A stretch of 64,000 nt of DNA from NCBI GenBank assembly GCA_031082285.1, contig JAVHLK010000010.1:12407-76406 (forward strand), in the 5' to 3' direction. The stretch comes from Desulfomonilaceae bacterium. Its GTDB lineage: Bacteria; Desulfobacterota; Desulfomonilia; Desulfomonilales; Desulfomonilaceae. Under the pieces are notes generated by a model. It saw only the letters and a list, made by a program, of their open reading frames with translations. It did no database searches and was not told the DNA's origin. Made by a program: the position numbers and the translations under genes. Shown one piece after another: positions 1 to 64,000 of this stretch. Position 1 is the first letter of the stretch. The number at the start of each line of letters is the position of its first letter.

Positions 1-2717
1 GGGCCGATGACGGACACCCAGACAACAACCCCTCGGCCTGGAATGACTTCGATGTGATCGTGTACAACGATCCTACCGACATCACGGATCATCCTGCCGA
101 TCAGAGGATAATGGAAGACAGCCTCTTCACTTACAATATTGAGGCGAGAGATGAAGAGGTGGAGCGAGCCGGCATCAACACATATTACACCCTGGACGTG
201 AATGATGGATCCGGCTGGCAGAGCTATACAGACTACAACGCGGGCAACCTTCTCAGAGCCGACGTTGTGTTTGACACCGACGCCGGCGTATTTTCATGGC
301 AGCCCAATCACGACGACGCAGAAGTGGGTACCTACGATTTCAGGGTAACTCACTACGATGGCCACGGCAGCAGCGACGTGGAAACCTTCGCTCTGACCGT
401 GGACAACAGGCCGCCTGACATCAGTAACGTACCGGTAACATGGCAGCTCACCGAAGATGATTCGGTGAATTTTCCCGCGGACACTTCGCTGTGGACTCTT
501 GACCTCAACTCGGACGACGATCCGTACGCCAATATCACATACGAGCTCCGGATCGACGGCTACAACTGGACCTCGGGCTATCGTCCCAACGGCCCCGACG
601 GCGGCGAGGTCATCTTCGATCCGAACACCGGCGAAATCCAATGGGCCACCACCAACGCAGACGTGACCGAGGACACCGGCGGCGGAAGTTCCCGATTACC
701 ATACGTTTTCAGCGTCAGGGCCGATGACGGACACCCAGACAACAACCCCTCGGCCTGGAATGACTTCGATGTGAGGGTCTTCAACGATCCTACCGACATC
801 ACGGATCATCCCGCGGATCAGACCATCACCGAAGACGTGCTCTTCCAGTATGACATCCAAGCCACGGACGAGGAGGTCGAAAGGCCGGGAATCAACACAT
901 ACTACGACCTGAATGTGAACGACGGAACCGGTTGGGTGCCTTTCTTGGTGTATAATTCAGGGAACGGATCCAGAGGCGACATTATCTTCGATCCTGATAC
1001 GGGGCTCTTTCAGTGGACACCGAACAACCTTGACAAGCTTGTCGGCGTATACGATTTCCAAGTGATTCATCATGACGGCCACGGAAGCTCCGACATTAAG
1101 ACGTTCCAATTGACTTTGGAGAACGATCCTCCTGAGTTCACTGCATTTCCATCGCCTGCCCGTTGGGACCTGACGGAAGACGACGCGGTAAACCATCCGG
1201 GGTCTCCGGAACTGTGGACGCTGGAAGAAAGCCGTATTGAAACGTCGGACGAGGGGTTCGGCCTCACTTACTCTCTGCTTATTGACGGCGTCTTGTGGAC
1301 TCCGGGCTACCGCCCGAACGGTCCTCACGGCGGCGAAGTCTTTTTCGATACGTTGAACGGTGAGATCGTTTGGGCGACCACCAACGCGGATGTTACGACA
1401 TTTTGGGGCGGCGGTGCTGCGAGACCTGCGTATCAGTTTACCATTGTAGCCGATGACAACGCGGGCGGAGTCGCCGGGGCAACGCTCGAAGTCTATGTTG
1501 CCGACGATCCGACGGACATAAGTGATATCCCCGACCAAACCATAGTAGAGGACGGCGCTCCACTCTTCATCGATGCCGTTGCAAGAGACGAGCAAATAGA
1601 GAGCGACAACCCGACTCCCGTACCGTTCGGAACCGGCGACGCTTACTATAGCCTGGAAATCGCCAGGCTTGACGCGGGTCCCGGGAACTTTGTGGATGTG
1701 GGAACCTACAACGCGGCGAACGGCAACCTTGGATCGGACATCGTGTTCGACCCCTCTACGGGGCAAATCGCCTGGTCGGTCACAAATTCGGACGTCGGCG
1801 ACTACACGTTCAGGATCACGCATCATGACGGCTTTCTGAGCACGGCCTCCGACACGTTTAACGTGACGGTTTTGAACAGACCGCCGGTTTTCACGTCGAA
1901 TCCCTCTTCAGATCCCGTCGTGGTGATGGAAACCAAGTTCTTCTCTTATGATGCGAATAGTAGCGAAGAAGGCCGACACGATTGGTATGCCGGCCACGAT
2001 GAGGTCACCTACTCAATTGTTGAGGGTCCTGGTGACATCAGCATAGACCGCTACACCGGAGTGATCCATTGGCAGGCACCGAGCCATCTGGCCGGCTCGC
2101 ACAGGGTGACCATCCGGGTCGATGACGGAAACGGCGGCTGGGATATCCAGAGCTTCATGCTGATCGTCGATGTTCCTATCGGCGATTTGCCGCTCGAACC
2201 GAGGGAACCCGATATTGATCACTATCGGGGGACCCGGGTACTGCCGGAACCTGAGAATATTGAACCGAGAGCCAAACCGGTTCACGAGCCGATTCTGGCT
2301 GAGCACAGCCCTATTGAAGAGCGTCCATGGGCGGAATGGACTCATTTCTTCAGGCGTCCCACCGAGAAGATCAATGACGTGCTGTCTCTGTTCATGGGCA
2401 AGCTCTTCAAACAGCCCGAACAGGAAATCGGCGGAAGCATTGCCCCCATCACGCCGCTGGCCGGACACCACCCGCACGTGTCGGATGGAAAGCGACTCGA
2501 TTTCGATGCGGACCTTATCGCCCTGTGGAATGCGTTCGATCCGGGTCAACCGAGCCTCGGCATCGGCGGCGGTCAGGATCCCACTACTCCGCTTGAGGGG
2601 CATCCTGTCGAGGTAGACATGGGCAAGAAACTTGACTTCGACTACTACCCCATAAAGGAGACCGTTGCTTTTGACCTGGATGACCTGACCGTGGCTCAGT
2701 TGCTCGAAGTTGATTGA
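1..2717 (+). CDS. Giant cadherin/Ig-like repeat surface protein, C-terminal part (5' end outside window)
   Basis: The reading frame is open from the first bases, so this is the C-terminal 904 residues of a longer protein. Visible residues fall into three tandem units of about 239 residues starting near 23, 262 and 501, each opening with DPTDITDHPAD or a close variant. Each unit holds two Ig/cadherin-like folds with VFDxxTGxxxW and YxFxVxxDDG motifs, typical of secreted Ca-binding adhesins. From about residue 725 a Pro/Glu-rich tail follows that contains two copies of a short TPL-GH...LDFD motif and ends at a TGA before the exporter genes. The acidic repeats suggest an extracellular structural or adhesive role. 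No transmembrane segment or LPXTG-like anchor is visible. Export by the downstream adaptor/TolC genes is inferred from position. Substrate and partner are unknown. Confidence 0.85.
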   Translation, partial: ADDGHPDNNPSAWNDFDVIVYNDPTDITDHPADQRIMEDSLFTYNIEARDEEVERAGINTYYTLDVNDGSGWQSYTDYNAGNLLRADVVFDTDAGVFSWQPNHDDAEVGTYDFRVTHYDGHGSSDVETFALTVDNRPPDISNVPVTWQLTEDDSVNFPADTSLWTLDLNSDDDPYANITYELRIDGYNWTSGYRPNGPDGGEVIFDPNTGEIQWATTNADVTEDTGGGSSRLPYVFSVRADDGHPDNNPSAWNDFDVRVFNDPTDITDHPADQTITEDVLFQYDIQATDEEVERPGINTYYDLNVNDGTGWVPFLVYNSGNGSRGDIIFDPDTGLFQWTPNNLDKLVGVYDFQVIHHDGHGSSDIKTFQLTLENDPPEFTAFPSPARWDLTEDDAVNHPGSPELWTLEESRIETSDEGFGLTYSLLIDGVLWTPGYRPNGPHGGEVFFDTLNGEIVWATTNADVTTFWGGGAARPAYQFTIVADDNAGGVAGATLEVYVADDPTDISDIPDQTIVEDGAPLFIDAVARDEQIESDNPTPVPFGTGDAYYSLEIARLDAGPGNFVDVGTYNAANGNLGSDIVFDPSTGQIAWSVTNSDVGDYTFRITHHDGFLSTASDTFNVTVLNRPPVFTSNPSSDPVVVMETKFFSYDANSSEEGRHDWYAGHDEVTYSIVEGPGDISIDRYTGVIHWQAPSHLAGSHRVTIRVDDGNGGWDIQSFMLIVDVPIGDLPLEPREPDIDHYRGTRVLPEPENIEPRAKPVHEPILAEHSPIEERPWAEWTHFFRRPTEKINDVLSLFMGKLFKQPEQEIGGSIAPITPLAGHHPHVSDGKRLDFDADLIALWNAFDPGQPSLGIGGGQDPTTPLEGHPVEVDMGKKLDFDYYPIKETVAFDLDDLTVAQLLEVD

Positions 2718-2802
2718 TGGAGCCGCATAATGAATCGGATGACTATTTTGGCAACGCTGCATGTGCAAGGCCATGACGGCGATGCTTTCTTGTTTTTGGA
2801 CG

Positions 2803-2832
2803 GTGACGGATGCGCTCCCGTTGTGATATGAT
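2803..2832 (+). promoter_or_regulatory. Possible sigma-70 promoter before the HlyD-like gene
   Basis: GTGACG (2803-2808) and TATGAT (2827-2832) are separated by 18 bases, about 80 bases before the adaptor start. The -10 matches five of six consensus bases; the -35 is weak. Confidence 0.35.
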
Positions 2833-2913
2833 GCCGACATATTGTGAGAACCGGCACTGGAAGAACAGCCGGGATCTCCATTTCGCTCAACATTCGGAGT
2901 TACGGAGAAACAC

Positions 2914-3789
2914 ATGATGGGGTCACTCAGTCAGTGGTTAGTTTTCTTGTTGGCCGGGTTACTGGTATGCACAAGCCACTTGTTCGCGGATGAAACGGAG
3001 CGACTGCCCGAGTTCTCGACGCGGATCGCATCCACTCCCCAGGAACTATCCTCAACGGTCAATGAGGAAAGCTTGGTTTCGCGGGAACTTCCCAATGAGG
3101 TGAATGCGGTGATTTACCCGTATCAGTCGGCCACCCTGGGGTCAGAGGTCAGAGGAATCGTGGATCGCATCAATTTCCAGGAGGGTGATCCCGTATCGGC
3201 CGGCGCGCTCCTCGCCGAGGTCTCGCCGGCTAAGTACGAGGCCGTACACGGGGAGTTCAAATCCAACGAAGAGGCTATTGCGCGCACCCTGGCAGAGGCA
3301 CGGTCGAACCTTAGAATCCGTGAAGATCTCTATCAAAATCGAGCCTGCACGCAAGAGGATGTGGACGCATCCCGTTTTCAGGTGCAGGTGCTGGAAGCCC
3401 GGTACGAAGAAGCCAAGTTCAAGACCGAACAGTCCCGGCTCAATTTGCAGGCATGCCGCATCAAAGCGCCTTTTTCCGGGTTGATTGCAGTTCGGTACCG
3501 TGATTCTCACGAAACCGTTGATTTTCTGGAAAAAATTCTGGAAGTCGTCGACATCTCAAAGGTCTATGCCCGCGCCAATTGGCCTGAGGCCGGAATTCCA
3601 CAACTTGCCATTGGGAAAAGAGCCTACTTCAGTTACCGCGGAAAATCCTATGAGGGCAAAATCGCCAGAATCGCGCCCCTCATTGACCCTGCATCCAAGA
3701 GCAAGCGCGTACACGTCTTGCTGGAAAATCCCGACAACAGGCTTGAAGTGGGCATGTCCGGCAGTGTGAAGCTGGCGGATCCGGAGTAG
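2914..3789 (+). CDS. Periplasmic adaptor protein (HlyD/membrane-fusion family)
   Basis: This 291-residue protein has a signal peptide (hydrophobic WLVFLLAGLLVC, likely cleaved near residue 26) and no later membrane segment, so it should be periplasmic. From about residue 65 it shows the split lipoyl pattern of membrane-fusion proteins: a first half (ATLGSEVRGIVDRI...GDPV), an alpha-helical hairpin around 110-175, the second half (RIKAPFSGLIAVRY), then a beta-barrel domain ending EVGMSGSVKL. The family bridges an inner-membrane pump to a TolC-like channel. A GGAG lies about nine bases before the ATG; a second ATG follows at once. It lies 196 bases after the giant repeat protein and before a TolC-like gene, which suggests a dedicated exporter. 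It is shorter than typical HlyD and lacks the N-terminal membrane anchor. Confidence 0.85.
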   Translation: MMGSLSQWLVFLLAGLLVCTSHLFADETERLPEFSTRIASTPQELSSTVNEESLVSRELPNEVNAVIYPYQSATLGSEVRGIVDRINFQEGDPVSAGALLAEVSPAKYEAVHGEFKSNEEAIARTLAEARSNLRIREDLYQNRACTQEDVDASRFQVQVLEARYEEAKFKTEQSRLNLQACRIKAPFSGLIAVRYRDSHETVDFLEKILEVVDISKVYARANWPEAGIPQLAIGKRAYFSYRGKSYEGKIARIAPLIDPASKSKRVHVLLENPDNRLEVGMSGSVKLADPE

Positions 3790-4323
3790 GCTCAGGAGCG
3801 ACCGACCCGTTCGTTCCGTTCGCTCCACCGTGTGGAACGCCGTCCGCAGCCGTCGTCCGTAGGAGGAGGTCTATAAGTATTTGTACCGAGTTTTCGTCCT
3901 CACTCCAGTACGTGTAGAATGATCATCGTATAGCCAAGAAGGTGTTGAACATATCGGTCACCGGTTACGTTGTTCTTTCTGAAAGCGGTTTTTTCCCTCC
4001 CTTACGGCGACCTCGTCCGAGGCGGACCGCATGCCGTTCCCTCAGGGAAACATGCTCGACAGAGTACCGGAATTCCAAAATGAATCAAATGGTTGACAGG
4101 TTCCCATCTGTTATGCTATATGAGCGTAAACGCGTCTTGTGATATTCTTTCGCGGGTGAGGGAACTGGTCGGAGTGTCCGCGTGGGATGGTATGCAATAA
4201 CCCCTACGGGTATTTCAATTGAGGATGGTGATGGGTATGGTATTCGATTGGCCGGTTCTCAAAGACCTAAGAACGGGTCTGAAGGCCGTTTTTTATGGTC
4301 GGTCGATTGGAGATCAGGGCCGA
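3790..4323. other. Intergenic region with promoter
   Basis: This 530-base stretch holds no convincing gene. It contains the promoter at 4093-4122. A short hairpin before a T run (about 3978-3995) might be a weak terminator for the adaptor gene. The reading frame of the next gene is open back to a TTG at 4219, but the later ATG is preferred. Confidence 0.5.
4093..4122 (+). promoter_or_regulatory. Sigma-70 promoter for the TolC-like gene
   Basis: A perfect -35 TTGACA (4093-4098) is followed after 18 bases by TATATG (4117-4122). It lies about 200 bases before the preferred start at 4324. The -35 is the best match in the exporter region. Confidence 0.5.
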
Positions 4324-5940
4324 ATGTCTTGTCGCAGCGGCCTGTATATCCTGTCGGCTGGTTGCCTATGTGCCTTGTTTCTCACACTTGTTGCGTGTCA
4401 GGCTCCCCTCTTACACATACGCCAGGATAATGCTCAGCGGGTTCTTGTTGCATACCGGGCAAAGCCTGTTGCGGCGGCCAACCAAGGTCGCACGGATCTG
4501 ACACTGCATGATTGCCGTCGTCTCGTGCTTTCCAACAGCCTTGATATGCACACCGCGCTGTGGGACGAGCAGGTGAAGGCAAGAACCGCGCAGAGTACTC
4601 TTCCGGCTATGCTTCCGAAAATAGAGGGGAGATACGAGTACTCTCAGCGAGATACGCTGGCCTGGAGCCGCAGCGACGTGATAGGCCAGGAAGGCTCGTT
4701 CGAAGTGATTGGACCGGGACCCGGCACCGGGGTGACCAATTGGTCGACGGCAAGGACTCGAGCCTGGTCCAGGGGCCATATTGAATTGAAATGGTCTCCC
4801 ATGGAGGCGGCCATGGCTTACTACTTCTCGCGAGTGAGGAACAATGAGACCGACTTTGCGAAGTATCAGCGGGACCGGGTCGCACAGAAGCTTATAGGAT
4901 CGGCGACCGCAGCTTTTTATCGGCTGCTGGCTCTTCAGGAAGCCCTCCCAAGAGCCGAAGAGCTCGTAAACAAGCTGGTCGGGGTCTCGAGTGATCTGGA
5001 GACGGTGGGAGACCGGGGGAGAACTCTGGATTTGTACAGGGAGAAAGAAAAGGAATATCAGGAAACACTTCGTTATTCGAAGGCTCGGTGGTCCAACGCC
5101 AAGGCGAGGCTCTCCGAAATCCGCGTGAGCATAGGTAAGCAGCGCGATTTGCTTGCTGCAAATATGAATGTGTGTCCTGACGACCACTTTCGGGTGATCG
5201 GCAGGCTGGAACCCATTCCCCCATGGGATTTGGAGCCGTGTAAGCTGGAAGCCGCGGCACTGCTGAACCGGCCTGAGGCCTTTCAGGCAGATCTTACGTT
5301 TCTCAGCTCCCTGGACGAACAGAAGCGGTCCATCGTGAAATTTTTTCCCAAAGCTGAAGGGTTCCTGGGACAATACTGGGACGCGACCAAGTTTCTCTAT
5401 CATAATGGATGGACGGATGGCGGGCTCCGAGTGACCTGGGACCTCATGCAATTCACGTCGGATCTGCTCAGCTACCAGGCCGCCAAAGAAAACGTTGTCA
5501 AGACGGACAAGGAGCGATCCCTGATTTCCATGGGTATTCTTACTCAGGTCAGGATGGAAACACTCGATGCCATTTCTGCCTATGATCGTCTCAAGAAGGC
5601 CGCCGAGCTGGAAGTTCAGGCCCGTGAATCGTACCGAATCGCCCAAGCTTTGGATAAGGGACGATCATTGGTCGACTCGGTTTCAAGACACCTGGGCCAT
5701 GTCGATGCACGACTCAAGTTGTGCGACCTTCTGGAGGCACGAATCGACAAGCTCCTTGCGGCCGGTGAACTCCACGCGGCGCTCGCCGACCTCCATGCTG
5801 CAGTGGGCACCAATTTTCCCGTCTCGACCGCGCATCCTCAGGCTCAGGATGAACGCAGAATGGCTCACCAAATTATGCATCTGCCAAAGTCGGTTCTCGG
5901 AAGCGCCGTGGGAGCGGTCAGCGATCTTATTCGCCGGTAG
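4324..5940 (+). CDS. TolC-like outer-membrane efflux protein, lipoprotein type
   Basis: The 538-residue product begins with a signal ending in a lipobox-like LVAC, as in OprM/NodT-type lipoprotein channels. The body is rich in long amphipathic helices with heptad patterns (for example ALQEALPRAEELVNKLVGV) in two halves, the layout of the TolC family in which trimers form an outer-membrane channel and periplasmic tunnel. The start at 4324 is chosen because it gives a normal-length lipoprotein signal and has GGAG ten bases upstream; the frame is open back to a TTG at 4219. With adaptor genes on both sides it most likely forms the outer-membrane exit of the same exporter. The beta-strand segments are not obvious by eye, so the family call rests on length, helices, signal and context. 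Confidence 0.75.
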   Translation: MSCRSGLYILSAGCLCALFLTLVACQAPLLHIRQDNAQRVLVAYRAKPVAAANQGRTDLTLHDCRRLVLSNSLDMHTALWDEQVKARTAQSTLPAMLPKIEGRYEYSQRDTLAWSRSDVIGQEGSFEVIGPGPGTGVTNWSTARTRAWSRGHIELKWSPMEAAMAYYFSRVRNNETDFAKYQRDRVAQKLIGSATAAFYRLLALQEALPRAEELVNKLVGVSSDLETVGDRGRTLDLYREKEKEYQETLRYSKARWSNAKARLSEIRVSIGKQRDLLAANMNVCPDDHFRVIGRLEPIPPWDLEPCKLEAAALLNRPEAFQADLTFLSSLDEQKRSIVKFFPKAEGFLGQYWDATKFLYHNGWTDGGLRVTWDLMQFTSDLLSYQAAKENVVKTDKERSLISMGILTQVRMETLDAISAYDRLKKAAELEVQARESYRIAQALDKGRSLVDSVSRHLGHVDARLKLCDLLEARIDKLLAAGELHAALADLHAAVGTNFPVSTAHPQAQDERRMAHQIMHLPKSVLGSAVGAVSDLIRR

Positions 5941-6152
5941 GCCGGTAGCGGCCTGATGGGGAACGGTGAATTGAAGGGATTGCCGGCCCCTGCGATCCGT
6001 GCCGGATGCAACAGAAGCCGCAGGCGTTCCACGGCCCCACATGGAGAGCGTGCGAAATCAGGCCGTGAAATCATCGGGACGCGAAGAGAAACAGAAGACA
6101 AATCCCTTGACACCACCCTTTCCATCCTGGATCGGTTCCCTTTGTACAACTG

Positions 6153-6161
6153 TGATATAGT
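6153..6161 (+). promoter_or_regulatory. Possible extended -10 element before the M50/HlyD gene
   Basis: TG-N-TATAGT lies directly before the GTG/ATG starts at 6162/6168. If used, the transcript would be almost leaderless. No good -35 is placed correctly; a TTGACA at 6107-6112 is too far away. The element resembles the TGTGATAT at 2823-2830. Confidence 0.2.
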
Positions 6162-6167
6162 GTGGAC

Positions 6168-8276
6168 ATGGCTGAGTTCAAACCCAAATTCAGGCCTGAT
6201 ATCAGGAGGCATGCATTCGGCGAGGCGCATGGAGGTCAATCCATCGTCCTGGAAGATCCCGTGGCCAATAAGTTCTTTCGATTGTCCTCGTACGAGTTCG
6301 ATCTGTTGCGGGTTCTCGATGGAACCGTCACAGTGGAAGAAGCGGTAGAGAAACTAAGACTCTATGGTCGCTACTACACCATAGAGCATGCAAGCAAATT
6401 GCTCGAACAATTCTCACGGGTGGGGCTCCTGCTGGGAACCGCGCACGGATACTCCGCGAACCAGATGCGTCTCAAAGCTTCACTGGAAGAAGCCCGGAGG
6501 AAGCGTAGTCTTTTCCGCATATATTTCCTGTTTATTCCCCTTGTGAATCCTGATGAGTTTCTGAGCAGGACTTTGTGGCTGTGGCGGATGGCGGTTAACC
6601 CCGTCACTGCATTGATCCCGATTATATTGGCCCCCGCCGCGATCTATCTGTTGATTTCCGGATTGATGCGATTTCAAACAGAATATCTGTTTTTCTTCAA
6701 TGTTCGCAATCTCGCCGTATTATGGATCGCCATCGCGCTTGTGAAACTGATTCATGAGTTCTCTCATGCGTATACGGCGAAGAGCTTGGGCCTTCACGTC
6801 CCGGAAATGGGTGTGGGGTTTCTCTTGTTCTTCCCAGTTCTTTACTGCAACACCACGGCCGCGTGGCAATTGGCGGACCGGCGCCAAAGGATGTGGATAT
6901 CCGCCGCCGGAGTCTTCTCTGAAGCCTGCATAGCCGTGTTTTCCGTTTTTGTATGGTACTTCACGAATCCCGGGATCGTCAATTCCGTTGCGTTCTATCT
7001 CATGGCCATATCGTTATTGACGTCGATTCTGTTCAATGCGAACCCGCTTATGAAGTTCGACGGCTATTTTGTTCTCGCTGACTGGTTGAGGATTCCGAAC
7101 CTGCAATCACGATCGTTTGGATTGCTGAGGTATCTGTTCTGGAATCGGGTATTGGGTGTGGAGTCCTTCCGGGCTCGTCGGAACCGCGGCAAGGAGTTCT
7201 CCATTCTGTTGGTGTATGGCATCGCGGCCTTTATCTACAGGATATTCCTGTATGCCGGAATCGTCATAGGAATTTACTACCGGTTTGACAAGACACTCGG
7301 CATCATGCTCGGGTGTCTGGCTTTTACACTCTTTGTGGTTCGCCCGCTGGTCGGAGGTATGTCGGGTTTGTGGAAGCGGAGGTCTGAAATGAGCTTTCGA
7401 CCGTACGGACTGGCGGTCTTTGCCGCATTTCTGGTGTCTGCAGGTGTTCTGGTGACGATTCCCTGGTCCAGGAATTCGGTCTATCCCTGCTATATTGACT
7501 CGACCATGGTTCGCAAAATCGTTATTCCCGTGGAAGCCCCTGTCGGAAATGTTTACGCAAGGAAAGGTGAACGAGTCCGCGAAGGCACCACGATCCTTTC
7601 CCTGGATTCCACTCGTCTGGAATATGAGCTGCGTGACAAGAAACTGGAAAAGTCTTTGCTGTCCGAGGAAATTGCAATTATCGAAGCCTCCGGAAATGAC
7701 CTGGCACGCATTCCTCTGAAGCGTATCGAGCTTTCGCAGACATCGGATGCACTCAAGGAGATACGTGAGGACATGTCCCGTCTCGAATGGAAGGCCCCCT
7801 TCAACGGCGTAATCACCGACCTGGCGACGAATCTTCAACCCGGCGCCAGACTGGAGAAAGGTACAGTGGTCGGCGAACTGACCGGAGAAGAACAATGCGA
7901 AGTAATCGGTCTTGTCCCGGAACATGAGATAGGAAAAGTCCGCGAGGGAACTGCAGTCGAAATCTGGTTCCCCATCGGAACAGGCACATCGTTCTCCGCC
8001 ACGGTGAAGGAAATCAGCGTCTTTCACCGGGAAGACCTTGCGGATTCTCCATTTTCCAGCCGATTCGGGGGGGAAATCGCAACCGCCCAACGCAGCCCTG
8101 AATACAAGGATGTACCTCTGGAGGCCTACTACATGTGTCGAGTGGATTTTCCAAATCAAGTGGGAATTCCTCTTGGAATGACGGGCAGAATCGCGGTTCC
8201 CGAACCGGCCCGAAGCATTCTCCGGAGGGTTGTGGAAACGGTTTACAAGACTTTTCGCCGGGAAATCATCTTCTAA
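6168..8276 (+). CDS. PqqD-like / M50 metallopeptidase / HlyD-type adaptor fusion
   Basis: The 702-residue protein joins three parts. Residues 10-90 look like a PqqD-type peptide-binding fold (RPDIRRHAFG...SYEFDLLRVLDG). Residues 125-425 form a multi-pass membrane region with HEFSH at 196-200 and NPLMKFDGY (Asp298), the zinc-site motifs of site-2-protease/M50 enzymes. From about 450 a lipoyl/HlyD segment follows (VEAPVGNVYARKGERV...EWKAPFNGVITDL). M50 enzymes cleave within or near membranes. Here the enzyme is presumably fixed to the export channel and may process or gate the exported protein. ATG 6168 is preferred over GTG 6162; no clear Shine-Dalgarno is seen. The stop overlaps the next start (TAATG), implying translational coupling. 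The family occurs with large secreted proteins, but its substrate is not known from this sequence. Confidence 0.85.
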   Translation: MAEFKPKFRPDIRRHAFGEAHGGQSIVLEDPVANKFFRLSSYEFDLLRVLDGTVTVEEAVEKLRLYGRYYTIEHASKLLEQFSRVGLLLGTAHGYSANQMRLKASLEEARRKRSLFRIYFLFIPLVNPDEFLSRTLWLWRMAVNPVTALIPIILAPAAIYLLISGLMRFQTEYLFFFNVRNLAVLWIAIALVKLIHEFSHAYTAKSLGLHVPEMGVGFLLFFPVLYCNTTAAWQLADRRQRMWISAAGVFSEACIAVFSVFVWYFTNPGIVNSVAFYLMAISLLTSILFNANPLMKFDGYFVLADWLRIPNLQSRSFGLLRYLFWNRVLGVESFRARRNRGKEFSILLVYGIAAFIYRIFLYAGIVIGIYYRFDKTLGIMLGCLAFTLFVVRPLVGGMSGLWKRRSEMSFRPYGLAVFAAFLVSAGVLVTIPWSRNSVYPCYIDSTMVRKIVIPVEAPVGNVYARKGERVREGTTILSLDSTRLEYELRDKKLEKSLLSEEIAIIEASGNDLARIPLKRIELSQTSDALKEIREDMSRLEWKAPFNGVITDLATNLQPGARLEKGTVVGELTGEEQCEVIGLVPEHEIGKVREGTAVEIWFPIGTGTSFSATVKEISVFHREDLADSPFSSRFGGEIATAQRSPEYKDVPLEAYYMCRVDFPNQVGIPLGMTGRIAVPEPARSILRRVVETVYKTFRREIIF

Positions 8277-9769
8277 TGCCATCGAACGAAGTCATGACGG
8301 ATCACGGTACGCAACGGGACACGGTTACCCCCGAACACAAATCGCCGGACCACTCGCCCGACGATCCCCGGCGACGGACGCTCGCCATTGGATTGGAACT
8401 GGCCAAGAGGGCGTTGCGCGCGGCGAACTTGGAGGAGCTCCTGTTTATCTTGGTGAATGATTCAAGGGCTCTCCTTTCATTTGATCGCTCCTTTCTCATC
8501 GTTCATTCTGAGGGACGTTCCGAGCTGGTCGCGACCAGCAATCAGCCCTACGTAGAGGTCAAGGCCGACCTGGTGAAACGTGTCAACAAGCTTGCCGCCG
8601 CCATCAAGCCCGTTGAAAAAGCCCTGGTGCTGTTGGCGGGAAACTTGCGACTCAGGGATCTGCCTGAAGAAACCGCTGCCGCATTGCAGAGCTTCATTGA
8701 ATACTCCGGATGCTCCACGCTCATGCTGGTTCCCATCAATTCCGGAAACAACGTGGTCGGCCATCTGCTATTCGAGTTTTTCAGTGAGACGCCTCCGGGG
8801 GAGATTGAGGCCGTGACCCTTCTGAACATGATCCCTTTCTTCGGCTCGGCGTTGACGGAGAAGTGGTTGCTGGACAGAAATAAATTCGTGCGTACCATTT
8901 ACAATCGAACGTTCTCAAAAGATCGGCGATCATCGGGACTGGGTCGCTACGTCATCAAGGCCGTGCTTCTATTATTATTGGCGGTTGTTATCGTAACCGG
9001 CATGTTCGCTCCTCTTACCCTCAAGGTCGGCGGCGAGGCGGAAGTGGTGCCGGACATGGAGTATTTTGCGTACGTGGAAAGAGACGGCATCGTGAAGGAG
9101 GTGTACGTCAGAGAGGGGGAAATCGTCGGAAAAGACTCACTCCTAGCCGTTCTGGATTCCCAAGAACTGGATTATGAGATTCGCAAAACTCAAAGAATGA
9201 TGGAAAGCTATCAAACCGAGATCGCCATCTTACGAAACATGGGCGCCGAAGATCCCACTAAGCTCGCTGAGAGCAAACTTGTGTCTATCAAAGCCGAACG
9301 ATCCCGCCAGGAAATGGAATTCCTCAATTGGCAGAGACAATTCCTGCAAATCAAGGCCCCACTGGAAGGAACCGTGCTCACCCAAAAGGTGGAAACACTT
9401 GTTGGCAAGAGATTCAAAGCAGGTGAACCGTTCTGTTCCATAGCGCCACACGAACACCTCAGCCTGGACATCTTCCTGAACGAAAGCGATACCGCCTACG
9501 TAAAACCGGACCAGACCGCGGTAATCTACTTCAACTTTCAACCGGACGAGGGCCGTCGTTTGAGGGTGAAGAGCGTCGCGCCCAAGTCGGAAACCCTGGA
9601 AAGACTGGGCGCAGTCTTCAGGGTCCGAGCGGAATTTGAAGCCGTGCCCCTGGGAGTCAGACCCGGCATGAAAGGCATTGCACAGATAGACACCGAAAAG
9701 AGCGAATTTTGGTTTGTGGTCACCAGACGTCTCAGGGCGAAGCTCAATGAGCTCATGCTGCTTTTCTGA
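8276..9769 (+). CDS. GAF domain - transmembrane - HlyD-type adaptor protein
   Basis: The ATG at 8276 shares its A with the TAA stop of the M50/HlyD gene, so the two are translationally coupled. The 497-residue product has an N-terminal cytoplasmic GAF-like domain (about 25-190; LLSFDRSFLIV...GCSTLMLVPI), one membrane helix (about 222-244; VLLLLLAVVIVTGMF) and a periplasmic membrane-fusion part with lipoyl halves around a helical hairpin (GIVKEVYVREGEIV ... LQIKAPLEGTVLTQ) and a C-terminal barrel ending RPGMKGIAQI. GAF domains bind small ligands or mediate dimerisation, so this adaptor could sense a cytoplasmic signal and change the export complex. It would be the second membrane adaptor of the set. 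No ABC ATPase follows. The role is inferred from architecture and neighbours. Confidence 0.85.
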   Translation: MPSNEVMTDHGTQRDTVTPEHKSPDHSPDDPRRRTLAIGLELAKRALRAANLEELLFILVNDSRALLSFDRSFLIVHSEGRSELVATSNQPYVEVKADLVKRVNKLAAAIKPVEKALVLLAGNLRLRDLPEETAAALQSFIEYSGCSTLMLVPINSGNNVVGHLLFEFFSETPPGEIEAVTLLNMIPFFGSALTEKWLLDRNKFVRTIYNRTFSKDRRSSGLGRYVIKAVLLLLLAVVIVTGMFAPLTLKVGGEAEVVPDMEYFAYVERDGIVKEVYVREGEIVGKDSLLAVLDSQELDYEIRKTQRMMESYQTEIAILRNMGAEDPTKLAESKLVSIKAERSRQEMEFLNWQRQFLQIKAPLEGTVLTQKVETLVGKRFKAGEPFCSIAPHEHLSLDIFLNESDTAYVKPDQTAVIYFNFQPDEGRRLRVKSVAPKSETLERLGAVFRVRAEFEAVPLGVRPGMKGIAQIDTEKSEFWFVVTRRLRAKLNELMLLF

Positions 9770-9987
9770 GGAATACGATGATTAGGTTCTTCGTTACGTT
9801 CCACGCCGTATAAGAAAACGACATGGGAATGCGGCCTCCGGGATTCGCGTGCATCGCCGACGATTCCCGACGGGCCGGTCATGAAGTTCCGGTTGTTGGA
9901 TCTTATGTTCAGTCGAGGATCGTCGTAGGGAATCCATACGCACGTTCCGCGTGCACGCCCTTGGAAAAGAGCGAGGAACAGACCGAT

Positions 9988-10800
9988 CTAGAACTCCGAG
10001 TCGTCGGGCGGGACCGCGAGCCCGTGGCCCGGGATGAATGGAATCGGCGCGACAGGATATCCGCGCGTCCACCGAATACCACATCGCAGGACCGTCTTGA
10101 CCGGCGCCGCGTGGAGAAACTCTTCGGGGTTACCGCCGGTCGCTTCACCTTCCAGGATGGAAGGTATGACTCTGATGCTGTGCCCTTTTTCCGGTGAGTA
10201 CTCATAAAAACGGTGCAGTTCCTCGGGAATCGTTCCGGAATAGGTCTCCAGTCCCGGTGGTTGGGCCTGGATGGAGTCCTTCAAGTGCGATCCCAATTCG
10301 ATCATTTCCCAGAGATTTTCCTTGGGATACGATTGTGCACAGAAACCTCTCACCGCGCGATCGAACTCGACTTCCGTCCACGGTTGCGTTCTTCCGATCA
10401 AAGTCTGCAAGTCTCTAAAAAATTTCCGGAATCCATTCTCCGTGTCCACGGAGAACTTTTTGCCCTTTTCATTGTAGAAGTGAACGGTGAGGACCTCTTG
10501 CTCGGACATCCTCTTGAACTGAGCCGAGCCGTCGGGAGAATGGTAATTCCACCACACATCGAAGATTTCTTCGTTACTCCGCGTTAACTTGATCATCGTC
10601 ACGACGAGCAGGACATCATCGAATCTGATCAGACCCGCACGCTGTTCGATCCCCAGATCCCGATCGTTGAAGTCAAGACCGGAGAGCCCTCGAATGAAGA
10701 GGCCCACCTCTCGAGATCCCTCGGGACGAGAAACAAAAATCCCCTGTACGCTCTCCCCGGGCACCAATCGAATGTTCTCCGGGTCAACCATCTGCACCAT
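9988..10800 (-). CDS. Hypothetical protein
   Basis: I do not recognise this 270-residue protein. It has no signal peptide or membrane helix and looks like a soluble cytosolic protein with mixed alpha/beta segments (SVQGIFVSRPEGSREVGLFI, VLTVHFYNEKGKKF). The start at 10800 is preferred because GGAGG stands five bases upstream; an in-frame ATG at 10812 is possible. It is convergent with the exporter operon (218-base gap) and lies downstream of the methyltransferase/ATP-grasp gene on the same strand, separated by a long hairpin, so it probably has its own promoter. Confidence 0.6.
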   Translation of the reverse strand: MVQMVDPENIRLVPGESVQGIFVSRPEGSREVGLFIRGLSGLDFNDRDLGIEQRAGLIRFDDVLLVVTMIKLTRSNEEIFDVWWNYHSPDGSAQFKRMSEQEVLTVHFYNEKGKKFSVDTENGFRKFFRDLQTLIGRTQPWTEVEFDRAVRGFCAQSYPKENLWEMIELGSHLKDSIQAQPPGLETYSGTIPEELHRFYEYSPEKGHSIRVIPSILEGEATGGNPEEFLHAAPVKTVLRCGIRWTRGYPVAPIPFIPGHGLAVPPDDSEF

Positions 10801-11002
10801 CGAATCCTCCATTATTTCTTCTAACAAAAAACCTTGCGGCGGTCCAGCGGTATTTGCCGTTCCCAGGGGACCCTCTTTGCCCGGCGACCGCAACGACCTT
10901 CGACAAATTTGCATTGGACCACGACTTTGAACGGTACGAGCGTATCCCACCCGAGACTGGTGCATCAAGGTCAAGCAGCACGGCTCACAATCATATGACT
11001 AT

Positions 11003-11062
11003 TGTGAAGACAATTGGTTCTCGGGTCCCCGGAAACCCGAGAAACCAATGTCTTCGTCACAC
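11003..11062. terminator. Long imperfect inverted repeat (hairpin)
   Basis: Arms of about 24 bases (11003-11026 and 11035-11062) pair with one or two bulges; the core ATTGGTT-CTCGGGT pairs with ACCCGAG-AAACCAAT around an eight-base loop. It lies just past the 3' end of the methyltransferase/ATP-grasp gene on the minus strand. No T run follows, so it may act as an RNA stabiliser or factor-dependent terminator instead. Confidence 0.45.
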
Positions 11063-11097
11063 GTCTCGGAGACTCGACGTCGGGCCGACAACCCCTT

Positions 11098-13041
11098 TCA
11101 CATTTGCCCCGCCGCGGGGAGAGCCAGCCGTTCTTCTGCCGCCCTGAGTATGGCCGTGAGCATTTCGGCATAGGACATCCCGGCCATGGCGGCCATTTTC
11201 GCCAGGTGGCCGTCCCAGCACCAACCCGGGTTCGGGTTCACTTCAAGCAGCTTTGGTTGCCCAGCTGCGTCGAGGCGCCAATCCAACCGGGTGTAGTCAC
11301 GACACTCAAGTCGTTCCGCGAGAACAGTGGACCACTCGATCAGATCTTTCTGTGTTTGGGGCGGCAGGGCCGCGGGAATCGACCTGATCCGCCAATAGGG
11401 TGAATCGGGACGCCACTTTGCCTCATAGCCGCATATGCGTGGAAGATCGTCGGGAAGGTCGGAATAATCCTCTTCGGCCATGGGAAGTACGGTGTATGAG
11501 CTGGGGGGGTTCCCTATGATCCCCACGGTAAGGTCGCTTCCGGTGAGAAACTCCTCCACGATGATGGGCTTCTCGTAGCCGAAATTGCGCCGAATATCCG
11601 AAATGGCGTCGAGCAAACCTTCGGCGTCAAACGCGACGCTCCGAGCGGTGATGCCGAAACTTGAATCGCCGAAATTCGGTTTCACCAATACCGGGAAACG
11701 AAGCGGCAAATCATAGGAGCAATCTTCGGGCTTGATGAAATGAGCTTCCGGTACGGGTATGCCCATTTCCTTGGCGATCCCCCGTACCAGAGATTTGTCG
11801 TAGCAAAAGGCGAGACACTGAGGTCCCGAACCGGTATACGGAATCCCCAGCGTTTCCAGGAGAGCGGGAACGTGAAGTTCCCGTCGCGGATCGTTTCTGA
11901 ATCCCTCGTCACAGAGGTTGAGCACCAGATCCGTCTGCCCCGCGATGCTCAACAGGTCTCGAATAAGCGTGTCGTGGTTCGTCAAGTACGTGAACCGGTA
12001 GCCGTCGATTTCCCGGAAAACCCCTTTCATCTGGTCTATGGTATAGAAATCGTCATCGTCGAAGACCGACAGAGGCTTCAAGGGGTCGGGCTTGCCGGGA
12101 TCGCCCAGAAGGACGACCACGTGCCTCTCTCCGACAGCCTTCTTTCGTTTCGCCGGTGACCATTGTTTACGGATTCGGCCCGTGACGACGAATCGCTTCT
12201 CCATCATTCCCAGATCTTGGGCCCGAGCCGAATCGGGTGACAATTCCGCGGGAAACGAGACGTCTCCGAATCCGGTTTCCCCCAGGAGATCGGATACCCT
12301 GTCCCGTGAGTAAAGTCGTTCCGCGTAAAACTGGTCGGCCAGGACTCCCTTGGATACGTGAGTGACCACTTCCCGAGAGACCATCCTCTCACCGTCCGAG
12401 GAGAGCGATCGCTCCCGACACACGAACAGGTTGTCGTCTATCCATTCCCACGACCGTTTCTGGAAATTGGCCTTCAAATACTCCCCATCCGCCAGGTCGA
12501 TGAGCAATCTTCCCCAAGGTTTCAGGACACGCGCCACTTCCTTGATGACCCGAAGGTCGTCCTCCAGCGTATCAAAGTATCCGAAGCTGTTTCCCAGCAC
12601 GAGTACCGCGTCGAATTCGTCGTTCTTGTACGGGAGTTTTCGGGCGTCACCTTCTCTGAATTTCGTCGCGAGCCCGAGGACCTTGGCGCGTTGCCTCGCC
12701 CTCTGTATGAGGTAGTGGGAACGGTCCAATCCCTCCACGTTCACGAAACCTCTTTTCGCAAGCTCGAGCGTATGACGGCCCTGCCCGCAGCAAAGATCCA
12801 GTATTCGGTGGTCTCCGGACAGTCTCAGCCATTGACACACTTGATCGACCTCGGCCGCGGTAATACGCGAATCGTCCACCACGTCCCCATCGGTCTTGAG
12901 ATAGAGCGAATTGAAAATCTTGTGCCACCAGTCCTGCGCTACGTGTTCCTCCAAACTCCTCACCGGGCCCAGACTTCTCACAAGAGGTCGGTCTCTCTTG
13001 GTGCGCGGCGGACTCTTCTTCAAAACGCTTTTCTTGGCCAT
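11098..13041 (-). CDS. SAM methyltransferase - D-Ala-D-Ala-ligase-like ATP-grasp fusion
   Basis: The 647-residue protein has two enzymatic halves. Residues 65-290 form a class I SAM-dependent methyltransferase with motif I LDLCCGQGRHTLELA, an acidic post-I residue (EGLDRS) and FDAVLVLGNSFGYF. Residues 305-640 resemble D-alanine-D-alanine ligase or related ATP-grasp carboxylate-amine ligases (VLVKPNFGDSSFGIT, IVEEFLTGSDLTVGI, LLEVNPNPGWCWDGH). ATP-grasp ligases of this type join amino acids through an acyl-phosphate; the attached methyltransferase suggests the substrate or product is methylated, for example a modified peptide or amino-acid natural product. AGGAGG lies 12 bases before the ATG. 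No peptidoglycan gene is adjacent, so a housekeeping ddl role is unlikely. Substrates are unknown. Confidence 0.85.
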   Translation of the reverse strand: MAKKSVLKKSPPRTKRDRPLVRSLGPVRSLEEHVAQDWWHKIFNSLYLKTDGDVVDDSRITAAEVDQVCQWLRLSGDHRILDLCCGQGRHTLELAKRGFVNVEGLDRSHYLIQRARQRAKVLGLATKFREGDARKLPYKNDEFDAVLVLGNSFGYFDTLEDDLRVIKEVARVLKPWGRLLIDLADGEYLKANFQKRSWEWIDDNLFVCRERSLSSDGERMVSREVVTHVSKGVLADQFYAERLYSRDRVSDLLGETGFGDVSFPAELSPDSARAQDLGMMEKRFVVTGRIRKQWSPAKRKKAVGERHVVVLLGDPGKPDPLKPLSVFDDDDFYTIDQMKGVFREIDGYRFTYLTNHDTLIRDLLSIAGQTDLVLNLCDEGFRNDPRRELHVPALLETLGIPYTGSGPQCLAFCYDKSLVRGIAKEMGIPVPEAHFIKPEDCSYDLPLRFPVLVKPNFGDSSFGITARSVAFDAEGLLDAISDIRRNFGYEKPIIVEEFLTGSDLTVGIIGNPPSSYTVLPMAEEDYSDLPDDLPRICGYEAKWRPDSPYWRIRSIPAALPPQTQKDLIEWSTVLAERLECRDYTRLDWRLDAAGQPKLLEVNPNPGWCWDGHLAKMAAMAGMSYAEMLTAILRAAEERLALPAAGQM

Positions 13042-13360
13042 TTACTTCGGTCGCCTCCTGCTCCGTTAATAACATCAGAACCATTGTCGCAATCTCGTCA
13101 AAATCCCACGTCCGGTCCGAGGTCCTCATCGAGCGCTCCGCGTCCCCCTCCTGACGTGGAGATAAGCCGCTCTGGGCCTAGGATTCCTGCGTTACACAGG
13201 GTGATCTTTCATGGGCATCAGCTATAGGACACCCGATGATGAAGGATGTCTATGGAAAAATGATCTGTTCGCAAGAAAATTTTCTGATCTGGACGAAGCG
13301 CCCTGAACCCCGACTCGGCAGGCATTCCTGAACCCAATAATATCCTGTGATAATAGGAAT
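13042..13360. other. Intergenic region, no gene seen
   Basis: This 319-base stretch separates two minus-strand genes. A short inverted repeat (ATTCCT near 13325, AGGAAT near 13355) lies just past the M32 stop and could form a weak hairpin. No convincing ORF or promoter was found. Confidence 0.4.
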
Positions 13361-14869
13361 CTAGACTCCGTATAGGCCTTCGTATTTGGTCTCCAGGTAT
13401 TCGACGAGAATGAGGGGGTTGATGCCTTCCCCGGTCACTCTCCGGATGAGGTCGTGAGGGCGAAATGTTGCGCCCGCGGAGTGAATCCGGTGTCGAAGCC
13501 ATCCACGCAAATGGGAAAACTCGCCTCGGGAGAACTGCTCGTCCAGATCCCCCAGTTCCTCTTTGGCTCTATGGAAGAACTGAGCCGCGTACACGTGACC
13601 GAGGGTGTAGCCGGGAAAATAGCCGAAGAGGCCGGAAGGCCAGTGGACGTCCTGCATGACTCCGCCGCGATGGTCCGTGGGCCTATGGCCAAGATACTTG
13701 TGACTCTTTTCGATCCATGCGGCCGGAAGATCCTTCACCTCTAAGACTCGGTTGATGAGATCTCGTTCCAACTCGAAACGCAAGACTATGTGGAGATTGT
13801 ACGTTACCTCATCCGCGTTGACGCGAAGGGACGCGGGATTGACCTGGTTGATCCACCGGACGACATCCTCGTGGGAAAGCGCCTTGAGATGGGGAAATGC
13901 CGCCATCAGATCGGGGAGAAGATGGTTCCAAAACCCATTTGAGCGAGCCACGAAAAACTCCCAGATCAAGGACTGGGACTCGTCAATGCTCAGGGAGGCT
14001 ACATGGCAGATCGGTTCACCCCAATGCTCTGTGGGAAGGCCTTGAACGTAGAGTGCGTGGCCGACTTCGTGCACTACACCGAACAGACCTTCTCGAAGGT
14101 CGGTCTCATTGTAGCGTGACGTAATGCGCACATCACCGGGTCCGAGTCCCGTTGCGAACGGATGGGACGAGATGTCTATTCTTCCGCTCTCAAGCCTGTA
14201 CCCCAGTTTCCGAGCAACCTCTGTTGCAAAATGCTCTTGATCGGGCACCGAGACCCGTGTAGTTGTGGGAGCCGTCATGCGATTGGATCGACCGTAATCG
14301 ATGCGCTCGAGGAGTCGCACCAGTGCCGCGCTCAGGGGGCCGAGCAACGCTTCTATGGACCGGGCGGTCTCCTCGGGCTCGTACTCGCCGAGCAGCGCGT
14401 CGTACGGCTCGTTCTCGTATCCGAGCAGTTCCGCCTCTTCCCTTTTCATGGCAGCGAGTCTTTCCATGAAGGGCCGTAAGCGAGGCCAATCATTTTTCGG
14501 GCAGGCCTTCTCCCATGCCGCCTCGGCTTCCGCTCCGGCACGCACGATGTCTGTAGCGAGCTTTGCCGGAACGCGTTTCAGGCGGTCATAGACTCGGCGC
14601 ACTTCTCGGACGTTTACCGACACGACGCCGAACCGGTCGTCGATCAGCGACGAATCTTCGACGGTTGACAGCAGATCCCCAATTCGAGGGTCGGTGAGCC
14701 GCCGATAACGCATCTTTGCCATCGCCGCAAGGTGACGCACGCGGTGAGCATGCCCTCTCGCCGGGATGTTGGTTCGCTGATCCCAATACGCGAGTTCCAT
14801 TGCCGAGTCCAAGTGAGCGATTTCTCGACTTCTCGACATGAGGTCTTTGTAGGCTTGAAGTGCGTTCAT
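13361..14869 (-). CDS. M32 family metallocarboxypeptidase (carboxypeptidase Taq type)
   Basis: The 502-residue length and sequence fit family M32, zinc carboxypeptidases that remove C-terminal residues from peptides in the cytoplasm. The zinc motif HEVGH is at 267-271. The family motif HESQS appears as DESQS (Asp replacing the His, the zinc-ligand Glu kept) followed by LIWEFFVARS. The N-terminus (SAMELAYWDQRTNIP) and the late YFPGYTLGHVYAAQ segment are also characteristic. GAGGA lies eight bases before the ATG. It is divergent from the MFS gene across a 183-base region with palindromes. A role in peptide turnover is expected; nothing indicates a specialised substrate. Confidence 0.92.
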   Translation of the reverse strand: MNALQAYKDLMSRSREIAHLDSAMELAYWDQRTNIPARGHAHRVRHLAAMAKMRYRRLTDPRIGDLLSTVEDSSLIDDRFGVVSVNVREVRRVYDRLKRVPAKLATDIVRAGAEAEAAWEKACPKNDWPRLRPFMERLAAMKREEAELLGYENEPYDALLGEYEPEETARSIEALLGPLSAALVRLLERIDYGRSNRMTAPTTTRVSVPDQEHFATEVARKLGYRLESGRIDISSHPFATGLGPGDVRITSRYNETDLREGLFGVVHEVGHALYVQGLPTEHWGEPICHVASLSIDESQSLIWEFFVARSNGFWNHLLPDLMAAFPHLKALSHEDVVRWINQVNPASLRVNADEVTYNLHIVLRFELERDLINRVLEVKDLPAAWIEKSHKYLGHRPTDHRGGVMQDVHWPSGLFGYFPGYTLGHVYAAQFFHRAKEELGDLDEQFSRGEFSHLRGWLRHRIHSAGATFRPHDLIRRVTGEGINPLILVEYLETKYEGLYGV

Positions 14870-14895
14870 TTCTTGAGTCCTCAGCCGGCACCGTG

Positions 14896-14924
14896 TTGAC
14901 TTGTACGCGCGGACAAGTTAGACA
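14896..14924 (+). promoter_or_regulatory. Promoter with overlapping palindromic operator, upstream of the MFS gene
   Basis: ACTTGT-N8-ACAAGT (14899-14918) is a perfect inverted repeat overlapping a -35-like TTGACT (14896-14901), with TAGACA at 14919-14924. The arrangement suits a dimeric regulator. A second palindrome, GTCTGC-N8-GCAGAC, lies about 14951-14970 in the same divergent region. Confidence 0.4.
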
Positions 14925-15052
14925 CGTCGGATCGGTTTGTTCTCCACGCGCGTTCGCGTGTCTGCTCGCGTTCGCAGACGCAAATGTCAGCGCGAGATCG
15001 ATCGACATGCCGCTGGATTCACGCGTGAACCAAGCAGGAGATTGCCTTCCGT

Positions 15053-16537
15053 ATGCGATGGCCCGTAAAAGAATGCCTGAGCGAAGAAGAGATTCGGTCA
15101 GGCCAAAGGTACGTGATTGGAGACGCGGTGGCGACTCAGGCCATCGTAAGTCTTACCACCGGTGCCTTGCTCGTTGCATACGCGCTCGAATTCGGCGCTT
15201 CCAACCTCACCATCGGGTTGCTGGCCGCTGTGCCTCCGCTCGCGCAACTGGTCCAGATACCGTCCGTTCATCTCGTTCAGAAGATCGGAAACAGACGCGC
15301 CATTTCTTTCTATTCGTGCATCGTCAGCCGAAGCTTCTTCCTACTCATCGGTCTCAGCCCTCTGATCTTTCCCCACGAGTGGGTCCTGCCGGTTCTGTTG
15401 GCCGGCCTCTCAGGGTACGGCGTTTTCGCGGCAATCTGCACATGCTCGTGGAACTCATGGATGCGAGACCTAATTCCCGCAAAGGAACTTGGGCGATTCA
15501 ACGCGAAACGAATGGCCATCGCCACCTCCCTGGGGATGGCAACGGCATTGGGAGCTGCTCAATACATCGACTGGTTTACCGGTACGTTCCCGGACCGGAC
15601 ATATGTTGCGTATTCGTCTCTCTTTGTCCTCGCCTTCGCGGTGTCCCTCGTCGATTCCTACTTCATCGCGTCCGTGCCGGAACCGGCCATGGAATCCAAC
15701 GGATCGGGCATACTGTCGACCATCCTCCACCCTTTGCGCAATCCAAATTTCAGGAGGCTGTTGAGGTTTCTCTGCTCGTGGAACTGCGCGATCAACCTGG
15801 CCGCTCCCTTTTTCGCGGTCTATATGTTGAGCAAACTAGGGTTGAGCGTGTTCTCGGTAATAGCTCTCGGCGTACTCGGCCAAATCATGAATCTCCTGTT
15901 CTTCCGCGTGTGGGGAGGACTTTCGGACCGCTTCAGTAACAAATCCGTCCTGAGATTATGCGGACCTCTGTTCATCGTCTGCATATTCGGCTGGACGTTC
16001 ACCTCGATGCCGGACAAGCACGTGATGACGATCCCGCTTCTCGTGATCCTTCATATCCTCATGGGAGTCGCGACAGCGGGGACAACCCTGGGTGCGTTCA
16101 ACATAGCCATGAAGCTGGCCCCCAAGGAACTGTCGGCAGCTTACCTCGCCTCCGCCGGTCTGGTCAATTCGCTGGCTGCAGGCCTTGCACCGGTGGCAGG
16201 AGGCTACTTCGCGGATTTCTTTGCCCAACGTCAACTTGCGTTGACTCTCAGGTGGACTTCCCCCGGGACCACCGTCAATATTCCCACCCTCCACTTGTCT
16301 CATTGGGATTTCTTTTTCTTCATCGCGGTACTGCTGGGGTGCCTGTCCATCTACTTCCTCGGCAAGGTGCAGGAAGAAGGAGAGGTGGAGAACAGAGTCA
16401 TTTTACAGGAACTCGTTTTCCACACCAGGAGACGAATGAGAAACTTGTCGACCGTGGGGGGCATTCGGTGGATGGTCGAATTTCCCTTTTCCCTTGTCAA
16501 GCAGCGGCGCAAAAACAAGAACAATAAATGTAAATAG
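15053..16537 (+). CDS. Major facilitator superfamily transporter
   Basis: This 494-residue polytopic membrane protein has about 12 hydrophobic segments in two halves, with a typical loop after helix 2 (VHLVQKIGNRRAI) and a second-half repeat (RVWGGLSDRFSNKSV). These match the MFS cytoplasmic loop 2-3 motif. The N-terminus (YVIGDAVATQAIVSLTTGALL) resembles a group of uncharacterised bacterial MFS proteins. It should move a small solute by proton coupling; the substrate cannot be read from sequence. AGGAG lies 12-13 bases before the ATG. It is divergent from an M32 carboxypeptidase, which might point to peptides or amino acids, but this is weak inference. The tail is Lys/Asn-rich. Confidence 0.85.
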   Translation: MRWPVKECLSEEEIRSGQRYVIGDAVATQAIVSLTTGALLVAYALEFGASNLTIGLLAAVPPLAQLVQIPSVHLVQKIGNRRAISFYSCIVSRSFFLLIGLSPLIFPHEWVLPVLLAGLSGYGVFAAICTCSWNSWMRDLIPAKELGRFNAKRMAIATSLGMATALGAAQYIDWFTGTFPDRTYVAYSSLFVLAFAVSLVDSYFIASVPEPAMESNGSGILSTILHPLRNPNFRRLLRFLCSWNCAINLAAPFFAVYMLSKLGLSVFSVIALGVLGQIMNLLFFRVWGGLSDRFSNKSVLRLCGPLFIVCIFGWTFTSMPDKHVMTIPLLVILHILMGVATAGTTLGAFNIAMKLAPKELSAAYLASAGLVNSLAAGLAPVAGGYFADFFAQRQLALTLRWTSPGTTVNIPTLHLSHWDFFFFIAVLLGCLSIYFLGKVQEEGEVENRVILQELVFHTRRRMRNLSTVGGIRWMVEFPFSLVKQRRKNKNNKCK

Positions 16538-16857
16538 TTGACCTTACGGAATCTTCAGCGGCAGGCGTACGGTCGCGTCCGGCCTGTGAATCTTTCGTAA
16601 ACGCCCTGAGCATTCAGATGCGCGTAATTGGAGACTCAATCCTTCGATCTGATTCAAACGATGCCGCGATACCCGAGGGCTGCACGCGTATACCGAGGTA
16701 TTTTTCGTTCAAGATCCGAAACACGTCGGATATCGTGGACTCATAGATTGACAGAAACGCAGGTTTTTTGGTAGAGTTACAAAGGGGTACCAAAGTTGCG
16801 GTTGATATGTGTCTGTCTTGTCGGCAGTGAAGGCAACCGGAATGGAGATCGTCAACA
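16538..16857. other. Intergenic region with promoter
   Basis: This 320-base stretch carries no convincing gene. It contains the promoter at 16748-16777 for the PilZ gene. No T-tailed terminator was seen after the MFS gene. Confidence 0.5.
16748..16777 (+). promoter_or_regulatory. Sigma-70 promoter for the PilZ/zinc-ribbon gene
   Basis: Perfect TTGACA (16748-16753), an 18-base spacer and TAGAGT (16772-16777) lie 80 bases upstream of the ATG. Confidence 0.55.
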
Positions 16858-17748
16858 ATGCCTGAGAAACGTGAGATCAAAGCGAGCCATTTCGTGAGAG
16901 ACATCCGAGCGGGGATGACTACCACACAACTGATGCGAAAGTACCAACTGTCTCCCCGAGAGTGCCAGAGTCTGTACGGGCAGATCGAACAGATTATTCC
17001 CGATCCGGGTCGCTTATACGGACGGCTGCCCATGGACGAGGAAGACGACGCGGTCTCGCAAGCCAAACGGCTGTATCCCCGCCACGACATCCCATTGCCT
17101 TTGTCGGTTCTCGATATAAAGAAGATGAACCACAAAGGACTGGTGCTGGACATCGCCGCGAAGGGATTGAAGACACAGGGTATCGATGCGAGGCCTATGA
17201 ACGTGGAGACACTGGTGATCCTGACGGACGAGCTTTTCGACATCGGACCGATCGTACTCGATGCCCAGTGCCGCTGGGCCAAGAGGCAGGGCTTGCACGG
17301 GACCTGGGTCGCGGGTTTTCAGATTGAGGACATTTCCAAGAGGAACCTCAACGATCTGTTGCAGCTGATCGAGAAAATCGTGGTCATTAACCAGCGGGAG
17401 TCCCAGTCGGCACCCGGCCGTCAAGAAATGGGATCGCCGAGCACGCATACCGGCACGGGAATCCACTGGGTATGTCCGGCCTGCGAAATGCCTCAGAACA
17501 GAGAGTACGAGGAGTGCCCCCAGTGCGGGGTGATCGTAGCCAAGTACCTATCGCATCTGGACACCATCAAGGATCAACTGCGTCAATCCCTCGACGCCAA
17601 GTCGTATGTCTACAAGAAGGTGTCCATTCCGACCGACGTCTGGGAAGAAATCGAGACTCACCATGGAGACGCGAGCATAATCGTCGCGGAAGCCCTTGAT
17701 TTCTACCTCAGATCGAAAAGGATCGCCGGCACCGTCACCGGGATCTAG
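16858..17748 (+). CDS. PilZ-like protein with N-terminal helical DIR-G domain and zinc ribbon
   Basis: The 296-residue protein has four parts. Residues 8-45 hold a short helical domain (FVRDIRAGMTTTQLMRKYQL) also found twice in the protein at 51281. Residues 75-185 resemble PilZ (VLDIAAKGLKTQGI...GTWVAGFQIEDIS), a c-di-GMP-binding fold, but the N-terminal RxxxR signature is not clear (PRHDIPLPL), so binding is uncertain. Residues 203-225 form a four-Cys zinc ribbon (CPACEMPQ...CPQCGV). The C-terminus (VSIPTDVWEEIETHHGDASII) looks like a small ribbon-helix-helix-like segment. GGAG precedes the ATG by about ten bases. This may be a signal-dependent regulator; its target is unknown. A membrane cyclase follows, which may be coincidence. 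Confidence 0.65.
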   Translation: MPEKREIKASHFVRDIRAGMTTTQLMRKYQLSPRECQSLYGQIEQIIPDPGRLYGRLPMDEEDDAVSQAKRLYPRHDIPLPLSVLDIKKMNHKGLVLDIAAKGLKTQGIDARPMNVETLVILTDELFDIGPIVLDAQCRWAKRQGLHGTWVAGFQIEDISKRNLNDLLQLIEKIVVINQRESQSAPGRQEMGSPSTHTGTGIHWVCPACEMPQNREYEECPQCGVIVAKYLSHLDTIKDQLRQSLDAKSYVYKKVSIPTDVWEEIETHHGDASIIVAEALDFYLRSKRIAGTVTGI

Positions 17749-17886
17749 TTACGCTGCACTGCACGAATAATCCGGTGGTCTTTTCGTCACGAGCCGGCTC
17801 GTTCGAATGACGAAACCCCATCCAAGAATCGATAGTCAAATCCTCCTATCCGTGTGATCTTGCGCTGTTCCAAACGATGTCCCCTC

Positions 17887-17900
17887 GTAGTATAAACTAC
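17887..17900 (+). promoter_or_regulatory. Palindrome containing a -10 element before the cyclase gene
   Basis: GTAGT-ATAA-ACTAC is a perfect inverted repeat whose centre reads as TATAAA (17891-17896), a good -10. A weak TTCCAA -35 lies 17 bases upstream. A regulator bound here would block transcription of the cyclase gene, which starts 39 bases later. Confidence 0.4.
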
Positions 17901-17938
17901 AAGGATGTCATTGAGTCTCGTCTCGTGGGGAACTACTT

Positions 17939-19603
17939 ATGCTTGGTAAGGTCCACACTCCGGCCTCAAAGCGATTGCTGATCGTGCCGTTGATAAACCT
18001 GTCGGCTAATATGTTTGGAGCTGCGGTAACGTTCGTCTGGTTTTCGGTCATCGAGCCGAAAGTGACGCGGACCGCGCCGGCTACATCCGTATGGGACGCG
18101 CTGGTCTTTTCCGTCTTGCTGATGGTCGTAGTCCTCCTGGCGGTCATGCCGGTCTTCGTGGGACGAGTGTTTCGGCCGATCCTTCGGGAAAGCAGGGTTG
18201 TGACCAAGGATGCCCTGCCTGAAATGTTGGATCAGGCGGGGAAGGCGAAGATGCTCTCCCTCATCGGAAGGATATTTGATCTTCCGATCAAGATCGCGAT
18301 CAGTTCCCTGATCTGTTGGCTCGTGATGGCTTTTGCCATCGCCGTGACCCCGTACGTCTTGCCCAGTCTCTTCCCTTGGGCCTTGGGGAATTCACTCGAA
18401 ATAGTGGCTTGGATGGTTTTTGTGGGAGCCCCATCGACGGTGGTGTTCGCCTACTTCGCGTTGGATTGGTGGCTTCGCTCGACGGTCTACCACTCGTTTC
18501 CTCACGCGGTTCTCGGATCGCTGCCGCCGAGCCGCAGGATAAACGTGCTTCCCAAGATCCTCTTGGTAACGTTTATGGTAGGCTCTCTCCCGGTAGCTCT
18601 CATCAGCTGGTTCATTGTTCATCGTATCCAGGACATCCAGGCCGGTAGCCAATCATTGGAAGGCTTTATTTCTCAAATGCCCGTGGCCATCGATTTCCTC
18701 CTCGCCTGGGCATTGGTTCTTGCCGCAGGATTGTCTCTCTTCGTATCCAAGAGCATTTCCGAACCGCTCAGATACATCCGCCTGGCCATGGAAAGAATAG
18801 GTACCGGAGATCTCGACACCGTCGTCCCGGTGGTCTCCAACGACGACATCGGGCACATGGGCGAACAGTTCAACCTCATGTTGAAGGAGATCAAGGAGTT
18901 AACCGCGGTGCGGGAAACCTTCGGCCGTTACCTCAGTGAAGAAGTGGTTGCGGAGATCCTCAAGTCCCCGGGCGGGGTTGAACTGCGGGGCGAACTTCGG
19001 GAAATCACCATTCTCGTCTCGGATCTCCGCGGGTTTACTCCTCTATCCGAACAGCTCCCCCCTCATGCGGTGCTCGAGATAATAAACCGGTACCTCGAGC
19101 GAATGACCGACATCATCATGCGTCATGAAGGGACGATCGACGAATTCACGGGAGACGGCATCCTCGTGTTCTTCGGCGCACCCAGGGTGCTCCCCGATCA
19201 CGCAAGCCGTGCCGTTGCATGTGCCGTGGACATGCAGACGGCCTTGACGTCACTGAACAGGGAATACCATGAGCTTGGGCTTCCGCGGCTTCAAATGGGC
19301 ATCGGCATAAACACCGGCGAACTCATTGTCGGGAACATAGGTTCTGAAAAACGAAAGAAATACGGAGCGCTCGGCAACCCCATCAATGTTGCCTTTCGAG
19401 TTGAGAGTCATACCACCGGCGGCGAAATCCTGCTGACTTCATCGGTGTACCGCTGCCTCGACACGAATCCTCCGGTTTGCTCGACGCGGGAGGTTCGCCT
19501 CAAGGGAATAGACAAACCCGTAACCCTGTACCAAATGACCGCCGAGAACGAGCGACAAGGACGGTCAACGGGCAATGCATCGAGCGACGGTCACAAAGAT
19601 TGA
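17939..19603 (+). CDS. Membrane class III adenylate/guanylate cyclase with HAMP domain
   Basis: The 554-residue protein has about six membrane helices in residues 12-285, a HAMP linker (about 280-335; SISEPLRYIRLAMERIGTGDLD) and a C-terminal class III cyclase domain (about 350-520). Both metal-binding Asp residues are present (LVSDLRGFT and DGILVFFG), as is the transition-state Asn/Arg pair (PINVAFRVE). The usual IGDxVN motif reads ALGNPIN, so the substrate-selecting Asp is replaced and ATP versus GTP cannot be decided. GGGG precedes the ATG closely. The membrane part matches no sensor domain I can name, so the input signal is unknown. The output would be cAMP or cGMP in the cytoplasm. Confidence 0.88.
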   Translation: MLGKVHTPASKRLLIVPLINLSANMFGAAVTFVWFSVIEPKVTRTAPATSVWDALVFSVLLMVVVLLAVMPVFVGRVFRPILRESRVVTKDALPEMLDQAGKAKMLSLIGRIFDLPIKIAISSLICWLVMAFAIAVTPYVLPSLFPWALGNSLEIVAWMVFVGAPSTVVFAYFALDWWLRSTVYHSFPHAVLGSLPPSRRINVLPKILLVTFMVGSLPVALISWFIVHRIQDIQAGSQSLEGFISQMPVAIDFLLAWALVLAAGLSLFVSKSISEPLRYIRLAMERIGTGDLDTVVPVVSNDDIGHMGEQFNLMLKEIKELTAVRETFGRYLSEEVVAEILKSPGGVELRGELREITILVSDLRGFTPLSEQLPPHAVLEIINRYLERMTDIIMRHEGTIDEFTGDGILVFFGAPRVLPDHASRAVACAVDMQTALTSLNREYHELGLPRLQMGIGINTGELIVGNIGSEKRKKYGALGNPINVAFRVESHTTGGEILLTSSVYRCLDTNPPVCSTREVRLKGIDKPVTLYQMTAENERQGRSTGNASSDGHKD

Positions 19604-19699
19604 TCTCTAATTGGAACCCGGATCTCTGTCATCCGGCAGAGACGTCCCCCCACCATGACCCTCCGTACGAGTTCGCCGGAGGATTTTCCCGAGAATCCC

Positions 19700-20161
19700 T
19701 TACAGAATGTCCGGAGTGATCATCCAACGGACTCTCCATCCCGACCGCTCATCGCTTTCCAGACACACCACGCCCCCCTGTTGAAAAGCCACGGCGTCCA
19801 AGGATTCATCACCTGCGATGAGGTATGATGCAAGGTGTCCCATGAAGGGAAGATGCCCCACGAGCATCAAGTCTTCCGACATGCCGATCAGCTGCTTTGC
19901 CGTGGGTTCGACCGGATCCAGAGGTGCCAAGCCCGCCTTCTCCCGTACTCCCCGGCCGACCGAAAATGAGTGCGCGAGAATCTCCGCGGTCTGTGCGGCC
20001 CGTGCCTTTCCACTATGCCGGATCTCGGACACCGCCGGCCCCAAAGCCTTCAGGAAGCCCGCGACCTTTTGGACATCGCGCATGCCTTTGTCCGTGAGGC
20101 TGCGCTGCGGATCGACGTTTTCGGATTTTGCCTCTCCGTGCTGAACAAGATACAGTCTCAT
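19700..20161 (-). CDS. sixA: SixA-like phosphohistidine phosphatase
   Basis: This 153-residue protein belongs to the histidine phosphatase superfamily and has SixA size. The catalytic motif is LVQHGEAK (a Gln replaces the usual Arg of RHG), with HSGKARAAQTAEIL carrying the conserved Arg, and LVGHLPFMGHLA the second catalytic His. SixA removes phosphate from His-phosphotransfer proteins or PTS components. RHG to QHG is common in SixA proteins, so activity is expected. GGGGGAG lies seven bases before the ATG. It is convergent with the cyclase gene; upstream lies the long region before gyrA. Confidence 0.85.
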   Translation of the reverse strand: MRLYLVQHGEAKSENVDPQRSLTDKGMRDVQKVAGFLKALGPAVSEIRHSGKARAAQTAEILAHSFSVGRGVREKAGLAPLDPVEPTAKQLIGMSEDLMLVGHLPFMGHLASYLIAGDESLDAVAFQQGGVVCLESDERSGWRVRWMITPDIL

Positions 20162-20717
20162 CTTTCCGCTCCCCCTTCAGAGTTGAAAGCACCGTGTGCG
20201 GCTGAAATGCCTGAGGACACGGTGTCCGGCCAGTCTATCTCATCGTGGCGCCGAGATCCAGAGTCCCGCAGTCGGAAACCGTGCGGTGGTGATGGACTTC
20301 TCGTTCGCGGGAGTATCCTTGAAAAGAACGCCGGAATGGTGGTATGATCGTTCTTCCCATGAGGGGCATGAAGCCTGAGATTCCGGGCACATACCGAGTA
20401 CTGAAAGGGCTGCTTGACTCGCGATCGATCCGAATTCTCCGACGCACGGGCGCGGTTTTGCTCCCGGATGTGTGGGGGCGTGTCGGCCGTGGTCGGGAAG
20501 CGTATCTATGGTCGAAGGATGAGGGAAACAGGAGATGAAACCATCCGTCATGCCGGCAAAGGCACACCGAAATATGAACTTCTTTGCCCGCAGGCAGGCG
20601 GTCCGGGGCTTCGCCTCGGAGATGCGATTCGCTCTATTTCACGTCGCGATGCACGGATTCTCAGGCTGCAGGGTGACTGCACTCATTGAAAGTCGCGAAA
20701 ACTAGAAGGGAACAACG
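20162..20717. other. Long region upstream of gyrA
   Basis: Within 556 bases I find the promoter at 20319-20348 and only short open frames without convincing coding features. One (from about 20535, 53 codons) has GGAG upstream but an unlikely composition. The stretch is probably divergent regulatory sequence and a long 5' leader of gyrA. Confidence 0.45.
20319..20348 (+). promoter_or_regulatory. Extended -10 promoter, about 370 bases before gyrA
   Basis: TTGAAA (20319-20324), an 18-base spacer and TGG-TATGAT (-10 at 20343-20348) make a strong sigma-70 promoter. If it serves gyrA, the leader is about 360 nt. Confidence 0.5.
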
Positions 20718-23240
20718 TTGGCTGTTCTTCACGAAAAGACCAGTATCGGCATAGAAGAGGAGATCCAGAAGTCTTATCTGGATTATGCGATGAGCGTAAT
20801 TGTAGGCCGGGCCCTGCCCGATCTCCGCGACGGCCTCAAGCCGGTACACCGGAGAATCCTCTACGCCATGCACCGTTCAGGCAACTTCTGGAACAGACCG
20901 TATCGAAAAGCGGCACGGGCGGTCGGAGACGTCATAGGTCAGTATCACCCGCATGGTGAAAGCGCGGTATACGACTCCGTGGTTCGCATGGCTCAACCGT
21001 TTTCCATGAGATGTCCGTTTGTTGACGGTCAGGGAAATTTCGGAAGCGTGGACGGCGATCCGCCGGCGGCCATGCGGTACACCGAAGTGCGCATGGCCCG
21101 CATTACGCAAGCGCTCCTGGAAGATCTCGACAAGGATACCGTCGACTTCATCCCGAATTATGACAATACCCAGGAAGAACCTATCGTCTTGCCGGCCCGG
21201 TTTCCAGTACTTCTTGTCAACGGCTCGCAGGGGATAGCAGTGGGAATGGCCACCAACATTCCGCCGCACAACCTGGGGGAAACCGTCAATGCCGTCATTC
21301 ACCTGATCGGCAATCCGGACGCGACGATAGCGGACCTTATGCGGTTCATGCCGGGCCCCGATTTTCCCACCGCGGGATATATTCGCGGTCGTGATGGAAT
21401 CGTTTCCGCGTACACCACCGGCCGCGGGTCGATTCAAATGAGAGCCAAGGCCGAAATTGAGGATGCCGGCAAGGGGTACCAGAGAATAGTGATCACCGAG
21501 ATTCCGTACATGGTCAACAAGGCTCGGATGGTTGAAAACGCGGCCGAACTGGTAAAGGACAAGAGGATCACCGGTATCAGGGACATCCGAGACGAATCGG
21601 ACCGTCATGGAATGAGAGTGGTGTTCGACCTGAAGAGAGACGAAAACCCGGAAGTGATTCTCAATCAACTGTTCAGGTTTACGCAGCTCCAAACCAGCTT
21701 TGGGATTCAGCTTCTCTGCGTTGACCAGGTCCGTCCGAAGACCATGAATCTCAAGGAGATCCTTGAAGGATTCATCAATTTCCGCAAAGAGGTCGTGATT
21801 CGCAGGACTCGGTTCGAGCTGGCCAAAGCCAAAGAACGAGCGCACATCTTGGAAGGATTGAAGATTGCCCTGGACAACCTGGACCAGGTCATCAGGATAA
21901 TCAGACAAGCCGAGAATCCGACCGCGGCCCGAGAAGCACTGATCGAGCACTTTTCGCTGAGTCCGATTCAGGCCCAGGCCATCCTGGACATGCGCCTGCA
22001 GCGACTGACCGGTCTGGAACGAGACAAGATCCTTCAGGAGCTCAAGGAGATTCAAGCCAAGATAGAGGAACTGGAAGCGATCCTCGCGTCTGAAGAAAAG
22101 GTTCGAACCATCATTGTCGAGGAGTTGGAGCAGGTCAGGGATCAGTATGCCGACCCCCGCCGAACGGAGATTCTCGATGCGGAGACCGACGTGCAGGATG
22201 AAGATCTGATTCCTCGAGAAGACATGGTCGTCACCTTTTCGAGCAAAGGTTATGTGAAACGGGTCCCGGCGAATCTGTACAAAACGCAGAGACCCGGAGG
22301 CAAAGGGAGAATAGGGACTCGAGTGGGGAGTGAGGACGTGGTCAATCAGATGCTCTACGCGTCGACCCACGATGTCCTACTCTGCTTCTCAAGTCGGGGC
22401 CGCGTCTACTGGTTGAGGGTCTTTCAGTTGCCCGAGGAGGGACCGTATGCCCGCGGCAAGGCGATCATAAACTTGCTGAAAATCGAGCATGACGAAAGAA
22501 TCCGCAAGATCCTTCCCGTACAGGAACTCAGCACGGAAGGTTACGTGGTCATGGTGTCCGCTCAGGGAAAGATCAAGAAGACGTCCATATCCGAGTTTTC
22601 CCGTCCGAGGTCGACCGGCCTCATTGCACTCACCATAGATCCGGACGACGAGCTGATCGACGTGAGCTTCAGCTCCGGGGACGACCAAGTTCTCTTGGCC
22701 ACCCGAAAAGGCAAGGCAATCCGGTTTCATGAGTCTCAGGTCCGGCCTATGGGCCGGCAAGCCCGCGGGGTCAACGGCATCAACCTCAAGGCCGGTGATT
22801 CGGTGATCGGCATGGAAGTAATCTCCAATGAATCCGGGAGCCTGCTGACCATCACCGAGAGCGGATTCGGCAAGCGAACCGCGATCAGTGAGTATCCGAT
22901 ACAGAACCGGGGCGGCCAGGGAGTGATCACCATCAAGAACGCGGCCAAGAGCGGCGATACGGTACGTATTCAGCGGGTGGACGACATCGATCATTTGCTC
23001 ATCCTGACCTCGGGCGGTCGAATAATTCGTTTGAGGATGGAAGAGATAAACGTCATCGGTCGGAACACCATGGGACGAACTCTCGTCAGAATGGACGAAG
23101 GCGAACAGGTGGTCGATGTGGCCAGAGCCGAACCGACGGACGACGATGCCCAGGACGAGGACCACGCGGCGGATGACGAGCAGCCCGTTGCGGACTCTTC
23201 AGGTGAGGCGACGCACCATGAAGGACCTGAAGAAAGCTGA
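20718..23240 (+). CDS. gyrA: DNA gyrase subunit A
   Basis: The 840-residue protein is full length for GyrA. The N-terminus (SYLDYAMSVIVGRALPDLRDGLKPVHRRIL), the catalytic Tyr in AAMRYTEVRM and the C-terminal beta-pinwheel repeats are clear. The gyrase box reads QRPGGKG instead of QRRGGKG; its presence still favours GyrA over ParC. In the quinolone-resistance region HPHGESAVYD keeps Ser83 and Asp87 (E. coli numbering) and has Glu for Asp82. With GyrB it introduces negative supercoils using ATP. The start is TTG with AAGGG nearby; no other start leaves the N-terminus intact. The C-terminal tail is acidic. The last 23 bases overlap the archease gene. Confidence 0.95.
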   Translation: MAVLHEKTSIGIEEEIQKSYLDYAMSVIVGRALPDLRDGLKPVHRRILYAMHRSGNFWNRPYRKAARAVGDVIGQYHPHGESAVYDSVVRMAQPFSMRCPFVDGQGNFGSVDGDPPAAMRYTEVRMARITQALLEDLDKDTVDFIPNYDNTQEEPIVLPARFPVLLVNGSQGIAVGMATNIPPHNLGETVNAVIHLIGNPDATIADLMRFMPGPDFPTAGYIRGRDGIVSAYTTGRGSIQMRAKAEIEDAGKGYQRIVITEIPYMVNKARMVENAAELVKDKRITGIRDIRDESDRHGMRVVFDLKRDENPEVILNQLFRFTQLQTSFGIQLLCVDQVRPKTMNLKEILEGFINFRKEVVIRRTRFELAKAKERAHILEGLKIALDNLDQVIRIIRQAENPTAAREALIEHFSLSPIQAQAILDMRLQRLTGLERDKILQELKEIQAKIEELEAILASEEKVRTIIVEELEQVRDQYADPRRTEILDAETDVQDEDLIPREDMVVTFSSKGYVKRVPANLYKTQRPGGKGRIGTRVGSEDVVNQMLYASTHDVLLCFSSRGRVYWLRVFQLPEEGPYARGKAIINLLKIEHDERIRKILPVQELSTEGYVVMVSAQGKIKKTSISEFSRPRSTGLIALTIDPDDELIDVSFSSGDDQVLLATRKGKAIRFHESQVRPMGRQARGVNGINLKAGDSVIGMEVISNESGSLLTITESGFGKRTAISEYPIQNRGGQGVITIKNAAKSGDTVRIQRVDDIDHLLILTSGGRIIRLRMEEINVIGRNTMGRTLVRMDEGEQVVDVARAEPTDDDAQDEDHAADDEQPVADSSGEATHHEGPEES

Positions 23241-23652
23241 TCGAGGATGGCGGCTTCTCGAGCATACCGCGGACATCCGGCTCGAGATTGAGGGCGAGAC
23301 CCTTGAGGGTCTGTTTATCAACGCGGCGAAAGGGTTTGCTCAGCTCGTGTCCGAACCGCGGGAGTCTCTGCCCACGGAGGAGGCGACCGTGAACCTGGAA
23401 GCCGAAACCGTCAACGATCTCCTCGTCGACTGGTTAAGAGAACTCCAGTTCCTCAACCAGACGGAGGGCTTCGTCTTCTTAGATGCTCAGGATGTGGAGA
23501 TATCCGGTGCTTCATTCAAAGCCCGCGTCCTCGGCAGGAGGCTTGATTCCGAGGAACTGCCGCCATTTGATATCAAGGCCGTCACCTATCACGACATGTC
23601 GATCGAACGCACGAAACAGGGGTACGTGACAAGGATTGTGTTCGACATATGA
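23218..23652 (+). CDS. Archease family protein
   Basis: The 144-residue protein matches archease: WRLLEHTADIRLEIEG with the conserved His-Thr-Ala-Asp, an acidic centre (LLVDWLRELQFL) and the end VTYHDMSIER...VTRIVFDI. Archease is a Ca/metal-binding protein that speeds guanylylation of the RNA ligase RtcB in tRNA splicing and RNA repair. The ATG lies inside the end of gyrA, 23 bases before its stop, with GGTGAGG upstream, so it is probably translated from the gyrA message. No rtcB is in the window. The coupling to gyrA is unusual and has no obvious functional explanation. Confidence 0.9.
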   Translation: MKDLKKADRGWRLLEHTADIRLEIEGETLEGLFINAAKGFAQLVSEPRESLPTEEATVNLEAETVNDLLVDWLRELQFLNQTEGFVFLDAQDVEISGASFKARVLGRRLDSEELPPFDIKAVTYHDMSIERTKQGYVTRIVFDI

Positions 23653-23901
23653 GGGTCGAGGTTCGCCGCGGTTTGACATTCCGAGACCTCGATACGTTGA
23701 ACGCGCATAGGAACGCGGCGAGGCATTCTTCCTGTAGAAAAGTGCGGGAGAATTAAGAGGGAGTTTCCCGCCGGAAGGCACGCGGAATTACCCGGCCCTG
23801 CGGCATGTCATAGATTGTACGAAATCAGGTCCACCGGCGCTCGGGGGCTTCTCGATCAACATGAATCACTCGATTCTCACATCTGATCCGGAGACCAATC
23901 G

Positions 23902-24681
23902 TTGCCCGTCACACACACTCGAGCAGTCACGTCTGCCTCCATAGCGGCTCTCGCGTTCCTGATCATCACCCTCATTCCGGTGTGGATCTTCAATCGGTCC
24001 TTGTTCTCACTGATAAACGGCTTGCACTCTCCTTTCACCGATCCGATCTGGCTGGCTCTGACCACGTTTGGAGACGGCCTCATTGCGGCCATCGTCGTGG
24101 GTGCGTTTTTGCTCGTGAATCCGAGGATCACGGTCATGGGCCTTGTGCTCCTCCTCTTCGCATCGGTGTGCGTCAACTCCGTCAAACTCCTCTTTCCCAC
24201 GTTGAGACCGGTATCTCTCATGGAATCAGTGCATGTGCTGGGGCCGGTTCTCCGCTCAGGGTCCTTTCCATCAGGACACACGGCGACCGCGATCGCTGCC
24301 GTCCTGTCGATTGCGTACTTCATGAAGTCCGCAGCGGTCGGATCGTGCGTAATCGGATTCGGGGTTCTGATATCCCTCTCCAGGATCTTTGTCGGCGCCC
24401 ATTTCCCCCGAGACGTCATTGGCGGAATGATCTTTGCCGTCGCGCTCTTCGCTGTGTTTGTTTCCTTTGTATGGCCGTCATTGGAGCCTCACGTTCCGGA
24501 TCGGCCGGACTTCTCGAGGCCGGCGTTTCGGGTCCTCATGGGAACCGAAGTCGCGGCCCTGATCTACGCGCTCCTTATTCATGCGCCGTTTCACGCTGAA
24601 TGGTCGGCCGCGGCCTGGGCCGCGACCGGTGCCGTCGCTATCTTCCTCGGGGTACGGATCTGCAAGAATATTCGTGCATGA
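23902..24681 (+). CDS. PAP2 superfamily membrane phosphatase
   Basis: The 259-residue membrane protein has six or more hydrophobic helices and the three phosphatase motifs of the PAP2 family: KLLFPTLRP, then GSFPSGHTAT with the catalytic His, then SRIFVGAHFPRDVIGG with the second His. Enzymes of this group dephosphorylate lipid phosphates such as undecaprenyl pyrophosphate, phosphatidate or phosphatidylglycerophosphate on the periplasmic side. Two additional C-terminal helices follow the core. The start is TTG with GGAG nine bases upstream. It stands alone between archease and the AcuB-like gene; the lipid substrate is not determined. Confidence 0.88.
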   Translation: MPVTHTRAVTSASIAALAFLIITLIPVWIFNRSLFSLINGLHSPFTDPIWLALTTFGDGLIAAIVVGAFLLVNPRITVMGLVLLLFASVCVNSVKLLFPTLRPVSLMESVHVLGPVLRSGSFPSGHTATAIAAVLSIAYFMKSAAVGSCVIGFGVLISLSRIFVGAHFPRDVIGGMIFAVALFAVFVSFVWPSLEPHVPDRPDFSRPAFRVLMGTEVAALIYALLIHAPFHAEWSAAAWAATGAVAIFLGVRICKNIRA

Positions 24682-24852
24682 GCGACGCGGATCTTCATCA
24701 CCCCGTGCCTTTCATGCCGTCACCCGGAGATCCCGCTCGATTGACGTTGGATTCCGGGTCGCCAATCGAATCGTCCGGACCCCGCATCCCGGTTGACTTT
24801 CTGCTCTTACACAGGCAAGATCTTACACACTTCACCGGGAGGAGAAACGGAA

Positions 24853-25539
24853 ATGCTGGTCAGAGACTGGATGAGCACAAACGTAATCACCGTCAATGCA
24901 GATGACACGATGTACAAGGCGATCGAGTTGTTAACCGAGAATCACATCAGCATGATGCCCGTGATGGAGGAAGGCAAACTCGTGGGCGTCGTAACGGACC
25001 GGGATCTCAAGCGTGCGTCCCCTTCCGATGCGTCGCCTCTCGATTTTCAGAGACTTCTCTATCATCTGGCCCGGCTGGAAGTCGGGGCCATCATGAATCG
25101 TTACCCGGTTACCATTCCCGACGATCTGACGGTGGCCGAAGCGGCCGAGGTCCTGCTGGAACATCAGATATCCGGCTGTCCCGTTGTAGACGAACAAGGG
25201 GCCATCAAAGGCATCATAACCAAGAGCGATATTTTCAAAGTAATGATTGCTGTGAGCGGTCTGCACGACAAAGGCGTTCAATTCGGTTTTCGGGTAAATG
25301 ACGAACCGGGAGCCATAAAGGAAGTCACGGATACGCTTCGTAGGTACGGGGCGCGGCTGGTAAGCATTCTCAGCTCGTACGAGAAGGTCCCCGGCGGCTA
25401 TCGCGATGTCTACATAAGGGTTTTCAATGTGGACAGGGACACCAAGAATCAACTGTTGAAGGATCTCGCCAAGGTGTCCAGGATACTCTACGTGGTGGAC
25501 ATTCGCCAAAACGAGCGAGAAATCTACCCCGCCGACTGA
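24853..25539 (+). CDS. AcuB-like CBS-CBS-ACT protein
   Basis: The 228-residue protein has two CBS motifs (residues 1-60, MLVRDWMSTNVITVNADDT, and 75-135, IMNRYPVTIPDDLTV) followed by an ACT-like domain (145-220; FGFRVNDEPGAIKEVTDTL). This is the AcuB architecture. CBS pairs bind adenine nucleotides and ACT domains bind amino acids, so it is probably a cytosolic metabolic sensor. The start at 24853 is supported by GGAGGAG nine bases upstream; the frame is open further 5' but without translation signals. AcuB-like genes occur widely in Desulfobacterota; their target is usually unproved. Confidence 0.85.
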   Translation: MLVRDWMSTNVITVNADDTMYKAIELLTENHISMMPVMEEGKLVGVVTDRDLKRASPSDASPLDFQRLLYHLARLEVGAIMNRYPVTIPDDLTVAEAAEVLLEHQISGCPVVDEQGAIKGIITKSDIFKVMIAVSGLHDKGVQFGFRVNDEPGAIKEVTDTLRRYGARLVSILSSYEKVPGGYRDVYIRVFNVDRDTKNQLLKDLAKVSRILYVVDIRQNEREIYPAD

Positions 25540-26123
25540 TGCGCCGTCTCCCAGGTCGCCGGCCGGGGGGACCGACAAGGGCGGGTGACCTTCATATCGG
25601 GGCGTGCTTCACTCGACCGGACGCTCGCTACCGAACGAATGTCGTCACTCTGAGATTTATCTTGACGGGCATAGGTGCGACAACTAATATATATCATGTA
25701 AGATTTGTGTGCGAATTGCCGCGTTAAGGGCAGGACAAGAAGCCGGGAACGATACCCAACTTGACATGTCCACAATGAAACGGGATGTTCGTCTTCGCTG
25801 AGAATCATAATTGCTCGCTCGCTTAATCCCGAAATGTGGTCAGCCCGGTGTTTCCCGGTTTCCATGAACGGGTTCGGAGGAGAGGCCTCGCTAACGGCAT
25901 GCACCCTGGTTAACTAATTTACACCAATCGATGGTTCGAGCCTCAAGAGCACGGACAATGATCGCGTTTTCGACAAACGGGTGGTTAAGGACGTCAGGGG
26001 ACAGACCTCGCACGTGGGCCGGACGACTATTCCGAAGACGCGCAGGTCCAACGTTTGAATTACCGTCGCATTGGACGTCATTCACTTCAACACGCACAAT
26101 CGTCCGCTGCAAGGAGGGGGAAC
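25540..26123. other. Long region before the radical SAM gene, no gene seen
   Basis: These 584 bases have no convincing ORF. They hold a strong promoter at 25662-25690 and a further TTGACA near 25765 without a clear -10. If the promoter reads into the radical SAM gene, the leader is about 430 nt; a small RNA is an alternative. Confidence 0.45.
25662..25690 (+). promoter_or_regulatory. Strong sigma-70 promoter
   Basis: TTGACG (25662-25667), a 17-base spacer and TAATAT (25685-25690) in an AT-rich patch form one of the best promoter matches in the window. Confidence 0.6.
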
Positions 26124-27539
26124 ATGGAATTCATGGATCGGATCAAGACCATGAGCCGCGAGCAGGCTGCTCGTGCCATGGTCGAGCTGCTCACCGTGGT
26201 GTCTCCCGACACTTTTCTAAAGATGGCTCTCCTCGCATCGCGCCTCATCGAAGGAGAACGTGCCGGGAGCGCCGTAGAAGCGGTGAGACTCAGCCTGTTG
26301 GAAGGAGAAGACAGTCAGGCCTCGCGCTTGTTCAAAAGGGTGATGACCGATCTCTCTCCCCATTGCCTGAAAAAGGTTGCCAACACGTTGTTCATCAACG
26401 GACTGCTCAAGAGTTCCGCCCTGAGGAGAGACTTTGAAGCCAAGAACGGCTTCTCCCCACCCTTCACCATATTGATCAGTCCGACGATGCAGTGCAACCT
26501 GCAGTGTGTGGGATGCTATTCAGGTCGATATGCACCTGGAAAGGGGCTTTCTCGTGAACTCATCGATCGTGTGCTCAACGAAGCAAAGGCAATGGGGATT
26601 CGCTTCATCGTATTCAGTGGAGGAGAACCCCTTACACGCAAGAACGACCTCTTTCCTCTGATCGAACGACACGGCGACATGTATTTCATGTTTTATACCA
26701 ACGGCACGCTCATTGACGATACGGTGGCCGACAAGCTATACAAAGTCGGTAATGCGGGTGCCGTTATGAGCCTCGAAGGCTTTGAAGAGGCAACCGACCT
26801 GAGACGAGGGAGAGGAGTGTACCGACAGGTCATGGACGCCATGGACAGGCTCAGCGAGCGGGGAGTGCCTTTTGGTACGTCGCTCACCGTCACGAGCCGA
26901 AACGTGGAACACCTTACCAGTGACGAATTCTTCGAGCACCTATACAGTAAGGGAGTGATGATCGCCTGGCTGTTCCTCTTCATGCCCGTGGGCAAAGACC
27001 CCGACGTCTCCCTGATGCCGTCGCCGGAACAGAGGGAGTACTTGAGACGGAGGGGCATCGCACTCAGAGAGAAGTTCCCAATCTTCATCGCCGACTTCTG
27101 GAATGACGCGCCCTTCGTGGGGGGATGCATAGCAGGCGGCACCAACTATGTGCACATCAATGCCAACGGAGACGTGGAGCCATGCGTCTTCACGCACATG
27201 GCCGCGGACTCGATCATGAACAAGAGCTTGACCGAGGTCCTGAACAGCGAGTTTTTCCGGATGATTCGATCGAAACAACCCTATTCGGTAAACCTGCTGA
27301 CCCCGTGCATGATCATCGACAATCCGGACGTGTTTCGCGACGTGTCGCGTCGGTGTTGCGCATACCCTACTCATGACGGCGCCGAAGACGTGTTTCTCAA
27401 GATACGGGACGATCTCGATGATTACGGACGAAGGCTCAGGGCACTGTACGACCCGATCTGGGAGCGGGAGAAGGCCGAGTACGGATACGCCGACTCAAGC
27501 GGCCGGACCATGAACGAAAGCCGTCACGCAACGCCGTAG
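26124..27539 (+). CDS. Radical SAM protein with SPASM-like C-terminus
   Basis: The 471-residue protein carries the radical SAM cluster motif CNLQCVGC (Cys124, 128, 131), the GGEP motif (FSGGEPLTR) and a C-terminal Cys-rich part (GGCIAGGTNYVHINANGDVEPC, then Cys residues near 400-415), typical of SPASM/twitch domains that hold extra Fe-S clusters. An N-terminal helical extension of about 110 residues precedes the core. The family acts by 5'-deoxyadenosyl radical chemistry in maturation of peptides, proteins or cofactors. The start at 26124 has GGAGGGG just upstream. No precursor-peptide gene is next to it. The substrate is unknown. Confidence 0.85.
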   Translation: MEFMDRIKTMSREQAARAMVELLTVVSPDTFLKMALLASRLIEGERAGSAVEAVRLSLLEGEDSQASRLFKRVMTDLSPHCLKKVANTLFINGLLKSSALRRDFEAKNGFSPPFTILISPTMQCNLQCVGCYSGRYAPGKGLSRELIDRVLNEAKAMGIRFIVFSGGEPLTRKNDLFPLIERHGDMYFMFYTNGTLIDDTVADKLYKVGNAGAVMSLEGFEEATDLRRGRGVYRQVMDAMDRLSERGVPFGTSLTVTSRNVEHLTSDEFFEHLYSKGVMIAWLFLFMPVGKDPDVSLMPSPEQREYLRRRGIALREKFPIFIADFWNDAPFVGGCIAGGTNYVHINANGDVEPCVFTHMAADSIMNKSLTEVLNSEFFRMIRSKQPYSVNLLTPCMIIDNPDVFRDVSRRCCAYPTHDGAEDVFLKIRDDLDDYGRRLRALYDPIWEREKAEYGYADSSGRTMNESRHATP

Positions 27540-27598
27540 CCTCTGTCTGCATGATCGTGCACGAACAGGTCAATCCCACTGCGGCTGACGGGATCTTG

Positions 27599-27672
27599 TA
27601 GTGGGAGCGGGTTTGAAACCCGCCCCTAAGAACAGCCGTCCCTTCGGAACGGAAATCCGTCTTGCATTTTTC
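27599..27672 (+). terminator. Hairpins after the radical SAM gene
   Basis: GCGGGTTT-G-AAACCCGC (27607-27623) is followed by a second stem around CCGTCCCTTCGGAACGG (about 27636-27652) and a T run near 27666. Together they may terminate the radical SAM transcript. The first hairpin also resembles a dispersed repeat (see 44891). Confidence 0.4.
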
Positions 27673-27777
27673 CGGGGGATGAATCTCCCGGCTAAATTCG
27701 CATGTGTCTTCAACACATTAAGATCGCGTACTGTCGGCGCCTTGTTGCCGTCCCTAAGAATACCGACTGAAACAGCC

Positions 27778-29904
27778 TCAACGCCCCGTCATTGAAAGCG
27801 ATATCCGGCCGCGTTCCTTGTCCACGTCGAGCACGGTCACCATGACCTTCTGCCGGACTCTCACGATCTCCGACGGGTCCTTCACAAAACGATCCGCGAG
27901 CTTGCTGATGTGCACCAGCCCGTCCTGATGAACTCCGATGTCCACAAACGCGCCGAACTTGGTGACGTTGGTCACAATCCCGGGAATCTTCATGCCCGAC
28001 TTGAGGTCATCGATACTGTTCACCCCCTCGGCAAAGCTGAACGTCTCGAACCGGTCCCTCGGGTCCCTTCCCGGTTTGGCCAATTCATTCATGATGTCGC
28101 GCAGTGTAGGAAGCCCTACATCGGCCGTCTCGTGATCCTTCAGTCGAATTGTCTTTCGGTGTTCCTCGTCCGAAATGAGGTCCCTGACCGAGCATCCGGC
28201 ATCCTTGGCCATTGCTTCGACAATGTGGTAGCTCTCGGGGTGCACGGCGCTCGCGTCCAATGGATTGTCCGCATCACGAATGCGCAGAAAGCCCGCGGCC
28301 TGCTGGAACGCCTTGTTACCCAGGCGCCGAACCTTCAACAGGTCTGAGCGGGATCGGAATGCGCCGTTCTCGTTGCGCCACTCCACTATATTCTTGGCCA
28401 GTGTGGGACCGAGACCCGATACGTACGTCAGAAGCTCTTTGCCGGCCGTATTCAGTTCGACCCCTACCCGGTTCACACAACTCGCGACCACTTCGTCGAG
28501 GCTTCTCTTGAGATCTCCCTGGTCCACGTCATGCTGGTATTGTCCGACCCCAATGGATTTCGGATCTATCTTGACCAGTTCGGACAGGGGATCCATGAGC
28601 CGGCGGCCGATGGAGACCGCGCCGCGCACGGTCACGTCGTGATCGGGAAACTCGTCCCGCGCAGCCTGGGACGCGGAATAGACCGAAGCGCCGCTCTCAT
28701 TCACCATCACGATGACGACGGAATCCGGAAGCCCCAGAGACCGCACGAAGCGCTCCGTCTCTCGGCCCGCGGTCCCGCTTCCCACTGCAACGGCTTCGAT
28801 TCCGAACTTCGTGCACAGGGATCGTACGGTCCGACCCGCGTTTTCGGCCGACGCGTTGGATTGGGTGGGGTAAATGGTTTCGTGGTGCAGAAGTTTTCCG
28901 TGCTCGTCCAGGCACACGAGTTTGGCCCCGGTACGGAATCCGGGGTCCAAGGCCATCACTCTCTTGTGTCCCAAGGGCGGAGCCAGGAGAAGCTCTCGGA
29001 GATTGTCCGCGAATACCCGAATCGCTTCCTCATCCGATCTCTTCTTGGCATCGTTGCGGACGTCGTTCTCTATGGACGGAGCCAGGAGGCGCTTGTAGCC
29101 GTCTTCCAGAGCCAGGGCGACCTGACGGGACGCGGAATTGTCCCGTTTCACGAAACGTCTTCTCAGGAAATCCATCGCGAAGGCCTCATCGGGCCTGACC
29201 TTCAAGGACAGCACCCCCTCCCGTTCTCCTCGAAACATGGCAAGGATCCTGTGACTTTGCGCGCTGGAGAGATCCTCTTCCCAGTCAAAATAGTCTCTGA
29301 ATTTCGGATCTTCCTTGCCCTTCACCGCGTGCGATCGAATTTGTGCCCGCTTGAGAAACAGGTCCCGCATTCCGGCCCTTGTGTCGGCGTCCTCGGCGAC
29401 CCACTCCGCAATGATGTCGCGTGCCCCCGCCAGCGCTTCGTCTACCGATGCCACCCCGGCATCCGCGTTTACATAGGCCTCGGCCTCCGAGACCACATGG
29501 AAGTCGCTCTGGGAGAACACCTTTCCTGCGAGAGGTTCGAGTCCCTTTTCCTTTGCCATTGCAGCCCGCGTCCTGCGTTTGGGCCGAAAGGGCAGATAGA
29601 TGTCTTCGAGAGCCGTCAAGGTCGGGGCTTCCCGAATCGATTTCGTGAGATCGTCCGTGAGGAGTTCACGTTCATCCAATGTCTTGAGAATCGCTTCACG
29701 TCGTTTGTCGAGATCGGCAAGTTGCCGAAGTCGATCGGCTATCTTGCCGATCACGACCTCATCCAAGGAGCCCGTGGCTTCCTTACGGTACCGGGCAATA
29801 AAGGGGATGGTGCACGCGTCCTCGAGGAGCTCCGCGGCTGCCCGCACCTGTTTTTCCCCGACATGCAACTCACTTGCGACAATCCGTATATGTCCATCGT
29901 TCAT
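27778..29904 (-). CDS. tex: Tex-family RNA-binding transcription accessory protein
   Basis: The 708-residue protein matches Tex along its length: an N-terminal helical region (IPFIARYRKEATGSLDE), a YqgF/RNase H-like domain around 310-430 (RVMALDPGFRTGAKLVCLD), tandem helix-hairpin-helix motifs around 485-555 (YVSGLGPTLAKNIVEWR) and a C-terminal S1 RNA-binding domain (about 635-705; GIVTNVTKFGAFVDIGVHQDGLVH). Tex binds nucleic acid and associates with transcription; in several bacteria it affects toxin expression or stress resistance. The first ATG at 29904 matches the usual N-terminus although no clear Shine-Dalgarno is visible; an upstream TTG at 29943 is possible. Confidence 0.93.
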   Translation of the reverse strand: MNDGHIRIVASELHVGEKQVRAAAELLEDACTIPFIARYRKEATGSLDEVVIGKIADRLRQLADLDKRREAILKTLDERELLTDDLTKSIREAPTLTALEDIYLPFRPKRRTRAAMAKEKGLEPLAGKVFSQSDFHVVSEAEAYVNADAGVASVDEALAGARDIIAEWVAEDADTRAGMRDLFLKRAQIRSHAVKGKEDPKFRDYFDWEEDLSSAQSHRILAMFRGEREGVLSLKVRPDEAFAMDFLRRRFVKRDNSASRQVALALEDGYKRLLAPSIENDVRNDAKKRSDEEAIRVFADNLRELLLAPPLGHKRVMALDPGFRTGAKLVCLDEHGKLLHHETIYPTQSNASAENAGRTVRSLCTKFGIEAVAVGSGTAGRETERFVRSLGLPDSVVIVMVNESGASVYSASQAARDEFPDHDVTVRGAVSIGRRLMDPLSELVKIDPKSIGVGQYQHDVDQGDLKRSLDEVVASCVNRVGVELNTAGKELLTYVSGLGPTLAKNIVEWRNENGAFRSRSDLLKVRRLGNKAFQQAAGFLRIRDADNPLDASAVHPESYHIVEAMAKDAGCSVRDLISDEEHRKTIRLKDHETADVGLPTLRDIMNELAKPGRDPRDRFETFSFAEGVNSIDDLKSGMKIPGIVTNVTKFGAFVDIGVHQDGLVHISKLADRFVKDPSEIVRVRQKVMVTVLDVDKERGRISLSMTGR

Positions 29905-30160
29905 GTGTGTGTCGTGCAATAACCCGGCGGGGCTGTCAAGCAAAAAGGCTCTCGAATTGCATCGGACCCCCTTCGGGCGGGCCTCTTGCGCGATGGTGAA
30001 CGGAAAAGGAGTCCGGTAGAGTTTTTTCGGGAACCCCTTCGGGAACGTAAGTGTCTGAAGAGCATACCTACCTACCTACTTGGAATAGGATGGTGAGAGG
30101 CCCCATAGTTCCTACCCTACATGCGGGCCTTTCCTTTTTCGAAAGGACGCTTCGGTTTCG

Positions 30161-31402
30161 TCACCGGCCCTGAAGGCAATTCACCACGATCTCGGCCGCG
30201 GTGCCGCCGGCGGACCGCGGGCTGAGCATGGCGCGCAACTGCCGAAATCCCCGTTTCATTGCGGATATCAGAACGTGGTCGGACGAAAACCGCTCCAGCC
30301 AGCCGGCCAGATTTTCCGGCGTTGCATCGTCCTGGAGCAGTTCCGGCACGAAAAGTGGGCGGCCGCACTCACGGCAAGGGATGCGTATCCCCGCGTCGAG
30401 CATTTCTTTCAGCGGACCCCATCCCTCCTTGTCGCTGTTAATCGCGAGAACGTTCGCCATGGCCACATGGAGGTCCTTGTCCATCACCAGCGGTTTGAGC
30501 ACTCGAAGCGCGAAAAACCAGGTGAACCGGTCAAGCTTGTATACAACCGCGTGCGGCATGCCCACCAGCGCGGCCTGCAGCGTAGCAGTGCCGGATGTGA
30601 CGAGTCCGCCGTCACTCGCGGCCATGATTTGAGGCGCCTCCTCGGATCGAACCGATATTTTCACATGATGAGCGTGAATGATGTCTTCGACGAGACCCGA
30701 GAGATGAGCGCCGGCCAGGGGCAACAGGATCCGAGTATCGGGGTGCCGGCCCAGGTATATCTTCACGGCATCGCACATCACCGGCAACATTCGACTGATC
30801 TCCGCCGGCCGACTCCCGGGAACAACCGCGATGACGTGAGACTCCGGATCAATGCCCAGTTCGCTTCGCAGCTCGGTCTTGTCCCAATCCGGGGGGATGT
30901 CCCGAACCATGGTATGACCGACGAAGTCCGCCTGTACTCCCGCCTCCCGGTACGTCTCCGCTTCGAAGGGGAATATGGTCATCATCCGATCGACCCGAGC
31001 GGCTATCTTTCGGATCCTCCCCTTTCTCCATGCCCACACCTGGGGACTAATATAGTAGCAGACCTTAACGCCGGCCTCTTTCGCGAATCGACAGAGCCTG
31101 AGATTCACGTCCGGGAAATCCACCGGTATGAAAAGGTCGTGCCCCCCCGCCATCAGTTCCCTTTTCATGGTTCGGTACGCGTTGTAGATGTTCCGTGCCT
31201 TTCCCAGCCCTTCGCTCAGCCCTATGGTGTTGACCTCCCGATAGTGGTGCAGCAACCGCATGCCCGCGGCCGCGAGCTTGTCTCCGCCTATACCCGTGAC
31301 GCGCACATCGGGCAGGTACTCCTTGAGGTCCCTGAGCATGGCGGCCGCGTGGTGATCTCCGGATGCTTCACCCGCGAGCATGAGAATGGAGTACTGCTTC
31401 AT
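30161..31402 (-). CDS. lpxB: Lipid-A-disaccharide synthase
   Basis: The 413-residue protein shows LpxB features: LMLAGEASGDHHAA at the N-terminus, YYISPQVWAWRKGRI, VPGSRPAEISRMLP, ASDGGLVTSGTATLQAAL and VPELLQDDATPENLA. The enzyme joins UDP-2,3-diacylglucosamine and lipid X to make lipid A disaccharide at the inner membrane. Just before the VPELLQ motif is an insertion with CRECGR (Cys-X2-Cys) that is absent from the usual LpxB alignment as I know it. The gene is divergent from the COG1964-like radical SAM gene and has its own promoter. Other lipid A and core genes are about 10 kb away. Confidence 0.93.
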   Translation of the reverse strand: MKQYSILMLAGEASGDHHAAAMLRDLKEYLPDVRVTGIGGDKLAAAGMRLLHHYREVNTIGLSEGLGKARNIYNAYRTMKRELMAGGHDLFIPVDFPDVNLRLCRFAKEAGVKVCYYISPQVWAWRKGRIRKIAARVDRMMTIFPFEAETYREAGVQADFVGHTMVRDIPPDWDKTELRSELGIDPESHVIAVVPGSRPAEISRMLPVMCDAVKIYLGRHPDTRILLPLAGAHLSGLVEDIIHAHHVKISVRSEEAPQIMAASDGGLVTSGTATLQAALVGMPHAVVYKLDRFTWFFALRVLKPLVMDKDLHVAMANVLAINSDKEGWGPLKEMLDAGIRIPCRECGRPLFVPELLQDDATPENLAGWLERFSSDHVLISAMKRGFRQLRAMLSPRSAGGTAAEIVVNCLQGR

Positions 31403-31443
31403 GGTACCTACCGGCTGTTTCGTTTATTCCGCTTAAACTTTTT

Positions 31444-31473
31444 ATAATAGACCATCTCTTTTTCTCTTGACAA
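31444..31473 (-). promoter_or_regulatory. Promoter for lpxB, sharing its -35 with a plus-strand TTGACA
   Basis: On the minus strand TTGTCA (31473-31468) and TATTAT (31449-31444) are 18 bases apart and end about 40 bases before the lpxB start. The same bases read as TTGACA (31467-31472) on the plus strand, pointing towards the radical SAM gene. Confidence 0.55.
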
Positions 31474-31613
31474 GGCAAATATCTGTGATAGGGGTGCATT
31501 CCGAAGAACCCCATCATTTTATGAAATATTTCAGGTCGATGCCTGGAAATCCTGACTGATTGACGCGTTACCTGATGCATCTGCATATTTGAATTGTCGC
31601 GAGGAGTTGAAGG

Positions 31614-33134
31614 ATGAAACTTGGTTTGTGCGAAAAGTGTGGGCGGCCCACGGATGCATGCTATGAAATCCGTGACAACCGCGTGTATCTGGTAAAGTTT
31701 TGCCGGGATTGTGGGAGAACCTCGTCCCTTGTCACAAATGACGCCCGCAAGTGGCGATGGAAGAGGGACATCGCGGAGTACCGAGAGCCTGCAGTCCAAG
31801 AATGTTCCATGGATTGCGCATCTTGCGACCACCAAGCCCACAAGAAACCCACCACCGTCGCGATCGACGTGACCAACCTCTGCAATCAACGGTGCCCCAT
31901 CTGCCTGGCATACGTTGATGCCATGGGGTTCACGTTCCACCCCCCGCTCGAATACTTCGACAAGATATTCAAGCACTTTCTCAAGACCGACCCCAGGCCC
32001 AACATCGTCTTCTTCGGCGGTGAGCCTACGGTTCATAAGGATTTCCTCGAGATCGTCGCCTTGGCGAAGTCGTACGGGTTTCAGGTTCAGGTCTTCACCA
32101 ACGGCATCAAACTTGCCGATATGGAATATTGTAAGAAACTGTGCTCTCTGGGTATTCAGGTCAATTTCGGTTTCGACGGCAACGATCCGTCCATCTATCG
32201 CACGCTCAGAGGCGACAACTCGCTGGCCGTGAAGCGAAAGGCATTCGACAATGTGGTGGAGTGCGGCGTCAACAAACTGGCCGTGATCTCTACGGTGGCC
32301 GTGGGAGTGAACGATACGCATATGAAGGAGTTGCTGGAGTACATTCACGAATACCGTGAGCATGTTGCGGTTTGGGGATTCGTCCCGCTCACCCCGTGCT
32401 GGGAACCGGGAAAGGTACCGCTGGAGCCCACCACGACCGAATGTGTCGAGAATATCTTTGAGCGGATGATACCCCAGATTGAGTTCGTTTCCACCGGCAT
32501 GATGAAGTTCGAAGTGCTTTCGAGGTTTTTTGGCAGACAGACTCTGGGCGGGTCGCATCCGAACTGTGAGAGTGCCACATTGCTCGTTTCCGACGGCAAC
32601 AGTTACGCCCCGATCTCCGCATACCTCTCCATTCCGCTCTCAGAGTTACTGGCTCGCCTGAGAAAGCTTGACACCGTGCTGCAGAAAAAAATGACCGCCG
32701 GCCCCATGAAGGGTTTTCGGAAATGGCTGTTCGACGCGTCGACCTTTGCACGCACCATGGCGATTCTCTCGAAGGCCCTGAAATTCAGCAAGATTTTCGG
32801 GAAGCCCGCATTCCGCAACGCTACGCTCGCGCTCACCGACCTTATGAGAGGACGCACCATGGACCGTGTTCTCAGCGAGCGAACCTGCTTCAAGAACCTG
32901 CTCACCATGATTACCATTCCGTACGAGGACAAAGGGGGGCTCGAGGACGCTCGCCTCATAGATTGCCCCGCGGTCTTCGCGTATGAAGACGTCCGCACCG
33001 GTCGTATACGCACAACAGCCTTCTGTTCCTGGCAAACCATCAAGGACGCCGCGTGCAGAGAGATCCAGCAACACTACGACGGCAAAACCTTTGAGGATCA
33101 AGAGGAAGAAGCGATCACCGCTCGGCAGGCTTGA
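31614..33134 (+). CDS. COG1964-like radical SAM enzyme (Mj0619/Tes superfamily)
   Basis: The 506-residue protein starts with a Cys-rich module (LCEKCGR, VKFCRDCGRT) and a second Cys set (CSMDCASCD), then IDVTNLCNQRCPICLA with the radical SAM cysteines at 90, 94 and 97 and FFGGEPTVHKD. This order matches the superfamily containing the pterin methylase Mj0619 and the archaeal tetraether lipid synthase Tes. The C-terminal half holds further Cys residues (CESAT, CFKNL, CPAVF, CSWQ) that could bind auxiliary clusters. The substrate could be a lipid tail, a pterin or something else. GGAG lies seven bases before the ATG. A terminator follows at 33205. It is divergent from lpxB, so a membrane-lipid role is tempting but unproved. 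Confidence 0.8.
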   Translation: MKLGLCEKCGRPTDACYEIRDNRVYLVKFCRDCGRTSSLVTNDARKWRWKRDIAEYREPAVQECSMDCASCDHQAHKKPTTVAIDVTNLCNQRCPICLAYVDAMGFTFHPPLEYFDKIFKHFLKTDPRPNIVFFGGEPTVHKDFLEIVALAKSYGFQVQVFTNGIKLADMEYCKKLCSLGIQVNFGFDGNDPSIYRTLRGDNSLAVKRKAFDNVVECGVNKLAVISTVAVGVNDTHMKELLEYIHEYREHVAVWGFVPLTPCWEPGKVPLEPTTTECVENIFERMIPQIEFVSTGMMKFEVLSRFFGRQTLGGSHPNCESATLLVSDGNSYAPISAYLSIPLSELLARLRKLDTVLQKKMTAGPMKGFRKWLFDASTFARTMAILSKALKFSKIFGKPAFRNATLALTDLMRGRTMDRVLSERTCFKNLLTMITIPYEDKGGLEDARLIDCPAVFAYEDVRTGRIRTTAFCSWQTIKDAACREIQQHYDGKTFEDQEEEAITARQA

Positions 33135-33204
33135 AAAATAGACTCAGGGTACGGTCTCTCACCGGGAAGCGGGCAAAGAAGCTTCCCGACGGGTAACTGT
33201 TGAC

Positions 33205-33242
33205 GGACTCCGTCTCGACAAGGACGGGGTCCTTTCTTTTCT
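33205..33242 (+). terminator. Rho-independent terminator
   Basis: A ten-base stem (33205-33214 with 33223-33232, one G-T pair) encloses an eight-base loop and is followed by TTTCTTTTCTT, 70 bases past the radical SAM stop. Confidence 0.8.
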
Positions 33243-33303
33243 TGGGGAATTATCCTATCCTTTTCACACCGTGCATATAAACGCAGCCCTCACGGAGCAG
33301 ATC

Positions 33304-34146
33304 GTGCCGCATGTGAGCGTCATCATTCCCACGTATAACCGGGCTCATGTGCTGGGAAGAGCCATCCGCTCCGTTCTGACCCAGACGTATCGTGATTTTG
33401 AATTAATCGTGGTGGATGACGGTTCGACCGACGACACCGCCGGTCTGCAGGCATTGAGGGATGGGAGAGTGACTCTCGTCCGGCAGGCCAACCGCGGAGT
33501 TTCCGCTGCTCGCAACGCGGGGATTCGGCGTTCGCGCGGTGCATTGCTGGCATTCCTGGATTCGGACGACGAGTGGCTCCCGGACAAACTCGCTCGGCAA
33601 GTCGATCGTGCGGGATCCAACGAACCGTATTTCGTCTGCCACACGGATGAAATCTGGGTCCGAGACGGCAAAATAGTCCCGCAGAAGCGCATTCACCGAA
33701 AACAGGGCGGACGGTTCTTTGAGCGTTCGTTGCAACGGTGCCTGATCAGTCCATCGTCGGTCATGCTTTCCCGGTTCCTGTTGGACCGGGTCGGCCGATT
33801 CGACGAGGATTTACCGGCAGCGGAAGATTATGACCTTTGGTTGCGCATAACCGCGTTCTGGGACGTAGACTTCATAAACGAACCTTTGGTCGTCAAGCAC
33901 GGCGGCCGCGACGATCAGTTGTCGCGCGTGACTCCCGTTATCGACCGGTACAGGATTCGTGCCATACGGAAAGTTCTCGACATTCCCGAACTCCCGGAAA
34001 ACTGCCGAGAATGTGCGATACGAGAACTCATTCGGAAAGCTCGAATCGTCGCAGCCGGCTGCCGCAAGAGAAATAAGGAAGAGGAGGCGGAGATCTACCT
34101 TGAACTGGCTCGCTCATACGAAGCTGCACGTGCTCAAACTCCATGA
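33304..34146 (+). CDS. Family 2 glycosyltransferase
   Basis: The 280-residue protein is a GT-A glycosyltransferase: MPHVSVIIPTYNRAHVLGRAI, VVDDGSTDDT, the donor/metal motif LAFLDSDDEW and the acceptor-side AAEDYDLWLRI. It transfers a sugar from a nucleotide sugar, probably to a surface polysaccharide. The GTG at 33304 is chosen because GGAG stands six bases upstream and the protein then begins at the usual position; an upstream GTG (33271) lacks a ribosome site. The C-terminus has a helical Cys-containing extension. It overlaps the ParB-like gene by 47 bases and is similar to the GT2 at 39364. Confidence 0.88.
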   Translation: MPHVSVIIPTYNRAHVLGRAIRSVLTQTYRDFELIVVDDGSTDDTAGLQALRDGRVTLVRQANRGVSAARNAGIRRSRGALLAFLDSDDEWLPDKLARQVDRAGSNEPYFVCHTDEIWVRDGKIVPQKRIHRKQGGRFFERSLQRCLISPSSVMLSRFLLDRVGRFDEDLPAAEDYDLWLRITAFWDVDFINEPLVVKHGGRDDQLSRVTPVIDRYRIRAIRKVLDIPELPENCRECAIRELIRKARIVAAGCRKRNKEEEAEIYLELARSYEAARAQTP

Positions 34147-35038
34147 GCTCGACTTCGACGACGTCACTTACTACATGCCGAACTACCGCGATTCCACCGC
34201 GCTCAGGGAATCAATCAAGCAGGTGGGGATATTGAACCGACCCGTGGTTCAGGAACGCCCCTGCGGGGGCATGATTCCCGTGTTGGGACGCAGGCGGCTT
34301 CAGGAGGCGGCGACACTCGGCGTACATGAATCGGATGTTCTCGTCGTATCTTCGGACATGCCCGTTTCCGACGGTTTCCTCATTGCCTTCTTCGACAACG
34401 CGGGGCATCGGACCTTTGATTCACCCACGACCGCGGTAGTGGTGAAACGGCTGCTGGATCTGTTTCCCCGAGAAATGGTTGCTCGCTCGTTCCTGCCGAT
34501 TCTCGGCGTACCTCCGAGAGGGCCGCGGCTGGAACGCCTTAGATTGCTGGGTACGCTGGAGCATCGTGCGTTGAAATGGCTCGCGGAAGGGCGCATATTG
34601 GAGAAGACCGCGGTCGTCCTGGCCCGATTGGATCCCGGAGATCGCGCGCCGCTGTTGGATTTCCTGGAAAAGCTCGGCATGAATGCCAACAAGAATGAGG
34701 AGGTGACGGCGAATCTGTACGATTTGTCCGTATATCAGGCCAGGCCGCCGGCCGATATCATCCGCGACGACGCGGTACGAGAGCTGACGGCCGACGACGA
34801 CATTCCGGCTCCCGAGAGGGCCGCCCGATTTCGGGACCTCATAAGGTCATGGAAGTTTCCCGAACTCGTGGACAAGGAGAGAGAGTTCCGAGAATGGTGC
34901 ACCGGACTTCCGGCGGTTCCGAACGTGAAGGTGTGGCCTGCCCGGTCGTTCGAGAACGACGAATTCACAATCGAGATCAGAGTGTCGCATCGCGCCTCTG
35001 TTGAACGTGTTTTGGAGAATCTTAAGGACATGAAATAG
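34100..35038 (+). CDS. ParB-like N-terminal domain protein
   Basis: The 312-residue protein has a ParB/Srx-type fold near residues 10-100: LHELDFDD, STALRESIKQVGILNRPVV and the GxRRxxAA-like VLGRRRLQEAATLG, which in ParB binds CTP. A helical HTH-like centre follows (ALKWLAEGRILEKTAVVLARLD). It is probably not the chromosomal partition ParB: the order is unusual and no parA or parS is seen. The TTG start at 34100, seven bases after GGAG, lies inside the end of the glycosyltransferase gene. The SPL-like radical SAM gene follows after 56 bases, which suggests the two act together. DNA binding or nuclease activity is possible but unproved. Confidence 0.65.
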   Translation: MNWLAHTKLHVLKLHELDFDDVTYYMPNYRDSTALRESIKQVGILNRPVVQERPCGGMIPVLGRRRLQEAATLGVHESDVLVVSSDMPVSDGFLIAFFDNAGHRTFDSPTTAVVVKRLLDLFPREMVARSFLPILGVPPRGPRLERLRLLGTLEHRALKWLAEGRILEKTAVVLARLDPGDRAPLLDFLEKLGMNANKNEEVTANLYDLSVYQARPPADIIRDDAVRELTADDDIPAPERAARFRDLIRSWKFPELVDKEREFREWCTGLPAVPNVKVWPARSFENDEFTIEIRVSHRASVERVLENLKDMK

Positions 35039-35094
35039 CGTTCTCCCGAGAACATGCCCGATCGTATGAAAAACCTGCTTGGGGCCTTTACGAA

Positions 35095-36186
35095 ATGACA
35101 TTCAAGGTAGACCATGTGTGGATCGACGACGACGCGCTCGCCGAGCCGTTGACCGGCGAGATAGTCGGGAAGCTCCCCCATGCCCGGGTTCTGGTCGGAA
35201 AGGAAGTCGTCGAGGCAAGGCGAAGTCTGGATCTCTTACCGGATCCGCAGGCGCGCGGGAAGAGGATCGTCCGCTTGATGAAGCACAAGGGCGCTTTTGC
35301 GAAGCCGTGTCCCGGGACGCCGGAGTACGTGTGCTGCGGACTGAAGATCCTCCACATAGGCCAAGGCTGTCCCATGGACTGCCGCTATTGCGCACTCCAG
35401 GCATACTTCAACAGGCCCGTGATGGAGGTGTTCGTGAACATCGACGAGATGTTCCATTCTCTCAGACGATTTCTCTCGTTAAACCCGTCGGGTTTTCACC
35501 GAATCTGTACCGGTGAATTCACGGATTCCCTGGCTCTCGACCCCCTGACCGGTCTTTCCGGGCGGCTTCTGGATTTCTTTGCTGCCGTGGAAAACGCCTC
35601 CATCGAGATCAAGACCAAAACGGACCTCATTGAGCCGCTTCTGAGAACCGAGTGTCGAGGCCGCGTGGTCATCAGCTTTTCCGTCAATGCGCCGACGATC
35701 TCCCGGACCGAAGAACGCGGCGCCGCTCCCCTCCTCGCCCGCATCCGTGCCGCTGCCCGGGCTCGAAAAATGGGGTACCTGGTGGGGTTTCACTTCGATC
35801 CCATCATACCGCTGCCGGGCCGGCAGGAGGAATACGGTGAGACGATCGACGAGATATTTCGACTGATCGATCCGGCCGGCGTGGCCTGGATATCAATGGG
35901 AGTTCTTCGCTTTGTTCCGCAGCTCAAAGAGGTCGTCACCGCACGCTTCGGGCCGCTCCGCTACTTCCACGATGCTTTCCTCCCCGGTCTCGACGGAAAG
36001 AGCCGTCTCGATGCAACCAGACGAATCGGCGTGTACCGTCTGCTGGCAGAGAAGATTCGGCGTCACGCCCCCGATGCCCGCCTGTATCTCTGTATGGAAT
36101 CCCCATCCGTGTGGGCCGCGGCACTCGGCATGCCGATGCGCTCGGATGAGGAACTGAGCGCGTATCTTGACGAGGCCGTACAATGA
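35095..36186 (+). CDS. Spore-photoproduct-lyase-like radical SAM protein
   Basis: The 363-residue protein has the radical SAM motif CPMDCRYC (Cys92, 96, 99) followed by ALQAYFN, and HRICTGEFTDSLALD and SFSVNAPTISRTEERG, which match the spore photoproduct lyase (SPL) group. True SPL repairs UV spore photoproduct in DNA. Distant homologues occur in non-sporulating bacteria and their job is unclear. The protein starts with an extension of about 90 residues that lacks other motifs. It follows the ParB-like gene by 56 bases and overlaps the next ATG by four bases (ATGA), so three genes form one operon. A DNA-repair or modification role is inferred. Confidence 0.8.
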   Translation: MTFKVDHVWIDDDALAEPLTGEIVGKLPHARVLVGKEVVEARRSLDLLPDPQARGKRIVRLMKHKGAFAKPCPGTPEYVCCGLKILHIGQGCPMDCRYCALQAYFNRPVMEVFVNIDEMFHSLRRFLSLNPSGFHRICTGEFTDSLALDPLTGLSGRLLDFFAAVENASIEIKTKTDLIEPLLRTECRGRVVISFSVNAPTISRTEERGAAPLLARIRAAARARKMGYLVGFHFDPIIPLPGRQEEYGETIDEIFRLIDPAGVAWISMGVLRFVPQLKEVVTARFGPLRYFHDAFLPGLDGKSRLDATRRIGVYRLLAEKIRRHAPDARLYLCMESPSVWAAALGMPMRSDEELSAYLDEAVQ

Positions 36187-37508
36187 CCGCTCCAGAAGAG
36201 AGTTTCGCGCCGAAACGACAAGCGGCTTCCTGGAGCACTCACGCCCTGCTCACGTACGGTGCTCTGAAATCGTTCCACGATCGCGGTCTGGACGATGGAA
36301 CACGTGTCACCCCCATCGAAGACTTTCTTCAATACGCAGGACCCGGTCTGGGCACGATCATGGGATGGTACTGGGGCCTGCTCGACAAGAAGAGCGGCTC
36401 GGCACGTCCTTCGGCTCGACCGCCCGAGACGTTTTCCGACGAGGCGGAGTTCCTTGCCGCATTGCATCTCAACCCCAAGACCAGGCTTCACTACGTGAAG
36501 CTCCGGCCCCCGGAAGAAATCGATCCGGACAGCCCTCATGACGTTTCGCGCGAAGGACCTCCGGGAGATTTGTATCAGACGACGGATTTCGGGACTGAGA
36601 TTACCGGCCGTGAGATCCTTTTCACCTATGCCGATGAACCGGACTGGGGAATGGATCAAGATCTTTTCGCTGTGGAGAATCACCCGTACGGCGATCCTCC
36701 CTTTGGCATTACCCATGGGATCAGTTCGCAAGGCCCGTTCCACATGGCTTTTCTCCACGAGAATCCCCTGCTCCTACGCGTGCTCCCCGCGCTCGGCCGC
36801 ACCTTCCTGCCGGAACGAATCCGCGTCTTCTTCGCATTGGCCGATCTCGCTCTCGCAAAGGGCCAAGACTATTGGGGCCGGCGCTTCACGGCATGGGCCA
36901 TGCACTACCTTCAGGATGCGACCTCGCCCTACCATGCCCGCGCGTTCCCGCCGGCGGTGATACCCACGCTCCGGGAACTGCTTTCAGGTACCGATGGGCG
37001 CAGCCGGTCAGAAAAGATACGAGATATTCTCAAGATGCACCACATCCTATTCGAGGGTGTCGTGCATCTGCTGCTCAACGAAGCGGTGAAGAAGAATCCG
37101 AATCATCCCTTTTTGTCGGCCCTGGCGTCCGGGAACGGCCCAACGGAAGATCTCCGCCCATTCAAAAACACAACACGTGGTTGCACGGATCCGGACACGG
37201 ACTTGTCGATCGAAGCCGCGTCAAAGACGCCGGCGAACGTGGCGGCCGAGATTGACGCGGTGATGATGGCGTTGTTTTCGAGGTGTCGCCGCGACATATA
37301 CCGGCCTTATGACGGAACGAGATTCCTGGAAGCCGGCCTGAAGGCCTTCACATGCGGAGCCGAAGACAAGAAGGCTCTTTTCACTCGGTTTCTCAACCTG
37401 ACGAGCACGTGTCTGTCCGTCACGGGAACAGTGACGCGATATGCGGCCAATAGGACGTGCCGCCTTACTCAATTATGGGCGACAGCCTCGCCAACACTTC
37501 TTCCATGA
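36183..37508 (+). CDS. Zinc-dependent phospholipase C / S1 nuclease-like protein
   Basis: The 441-residue protein contains HYLQDATSPYH (His241, Asp245, His251), the metal motif of the zinc phospholipase C/S1-P1 nuclease superfamily. Further His/Trp residues near the N-terminus (SWSTHALLTYGAL) could complete the site, as the N-terminal Trp and His do in that family. No signal peptide is visible, unlike secreted members. It starts at an ATGA overlap with the SPL-like gene. Its last 44 bases overlap the 3' end of the convergent mazF gene, and the final residues (TQLWATASPTLLP) look like read-through into foreign sequence, so the native C-terminus may have been lost. Confidence 0.65.
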   Translation: MTAPEESFAPKRQAASWSTHALLTYGALKSFHDRGLDDGTRVTPIEDFLQYAGPGLGTIMGWYWGLLDKKSGSARPSARPPETFSDEAEFLAALHLNPKTRLHYVKLRPPEEIDPDSPHDVSREGPPGDLYQTTDFGTEITGREILFTYADEPDWGMDQDLFAVENHPYGDPPFGITHGISSQGPFHMAFLHENPLLLRVLPALGRTFLPERIRVFFALADLALAKGQDYWGRRFTAWAMHYLQDATSPYHARAFPPAVIPTLRELLSGTDGRSRSEKIRDILKMHHILFEGVVHLLLNEAVKKNPNHPFLSALASGNGPTEDLRPFKNTTRGCTDPDTDLSIEAASKTPANVAAEIDAVMMALFSRCRRDIYRPYDGTRFLEAGLKAFTCGAEDKKALFTRFLNLTSTCLSVTGTVTRYAANRTCRLTQLWATASPTLLP

Positions 37509-37797
37509 TCTCGTCGGGAACTTTTTCCAGTTTTTTTCCTTTGCGCGCGGCGAGATCCAGCGCCCTGGGCTGGTCGCACCGGACAACGCCCTTGGTTTTG
37601 GTGCCGGCTTCCGTAAGTGATACGGCAAATCCCGCGGTCCGTGCAAAACTGCCGCCGGTGGTAATAGGAAGAACTACCGGCACCTTGGTCACTCGATTAA
37701 ACGCTTCGGGCGACACGATCACCACCGGGCGCCGGCCTTTTTGTTCGTGCCCTGCCACGGGGTCAAGCCCAACCAGCCAGATTTCACCCCGCTTCAT
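37465..37797 (-). CDS. mazF: MazF/PemK-type endoribonuclease toxin
   Basis: The 110-residue protein matches MazF: MKRGEIWLVGLDPVAGHEQKGRRPVVIVSPEAF, PVVLPITTGG and GVVRCDQPRALD. The toxin cleaves mRNA at short sequences and stops growth when its antitoxin is lost. Its start codon overlaps the antitoxin stop (TAATG), giving tight coupling. Its 3' end overlaps the phospholipase-like gene, which suggests insertion of the pair at that locus. Confidence 0.93.
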   Translation of the reverse strand: MKRGEIWLVGLDPVAGHEQKGRRPVVIVSPEAFNRVTKVPVVLPITTGGSFARTAGFAVSLTEAGTKTKGVVRCDQPRALDLAARKGKKLEKVPDEIMEEVLARLSPIIE

Positions 37798-38054
37798 TAG
37801 ATCAGCTCTTTGCCAACCGCTTTTTCATCGAGCCACTCGCGCTCTTCTGCTGTGCGGGGGGCGTTCGACTCGCACTGAGCGAGGAGTTCCTCCAGGGTAT
37901 ACCGGGGGCGTTTCTGAGGCTCCACGATCAAGCGCCCGCTCTCCACCGCAATGTCCAGCTTGGCTCCCGGCCCCAAGCGAAGAAGGTCGAGCAAAGCGGG
38001 CGGGACGGCCAGCATAATCGAGCCGCCAACCTTTCGCAAATGAGTTGTATACAT
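37797..38054 (-). CDS. mazE: MazE-like AbrB-fold antitoxin
   Basis: The 85-residue protein begins MYTTHLRKVGGSIMLAVPPALLDLL, a swapped-hairpin AbrB/MazE DNA-binding domain, followed by an acidic, disordered tail (YTLEELLAQCESNAPRTAEEREWLDEKAV) that would neutralise MazF. GGAGG lies eight bases before the ATG at 38054. A perfect 20-base palindrome lies just upstream and is the likely autoregulatory operator. Stop and mazF start overlap. Confidence 0.92.
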   Translation of the reverse strand: MYTTHLRKVGGSIMLAVPPALLDLLRLGPGAKLDIAVESGRLIVEPQKRPRYTLEELLAQCESNAPRTAEEREWLDEKAVGKELI

Positions 38055-38068
38055 GGTGCAACCTCCGT

Positions 38069-38088
38069 TGTTATATTCTAATATAACA
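38069..38088 (-). promoter_or_regulatory. Palindromic operator/promoter of mazEF
   Basis: A 20-base perfect palindrome centred on CT/AG (half site GTTATATT) lies 15 bases before the mazE ATG. Its AT-rich arms contain -10-like sequence. MazE proteins repress their own operon at such sites. Confidence 0.7.
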
Positions 38089-38139
38089 TGGTGCCGGACA
38101 ATTCGCAAGCGCCTTGGCGCGTGGAGTCGCACGCGAGTC

Positions 38140-38242
38140 GGGGTCAGGTCTTGCTTCTTGAAACCCCAATCCAGCACGGCACTCTGACGGCTTTGTGATT
38201 GCGGGAAACATTTTGATGATTCAAGAAGCAAGACCTGACCCC
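38140..38242. repeat. 23-base perfect inverted repeat with 57-base loop
   Basis: Arms 38140-38162 and 38220-38242 are exact reverse complements and begin/end with GGGGTCAGGTCTTGC / GCAAGACCTGACCCC. That sequence is familiar to me from REP-like elements and RAYT transposase neighbourhoods in proteobacteria. It lies directly upstream of mazEF and could be a non-autonomous element or a strong hairpin. Confidence 0.6.
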
Positions 38243-38301
38243 AGGACACCAGTAAGATTAAGGGTCATCGTTGAGCTGCAGGGAATTATGGAGGAACGCT
38301 C

Positions 38302-38472
38302 ATGACGACGATTCACGTACAACATGTCGGTGACAAAGCTCTAGTCATGATGCCATATGCCGTGAGTCACGTAAACTCTCCAACGGAGACTCCCGGTGCG
38401 CATCAGCGTACTTACGATTCCGAATCACCGACGTCCCATTTCTCAATGATGTCGCCGTCGAATCCCACATAG
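38302..38472 (+). CDS. Possible small or remnant antitoxin-like ORF
   Basis: A 56-codon frame begins ATG seven bases after GGAGG with MTTIHVQHVGDKALVMMPYAV, which recalls the start of AbrB-type or VapB antitoxins. After about 20 residues the sequence looks random and runs antisense into the end of the kinase gene at 38412. It is probably the broken 5' end of an antitoxin gene. Low confidence. Confidence 0.25.
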   Translation: MTTIHVQHVGDKALVMMPYAVSHVNSPTETPGAHQRTYDSESPTSHFSMMSPSNPT

Positions 38473-39380
38473 AGAATATCCTTGCCCCGGACCAACCGGA
38501 GCACGTGCCGTGCCATTTGTCGCTTCTGAGCTCCGTTCAGACCGGCGTGCAACGCGTATTCATTGAGAAAGCGCAGTCGATCGCCTCCAGAGATTGCAGA
38601 GGGCATGGATAAGAATATCTGGGCCAGGTTCTTGACTCGTTTCCTGAACGTCACGTCGCCGGAAAACGTCACGTCGTCATAGTCCAGAAGCGAGAAACGT
38701 ACCGAACGACACGGATTCAGAGGCCGCCAATGGCCGGAATCGGTGATGTCTTCGGGCGAAGGATCATCTTCGGAGACCACGATATTGCATGTCTTCAAAT
38801 CCGAGTGGAATATCCCACCGGCATGCATGGAACCGACGAATCGTCCCAACAGGCGGGTCATTCCTCTCTTTTCCTCGGCAGTCCATTGCCGGTCGATTCT
38901 GTGAACCAGGTATCTGTCAAGCTCCATGGCTCCCGGTATCACCTCCATGAGGATCCATTCCGCCCGAACGAGTCCCATCCTTTTTCTTCTCACCAGTGCC
39001 AAGGGGGACGCCGCGGGAAATCCCGCATCATTGAGGCGCCGGCCGTTTCGGTAGGTCCGTTGACCCTGTGTGGCCCGAAAGAGCGATTTCAGTCCGTACC
39101 CAACCCCTCTCCATCGGATCTCCTTCACGCAAACCTTCGGCAATCCGGGGAGATACACCACGGTAACCGCGCTTTCGGGAGCATCTTTTCGGACTAGACC
39201 ACTGTGAGTGGACAAGAGCCTGTGGTGTTCCTGGAGAGAGAGCTGGACGAACCCCGGGACCGCGGCCTCATCCAGGTTAAGGATGGCGCCCGCCTGCTCG
39301 TGGATCTCGACAACGGCGTCGGGATCGTCAAGTGCCGGCGGCTGCTCAAGACGCGGAGGCACCTCACGCTTCCGATTCAT
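38412..39380 (-). CDS. WaaP-like lipopolysaccharide kinase family protein
   Basis: The 322-residue protein resembles the Kdo/WaaP (InaA) kinase family: a Lys-containing segment (PKVCVKEIRWRGVGYGLKSLF), a hinge-like WILMEVIPGAMELDRYL and the catalytic loop GGIFHSDLKTCNIVV (His-Ser-Asp replacing HRD), then LLDYDDVTF in place of DFG. These kinases phosphorylate heptose or Kdo in the LPS inner core. The ATG lies within the last 17 bases of the upstream glycosyltransferase gene, so it is part of the LPS operon reading from 42573 to 38412. The exact sugar target is unknown. Confidence 0.82.
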   Translation of the reverse strand: MNRKREVPPRLEQPPALDDPDAVVEIHEQAGAILNLDEAAVPGFVQLSLQEHHRLLSTHSGLVRKDAPESAVTVVYLPGLPKVCVKEIRWRGVGYGLKSLFRATQGQRTYRNGRRLNDAGFPAASPLALVRRKRMGLVRAEWILMEVIPGAMELDRYLVHRIDRQWTAEEKRGMTRLLGRFVGSMHAGGIFHSDLKTCNIVVSEDDPSPEDITDSGHWRPLNPCRSVRFSLLDYDDVTFSGDVTFRKRVKNLAQIFLSMPSAISGGDRLRFLNEYALHAGLNGAQKRQMARHVLRLVRGKDILYVGFDGDIIEKWDVGDSES

Positions 39381-40254
39381 CCGTTGCCTTCCTCTGCAGT
39401 GCGAGTACGATCCCGCACCTCAAGAAGTACCTCCAGCTTCGTGGGCGAAACGGTGTTCTCCGGATGGACTTCCGGAACCATTTCAGCGCCTCGGCTGTAT
39501 TACCCGTTCGGAGGTACGCGCGTCCAAACGAGATGTCGTGGTCGGAAAGAGTTCTCAGATAGACCGACCTGGGGATGCGATCAGGGTCGTAATGTTTCTG
39601 AAGAATGTCATAGGTGTCCGTTCGAACCCCGACTCGGTTGTGGCTCGTATTCGATTCATAGAAACGTATGAACACGAGCGGCTTGTCAAAGTATGCGATG
39701 GTGAAGTCCCGCGAGATGGCGAGCCATACGTCGAACTCGTCGGCAAATCGGTACCGCGGCGGAAATCCGCCGATTGCGTCGAACACGTCTTTTCGAATCA
39801 TCACCGAAGACGTGTGGATGAAGCTTTCGGAGTATGCCTTCACGAACAGGTCGCCTTTGATCCATTTGGGACGACGCGGGGCACGATACCGCTTTCCGAG
39901 GCGCACGTGCCGGGCCGCAACCAGAGCCACCTCAGGATTCTTGGATATGAATTCCATCTGATTCGCGAGCTTGTCTCTTGCCCACAGGTCGTCATGATCG
40001 AGAAACGCGAGCCACCTTCCTCGGGCGATAGCCGCGCCGTTGTTGCGCGAGGTCGCGATGCCCGAGTTGGTCTGGCTGAGAGATCGAATGTCGCTCCGGC
40101 CCTTGAGCCATTCCGCGGTTCCGTCGGTGGATCCGTCATCTACTACGATGATCTCAAACTCCCGGAACGACTGGTTCCTCACGGACTCAACGGTTTCCTT
40201 GAGGAGTTCGAGTCTATTATAAGTCGGAATGATTACGCTTACCAATGGTTCCAT
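39364..40254 (-). CDS. Family 2 glycosyltransferase
   Basis: The 296-residue protein is a GT-A glycosyltransferase: MEPLVSVIIPTYNRLELL, VVDDGSTDGT, LAFLDHDDLW and FADEFDVWLAI. In this locus it most likely adds a sugar to the LPS core or O-chain. The start is two bases after the heptosyltransferase stop; its stop overlaps the WaaP-like gene. The Arg-rich C-terminus (SIRRTPFRPRSWRYFLR) ends in a hydrophobic patch that could touch the membrane. Confidence 0.9.
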   Translation of the reverse strand: MEPLVSVIIPTYNRLELLKETVESVRNQSFREFEIIVVDDGSTDGTAEWLKGRSDIRSLSQTNSGIATSRNNGAAIARGRWLAFLDHDDLWARDKLANQMEFISKNPEVALVAARHVRLGKRYRAPRRPKWIKGDLFVKAYSESFIHTSSVMIRKDVFDAIGGFPPRYRFADEFDVWLAISRDFTIAYFDKPLVFIRFYESNTSHNRVGVRTDTYDILQKHYDPDRIPRSVYLRTLSDHDISFGRAYLRTGNTAEALKWFRKSIRRTPFRPRSWRYFLRCGIVLALQRKATDESEA

Positions 40255-40256
40255 AA

Positions 40257-41336
40257 TCAGTGGCGTGCAAGGATTTCTTCCACCCTGCTCAGCACCGCCT
40301 CGGGCTCAATGCTCCTCATGCAGGGATGACCGGACACGGGGCAGCGGAAACGGCGACAGGGTGCGCACGGAGCATTTCCTTGAATGATGTGGGCAGTGGG
40401 TCCGTACGGTGCCGTTGCTCCCGCGGACGTGGGGCCGAACACGGTCAGTACCGTCGAAGAGGCTGCAACGGCCAAGTGCGCACTGCCGGTGTCGTTGGAA
40501 ATCACCATCCTCGATTGATTCATCACGGCCATGGATGCGACGATGTCCGCTTTTCCCGCCAGACTGACCGCGCCTGGAACATGCATCATGGATATTATTC
40601 CTTCAATGAGACCCGTCTCCTCGGGAGCCCCGAGGAATACGACTTGGGCCCCCATCTCGCGAATGAGAAGGTCTCCCAGTCGAGCAAAGTACTCTCCCGG
40701 CCACCTCTTGGCCTCGGAGTTGACCGACCCGGGACACAGAGAAAATACCGACCGTCCCAAATCCGCGCCGACGTGCGTCAGGAGTTCCGCGGCTTGCGAA
40801 AGCCGTTGTTCGGAAATCTCTATGGAGCAGTCGGGAATCGGCGTGTCGGCAGGTCGGCTTGTCCCGAAATGGTTCCCCAGGAAATCCGTGATGCCCAGGT
40901 AGTAGAACACCTGATGCGTTGACCGCACGTCTTCCCGGAGAGGTACTCGAAGGTTGAGCAAAGGTCCCCGCAGGTCGGTCGGATATCCCGCACGAACGGG
41001 AATTCTTGCCAGCCATGAGGTGAATGCGCTCTCAAAGGCATTCTGAAGGAGTATCGCCATGTCGAATCCACCCTTGGCGAGACTGTTTCGCATGCGAAAC
41101 GGCCTGTGCAGGGCCCCCCCGGAATTCCCGTCAAACCAGATCACTTCATCTGCGAGCGCGGTCGCGGACACCAATGAGCAGAGCCCTCTCGGGATCCAGA
41201 AGGTGAAATGAGCCCGAGGAAAGATCCGTTTCAGCTCCTTTGCCGCAGGAAGACTGATCACCGTATCGCCTACCCAGTTGGTTCCTCTCACGACAATTCG
41301 TGACGGAACGGCAGGCCGGTCAAAATCCACGTTCAT
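40257..41336 (-). CDS. waaF: ADP-heptose:LPS heptosyltransferase (WaaF-like)
   Basis: The 359-residue protein matches family 9 heptosyltransferases: IVVRGTNWVGDTVISLPA at the N-terminus, LCPGSVNSEAKRWPGEYFARL and NDTGSAHLAVAASSTVLTVFGPT near the C-terminus. The last motif binds ADP-heptose. The enzyme adds the second heptose to the LPS inner core. The start at 41336 gives the standard N-terminus and overlaps the acyltransferase end by 17 bases; the frame is open further upstream. The C-terminus has Cys residues (CAPCRRFRCPVSGHPC), as is common in WaaF. Confidence 0.9.
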   Translation of the reverse strand: MNVDFDRPAVPSRIVVRGTNWVGDTVISLPAAKELKRIFPRAHFTFWIPRGLCSLVSATALADEVIWFDGNSGGALHRPFRMRNSLAKGGFDMAILLQNAFESAFTSWLARIPVRAGYPTDLRGPLLNLRVPLREDVRSTHQVFYYLGITDFLGNHFGTSRPADTPIPDCSIEISEQRLSQAAELLTHVGADLGRSVFSLCPGSVNSEAKRWPGEYFARLGDLLIREMGAQVVFLGAPEETGLIEGIISMMHVPGAVSLAGKADIVASMAVMNQSRMVISNDTGSAHLAVAASSTVLTVFGPTSAGATAPYGPTAHIIQGNAPCAPCRRFRCPVSGHPCMRSIEPEAVLSRVEEILARH

Positions 41337-42321
41337 GTTCGACACGAGACGCCTGTACGGAGTGTCGCCTCCGACGATTGCGCAGCCTTTTCTTTCTCTC
41401 GAATTTCCTGTGCATCCAAAAGCCCTGTTCCGGGTGTTCTCGGAGCCAAGTCTCAAAGACCTTGTGGAAGCGTTGCGAATTGACAACCAGGTCGGCTTGG
41501 GTGTCACCCGTCACCTGAAGCGGGATTTCCTTCCCGAAGATGCACCGATACCTGCCGTCATCGGTTCGTACCGCGGTGATGGGAAACGCCCGTGCATGAC
41601 CTTCCGCGGCAAACTTGGCAAAGACCCCGTTGGCGAGAACCTTCCGCCCGAAGAAATCCACCCAAATCGGTCGGGTGTCGTCGCCCCTCTGATCGGCCAG
41701 GACCACCACCATTTCTCCGCCACGAAGGAGCTCGATCACTCGGGCGACAATACGCCTATGCGGCAGGATGTTCAATCCGCTTTGGTCACCGCCTCGCCGA
41801 AAGAACATCCTCTCATTCACGAAACGGTTGGGTGCGGGAGTCACCACGAGGTTGCCTCGTATTCCCAGAAACCTGCTCATGGCCGCGAGGACCTCGAAAC
41901 TTCCGAAGTGCGCCGTGACATAAAGAATACCCGTATTTCCCGGCGACCAGGCGAGGTTGAAGTCCGAGTGACCCTCGAGAATCAGCTTCTCGGCCAGCTC
42001 GTCCTGAGACCACCTTCTTATGCGGAAGAACTCCACGCCGAGCATTCCCAGGTGCTCGAAATTCTTGCGTGCGATCGTTCGTAGTTCCCTCGAACCGAGT
42101 CGAGAACCAAATGCCGTTGTCAGGTTCCGGAGTGCGACACGGGTCCTCTCTCCTCCCAGAACAAACATCAACCTTCCGAAAAAGCGACCCAGCGCGAGAG
42201 CCTTCTCATCTCCGGGGATCATGCAGAACGCTTCCTCAAAGAAACGAAAAAACAAGTATACCAGATATTCCGCGTAAACTCTGATACTCGGAGAGATGCT
42301 TTGTCGGACTCCGCCGGCCAT
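41320..42321 (-). CDS. Lipid A lauroyl/myristoyl acyltransferase (LpxL/HtrB family)
   Basis: The 333-residue protein has an N-terminal hydrophobic segment, then VTAHFGSFEVLA (an HX4E catalytic motif as in the LpxL family), GGEMVVVLADQRGDD and an acceptor region with FFGRKVLANGVFAKFA. The family adds secondary acyl chains to Kdo-lipid A at the inner membrane. The ATG at 42321 has GAGG seven bases upstream; an upstream TTG (42351) is less likely. A basic C-terminus (RKFERKKRLRNRRRR) follows the core. It lies first among the overlapping LPS genes after the Trm112-like gene. Confidence 0.88.
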   Translation of the reverse strand: MAGGVRQSISPSIRVYAEYLVYLFFRFFEEAFCMIPGDEKALALGRFFGRLMFVLGGERTRVALRNLTTAFGSRLGSRELRTIARKNFEHLGMLGVEFFRIRRWSQDELAEKLILEGHSDFNLAWSPGNTGILYVTAHFGSFEVLAAMSRFLGIRGNLVVTPAPNRFVNERMFFRRGGDQSGLNILPHRRIVARVIELLRGGEMVVVLADQRGDDTRPIWVDFFGRKVLANGVFAKFAAEGHARAFPITAVRTDDGRYRCIFGKEIPLQVTGDTQADLVVNSQRFHKVFETWLREHPEQGFWMHRKFERKKRLRNRRRRHSVQASRVEHERGF

Positions 42322-42366
42322 ACCACCATCCTCGGCAACTTCAGGGAGCAAATCGACAAACCTGCA

Positions 42367-42573
42367 TCATGGTTTGTCCGATTCGGACCGGTGGTCTTCC
42401 CCGGGCCCCAGAGGGATTGCTTCGTCAATGAGCATGATCGGTATGTCGTCTTTGATTTCATACTTGAGTCTGCACGCGTGACAGATCAACCCGTCGCTGT
42501 TCTCGGTGAGTACAAGATCTCCCTTGCACTTGGGACAGACCAGTATTTCCAACAACTTCTCATTTACTGCCAT
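42367..42573 (-). CDS. Trm112-like small zinc-binding protein
   Basis: The 68-residue protein begins [22 protein letters not shown] and has CPKC and CHAC pairs that form a zinc site, then [18 protein letters not shown], the standard UPF0434/YcaR (Trm112-like) pattern. In enterobacteria this gene lies between lpxK and kdsB, and here too it begins an LPS gene run. Its biochemical role in bacteria is not established; eukaryotic Trm112 activates methyltransferases. GAGAG precedes the ATG. Confidence 0.88.
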
Positions 42574-42904
42574 GATTCGTCTCTCACACCTGAATCTCGA
42601 ATCCCAATGATTCCGCGGCGAAGGTCTCGCACAGAATGGAGCGTTATTTCGTACGCAAGCGCATTGAGGGACAACCACAATGGTTCCGGCGCGACGCCGG
42701 AGTCCGCGTCTCTTTCCGTTCCGGACCGCTCGGCGAACTCGTCCCCGGACCGAGGGCGGCGAGGTGTTGAGATCGTGCGTGGTTCAAAATGCGCTTCGAT
42801 GTATGAAGAGGTTCTATATACCGAAGATCCGCGCGGCGCAACCTCAAACGTAACGGCTTGGTATAAGTTCAGTTACGAATTGAAAAGTGCCGACGCGACT
42901 CGCG
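42574..42904. other. Intergenic region, nothing recognised
   Basis: This 331-base stretch between minus-strand genes has no convincing gene. A TATATA patch near 42818-42823 could be a -10 for the LPS operon but no well-spaced -35 was found. Confidence 0.35.
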
Positions 42905-43384
42905 TCAGTGTCGCACTTCCTCGTCCCAGTCGGGGTATATGAGCATTTGGCCGGGCATGGCGGCATCATCTCCGTCCAAGACTTCCTCAAACGCGGTTAC
43001 GACTCCGTTGCCGTCACGCGAGAAGTACTGAAGCACTATGTAGGGTTGACCACCCTGGACGGTCGTACCCACCACGACGGCCTCTTTTTCTTTTCCCGTC
43101 CTGGAGTCGACTATATGCGCGCAGGTCACCATGCTAACGGCGTAGGCGTGCCGTTCCAAGGCTTGCGTCTTCACATAGTCGACCAACCCTCTCTTCTGCT
43201 CGTCGGTCTTGAAAGGCACCAGTATGGGAAAAAGACCCTCCAAGGTATGGAGGATCGCGGTGGGAAAATGGATGCCTTGCTCCGACAGGGTTGCCCGGGC
43301 AATGGACAGTATTGCCCGAGCGGCCTCGGTAACGCTTGCCTCCACCGCGACGATGTTCGTTGGGAGTTTGAAATCGGGTGCCAC
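42905..43384 (-). CDS. Hypothetical protein
   Basis: I do not recognise this 159-residue protein. It looks soluble with alternating helix and strand (TEAARAILSIARATLSEQG; CAHIVDSRTGKEKEAVVVG; YIVLQYFSRDGNGVVTAFEEVLDG). The GTG at 43384 has AAGGAG eight to nine bases upstream; a TTG at 43405 is less likely. It lies about 130 bases after the tandem paralogue at 43514 on the same strand. No catalytic motif was seen. Confidence 0.55.
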   Translation of the reverse strand: MAPDFKLPTNIVAVEASVTEAARAILSIARATLSEQGIHFPTAILHTLEGLFPILVPFKTDEQKRGLVDYVKTQALERHAYAVSMVTCAHIVDSRTGKEKEAVVVGTTVQGGQPYIVLQYFSRDGNGVVTAFEEVLDGDDAAMPGQMLIYPDWDEEVRH

Positions 43385-43513
43385 GGTTTGGTACTCCTTG
43401 AACAAGTGCCTTCACGGTTCGATTGCCGAGAGAACATCAAGACTGTATCAGTATGTTGCCGTCTTGGCAAAGGCGGCATGAGTCGGGCGGGCATATATTC
43501 GGTGAGCATTCCT

Positions 43514-44143
43514 TCAGATCGACGCGGTCCCGTAGATCGCGTCGGCCTCGGCCATTCTCAAACGAACCGAGTGCTCCTGCACCGCGGCTGCAAACCCCGG
43601 ATCTCCGCGGGGCCCCAGAGTGTCCAACGCTGCATCGGAAACGTCTCTCTCAGCGGCTTCCAACGCGTTCAGAAAATGAAGGTAGCCCTCCTTGGCCGGA
43701 TACGCGGCGGACACCAACGAGGCATAGTCGCTTCCATTCGCCGCGAGCAGCTTGAGGTAATGGTCCGTGAGTAAATCGATTTCCCGCAATTGCGCGGCCC
43801 GGATAGCTTCCGAGTAGAGACCGCCCTTGTCTTCGGCCAGGATTCGGCCCGTCTTGGCCTCGATATCGGCTCTGACCGCATCCCTCTGTCGGCATCTCTT
43901 CAGGATGTCAAACGCGGCCTTGAGAGCCGGTTCCTTTGTGAAAAGAAAATTCTGCGCCATGAAATCCCGATCGGCTGAGGCTCGAGCATAATTGAACACC
44001 AGAAACAAGGGCATCAGCACCTCCCACACCGTGATGGGCCTTCGCCGCCTGAGCGCCGCCGCCAGGGCATAGGCCCACGTTCGTTCGTGGGAGAGAATGC
44101 GCTTATACTTCGTGTCAAGGCCTCGGCCGGTTTGAGATGCCAT
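43514..44143 (-). CDS. Hypothetical protein, paralogue A next to the YeiH-type exporter
   Basis: The 209-residue protein is homologous to the next upstream protein (44221): both have a single hydrophobic patch near residues 38-52 followed by a basic/aromatic segment, and share HYLKLLAANGSDYASLV / HYSRLLAAEGESFPDLV and YxxFLNxLxxxExxxxDA. I know no function. The mostly helical composition and single hydrophobic region suggest a peripheral or monotopic membrane protein. Position after a putative anion exporter suggests a linked role, by inference only. Confidence 0.6.
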   Translation of the reverse strand: MASQTGRGLDTKYKRILSHERTWAYALAAALRRRRPITVWEVLMPLFLVFNYARASADRDFMAQNFLFTKEPALKAAFDILKRCRQRDAVRADIEAKTGRILAEDKGGLYSEAIRAAQLREIDLLTDHYLKLLAANGSDYASLVSAAYPAKEGYLHFLNALEAAERDVSDAALDTLGPRGDPGFAAAVQEHSVRLRMAEADAIYGTASI

Positions 44144-44220
44144 GGTGAATCATTCCGGTGCTTCGAATTTCATTTTACAAGTGCGGTTGCAATTTTCACC
44201 GTATTGAGGAACCGTTGTGG

Positions 44221-44805
44221 TTAAAAGATCTCGTCCGCTTCCTTGTTCCGTAATTCCCACTTCACTCCCCTCTCCAACAGGTGATGCTTTCGGACTTCCT
44301 CCGCACGCCCGCCCATGTCTGCGACGGCATCGTCCAGTTCGTTCTCCAGGAGGGTCAGTTGGTTGAGGAATTCGTCATAGCCCGCCCTGTCGTGGTATGC
44401 GTCGATCACCAGGTCAGGAAAGGACTCTCCCTCCGCGGCAAGCAGCCTGGAATAGTGATTTGCAAGCAGAATCGCTACGGCCATCTGTTTTTCACGGACG
44501 GCATCCGAATCAAGTCGCTTTTGGATCAACCAGTCGCGTATTCTTTCCCGGAGCTCGCCGAGTACCGCATCTCGGGTCTCACCGCGCACCATTCGTTGTG
44601 CAGCGTCCATGGCAATCTTCCGCGGAGCGAGAAAGGACTGAGCGAATAATCGGGTCTCGCGACTCCTCCTGTATGCGTCATACACGAACATTCCGGGAAT
44701 CAACTGGAGCCACATGTTTCTCGGCCTCCGGACGATGACGCCGAGCGCAGATCGTCGGGCGAAAGATTCCTCGGCAGACAGTACGAAGCCTTGTTTATCG
44801 CTCAT
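44221..44805 (-). CDS. Hypothetical protein, paralogue B next to the YeiH-type exporter
   Basis: This 194-residue protein is similar along most of its length to the protein at 43514 (for example MWLQLIPGMFVYDAYRRSR and RLFAQSFLAPRKIAMDA align with its hydrophobic segment). The ATG at 44805 has GAGG five bases upstream; the frame reaches back to a TTG at 44820. It starts about 130 bases past the stop of the YeiH-like gene, with a hairpin between. Function unknown. Confidence 0.6.
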   Translation of the reverse strand: MSDKQGFVLSAEESFARRSALGVIVRRPRNMWLQLIPGMFVYDAYRRSRETRLFAQSFLAPRKIAMDAAQRMVRGETRDAVLGELRERIRDWLIQKRLDSDAVREKQMAVAILLANHYSRLLAAEGESFPDLVIDAYHDRAGYDEFLNQLTLLENELDDAVADMGGRAEEVRKHHLLERGVKWELRNKEADEIF

Positions 44806-44890
44806 GTCGACCTCATCCAAACGGCATGACGGCCCGCGCTTCCAGTGGGATTTGAGGCGAACGCGGCGTATGTACGTGAGAGGCGGCTGT

Positions 44891-44916
44891 GGGAGCTTCG
44901 TTGTGAAGCTCCCTTT
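44891..44916 (+). repeat. Hairpin between the YeiH-like gene and paralogue B
   Basis: GGGAGCTTC-GTTGT-GAAGCTCCC followed by TTT forms a nine-base stem. It could terminate transcription or belong to a dispersed REP-like family (compare the GTGGGAGCGGG hairpin at 27601). Confidence 0.5.
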
Positions 44917-44934
44917 AGATGCCGTTCGGGAGGT

Positions 44935-46290
44935 TTATTGGATCGGGACCGCGAAGAAGGTGCCTGACCAGAGGATCCAGGCTATGAGCAGTGTCCAAAA
45001 GGCGTTGGCCGTCTGCGAGATCCAGTAGGCGATGGCAGGTCTCCCTCCGCCCACGGAGACCAATTCCTTGAAATTGGTCTCGAGGCCGATGGCCACGAAG
45101 CAGAAGGTGAAAAACCAGCTCTGATAATCCTTGCACAACTTTCCGACGGCCTTGGCAGCCTCGTTTCCCCATGAGGGTTCAATGACGAAAGAAACGGCAA
45201 TAGACGCCACGAGGAATCCGACCACGAATTTGGGGAAGCGATACCAGACCTCCATGAATGAAGGCGCTTCCGCTTCCGGGCGATCCTTCCTATCAAGGGA
45301 GACCGTGGCCCACAGTGCCATAAAGAATGCGGCAAACCCGATGAGCACGTTCTGGGACATCTTGACCATGGCTGCAGCCTTCACGGCCAGTTCCTCCGCG
45401 CCCGGGGTGTGGGCTCCGATCACTTCCCCCGCGGCGATCACCGCGCCGGTATTGTCTATGACGCCTCCGACCCACGCGCCGGCCCATGCCGGCGACAGAC
45501 CCAACCAAATGGCGATGGGAGGCATGACCAGAATGAGCACGACGGCACAGACAAGAACCCACGCGACCATGTAGCTCACTTCCTTTGGGTCGCCCTGAAT
45601 GGCTCCGCCTGCGGCAATGGTTGCCGACACGCCACAAATGGAGTTCGCCGTGGCAATGATCGCGCTGAACCGCTCAGACACTCTAAATGCCCGGCAGATC
45701 CAGTAGGTCATGAACCAGACGGCCGTGGCTACCATCAAAGCCTGAATAAGGCCGAATAGGCCGCCCTTCAAGACGTCGGAGAACATGATTGTGGCGCCCA
45801 TGCACACAAGCCCGATCTTGACATAAAACTCGGTCTGACCGGCCGCCTTGAGAAATTCGGGCACCCGGAAAATGTTGCTGATGATCAGACCGATGATCAG
45901 GGCAAAGATGACGTATTCCACTCCCCACTTCTTGATGAAGGCTTCGTTCGAGATCACCATGGCGATGAATGCAATGATGAAGATGACCAGAAACCCCGGA
46001 ATGTACCGTTTCAGGTCAAACTTCATGAACACACCCCCAACCAGCGTTATCACGCACGAAAAAACAAAGAAACCGATTGCCGCCCACACAGTGCCCATGC
46101 CCTTTGGAAACGCCTGCGACAGGTCGAACCAGTTCCACTTACCGATCTTGGGAGGTGCCGGCAGCAACTGGGCAACTCCGGCCGCCGCGATCATTGCCAG
46201 AACCAGGATGAACCACCCTATCCAGCAAGACCACCAATCATCGCTGGTCCACAAGTTGGACCAATCCGTCCTCTGATTCCCGTTGCTCAT
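44935..46290 (-). CDS. YeiH family putative anion (sulfate/sulfite) exporter
   Basis: The 451-residue protein has about 11 membrane helices and the family's small-residue-rich motifs: TANSICGVSATIAAGGAIQG, GAWVGGVIDNTGAVIAAGE and FFTFCFVAIGLETNFKELV. The YeiH (UPF0324) family is annotated as putative sulfate exporters; roles in sulfite or organosulfonate export have been proposed. It is longer than typical YeiH (about 350) by an N-terminal extension containing extra helices and Trp-rich sequence. GGAGG precedes the ATG. It stands at the head of a minus-strand group with two unknown paralogues. Confidence 0.82.
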   Translation of the reverse strand: MSNGNQRTDWSNLWTSDDWWSCWIGWFILVLAMIAAAGVAQLLPAPPKIGKWNWFDLSQAFPKGMGTVWAAIGFFVFSCVITLVGGVFMKFDLKRYIPGFLVIFIIAFIAMVISNEAFIKKWGVEYVIFALIIGLIISNIFRVPEFLKAAGQTEFYVKIGLVCMGATIMFSDVLKGGLFGLIQALMVATAVWFMTYWICRAFRVSERFSAIIATANSICGVSATIAAGGAIQGDPKEVSYMVAWVLVCAVVLILVMPPIAIWLGLSPAWAGAWVGGVIDNTGAVIAAGEVIGAHTPGAEELAVKAAAMVKMSQNVLIGFAAFFMALWATVSLDRKDRPEAEAPSFMEVWYRFPKFVVGFLVASIAVSFVIEPSWGNEAAKAVGKLCKDYQSWFFTFCFVAIGLETNFKELVSVGGGRPAIAYWISQTANAFWTLLIAWILWSGTFFAVPIQ

Positions 46291-46778
46291 GGGACCCGCC
46301 TCCTTTCAATTACGCAGACTTGAGTAAATCCTTGAAACGAAGCATGAAGGTTTTCGTCCGCCTGGAGCGCTACGGGAATTCTCGATCGACCCGGTTCCGG
46401 TCCTTCGTACCGACGCCCTTCCCGAAAGGTCGAGGGGGAGCTCTCCGAGATCCAGTTGAGCCTATTATGCTCCTACGTTTCCCGATTTCAAGACAATTTT
46501 GTCAAGTATTCGAATGCACCGTGAGACGCCGGCATCCTCAACGTGTGCGCCTTGTCCTCATTCACGGACCGCGGACCGGAAGGGATTCCATGCGACGCTG
46601 CGGATGACGTGTTTCCAGGGTCGAGTGCCGTGGAGATTGCGTATTTGATTGACTGTGACACCTCCCGGGTCCATCATGCTGTGGAGAGGGGAATGTTCCG
46701 GGCCGCGCGACCCGGTTCGCCGGACGAGCGACACGCCTGAAGCAAGTTTTAAAAGAGAGGCAAGAAAAGAGACGGAAC
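46291..46778. other. Divergent intergenic region
   Basis: These 488 bases between the YeiH-like (-) and CaCA (+) genes contain a minus-strand promoter (46464-46491) and a GACAA-TT-TTGTC palindrome (46492-46503) that could be an operator. No gene was recognised. Confidence 0.45.
46464..46491 (-). promoter_or_regulatory. Promoter for the YeiH-like gene
   Basis: On the minus strand TTGAAA (46491-46486) and CATAAT (46469-46464) are 16 bases apart. The palindrome at 46492-46503 abuts the -35. Confidence 0.4.
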
Positions 46779-47759
46779 ATGACGTGGTACTTCGCGGCCT
46801 GTGCAGTCGGATTCTTGATGCTCTATTATGGAGCCGAATGGCTGGTGAAAGGCTCTTCCAGTCTCGCTCAGAGTCTCGGAATAACCCCCATTGTCATCGG
46901 GCTCACCGTTGTTGCCTTCGGCACGTCCGCTCCCGAACTCGTCGTCAGCGTCGTCTGTTCACTTCAGGGACAATGCATGATTGCCGTAGGGAACGTCGTG
47001 GGAAGCAACATAGCCAATATTGCACTTGTACTGGGACTTGCAGCGACCCTGCAGCCCATAACCAGCGATCCGGTGGTGGCGAGGCGTGATATACCCATTA
47101 TGCTCGGCATTTCGTTGTACCTGTTGGTCATCTCCGCCAATTCTATGATCGGCAGATTGGAAGGGGCCACATTGTTCGCGGGGATCATTGCCTACACGGT
47201 TCTCAACTACTACTTCGCGATGAAAAGATCCAAGGAGAGGTACGCCGCGGATTGCGTCACGGCCGACAATTCAATTGAAGAAGTGCATTACATCTCTTCC
47301 AGGCCGAAACAGATCGTCTTGATCGTCGTCGGCATAGTGGGAGTCACGGTTGGAGCACGCATCGTCGTCGACAATGCCATCGAGATCATGACGATCCTGG
47401 GAGTCAGCGCGAAGTTCATCGGGCTTACCATCGTCGCCTTCGGCACGTCCCTTCCCGAGCTGGCAACCTCAATCGTGGCCGCGGTACGCAAAGAAATGGA
47501 CATCAGTATCGGCAACCTTGTGGGCAGCAATGTGTTCAATATTCTCAGCGTATTGGGAGTGGCCTCACTCGTAGCTCCCATACTTATCCCAGGAGGGTTC
47601 ATCGAAAGCGGATTGCTGCTCGATTACCTCGTCATGTTGGTCATCAGTTTCCTTCCGCTGATCATGCTGAGGAAGGACTTCACGATTTCGAGGTTGGACG
47701 GGAGTATTCTGCTCGCGTGTTACGTGGGATATATCGCCTATCTCATTTCCAGGGGCTGA
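46779..47759 (+). CDS. CaCA family sodium/calcium antiporter (YrbG-like)
   Basis: The 326-residue protein has about ten helices in two homologous halves, each with the alpha-repeat: GTSAPELVVSVV...GNVVGSNIANIALVLG and GTSLPELATSIVAA...GNLVGSNVFNILSVLG. The acidic residues in these repeats bind Ca2+/Na+. It should expel Ca2+ across the inner membrane in exchange for Na+ or H+. A sigma-54 activator follows after 59 bases, probably in one transcript. A short basic loop separates the halves. Confidence 0.9.
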   Translation: MTWYFAACAVGFLMLYYGAEWLVKGSSSLAQSLGITPIVIGLTVVAFGTSAPELVVSVVCSLQGQCMIAVGNVVGSNIANIALVLGLAATLQPITSDPVVARRDIPIMLGISLYLLVISANSMIGRLEGATLFAGIIAYTVLNYYFAMKRSKERYAADCVTADNSIEEVHYISSRPKQIVLIVVGIVGVTVGARIVVDNAIEIMTILGVSAKFIGLTIVAFGTSLPELATSIVAAVRKEMDISIGNLVGSNVFNILSVLGVASLVAPILIPGGFIESGLLLDYLVMLVISFLPLIMLRKDFTISRLDGSILLACYVGYIAYLISRG

Positions 47760-47818
47760 CCGGGAGCATTGCCCGCTTGTTGGGAGCGTGTTACCCGCTG
47801 AATCTCACGGATCTTTTC

Positions 47819-50383
47819 ATGAAATACCGGATACTTATTGTGGAAGACGAAGGAATGGTGGCCAAGGGCGTCGAGAAGACCTTGCAGAGTCTCGGATATG
47901 CCGTTGTGGGATTGGCCGCGACGGGGGAGGACGCGGTAAGGAAGGCCGGAGAAACCCGGCCGGATTTGGTTCTGATGGATATTATGCTGGCCGGAGACAT
48001 GGACGGAATCGAAGCCGCAAGACAAATTCATGCCGGCTATGATATCCCGGTGATCTACCTTTCCGCGTACGCGGATCGGAGCGTACTTGAACGAGCAAAG
48101 TTGACGGAGCCGTACGGTTACCTGGTCAAGCCCCTGACTGAGAGAGACCTGCAGTCCACTATTGAAATGGCGCTCTACAAGGCCCGTTTGCAGAAACAAC
48201 TCAAGGAAGGTGAGCGGCGATTTCGAGAGTTGGCGGAACTCCTTCCCCAGACCGTCTACGAAGTCGATCGTCAAGGCACCTTCACTTTCATCAATCACTG
48301 TGGAATGGATGCCTTGGGTTACACTGCCGAAGATGTGAAAGCAGGTCTTAAGGTCACCGACACCGTAGTCACCCAGGAACGTGACAGACTGATCGAATCC
48401 ATGAATCGAGTGCTTTCCGGCGAGAGAGTTTCGGGCAGCGAATACACTATGCGGCATCGTTCCGGCTCCACCTTTACCGTGGTTTTCCATGGCCTCCCCA
48501 TCAGACGACAGGACGAAATCTTGGGAATGAGAGGAGTCGCCGTAGACATCACCGAGCTGAAACGCACGCAGAGCGAATTGGAGCGGGCTAGAGACGAATT
48601 GGAGAATCGCGTGAGGGAAAGGACCCTTCAGCTCGAGTCTACCGTTCAGGAACTGAGGAAGACCGAAGCCAAGTACAGAACCCTTGTGGAGCACATTCCC
48701 GCGATTACCTATATTACCGAAGTGGACGAGGCGAACACGGTGGTTTACGTAAGCCCTCAGGCCGAAACTTACCTCGGAACGACAATTGCCGGCGACGCGG
48801 TTGCCTCTCACTTCTGGAGCGAGCATCTCCACCAAGACGATCGGGATAAGGTTCTTGCCGGTCGATCCCGCAGTCGGGGAAAAGGCGAACCGTTCATCGC
48901 CGAATACCGAATCATAGGCGGGGACGATCGAGTCACGTGGTTCCGCGACGAAGCGGATATCATTCGCGACGAAGACGGGCGACCGATGTACGTGCTGGGA
49001 ATCATGCTCGACATTACGGATAGGAAACGTGCGGAACAACGGCTGCGGGAGAGCGAGGAGCTTTTCAGGGCCATTTTTGAGAGCGCGAGCGACTGTATAT
49101 TCATCAAGGACGCGTCGCTGCGATTTACTCACGTCAATCCGGCCATGGAGAGTCTCTTCAACACACCTGCCCGGTCACTCATCGGCAAATCGGACGAGAG
49201 TCTGTTCGGTGCAGAGATCGCGGCCCACTCTCGGGAAGTCGATTCCCGGGTCATTGCGGGAAATCCGGTCGACGAAGAGCACACCAGGCCCGTCCATGGC
49301 GTGCCGACCACGTTTCATGTAACCAAGGTGCCCATAAGAGATCACAGCGGCGTCGTGATCGGCCTGTGTGGAATTGCCCGCGACATTACCGAACGAAGAA
49401 GTGCGCTTGCCGCGGTCCAGGTGGCGGATCGGCCTTATCCCTCCGAATCGATGAAGGCCACTCTCAGCGAGGCTCTGCGGGCCGCGGAAACCGACAGTAT
49501 TATTTTGCTTACCGGCGAAAGTGGGAGCGGCAAGGACTACATGGCGAAGTACATCCACGATCACTCCCGTAGGGCGGGGGGCCCCTTCTTCTCCGTGAAT
49601 TGTGCCGCAGTGGCTCCGGAACTTGCCGAATCGGAGCTCTTCGGGCATGAACCGGGAGCATTCACCGGGGCACGAGGCCGCAAACGAGGACTGTTGGAAC
49701 TGGCCGAAGGGGGCACGCTCCTCCTCAATGAAGTAGGCGAGCTGTCTCTCGGTCTGCAAGCCAAGCTGCTCACGTTTCTCGACACAAAGTCATTTACCAA
49801 GTTGGGCGGAGAAAAGAACGTCACCATCGATGCCCGACTCATCGCGGCCACCAACCGTGACCTGGAACGCGAGGTAAACGAAGGGCGTTTTCGTACCGAC
49901 CTGTATTACCGTCTCAATGTGCTGGCAATTCAAATTCCGCCTCTGCGCGAGCGCAAAGACGATCTCCCCGTCATAGTGCCGCAAATCATCTCTCGGCTGA
50001 TCGCGGAGATGCAACTGCAGTATGTACCGGCCATCGATGCGAGAACCATGGAACGGTTGCGCAACTACAGTTGGCCCGGAAACATTCGGGAACTGAGAAA
50101 TGTGCTGGAGCGCGCACTTATCCTGTCGAAGGGAAGAACTTTGGAGTTGGATTTGGCCGAATTCGGGGGCGGCGAGGATACTCAACCGACCCCCGCCCGG
50201 GAAACGCCGCCAAATGAGACGCTCAATGAAGTGGTCGCAGGCGTAAAACGCAAGCTCGTCATTGAGGCACTGAAGCGCAACGCCGGCAACAGGAGTAAGG
50301 CGGCTCGGGACCTGGGTATATCACGCTATTCGATGATCCACTACATCAAGTCTTTGGGCATAGAGGATGCAGATGTGTGTTAG
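47819..50383 (+). CDS. REC-PAS-PAS-PAS-sigma54 AAA+-Fis regulator
   Basis: The 854-residue protein has a receiver domain (1-120; phosphoacceptor Asp54 in LVLMDIMLAGDMDG), three PAS domains (about 135-255, 285-405, 415-540) with linking coiled coils, a sigma-54 AAA+ module (550-790) and a Fis-type HTH (about 810-845; NAGNRSKAARDLGIS). Walker A is GESGSGKD (566-573) and the sigma-54 contact loop GAFTGA is at 613-618. Walker B reads LLLNEVGE, with Asn637 where Asp is usual. The AAA+ lacks only that acidic residue; the following Glu is present, so ATPase activity may be altered or kept. It should activate sigma-54 promoters in response to phosphorylation and PAS ligands. Targets are unknown. Confidence 0.92.
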   Translation: MKYRILIVEDEGMVAKGVEKTLQSLGYAVVGLAATGEDAVRKAGETRPDLVLMDIMLAGDMDGIEAARQIHAGYDIPVIYLSAYADRSVLERAKLTEPYGYLVKPLTERDLQSTIEMALYKARLQKQLKEGERRFRELAELLPQTVYEVDRQGTFTFINHCGMDALGYTAEDVKAGLKVTDTVVTQERDRLIESMNRVLSGERVSGSEYTMRHRSGSTFTVVFHGLPIRRQDEILGMRGVAVDITELKRTQSELERARDELENRVRERTLQLESTVQELRKTEAKYRTLVEHIPAITYITEVDEANTVVYVSPQAETYLGTTIAGDAVASHFWSEHLHQDDRDKVLAGRSRSRGKGEPFIAEYRIIGGDDRVTWFRDEADIIRDEDGRPMYVLGIMLDITDRKRAEQRLRESEELFRAIFESASDCIFIKDASLRFTHVNPAMESLFNTPARSLIGKSDESLFGAEIAAHSREVDSRVIAGNPVDEEHTRPVHGVPTTFHVTKVPIRDHSGVVIGLCGIARDITERRSALAAVQVADRPYPSESMKATLSEALRAAETDSIILLTGESGSGKDYMAKYIHDHSRRAGGPFFSVNCAAVAPELAESELFGHEPGAFTGARGRKRGLLELAEGGTLLLNEVGELSLGLQAKLLTFLDTKSFTKLGGEKNVTIDARLIAATNRDLEREVNEGRFRTDLYYRLNVLAIQIPPLRERKDDLPVIVPQIISRLIAEMQLQYVPAIDARTMERLRNYSWPGNIRELRNVLERALILSKGRTLELDLAEFGGGEDTQPTPARETPPNETLNEVVAGVKRKLVIEALKRNAGNRSKAARDLGISRYSMIHYIKSLGIEDADVC

Positions 50384-50559
50384 GGCCCACAACGCGGCAA
50401 AGGAACAACGTACCATGAGGGTCCTCACGGGGTCGGAACCATCGGCGACTTTCCGCCGGCGATCCGGCTGTGAAGCCGATCCCCGCACGCACCGGGTGAT
50501 TCGGGAACCTTCCGGAATACGCACGAATTCCGGTTCAATTTTAAGACGGGAGGCAGATC

Positions 50560-51126
50560 ATGAAGAAGTCCGTTGGAGCAAAAACCATACTCTATCCCAC
50601 TCCTGTTCTCGTCGTGGGAACGTATGACAAAGAGGGCAAGCCGAATGTCATGACCGCTGCGTGGGGAGGCATCTGCTGTTCTCAACCTCCATGCGTCACG
50701 ATATCAGTGAGAGAAGCCACGTATACCTATGGAAACCTGGTCGCGCGACAAGCTTTCACGATAAGCATTGCACCGGAGTCCTATGTCAAGGAAGTCGACT
50801 ACTTCGGTATCGTGTCGGGGAAAAATGAAGATAAGTTCGCGGCAGTCGGATTGACCGCGAAAAAAAGTGAGATCGTTGATGCTCCGTACGTGGAGGAATT
50901 TCCTTTCGTCGTGGAATGTAAGGTTGTCCACACGCACAAGATCGGCCTCCACACACAGTTCATCGGCGAAATCATGGACATCAAAGTGGACGAAGATCTG
51001 TTGGACGACAAAGGCCGCGGCAGTATCGAGCGCGTCAAGCCGATGCTGTGGGCCCCCGATACCCGAGGCTATTACGGCATCGGCAAGTACCTGGGAAAAG
51101 CGTTCTCAATAGGCAAGGAGCTCTAG
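50560..51126 (+). CDS. Flavoredoxin-like flavin reductase (FMN-binding split barrel)
   Basis: The 188-residue protein has the flavin-reductase-like fold: [40 protein letters not shown], then [22 protein letters not shown]. It resembles flavoredoxins of sulfate reducers that carry electrons via FMN. The CC pair in the FMN region and GWG-like glycine turn are consistent. GGGAGG lies closely before the ATG. It stands alone between the regulator and the zinc-ribbon gene; its partner is unknown. Confidence 0.85.
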
Positions 51127-51280
51127 AGACCGAGTGCCGCGTTGCGTAAGTTCGGTCACACATCAATGCCGCAACGACTGAATGTGCTCTCATTCCGAAG
51201 TATGGTTGGAACACCGACCATGTTCCGGTCGTATCTTTCCGGTTCTTGCGAAGACTCGTTGCGACGCAGAGAGGAGACTT

Positions 51281-51988
51281 ATGGCCAAACCCAAGATCGA
51301 CGCCAAACAAGCTCTCGAGGATATTCGCTCCGGTACGGACGACCAGACTCTTATGGCAAAGTATGGCCTATCCGCCAAGGGACTTCAGAGTCTTTTCAAG
51401 AAACTCATCCTGTTGGGGGTCGTCACCCGGCAGGAGATAGACCAGAGGACGCCGGAATCGTTGGGGGACGTGGGCATTACCGGGGACCGACAGTCCGCAC
51501 TTGGCGGTGGGAAAAGTCCCGGTCGAACGGTCAATGCACAAGAGGCTGCAAGAGATGTGCGGTCCGGAGTACCCGATGCGGACCTCATGGAGAAGTACAG
51601 ACTCTCCGCCAAAGGACTGCAGAGCCTCTTTCGTCAACTTGTGGACGCGGAGGTAGTGTCGCAACGGGAGATCGACGCACGCATGCCGTGGACGGAAAGC
51701 ACGGTCGACGTCCTTGGAATCCTACGGCAACACGGATTGGACCGATCGTATATTGCCAAACGTGACACCGATGTCCCGTCAAACTGCGTTGCGTGCGGCG
51801 TCCCTCAGACAATGGAGTTTGACGTCTGCCCCACGTGCGGCACCAATGTCTCGGAATTCAAGGCAAAACGGATGGAACGGAAGCAGCGGGAAAAAGCCGC
51901 CTGGATATGCCCGGCGTGTGGAAGGCCTCAAGGCAAAGAATATGCCGAGTGTCCCGTCTGCGGAGTCATTGTGTCAAAGCTTCGGTAG
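51281..51988 (+). CDS. Double DIR-G helical-repeat protein with two zinc ribbons
   Basis: The 235-residue protein has two copies of a helical domain (about 8-50: DIRSGTDDQTLMAKYGLSAK; about 85-130: DVRSGVPDADLMEKYRLSAK), each ending KGLQSLFxxL and followed by Gln/Arg-Glu-Ile-Asp. Two four-Cys ribbons follow (CVACGVPQ...CPTCGT and CPACGRPQ...CPVCGV). The second ribbon closely matches that of the PilZ protein at 16858, and the helical domain matches its N-terminus. I know of no established function; the fold may be HTH-like and bind nucleic acid. GAGGAG precedes the ATG by four bases. Confidence 0.7.
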   Translation: MAKPKIDAKQALEDIRSGTDDQTLMAKYGLSAKGLQSLFKKLILLGVVTRQEIDQRTPESLGDVGITGDRQSALGGGKSPGRTVNAQEAARDVRSGVPDADLMEKYRLSAKGLQSLFRQLVDAEVVSQREIDARMPWTESTVDVLGILRQHGLDRSYIAKRDTDVPSNCVACGVPQTMEFDVCPTCGTNVSEFKAKRMERKQREKAAWICPACGRPQGKEYAECPVCGVIVSKLR

Positions 51989-52066
51989 TCGACCGGATAT
52001 GTCGATGGGATGGAGCGCCGGATGAGAATCACTTACGGATGCCTCATCTACCCAAGAACCCGCGGA

Positions 52067-52453
52067 TCACGCATCGCGCAGGGCTTTACGGTGGCCATCC
52101 AGATATCTCTTGTACGATCGAATCGCGTCCGCGATGATCAGGTTGGGGGTTGCGCCGGCCGGGACCACGACCACCACCAGGCAGCCGCCGTCGGGCCAGA
52201 AGACGCGGCGACAGGCAATGGTGGTATCGGTGCCCACCAGGCGAAAACTGAACTCGGAAATCTGACCGAAATCGAACCTGAGCACTCCATCGGACATCTG
52301 CTGCTGAGTCGACATGAAAACCGAAACCAACTCGTCCGGATCGTACACGTATCCGTCATTGTCCAGAACAAAGCCGTCCGGATCGGCCAACACCACCTGG
52401 ATGGCGAGTCCTTTTTCGACCGCGTCTTCAATTTTTTCACCGAGGATTGTCAT
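52067..52453 (-). CDS. Roadblock/LC7-like small protein
   Basis: The 128-residue protein has the alternating strand/helix pattern of the roadblock/MglB superfamily (AIQVVLADPDGFVLDNDG; then ELVSVFMSTQQQMSD; LVVVVVPAGATPNLI; AIRSYKRYLDGHR). Such proteins regulate small GTPases as activators or adaptors. The ATG overlaps the GTPase stop (ATGA), consistent with a functional pair. It is the last gene of the signalling run and similarity is modest, so the family call is tentative. Confidence 0.65.
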   Translation of the reverse strand: MTILGEKIEDAVEKGLAIQVVLADPDGFVLDNDGYVYDPDELVSVFMSTQQQMSDGVLRFDFGQISEFSFRLVGTDTTIACRRVFWPDGGCLVVVVVPAGATPNLIIADAIRSYKRYLDGHRKALRDA

Positions 52454-53034
52454 TCCACATCAAAGCCGCCGGCTTGGAGTCTGGCAGTGAGTTTCTTGAG
52501 CATGGCGATCAAGGCGTCCTCCAGGTTGTGCCCGGTGAGCGCGCAGGTTGAAAAGCCCTCATGCCGTTCCAGTCCTAGGTATTCCTGAAGAAATTCCATT
52601 GAGTGAATCTCTTCCAGGTCGTTCTTGTTGTACAGAACCACGATCTCCGCATCGGCCAGACCTTCCATCTCCTGCTGACACTTCCACAACTCCCGGAGTA
52701 TCTTTAAGTTGTTGTCGAGCTGTTCCTTCTGGGAATCGATCACGATAAAGATCCCGTCCGAACCGCCCAACACTTTTGTGCGGGTGCCCTTGTAGTAATC
52801 TTGGCCGGTTGCGGAAAACATGCGAGTTACCACATTCTGTGATATCTCGATCGGCGCGAAATCAAACAGCAAAGTCTGACCGAAGGAGGTCTTGACCTGC
52901 CTCAGCTCCTTGACCAACTTCATCTCATCGGGGATGACGTGGTAGAAAATCCATTCAAGAGCCGTGGTCTTTCCCGCCAGCGCGGTACCAAAAAAAATGA
53001 GCTTCAAGTAGATCCTATCTCCAACTACCTTCAA
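52450..53034 (-). CDS. Arf/MglA-like small GTPase
   Basis: The 194-residue protein has a P-loop GTALAGKTTALEWI (G1), G3 reading FSATGQDYYKG in place of DTAGQ, and NKND (G4). It lies between the two roadblock-like genes, six bases after one and overlapping the other. The G3 Asp is replaced as in MglA, whose cycle uses an MglB-type roadblock partner. It probably switches between GTP and GDP forms to control localisation or activity of a downstream system. Sequence differs from the MglA-like protein at 56325, so the two may have different partners. Confidence 0.88.
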   Translation of the reverse strand: MKVVGDRIYLKLIFFGTALAGKTTALEWIFYHVIPDEMKLVKELRQVKTSFGQTLLFDFAPIEISQNVVTRMFSATGQDYYKGTRTKVLGGSDGIFIVIDSQKEQLDNNLKILRELWKCQQEMEGLADAEIVVLYNKNDLEEIHSMEFLQEYLGLERHEGFSTCALTGHNLEDALIAMLKKLTARLQAGGFDVE

Positions 53035-53040
53035 TGGTCG

Positions 53041-53523
53041 TCATCCTTTCTTCTTCTTTTCCAGGAAGGACAGAAGGCTCACCGGATGAGGCTTGTCACC
53101 GGAAGTCCCCGTCTTGGGCAAGCGAAACTTGTGTTCTTCCATGAAACGTCCCCTGGCATTGGCCGTGGTCTCCATCACCTCGAAGAGCGCTTGCTTGCCG
53201 GTCCTGACTGCAATGCGAATGACTCCCATGGGGCACGATTTGTCTGCGACGAGCACCAGAGATCCTCTGGGCATCATTTGCTGGGCCACGTTGAGCCCGT
53301 CGAATTCGGCCATCACCATCTCGCAGTAGAACTGCCCGAGGCCGTCTCCGAGCGACTGATAGCACTGAAAGGCCGACGCCAGCATGGCCCCGAGGTCTTC
53401 CGGCTCCATGTCGATGTCGCCTTCAATGGCGATCGGGATTCCGTCGCTGTCGATCACCACCGCCGCCTTTACCCCCGGCGTGCCGTCCAAGATTCTCCTC
53501 ACCAACACGGAAATGTTCTCCAT
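53041..53523 (-). CDS. Roadblock/LC7 domain protein (MglB-like)
   Basis: The 160-residue protein matches roadblock/MglB: ILDGTPGVKAAVVIDSDGIPIAIEGD, ELAAMLA-like EDLGAMLASAFQCYQSLG, SLVLVADKSCPMGVIRIAV. In Myxococcus MglB is the GTPase-activating partner of MglA. The start at 53523 has GGAG seven bases upstream. A Lys-rich tail (FLEKKKKG) ends the protein. It lies six bases before the GTPase gene, which is probably its partner. Confidence 0.85.
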   Translation of the reverse strand: MENISVLVRRILDGTPGVKAAVVIDSDGIPIAIEGDIDMEPEDLGAMLASAFQCYQSLGDGLGQFYCEMVMAEFDGLNVAQQMMPRGSLVLVADKSCPMGVIRIAVRTGKQALFEVMETTANARGRFMEEHKFRLPKTGTSGDKPHPVSLLSFLEKKKKG

Positions 53524-53688
53524 AGTAGTTCTCCAAATCCAGTAGCCGGCGCCGACGCAATGGTACGGATCTGATCGTACTCCCCGCACCGAATAAAAAA
53601 TCGTCGGACCGGTTGACCGCGTCTCCGGCTGCGTCTCTGCCGTAGATGCCGGCTCCTCCCGTGTCCGGTCACCGCGCATTCGTCGGGT

Positions 53689-56016
53689 TCACGACGAATG
53701 CGTACCGTTCCTCATCTCGTCTCTCCGTCTCGCGGCTTCAATGAGAAGCGCCTGTCCCGACTTCTTGATACTATATCGTGTGGGTCGCCTCCACGGGTGC
53801 GTTGAAAAACTCCCGCCCTTGAACGCGAGGCACTTGAACAGAGCTTGTTCCCCTTCCAGATCGTCGCATTCCGCGTGTCCGATTTCTCCTTTGTCGACAT
53901 ACACACGGCCGGTGGTCCCGCTTCTGGAAACGATTTCCAGCACCACCTTCCTGCTGTTGAACAGGAGCAACTGCATGTACTCGAGAAGATCCACTCCCTC
54001 GATACGGCCCGAGAACGCTGAGTCATCCGATGCCCTTCCGATTTCCTCGGTTATGATATCGTGCAGCTTCGGCACGGCAATCGGTTTATTGAGGCACCTG
54101 TCCACCCCCACGTGTCCCGCTCTCTCCTTCTCGTCGGGCTGAGTGTCGCAGCCGGTCAAGATGATCACCGGAGGTTTGGTCGTGTCTCGTTTCGCACACA
54201 GGGCGTGAATGGCAGAGGCCACCTCCCAGCCGTTCATCTCCGGCATCGCCAGGCCGCACACCACTGCGTCGACCGGAGTTTCCTTGAAGAGCTTGAGCCC
54301 TTTGCGACCGGAAAACGTCGGAAAGACCGTGTGGCCGAGCAAGGTTAATCCCTTCTCGAACATTCTGACCACTGGTACTTCGTCATCGATGAGAAGGATA
54401 CGAAACCCCTTTTCAAGCGATAGTTCGGCAATCGCCCTCCGTTCTTCGGACGGATCCAGGATAAAGGGTAATCTCACCTTGAATGCCGCGCCGTGAGGTT
54501 TGCCCCGTCTGACACCCATGGATCCGGCGTGCCGTCGCATGATCTCGCCGTTGAATGCGAGTCCCATTCCTGCATGCCCTACCTTTGAACTCCAGAAAGG
54601 CTGAGCCAGCTTCTTGATGTCTTCGGGCGGTATGCCGACACCGTTATCGGTGACTGAGAGGATTACCTGGTCCTCCTGAATACGGGTCTTGACTTTGATA
54701 GTGCCTCCGGCAGGCAATGCTTCCACCGAATTCTTCAAGAAATTGAGGACCACCCATGAAAGCTGATCCGACACGCCGCTCACGTGGCACCCCGGATGAA
54801 GATCCAGTTCATACGAAATATGGATATTGTTCCGTTCGAGCTCGGTTTTCGACCAGAGCTTACACATCTCGATCGCTTCCCCCACGACGTCGGAAAGGTC
54901 AAAGACCTCTTTCTGAATCGTGTGCGTCGAACTCGAGTGGCGTCCAAGCTGCTGAATCCATCTGACCACTTCCGTGGCCGAACGAGTACTCTCGTTGATC
55001 TGCTTAAGATTGTTCTCCAGACCGTGATAGTCCTTCAGGTGCAGACTCGTAAGCGCCATGTTGGCGTTGCCCGAAAGAATCTGCAGGAGGTTGCTGAAAT
55101 TGTGGCCAATGCCGCCCGCAATCTGCCCCAGGACCTTGAGACGCTCCGAACGTACGATCAGATCTTCCGCTCTTCTCTGATCGGACACATCTTCAACAAA
55201 GGCATGAGCACCGGTGATGGTTCCCGTGCCATCCCGTACGGGCATGACTCGCATCTTGACGTGTACGTCCCGGTCGGTCTTGCTTCTGTACTGCAAGTGC
55301 CCGACACCGCCTTCTCCTGTCTCCAGGCACCTGAATATCGCTTCGGAAATGCCGCACTCAAACACCGGCAGAAGTGAGAAAAGATCAGGCAGGTCCATCT
55401 TTCCGTGAAACGGAAATCCCAGGATGTCCGCGGCTGCCGGATTGGATTCGGTTATTTCGGCCGAACCGTCAAAGGAAACCATTCCCAGCGGGGAACTACG
55501 AATCAGGGAACGACAGCGCGCCAGAGTCCGGCGAAGTTCCTCCTCGGTCTCCTCGCTTTCGGTGATATCTATCCATGAACCAAGTATCTCGCCCGACGAA
55601 TCTCCGTTGTGCCTCACCAGGTTCAGTTCGTCACGTATCAGCACGTAGGTTCCGTTCTTGTGACGAAAACGATACTTGAGAACCTCGTGCCCCGTCTTGA
55701 GAACCCGAGGCAATTCCTTCAGCACGCGTCCCGCATCCTCGGGATGAATGCGGTCCTCCCAAAAGAACATCTCCCGCGTGAGTTCGTCGGGGGCATAACC
55801 AAGCTGTGACGACACATTGTCGCTCACGAAGGTGGGCTGAAAACCGCCGTGACTTTCGCGGGTATAAATGATTACCTGCGACCCGAAGGGATGATGACTT
55901 TCCGAAGACTCTTGTGTCTGGGACCAACGCCGAACGACCTTCCGACGCCCTTTCTCTTTGGCACGAATAGCCACCGTGAGGTCCGAAACCAGTTCATGGA
56001 AGCGATCTTCTTTCAT
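53689..56016 (-). CDS. PAS hybrid histidine kinase with degenerate receiver and DUF4388 (PATAN) domain
   Basis: The 775-residue protein has two PAS domains (about 40-165 and 180-290), a kinase core with H-box GGIGHNFSNLL (His305), ATPase motifs (DNGVGIPPEDIKKL, GMGLAFN), a receiver (about 550-665) and a C-terminal DUF4388/PATAN domain (about 675-770; FSGRIEGVDLLEYMQLLLF, GRVYVDKGEIGHAEC). In the receiver VVCGLAMPEMNG has Gly588 where the phosphoacceptor Asp should be; the Lys of KPI remains. It may therefore pass phosphate elsewhere or use the receiver as a fixed platform. PATAN domains are known from PatA/PilG-type proteins and occur near small GTPases. The start at 56016 gives a standard N-terminus; the ribosome site is weak. 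The output target is unknown. Confidence 0.9.
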   Translation of the reverse strand: MKEDRFHELVSDLTVAIRAKEKGRRKVVRRWSQTQESSESHHPFGSQVIIYTRESHGGFQPTFVSDNVSSQLGYAPDELTREMFFWEDRIHPEDAGRVLKELPRVLKTGHEVLKYRFRHKNGTYVLIRDELNLVRHNGDSSGEILGSWIDITESEETEEELRRTLARCRSLIRSSPLGMVSFDGSAEITESNPAAADILGFPFHGKMDLPDLFSLLPVFECGISEAIFRCLETGEGGVGHLQYRSKTDRDVHVKMRVMPVRDGTGTITGAHAFVEDVSDQRRAEDLIVRSERLKVLGQIAGGIGHNFSNLLQILSGNANMALTSLHLKDYHGLENNLKQINESTRSATEVVRWIQQLGRHSSSTHTIQKEVFDLSDVVGEAIEMCKLWSKTELERNNIHISYELDLHPGCHVSGVSDQLSWVVLNFLKNSVEALPAGGTIKVKTRIQEDQVILSVTDNGVGIPPEDIKKLAQPFWSSKVGHAGMGLAFNGEIMRRHAGSMGVRRGKPHGAAFKVRLPFILDPSEERRAIAELSLEKGFRILLIDDEVPVVRMFEKGLTLLGHTVFPTFSGRKGLKLFKETPVDAVVCGLAMPEMNGWEVASAIHALCAKRDTTKPPVIILTGCDTQPDEKERAGHVGVDRCLNKPIAVPKLHDIITEEIGRASDDSAFSGRIEGVDLLEYMQLLLFNSRKVVLEIVSRSGTTGRVYVDKGEIGHAECDDLEGEQALFKCLAFKGGSFSTHPWRRPTRYSIKKSGQALLIEAARRRDEMRNGTHSS

Positions 56017-56324
56017 CTTTAAGGTCTCACTTCCCCATCGACCTGATGGGGCCGGTGCGGGCGACGCAGGCGAGCAAACGGCCCGAACACTCAGTGTCAC
56101 TCGAACGCCTCGGCAACGGGAAGTGCACGGGTCTTGCGTTTCCGAGATGGGGAACGTTTGCAGGGAGCGGAAACGGTTTGTCCGAAACCATTCCATACAA
56201 CCACGTGCAAGTCAAGTGAGATGCTCCTACCATTCCACCGACCTCTTTTGTCCGAGCGACGGGAATTTTCGGCACACTCACCGACTGCGGTGCACGCCTT
56301 GAGTTCATTCTCTCAACCACCTTG
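56017..56324. other. Intergenic region, nothing recognised
   Basis: This 308-base stretch between minus-strand signalling genes holds no convincing gene. A TTGACT on the minus strand near 56214 lacks a properly spaced -10. Confidence 0.35.
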
Positions 56325-56930
56325 TCAGATGAGCTGGCGACACACGTCGGCAACAGTCAACATGCAAATCGCCTTGAACGTGTCCTTGACACCGTCTCCG
56401 TACAGGGCACTTGCCCCGAACCGCCGGAGTTTGGCCGTCGGATTGAGATCCTTATCCATGACGTCCAGCGGGAGAGTACGTACACCGTTCCTGTTCAGGT
56501 CGCGCTTATTGTACTGAAGCACGAGCGGAATCTCGGCAAGCTCCCTGTCCATTTCTCTCAGATTGTAATCGAGGTTGACCAGGCTATCGATGTTCTCGTT
56601 TCTCTTGTCCCTCGATGAATCGGCTACGAAAACGATGCCGTCACACCCTTTGAGCACGAGTTTCCGAGTGTCATTGTAATGAACCTGTCCCGGAACCGTG
56701 TACACCGAAATCTTGATGCCCATGTCCCTGATGGTGCCCAAGTCCAAGGGAAGCAGATCGAAAAAGATTGTTCGGTCACCGGTGGTGTTGATCGATATGA
56801 GCTCCCCTCGAGCTCTTCTGCCCACAGATTTATGTATGGTAATCAAGTTTGTGGTCTTTCCCGATTGCCCAGGTCCGTAGTAGACGATCTTGCACTGGAT
56901 TTCGCCCGATTTCAATCGTATGATTGCCAT
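56325..56930 (-). CDS. MglA-like small GTPase
   Basis: The 201-residue protein matches MglA closely: YYGPGQSGKTTNLITIHKS (G1), ELISINTTGDRTIFFDLLPL (switch region), VYTVPGQVHYNDTRKLVLKG (G3 with TVPG in place of DTAG) and QYNKRDL (G4). MglA controls polarity and motility in Myxococcus and gliding or secretion-linked polarity elsewhere. The start at 56930 yields MAIIRLKSGEIQCKIVYYG; a weak ribosome site precedes it. It follows the REC-PATAN gene by 278 bases and precedes the hybrid kinase. Confidence 0.93.
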   Translation of the reverse strand: MAIIRLKSGEIQCKIVYYGPGQSGKTTNLITIHKSVGRRARGELISINTTGDRTIFFDLLPLDLGTIRDMGIKISVYTVPGQVHYNDTRKLVLKGCDGIVFVADSSRDKRNENIDSLVNLDYNLREMDRELAEIPLVLQYNKRDLNRNGVRTLPLDVMDKDLNPTAKLRRFGASALYGDGVKDTFKAICMLTVADVCRQLI

Positions 56931-57208
56931 GCCTACTGCCTGTCCGCGCAGCCTCCCGTGCCCTGGAATTCGTTCGGACACGATATCGTGCCCGGGCTCG
57001 ACTGCCCGAGAAGTCCGGTGCCCTGGAGGCCGGTAACGGCCCTACCTTTCACCCGAGTTCCCTGCCGACGCTTCACCGTTCATCCGTACTAGGTGACAAG
57101 GGGCCCGTCGGCCCGGCTTACCGACCAATCGACAGACTCGGTATCACCCAAACCATGTCCATGTTCGTGTGCACGACGGTCTCTCGGCAGCGTAGTCCGC
57201 GGTCCCAA

Positions 57209-58006
57209 TCAATCCAAACCGGGGGAACCGCCCCACGCTTCGTCCCGTTTTCGTGCGGCCTCCAGGAGCAACAACTCTCCCGGCACGTTGATCGTCGTCT
57301 GTTCCGGTTCGCACCACGGTAGGTGCGCGAACGTTCCTTCGCGAAAGCACAGACAGCGATACAGAGCCTGGACCCCTCTGAGGACGCCGCACTCGGCATG
57401 CACCACTTGACCGTTCATGAGAAAGATCCGTCCATCCGTACCCAAAGTTGAGGTCACCTCTACAATGGTGGTCTTCCCACTGAGCATGACGAACTGCAAA
57501 TACTCCAAGATATCAACGCCTTCAACAGTGCCGGTGAACGAGCTTCGCGTGCGTGCCCGCCGAATGAAATCGAGCAACAGTTGTATGTCCACCGGTTTGC
57601 GCAGGACGAGGCCCGCGCCGCGGTTGAGCACGGCATGTTCCTGTTCCCGGGGAATGCTGCTTCCCACGACCACGATTCTCGGCCTGGGACAGAGTCGCAG
57701 CGACCAACCGATCAAGTCCGCACGCTCGTCCACGGGGGGATCTATGTCTATAACCAGTACTCCGAATGCACGAAACTCCAGAATTGACATCGCATGGCTG
57801 CCGTCCCGAGCAATGAAGACGGAAAGCCCGGTCTGCTCAAGAGAGTCGGCAAGAGATCTTGCGGAGGCCTGATCCGCGTGGACAAGGAGTATCGGGACGT
57901 TGTTCCTGACCATCCGAGGCAATCCTTTCTTGAGACTCGCCGATGAATCAACGCCGAGTCGATCGGCGACCGGGCCTTTCGCTTTTGCGTGCCGCGTACT
58001 CTTCAT
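57209..58006 (-). CDS. Receiver-like - DUF4388 (PATAN) protein
   Basis: The 265-residue protein has a receiver-like domain (about 38-150) and a PATAN domain (about 155-255; FTGTVEGVDILEYLQFVML, GRIFLMNGQVVHAEC) that matches the C-terminus of the hybrid kinase. In the receiver the first acidic pair is reduced (LLVHADQASA) although an Asp remains at the phosphosite position (VLVIDIDPPVDE), and KPVD keeps the Lys. It may be a weak or constitutive receiver. GGGGAGG lies seven bases before the ATG. It lies between the REC-PAS and MglA genes. Confidence 0.82.
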   Translation of the reverse strand: MKSTRHAKAKGPVADRLGVDSSASLKKGLPRMVRNNVPILLVHADQASARSLADSLEQTGLSVFIARDGSHAMSILEFRAFGVLVIDIDPPVDERADLIGWSLRLCPRPRIVVVGSSIPREQEHAVLNRGAGLVLRKPVDIQLLLDFIRRARTRSSFTGTVEGVDILEYLQFVMLSGKTTIVEVTSTLGTDGRIFLMNGQVVHAECGVLRGVQALYRCLCFREGTFAHLPWCEPEQTTINVPGELLLLEAARKRDEAWGGSPGLD

Positions 58007-58108
58007 TCCCGGACCTCCCCTGATGCGGATTGAAAGATATACTCACGGCATTGACCACGTCGGTCACGGGGATCTTTGGAGGAATACCGCAACCGTTCAC
58101 TTCCCGGA

Positions 58109-59086
58109 CTATCCTCCGTTCATGCGATGGGTGACGTCGAGAATGATCCCCTGTAGATGTGTGACGACTCCTTTGGAGTCCCTCCTGACAAAGGTCCGAT
58201 CGTCAACCCAGCGCTGCTCGCCGTACCCCGTGAGTATGCGGTATTCCAGACTAAACTCCTCAATGTCCGGGTCCTTGGCGCATGCCAGGACCTCTGCGAA
58301 GACTCTTGCCCGGTCATCCGGATGTATGATGTCGCCATAGGTGATCTCACCCGCCAAGAGATCCTCCGACTCGTAGTCGAACTGCAAGACATTGTCCGAG
58401 ACGAATTCAATGGGCCAGTTGTCGGAGGCGCGCCGAACAAACGCCACCGCCGGGCTTATCTCAATGATGGATTCCATCTGCTTGAGCCGTTCCACCGTGA
58501 TTCGGAGTTCTCCCTCGATGCGCTTTCGCTCGGTGATTTCCTTTTGAAGTTCCTGATTGATCTGAATCGCGTTTTCATAGGTTGAAGCGAGAAAACTCAG
58601 GGCATGTTCGGGATCCACGTCGACCGAGTGGATTTGCCCCCAGATGCTTATCTGGAGGGGCAACGTTTCTCGTCCGTTTGCTTTGCGAAGGGGATTGGCG
58701 ATCACCGAATCCACTTTTGAAAGCAGGAAGTCTTTGTCGTACGGCTTTGTTATGTAGAAATCCACTTCAGCTTCGAGTCCTCGAATCACGTCTTGTGGAT
58801 CGGACAGGGCCGTGAGGAGAATCACTGGAATACGTTTGAGTTTTGCATCGCATTTGATCTTCCGGGTAAGCTCGAATCCGTCCATGCCGGGCATGACGAT
58901 ATCGCTGATGATGAGCGCGGGCGTTCCGGTCTCCAGCAAGCCGATCGCCTCGGTTCCCGACGCGGCTCTCAAGACTCGATAACCGCTCTCCTCGAGAAAG
59001 TGCTGCAGCAGCATCGCCTGTGTGAGGCTGTCTTCCACGACGAGAATCCATCCGGGGGGCTTGCCGCCAATACCGCCGGGCTCCAT
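58109..59086 (-). CDS. Receiver - coiled coil - PAS response protein
   Basis: The 325-residue protein has a canonical receiver (about 14-130; VVEDSLTQ, Asp62 in LIISDIVMPGMDGFEL, KPYD), a helical linker (about 165-210) and one PAS domain (210-322; IEISPAVAFVRRAS, HPDDRARVFAEVL, GIILDVTHRMNGG). It has no output effector or kinase core, so it likely relays by protein contact, perhaps to the hybrid kinase or CheA. AGGAGG precedes the ATG. It follows cheB by about 95 bases. Confidence 0.88.
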   Translation of the reverse strand: MEPGGIGGKPPGWILVVEDSLTQAMLLQHFLEESGYRVLRAASGTEAIGLLETGTPALIISDIVMPGMDGFELTRKIKCDAKLKRIPVILLTALSDPQDVIRGLEAEVDFYITKPYDKDFLLSKVDSVIANPLRKANGRETLPLQISIWGQIHSVDVDPEHALSFLASTYENAIQINQELQKEITERKRIEGELRITVERLKQMESIIEISPAVAFVRRASDNWPIEFVSDNVLQFDYESEDLLAGEITYGDIIHPDDRARVFAEVLACAKDPDIEEFSLEYRILTGYGEQRWVDDRTFVRRDSKGVVTHLQGIILDVTHRMNGG

Positions 59087-59181
59087 GAACCTGTCCTCCT
59101 GTTCCTCTCTGCGTCAAGTCTCTCTTCCGGGAACCACCGCATGCGGTTCTCCGGCCGACGGACCGATGTCACGCCATGTCC

Positions 59182-60243
59182 TCAGTCTCTCTTTCCCATG
59201 ACCAGACTGCAGAGCATCTCCCCTATCCGCTCGATGTGAAGAGAATACTTCACCGCGTCCAGTTTCATCGCCTCACCCGGCATCCCGTAAATGACGCAGC
59301 TCTCCTTGTCTTGCGCTATGGTCGGTGCGCCTCTGTCTCTCATAAGCTTCAGTTCCCGGGCGCCGTCCCGTCCCATTCCCGTGAGAAGCACTCCAAGGGA
59401 TCGGTCTCCAAAAGCCTCAACAATTGATTTGAACAGCGATGCAACCGACGGAGCTATGGCGCCCCTGCGGTCATCCCGCTGGACACGAAGCACATGACCG
59501 CGGTCTATGCCCATTTGACAGCGGTCGGGCGCGACATACACGTTTCCCGGCAAGGCCCGCTCGCCGTCACGAGCCGTCTGAACCGTCATTGGACTGACGC
59601 CGTTGAGCCAATCGACGAAGCCCTGGGTGAACCCGGGAGTAATGTGCTGGACGATCAGGATGGGAGCACCGAAATTCGATGGCAGTCGTGCCAGGATTTC
59701 ACGAATTGCAGGCGGACCGCCGGTCGAAGCGCCGACCGCAACGACTTGAATCTTGCCGGCTGAAGGATGGACGGTCTCGAAGGTTGGAGGCGGAGCAGCC
59801 GGCAATCCCGCGACGTCTTTCGGTCTGGCTCTGCGACCCACCACTTTGACCTGAGACATGATCTTCACGGTTTCTATCAGTTTCTCTGCGCTGCCTCCCT
59901 TAACGCCGATATCGCCAAAGCCGGGTTTTTCCAGTACGGCCACGGCACCTGCGTCTACCGCTTTCCATGACTTGCGCACTTCCTCCCGCGACACGCTTGC
60001 ACTCACGACGACCACGGGCAGGGGTCTGCTTTCCATGATTCTTCGGGTGGTCTCGTACCCGTCCATGCGAGGCATAATGATATCCATGGTAACCACGTCG
60101 GGCGTACTCCGCTCGAGAAACCTCAACGCCTCTTCACCGTTGTTCGCGGTTCCTATGACTTCGATTTCAGGATCGGATGAGAGGATTCGCGTCAGCACCT
60201 CGCGGGATACGGCCGAATCCTCGACTATGAGTACCTTTGTCAC
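59182..60243 (-). CDS. cheB: Chemoreceptor glutamate methylesterase CheB
   Basis: The 353-residue protein has a receiver (1-125; Asp54 in VVTMDIIMPRMDG) and the CheB methylesterase domain (about 165-350) with catalytic Ser in VGASTGGPPAI, His in VQHITPGFTQGF and Asp in LLTGMGRDGARELK. It removes methyl groups from chemoreceptors to reset the signal. The GTG at 60243 is preceded by AAGGG at good spacing and gives MTKVLIVEDSAVSRE; a TTG at 60261 overlapping the cheA stop is possible. It follows cheA and precedes the REC-PAS gene. Confidence 0.95.
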   Translation of the reverse strand: MTKVLIVEDSAVSREVLTRILSSDPEIEVIGTANNGEEALRFLERSTPDVVTMDIIMPRMDGYETTRRIMESRPLPVVVVSASVSREEVRKSWKAVDAGAVAVLEKPGFGDIGVKGGSAEKLIETVKIMSQVKVVGRRARPKDVAGLPAAPPPTFETVHPSAGKIQVVAVGASTGGPPAIREILARLPSNFGAPILIVQHITPGFTQGFVDWLNGVSPMTVQTARDGERALPGNVYVAPDRCQMGIDRGHVLRVQRDDRRGAIAPSVASLFKSIVEAFGDRSLGVLLTGMGRDGARELKLMRDRGAPTIAQDKESCVIYGMPGEAMKLDAVKYSLHIERIGEMLCSLVMGKRD

Positions 60244-60257
60244 GGCATGCCCTTCAT

Positions 60258-62642
60258 TCAAATGAGCCTGGCCACGGTTTCCAATAGGTTGTTCTGGTCG
60301 AAACTGCCCTTTACGATGTAGGCGTTTGCTCCCACGTCGATCCCGCGTTCCTTATCTTCGCGGGATCCGAGGGACGTAACCAGGACCACCGGTAAGTGAT
60401 TCAGGTGCTCGTCGGCCCGGATGGCGCTCGTGAGCTCGAACCCGTCCATTCTGGGCATCTCGATGTCCGACACGACAAGGTCGAAGTCTTGAGTCCTCAG
60501 GGCGCTGTATGCTTCGGCCCCGTCGACCGAAGTGGTGACGTCGTAACCCGAGGACTCCAGAATGTTCTTCAACAACATTCGTGACGTGATGGAATCCTCA
60601 ACCACAAGGATAGACTTGGTCTTCTCGATGAGCGCCTGTGCTTCCACCCGGCGGGTCGTCGTCTCAAAACTCCGTCTCACGGCTGATTTGATCAAGTCGG
60701 AAACACTCAGTATGGGAACCAACTTGCCCGAACCCAGGACGGTCGCGCCGGCCACATTCCGTACGCGGGACAGCTGGCTTCCCAACCCTTTCACAAGCAC
60801 CTCCTGTTCCTGCAGTATGTCGTCCACGCTGAAGGAGACCAGGGTTTCGCCGGACCTCAACAACAGGACCGGTATGTACTGCGAGTCGCCATTCCCTTTC
60901 TCGGGCCTGGGAATCTCAAGGATCTCTCCCAACCTCACCAGAGGAACCACATAATCGTTCATCTCAATGGTGTCCGTGTTCCCTACAGTTTTGACCATCT
61001 CCTTCTTTATTCTGGAAACCCGCTCCACATTGGCCGTTGGCAGAACGAACTGCCGATCGTGAGCTTTTACGAGAATTCCCCTGAACGTGGAAAGAGTAAT
61101 GGGCAAAACGATACGGAACGTGGTACCGAAGTGCGCTTCCGTGGATACCGAAATATTGCCGCCAAGGGTCTCGACTTTTTCCCGCACGATCGCCAGGCCG
61201 AGTCCCCTGCCTGAAATGCTCGTCACCATGGGACTTGTGGAGACCTCGGATCGAAACATCAGCGACAACGCATCCTGACGATCCGCAGCGTACTTTTCCT
61301 GCTCGGTCAGCAGTCCTTGACGGGTCGCGGCTTCCCGCACTTGTGTCGTGTCTATTCCCGCGCCGTCGTCCGACACAATCATCTCCAACTGCTTGCCGCT
61401 CATCTGCGATATGGCGATCGTCACCGTACCCTGTCTCGGTTTCCCGGCTCGTTCCCGTTCGTCCGGCCCTTCAATACCGTGATCTATGGAGTTTCGGAGA
61501 AGATGAATCAGCGGATCCTTCATCTCTTCGAGAATGCGCCTGTCCACTTCAAGGTCTCCTCCGCGAATGACAAGGTTCGCGTCCTTGCCGCTGTCCCGCG
61601 AAAGGTCCCGTACCAATTTGGGAAAAATTTCCAGTATCGTCGAACAAGGCAGCATCAGAACGCTCATCATGTCGTCCAGAAGATCGTCCACCATGGTGCC
61701 GTGCAATCGTGCATCAGCTTCCGCAGCCTTTGCAACCTCACGCATTTCGGCCTCCATCGTCTTGATCCAGCGCTCGTTCCACTCCACGAACTCCTCGATC
61801 TTCTCCAAGTTCCGGGACGTCTCCGACGAAACCTTCTCCCGATCTTCCGTAAGAACCATACGTCCGAGCGATTTCCCATCCGATGAAAAAGCCGCCCATT
61901 TCTGCTTCCATTCATCGATGGAGTTCAAAAGCGCCATGAGATCCGTCACCCGTTGGCCGGCGGTGAGTTTGACGGAAATCATTTCTCCCATCCGGCGCAG
62001 AAGCGGATCGAGCTTGCTGACTGAAATCCTTATGGTATCCCAATGGGATGTGCGCTCTCTCCTCAATGTTTCTCCCTGAGATTCCGTCCGTACCTGAACG
62101 GCAGGCTCCGTTGCAGGGCCGAAAGTTTGCCGAACCGCATCGTTCGGGGGATGAACCGGCTCTTCGCAGTCGGGGGCTTCCGCGGTCTCGGATTCTCCAT
62201 GGAACGAAGCCTCGGGTCCTCCCCGGAGACCTGCCTCTTCCTCTTCCGCCCGGGAACGTTCGAACCGGCGCAATTCCCCGACAATCGCCTCCATTTCAAC
62301 GCCTTGCGCGCCGGCCAGCAGGCCCGTCATGATGTCCGTCGCACGGTGAAGCGTATCGAACAACTCCGTCGAACCTTTCACCACGCCTGACTTGAGTTTG
62401 GCGAACACGCTCTCCACGCCCTGACACACGGCCTCGATCTCCATCATACCCACCGATCGGGCCGCTCCCTTAAGGCTGTGCGCCTCGCGGTACATCGTCT
62501 CTATGAGTTCCTTCTCGTCGTCCCCTCCCGATCCCTTCTCGACTTCCAGAAGGCCGTTGCCGATGGCCCTCAGATGTTCCTCGGCCTCCACTCTGAAAGC
62601 AGCGAACAGTTTCTTGAGAAATTCCTCGTCACTCTTGGGCAT
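60258..62642 (-). CDS. cheA: Chemotaxis histidine kinase CheA with C-terminal receiver (CheA-CheY fusion)
   Basis: The 794-residue protein has an Hpt domain (His55 in YREAHSLKGAARSVG), a charged linker, dimerisation helices, a CheA ATPase (HLLRNSIDHGIE, DDGAGIDTTQVREAA, GRGLGLAIVREKV), a CheW-like domain and a C-terminal receiver (VVSDIEMPRMDG). This FrzE/CheA-CheY type is common in alternative cellular-function chemosensory systems. It phosphorylates CheB, its own receiver and other receivers in the run. The ATG at 62642 has GGGAG eight bases upstream; a GTG at 62711 directly after the cheW stop is possible. Confidence 0.94.
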   Translation of the reverse strand: MPKSDEEFLKKLFAAFRVEAEEHLRAIGNGLLEVEKGSGGDDEKELIETMYREAHSLKGAARSVGMMEIEAVCQGVESVFAKLKSGVVKGSTELFDTLHRATDIMTGLLAGAQGVEMEAIVGELRRFERSRAEEEEAGLRGGPEASFHGESETAEAPDCEEPVHPPNDAVRQTFGPATEPAVQVRTESQGETLRRERTSHWDTIRISVSKLDPLLRRMGEMISVKLTAGQRVTDLMALLNSIDEWKQKWAAFSSDGKSLGRMVLTEDREKVSSETSRNLEKIEEFVEWNERWIKTMEAEMREVAKAAEADARLHGTMVDDLLDDMMSVLMLPCSTILEIFPKLVRDLSRDSGKDANLVIRGGDLEVDRRILEEMKDPLIHLLRNSIDHGIEGPDERERAGKPRQGTVTIAISQMSGKQLEMIVSDDGAGIDTTQVREAATRQGLLTEQEKYAADRQDALSLMFRSEVSTSPMVTSISGRGLGLAIVREKVETLGGNISVSTEAHFGTTFRIVLPITLSTFRGILVKAHDRQFVLPTANVERVSRIKKEMVKTVGNTDTIEMNDYVVPLVRLGEILEIPRPEKGNGDSQYIPVLLLRSGETLVSFSVDDILQEQEVLVKGLGSQLSRVRNVAGATVLGSGKLVPILSVSDLIKSAVRRSFETTTRRVEAQALIEKTKSILVVEDSITSRMLLKNILESSGYDVTTSVDGAEAYSALRTQDFDLVVSDIEMPRMDGFELTSAIRADEHLNHLPVVLVTSLGSREDKERGIDVGANAYIVKGSFDQNNLLETVARLI

Positions 62643-62711
62643 CACTCGATCTCCCGCCGTTTCCCGGAGCGCCGATCCTTGCCCACGCATCGGCGTCATC
62701 GGAAGGTTCAC

Positions 62712-63374
62712 CTAATCGCCGACTTCCTCATGAACCACGATTTGCTCGTCGCAGAGTAGTGCAGCGGCATCCAAAACCACAAGACGATCCTGCGCGACCC
62801 CTCTCAGGTATTCCTGCTTTATGCTCTTGGGTGCGGGCATCTGAGACCGGATCTTTTCCATGGGGATCCTCATCTCTCCGAACACCTCGTCAACGAGGAT
62901 GCCCATTTCCATAACCTCATCACTGAGTATCAGCACCCTGCAGTCATCCCGTACGCCGTTTCCGGGGAGACCGAACAAGACCTTCATATCCGTTACCGAA
63001 ACGACTTGTCCTCGAACATTGACGATACCCAGAATATGTCGCGGTGTACAGGGAACCGGCGTGAGGTCCCTCAGCGCATATACTTCCCTCACAAAACCCA
63101 CCTCAACCGCGTACCTTTCCTCGCCGAGCCTGAACCCGATGACCGACAGGCAAGCTTCATCCTTATCCTCCTCGGCATCTCGTTTGCGGGCAAGACGCCG
63201 GGCCCGCTCTCTCAGTATCCGCCGCTTTTCCTCCTCCGGAACGGTCTTGACCGACCGCGCACTCGGGCCGTTGTGCATGCCGCGAGGCTGTCGACGTCCC
63301 GCATTCACGGAATGGTCCGTCCCCGTGTCGGCCTCGACCCGGACATCAAGCTCCAAGGACTCAGGATTGTCCAT
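62712..63374 (-). CDS. cheW: CheW-like coupling protein with N-terminal extension
   Basis: The 220-residue protein has an N-terminal basic extension of about 70 residues (RILRERARRLARKRDAEED) and a CheW fold (about 75-205: VIGFRLGEERYAVEVGFVREVY, ILGIVNVRGQVVSVTDMKVLFG). CheW links chemoreceptors to CheA. GGGGAG lies seven bases before the ATG, which overlaps the TPR gene end by 14 bases. The charged extension is longer than in typical CheW and may contact another partner. Confidence 0.93.
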   Translation of the reverse strand: MDNPESLELDVRVEADTGTDHSVNAGRRQPRGMHNGPSARSVKTVPEEEKRRILRERARRLARKRDAEEDKDEACLSVIGFRLGEERYAVEVGFVREVYALRDLTPVPCTPRHILGIVNVRGQVVSVTDMKVLFGLPGNGVRDDCRVLILSDEVMEMGILVDEVFGEMRIPMEKIRSQMPAPKSIKQEYLRGVAQDRLVVLDAAALLCDEQIVVHEEVGD

Positions 63375-64000
63375 ATGCAGTCTCCCCGACCATTATTGCC
63401 TGGATGGCCTCGATGAGCCTACCCACCGTCAGACTATCCGAACCGGGCAACGTATCCGCTTCATCGTATGTGGCCAGTAATTCCAGGGCTATCCTGTAGT
63501 GCCGATCGGCATCGGATGCTCTCCCTTGACGCCTGGCCAGATTCCCCATGGCAAAGTGGGCCGTCACCAGATCCGGGTCGAGAAACAGAGCCCTGGTCAG
63601 TGCAATCCGAGCCTGCTCCAGATCGCCCATTTCCTCCCATATGGTCGCCTGAAGAAAATGGTGCTCCGGATTCAGCTTCTCGGCGGCCACCGCTTTTTCG
63701 CACCATTCGTGGGCCGGCTCCAACATTCCCAGGTTTGCATAGGCCTTGGCCAATGTGGCCATCGCTCCCGCATGTTCGATCATGGGGACGGGGCTTCCTT
63801 CAAGAGCTTGTTGCAGTGCAACGATCGCGTCGCCATACCGGCTCTTCCGGAAGAGATCGATACCGACCGCACAGGGGTTCGCCGACACGTCGGAACCGTT
63901 CTCCGGGCCCTGATTCTCCGTACCCGGATACACGAGCGTCTCCTCCGGTATACTGACGGCAAAAAATTCCTGGGGAAATTCGAACTGTTCGGACGACAGG
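63361..64000 (-). CDS. TPR protein, probably the C-terminal part of a CheR-TPR fusion (5' end outside window)
   Basis: The frame is open to the window edge, giving at least 212 residues. It contains TPR-like repeats (DLFRKSRYGDAIVALQQAL; AKAYANLGMLEPAHEWCEKA; LGDLEQ-like EEMGDLEQARIALTRALFL; GNLARRQGRASDADRHYRI). It lies directly before cheW-cheA-cheB, where CheR-TPR methyltransferases usually sit, so it is probably the end of that protein. A GTG at 63933 with GGAGGA seven bases upstream could instead start a separate TPR protein. The methyltransferase part, if present, lies beyond the window. Confidence 0.7.
   Translation of the reverse strand, partial: LSSEQFEFPQEFFAVSIPEETLVYPGTENQGPENGSDVSANPCAVGIDLFRKSRYGDAIVALQQALEGSPVPMIEHAGAMATLAKAYANLGMLEPAHEWCEKAVAAEKLNPEHHFLQATIWEEMGDLEQARIALTRALFLDPDLVTAHFAMGNLARRQGRASDADRHYRIALELLATYDEADTLPGSDSLTVGRLIEAIQAIMVGETAYGQS

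Follow-up and report, generated by a model that had tools for sequence, protein, structure and literature searches.

How does a very large repeat protein leave a Gram-negative cell when the exporter genes beside it include no ABC ATPase? The locus that raises this question belongs to a Desulfomonilaceae bacterium whose genome (5.6 Mb) is 99.9% complete. The window, by which we mean the whole stretch of 64,000 nucleotides analysed, covers bases 12407–76406 of an 82 kb contig, and the closest named relatives of the locus in a search of a genome contig collection are Desulfomonile MAGs. Window positions 1–2717 (plus strand) hold the 3′ part of a gene for a giant protein, the presumed cargo, in which Pfam recognizes Ig-like He_PIG repeats; RTX families were absent from the Pfam matches of the parts scanned. 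The gene starts at contig base 3251 (C11:3251), about 9.16 kb upstream of window base 1, with the N terminus MPLFSKRVPVHVVEPLNIFEQLEDRIVLDA, and ends at window position 2717. A scaffold gap of 98 Ns (L001:12309–12406) lies inside it, directly before the window, and since the two sides of this gap are in different reading frames, ~4,000 codons is an estimated length. Three Desulfomonile-type cargos have in common a C-terminal motif of the form hxFDLxxLSxxxLL: that of the window (2660–2717), that of L060 (which ends near 10463), and that of L072.

Four genes follow on the same strand. A soluble periplasmic adaptor of the HlyD/RND type (ADP, 2914–3789; TIGR01730, 4e-44; HlyD_D23, 5e-19) precedes a TolC-like outer-membrane lipoprotein (4324–5940; OEP, 3e-6), the translation of which carries the lipobox LTLVAC; its frame opens at 4219, with ATG 4324 the most likely start. 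Next come the two fusions that give the locus its character. M50H (6168–8276; frame open from 6162, ATG 6168 the most likely start) joins a PqqD-like domain, an M50 membrane metalloprotease domain with the motifs HEFSH and NANPLMKFDGY, and a HlyD domain. GAFH (8276–9769) joins a GAF-like domain, one transmembrane helix and a HlyD domain, and its ATG overlaps the M50H stop codon (TAATG). In the window itself, Pfam places HlyD_D23/HlyD_3 in 2914–3789, 6162–8276 and 8276–9769, OEP in 4219–5940 and Peptidase_M50 in 6162–8276. The PqqD and GAF labels come from the families, where Pfam finds PqqD in 9 of 21 homologues of M50H and GAF in 8 of 20 homologues of GAFH; structure prediction gives the window proteins a small strand-and-helix N-terminal domain (M50H) and a GAF-like topology (GAFH). 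The two predicted structures have mean pLDDT of 79.8 and 86.1, and their pTM of 0.57 and 0.45 makes the arrangement of domains uncertain. Structure searches with either protein returned adaptors (HlyD/MacA/MexA) for all of the best 50 matches. Pfam, family counts and folds thus agree with the preliminary description of a giant gene followed by an adaptor, a TolC-like lipoprotein, a PqqD–M50–HlyD protein and a GAF–TM–HlyD protein. Spacing at the locus is loose, with gaps of about 200–530 bp, and a single operon is a candidate only. Beyond GAFH, on the minus strand at 11098–13041, a methyltransferase domain is fused to a D-Ala-D-Ala ligase C-terminal domain.

For the M50 part of M50H, the best-scoring families are daptide and epipeptide proteases, though the scores stay under the cut-offs of both. 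The HExxH motif and the distal Asp ligand are conserved in 49 of 49 M50H homologues and sit within membrane helices in the predicted structure, and because these ligands are kept throughout, M50H is likely an active metalloprotease.

That no ABC ATPase stands beside the exporter had been read from the window, and the wider search bears it out. ABC profiles have no match in the window or in the 12.5 kb upstream of it. A profile search of the genome listed at least 108 ABC matches (150 of 239 candidates scored), none of them among those listed on the window contig. An ABC transporter just upstream, or consistently linked in homologous loci, had been named as the finding that would overturn the idea; a linked ABC gene was sought with a family search of the genome, a regular expression and a home-built profile run over all loci, and none turned up. 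At the roughly 50 homologous loci, ABC genes come no closer to M50H than 7.3 kb, and none of their families is conserved. We regard the gene set and its want of a linked ABC gene as close to certain.

What the preliminary description overlooked is a different ATPase. Its proposal of an ABC-free exporter tied to a giant protein stands, but in most relatives a dedicated SecA-like ATPase (SecA2) adjoins the M50H gene. A search of 395 genomes of the phylum found 21 with long M50H matches, and the genome contig collection yielded 22 loci from Desulfomonile, Magnetococcales, Planctomycetes and Burkholderiales. In many of these neighbourhoods, the gene after M50H encodes a SecA-like protein about 660 residues long; the one example scanned combines SecA_DEAD with preprotein cross-linking and P-loop domains. 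Since most relatives carry it, the missing motor is most naturally matched to SecA rather than to an ABC protein. The window is another matter. The only SecA_DEAD protein that its genome encodes is the housekeeping SecA, of 893 residues, and SecA2 is absent. Twelve other M50H genomes also have only one SecA, including two assembled as single contigs, G014 and G098 (a weak 25-bit match in G098 being ignored); where SecA2 is linked to M50H, the genome has at least two SecA_DEAD matches. A tree of 49 M50H proteins gathers those linked to SecA2 in one clade (100/99) and places the window in a separate group of 20, with no SecA2 at any fetched locus of that group. The only genome of the group known to have SecA2, from Magnetococcales (L041), carries it in a second M50H–GAFH locus. 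The window belongs to a deep branch of M50H without SecA2, and we are highly confident that SecA2 is absent from its lineage. Another SecA2-free genome, G105, groups on the opposite side of the tree, and SecA2 may therefore have been lost more than once. Clustering of open reading frames of 90 aa or more across the SecA2-free loci brought out no conserved gene family beyond those of the module, ATPases included.

The gene combination is not a chance one, since M50H, GAFH and a LEPR giant recur at two further loci of the same genome and in dozens of other genomes. One paralogous locus (C259) has no TolC or adaptor of its own. In G098, with its one true SecA, the genes form a contiguous run of five: cargo, TolC, ADP, GAFH and M50H. 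The same contig (L080/L081, contig 1, about 43.7–55.4 kb) has a second giant of 3,916 aa, 2 kb from M50H, with an N terminus like the extended signal peptide seen in two-partner secretion.

What, then, does the module carry? The giants adjoining M50H share an N-terminal motif: basic residues, LExR, three hydrophobic residues and then mostly D-A/G-A or S-A/G-D/T. It corresponds to the LEPR-XLL domain (NCBIfam NF012209), and an instance at the window locus is L001:3302–3346. The window giant scores 18.3 bits against this model in six-frame translation (cut-off 17) and 13.9 bits as a 1000-aa fragment. The 5.6 Mb genome has three matches at E≤1, one at each of its three M50H loci. In the phylum sample at E≤0.1, 18 of 21 genomes with M50H have a LEPR match vs 24 of 374 without (p=7e-17), and in Burkholderiales at E≤0.01 the figures are 26 of 42 and 1 of 158 (p=1e-20); both p-values overstate independence because the genomes are related, though the two groups are distant from each other. 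Two genomes of the phylum have a LEPR match at E<0.01 and no detected M50H, and both carry SecA2 beside an adaptor. Within the fetched neighbourhoods, the strict motif occurs in 19 of 36 open reading frames of 1200 aa or more, compared with 2 of 499 shorter ones. Linkage is looser in Burkholderiales (22 of 58 M50H loci have a LEPR match on their contig no more than 20 kb away), in part because contigs end and the genes run to 45 kb. The longest LEPR open frame has 15,080 residues (G153).

Hydropathy revealed no Sec-type hydrophobic core in the basic N termini of the cargos. The highest 15-residue value for the window cargo is 0.76, and extending it to the upstream stop gained no such core; TolC homologues at cargo loci reach 2.1–2.8. 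Taken from sequence, all this makes the LEPR giants very probably the cargo of the M50H module. Immediately after the hydrophobic triplet, 13 of 14 cargos from SecA2-free genomes have D (the other has A), and 16 of 19 from SecA2 genomes have S. Serine with SecA2 and aspartate without it had to be abandoned as a rule, and is a tendency, because G082 and G135 combine D with SecA2. In the third exception, L041, SecA2 lies at a separate M50H–GAFH locus. A Magnetococcales LEPR protein of 1,583 aa (L041:3834–8585) ends in a HlyD-type adaptor, through fusion or a lost stop codon. We set it aside as proof of partnership: it is a hint, which a lost stop codon could explain.

The module itself is already known. 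Kamneva, Poudel and Ward (2015; PMC4452313) describe genes for M50–HlyD, GAF–HlyD, HlyD and sometimes OEP proteins beside a secondary SecA ("SecA2"), with no ABC gene; they remark on the missing ABC protein and propose SecA as the ATPase and the M50 protein as the pore, and the text consulted names no substrate, LEPR giants included. The window likewise brings M50–HlyD, GAF–HlyD, a HlyD adaptor and OEP together with no ABC gene; SecA2 is co-encoded in their module, whereas the branch of the window has it in neither locus nor genome. The suggestion that the M50 protein serves as an integral membrane component had already been made by Kamneva et al., and its companion, proteolysis as a source of energy, finds no support. 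Proteolysis as cargo processing is plausible, given that all M50 metal ligands are conserved.

Our reading, to which we give a probability of roughly 0.6, is that the five genes would make up an ABC-free exporter dedicated to a single giant repeat protein with a LEPR tag. Its basis in the sequence is the presence and recurrence of the gene set, a link with LExR giants that have no Sec signal peptide, the conserved M50 ligands, and the absence of a linked ABC or SecA2 gene. We hold its single molecular steps with less confidence than its general form. In RiPP pathways, leader peptides are bound by RRE domains of the PqqD type; by analogy, the cytosolic domain of M50H that resembles PqqD might bind the N-terminal LEPR tag. 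We know of no site-2-type protease shown to form a channel for proteins of such size. The M50 membrane domain may handle or clip the tag and form the entry point at the inner membrane, a picture that borrows from EpeP, an M50 protein believed to cleave its peptide as well as export it (PMC10885120). A periplasmic duct to the TolC lipoprotein would then be built from the HlyD domains of M50H, of GAFH and of the free adaptor, and the GAF domain of GAFH could respond to a signal in the cytosol. The push would come from a dedicated SecA2 in most relatives. In the branch of the window, the housekeeping SecA would be the most likely motor, with or without SecYEG, because it is the only SecA there.

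Three other accounts of the locus have to be weighed. Rather than conducting the cargo, M50H and GAFH might detect and process it or act as envelope regulators, the one in the manner of a site-2 protease and the other as a GAF sensor, with housekeeping Sec or some other route moving the giant. Site-2 proteases are normally regulators, the metal ligands of M50H are invariant, and the genome has a single SecY and a single SecA, all of which suits this account; against it, both proteins carry HlyD duct domains, the cargo has no Sec signal peptide, and the gene set is tied to a class of cargo. We judge it unlikely. Quite unlikely, too, is an ordinary type I system energized by a HlyB- or MacB-type ABC protein encoded elsewhere, with M50H and GAFH as accessories. 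TolC and adaptors are indeed common to type I systems, and more than 100 ABC domains in the genome offer candidates. Yet the 50 or so homologous loci share no ABC gene, the linked ATPase of the sister branch is a SecA homologue, and what is conserved at the core is M50H and GAFH, not an ABC protein.

The third account, an exporter of a peptide or small molecule that neighbours the giant gene by chance, draws on the resemblance of the M50 part to daptide and epipeptide proteases, its best matches even if below cut-off. It was already disfavoured by the co-occurrence statistics. The three out of three loci in the window genome, the co-occurrence in two distant groups, and the lack of any precursor peptide family of 90 aa or more conserved at the loci leave it very improbable.

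Like type I (HlyB–HlyD–TolC) and MacAB–TolC systems, the window has HlyD-type adaptors, a TolC-type outer-membrane protein and giant adhesin-like cargo. In those systems, an ABC ATPase is present and normally linked, whereas none is linked here, and their adaptors are not fused to M50 and GAF domains. Type I cargo has an uncleaved C-terminal signal and is often of the RTX kind, whereas the motif conserved across window-type cargos is N-terminal; three Desulfomonile-type cargos also share a C-terminal one. With the M50 proteases of RiPP pathways (daptide, NF041824; YydH/LiaK, NF058609; EpeP), M50H shares an M50 core with HExxH, but it falls below the curated cut-offs, is fused to HlyD and would serve a cargo of thousands of residues rather than a peptide. 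The Gram-positive accessory Sec system has a second SecA, as does the sister branch, where it would likewise be dedicated to large exported proteins; the branch of the window has no counterpart. The module also differs in its outer-membrane duct. A second SecY as dedicated channel was considered and rejected, being absent from 18 of the 20 genomes tested, including that of the window, where SecY is single-copy. Two SecA2 genomes have a second, divergent SecY of 525 aa (G208:C109:6223–7206 and G252:C198:11064–12044).

As far as the literature searched goes, two things are new: the partner of the module, giants that bear a LEPR-XLL-type motif at the N terminus and lack a Sec signal peptide, and the deep branch without SecA2, which has only the housekeeping SecA. 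In that literature, which took in few subscription papers and no preprints, no paper links LEPR proteins to the M50H exporter. We entertain a larger claim tentatively, at somewhat less than even odds: a distinct Gram-negative secretion pathway for giants with open frames of up to about 15,000 residues, in which a short N-terminal non-Sec tag would be read by the PqqD-like domain of a duct-fused metalloprotease and export driven by a SecA-type ATPase, with the branch of the window relying on housekeeping SecA alone or on no dedicated ATPase. An exporter described in silico in 2015 without substrate or signal gains a probable substrate and a probable signal. The LEPR-XLL giants, among the longest of bacterial proteins and with an exit route undescribed in the literature searched, gain a machine. 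And three carriers of the module with only one SecA, the window genome and the two single-contig genomes, make the question of the motor directly testable.
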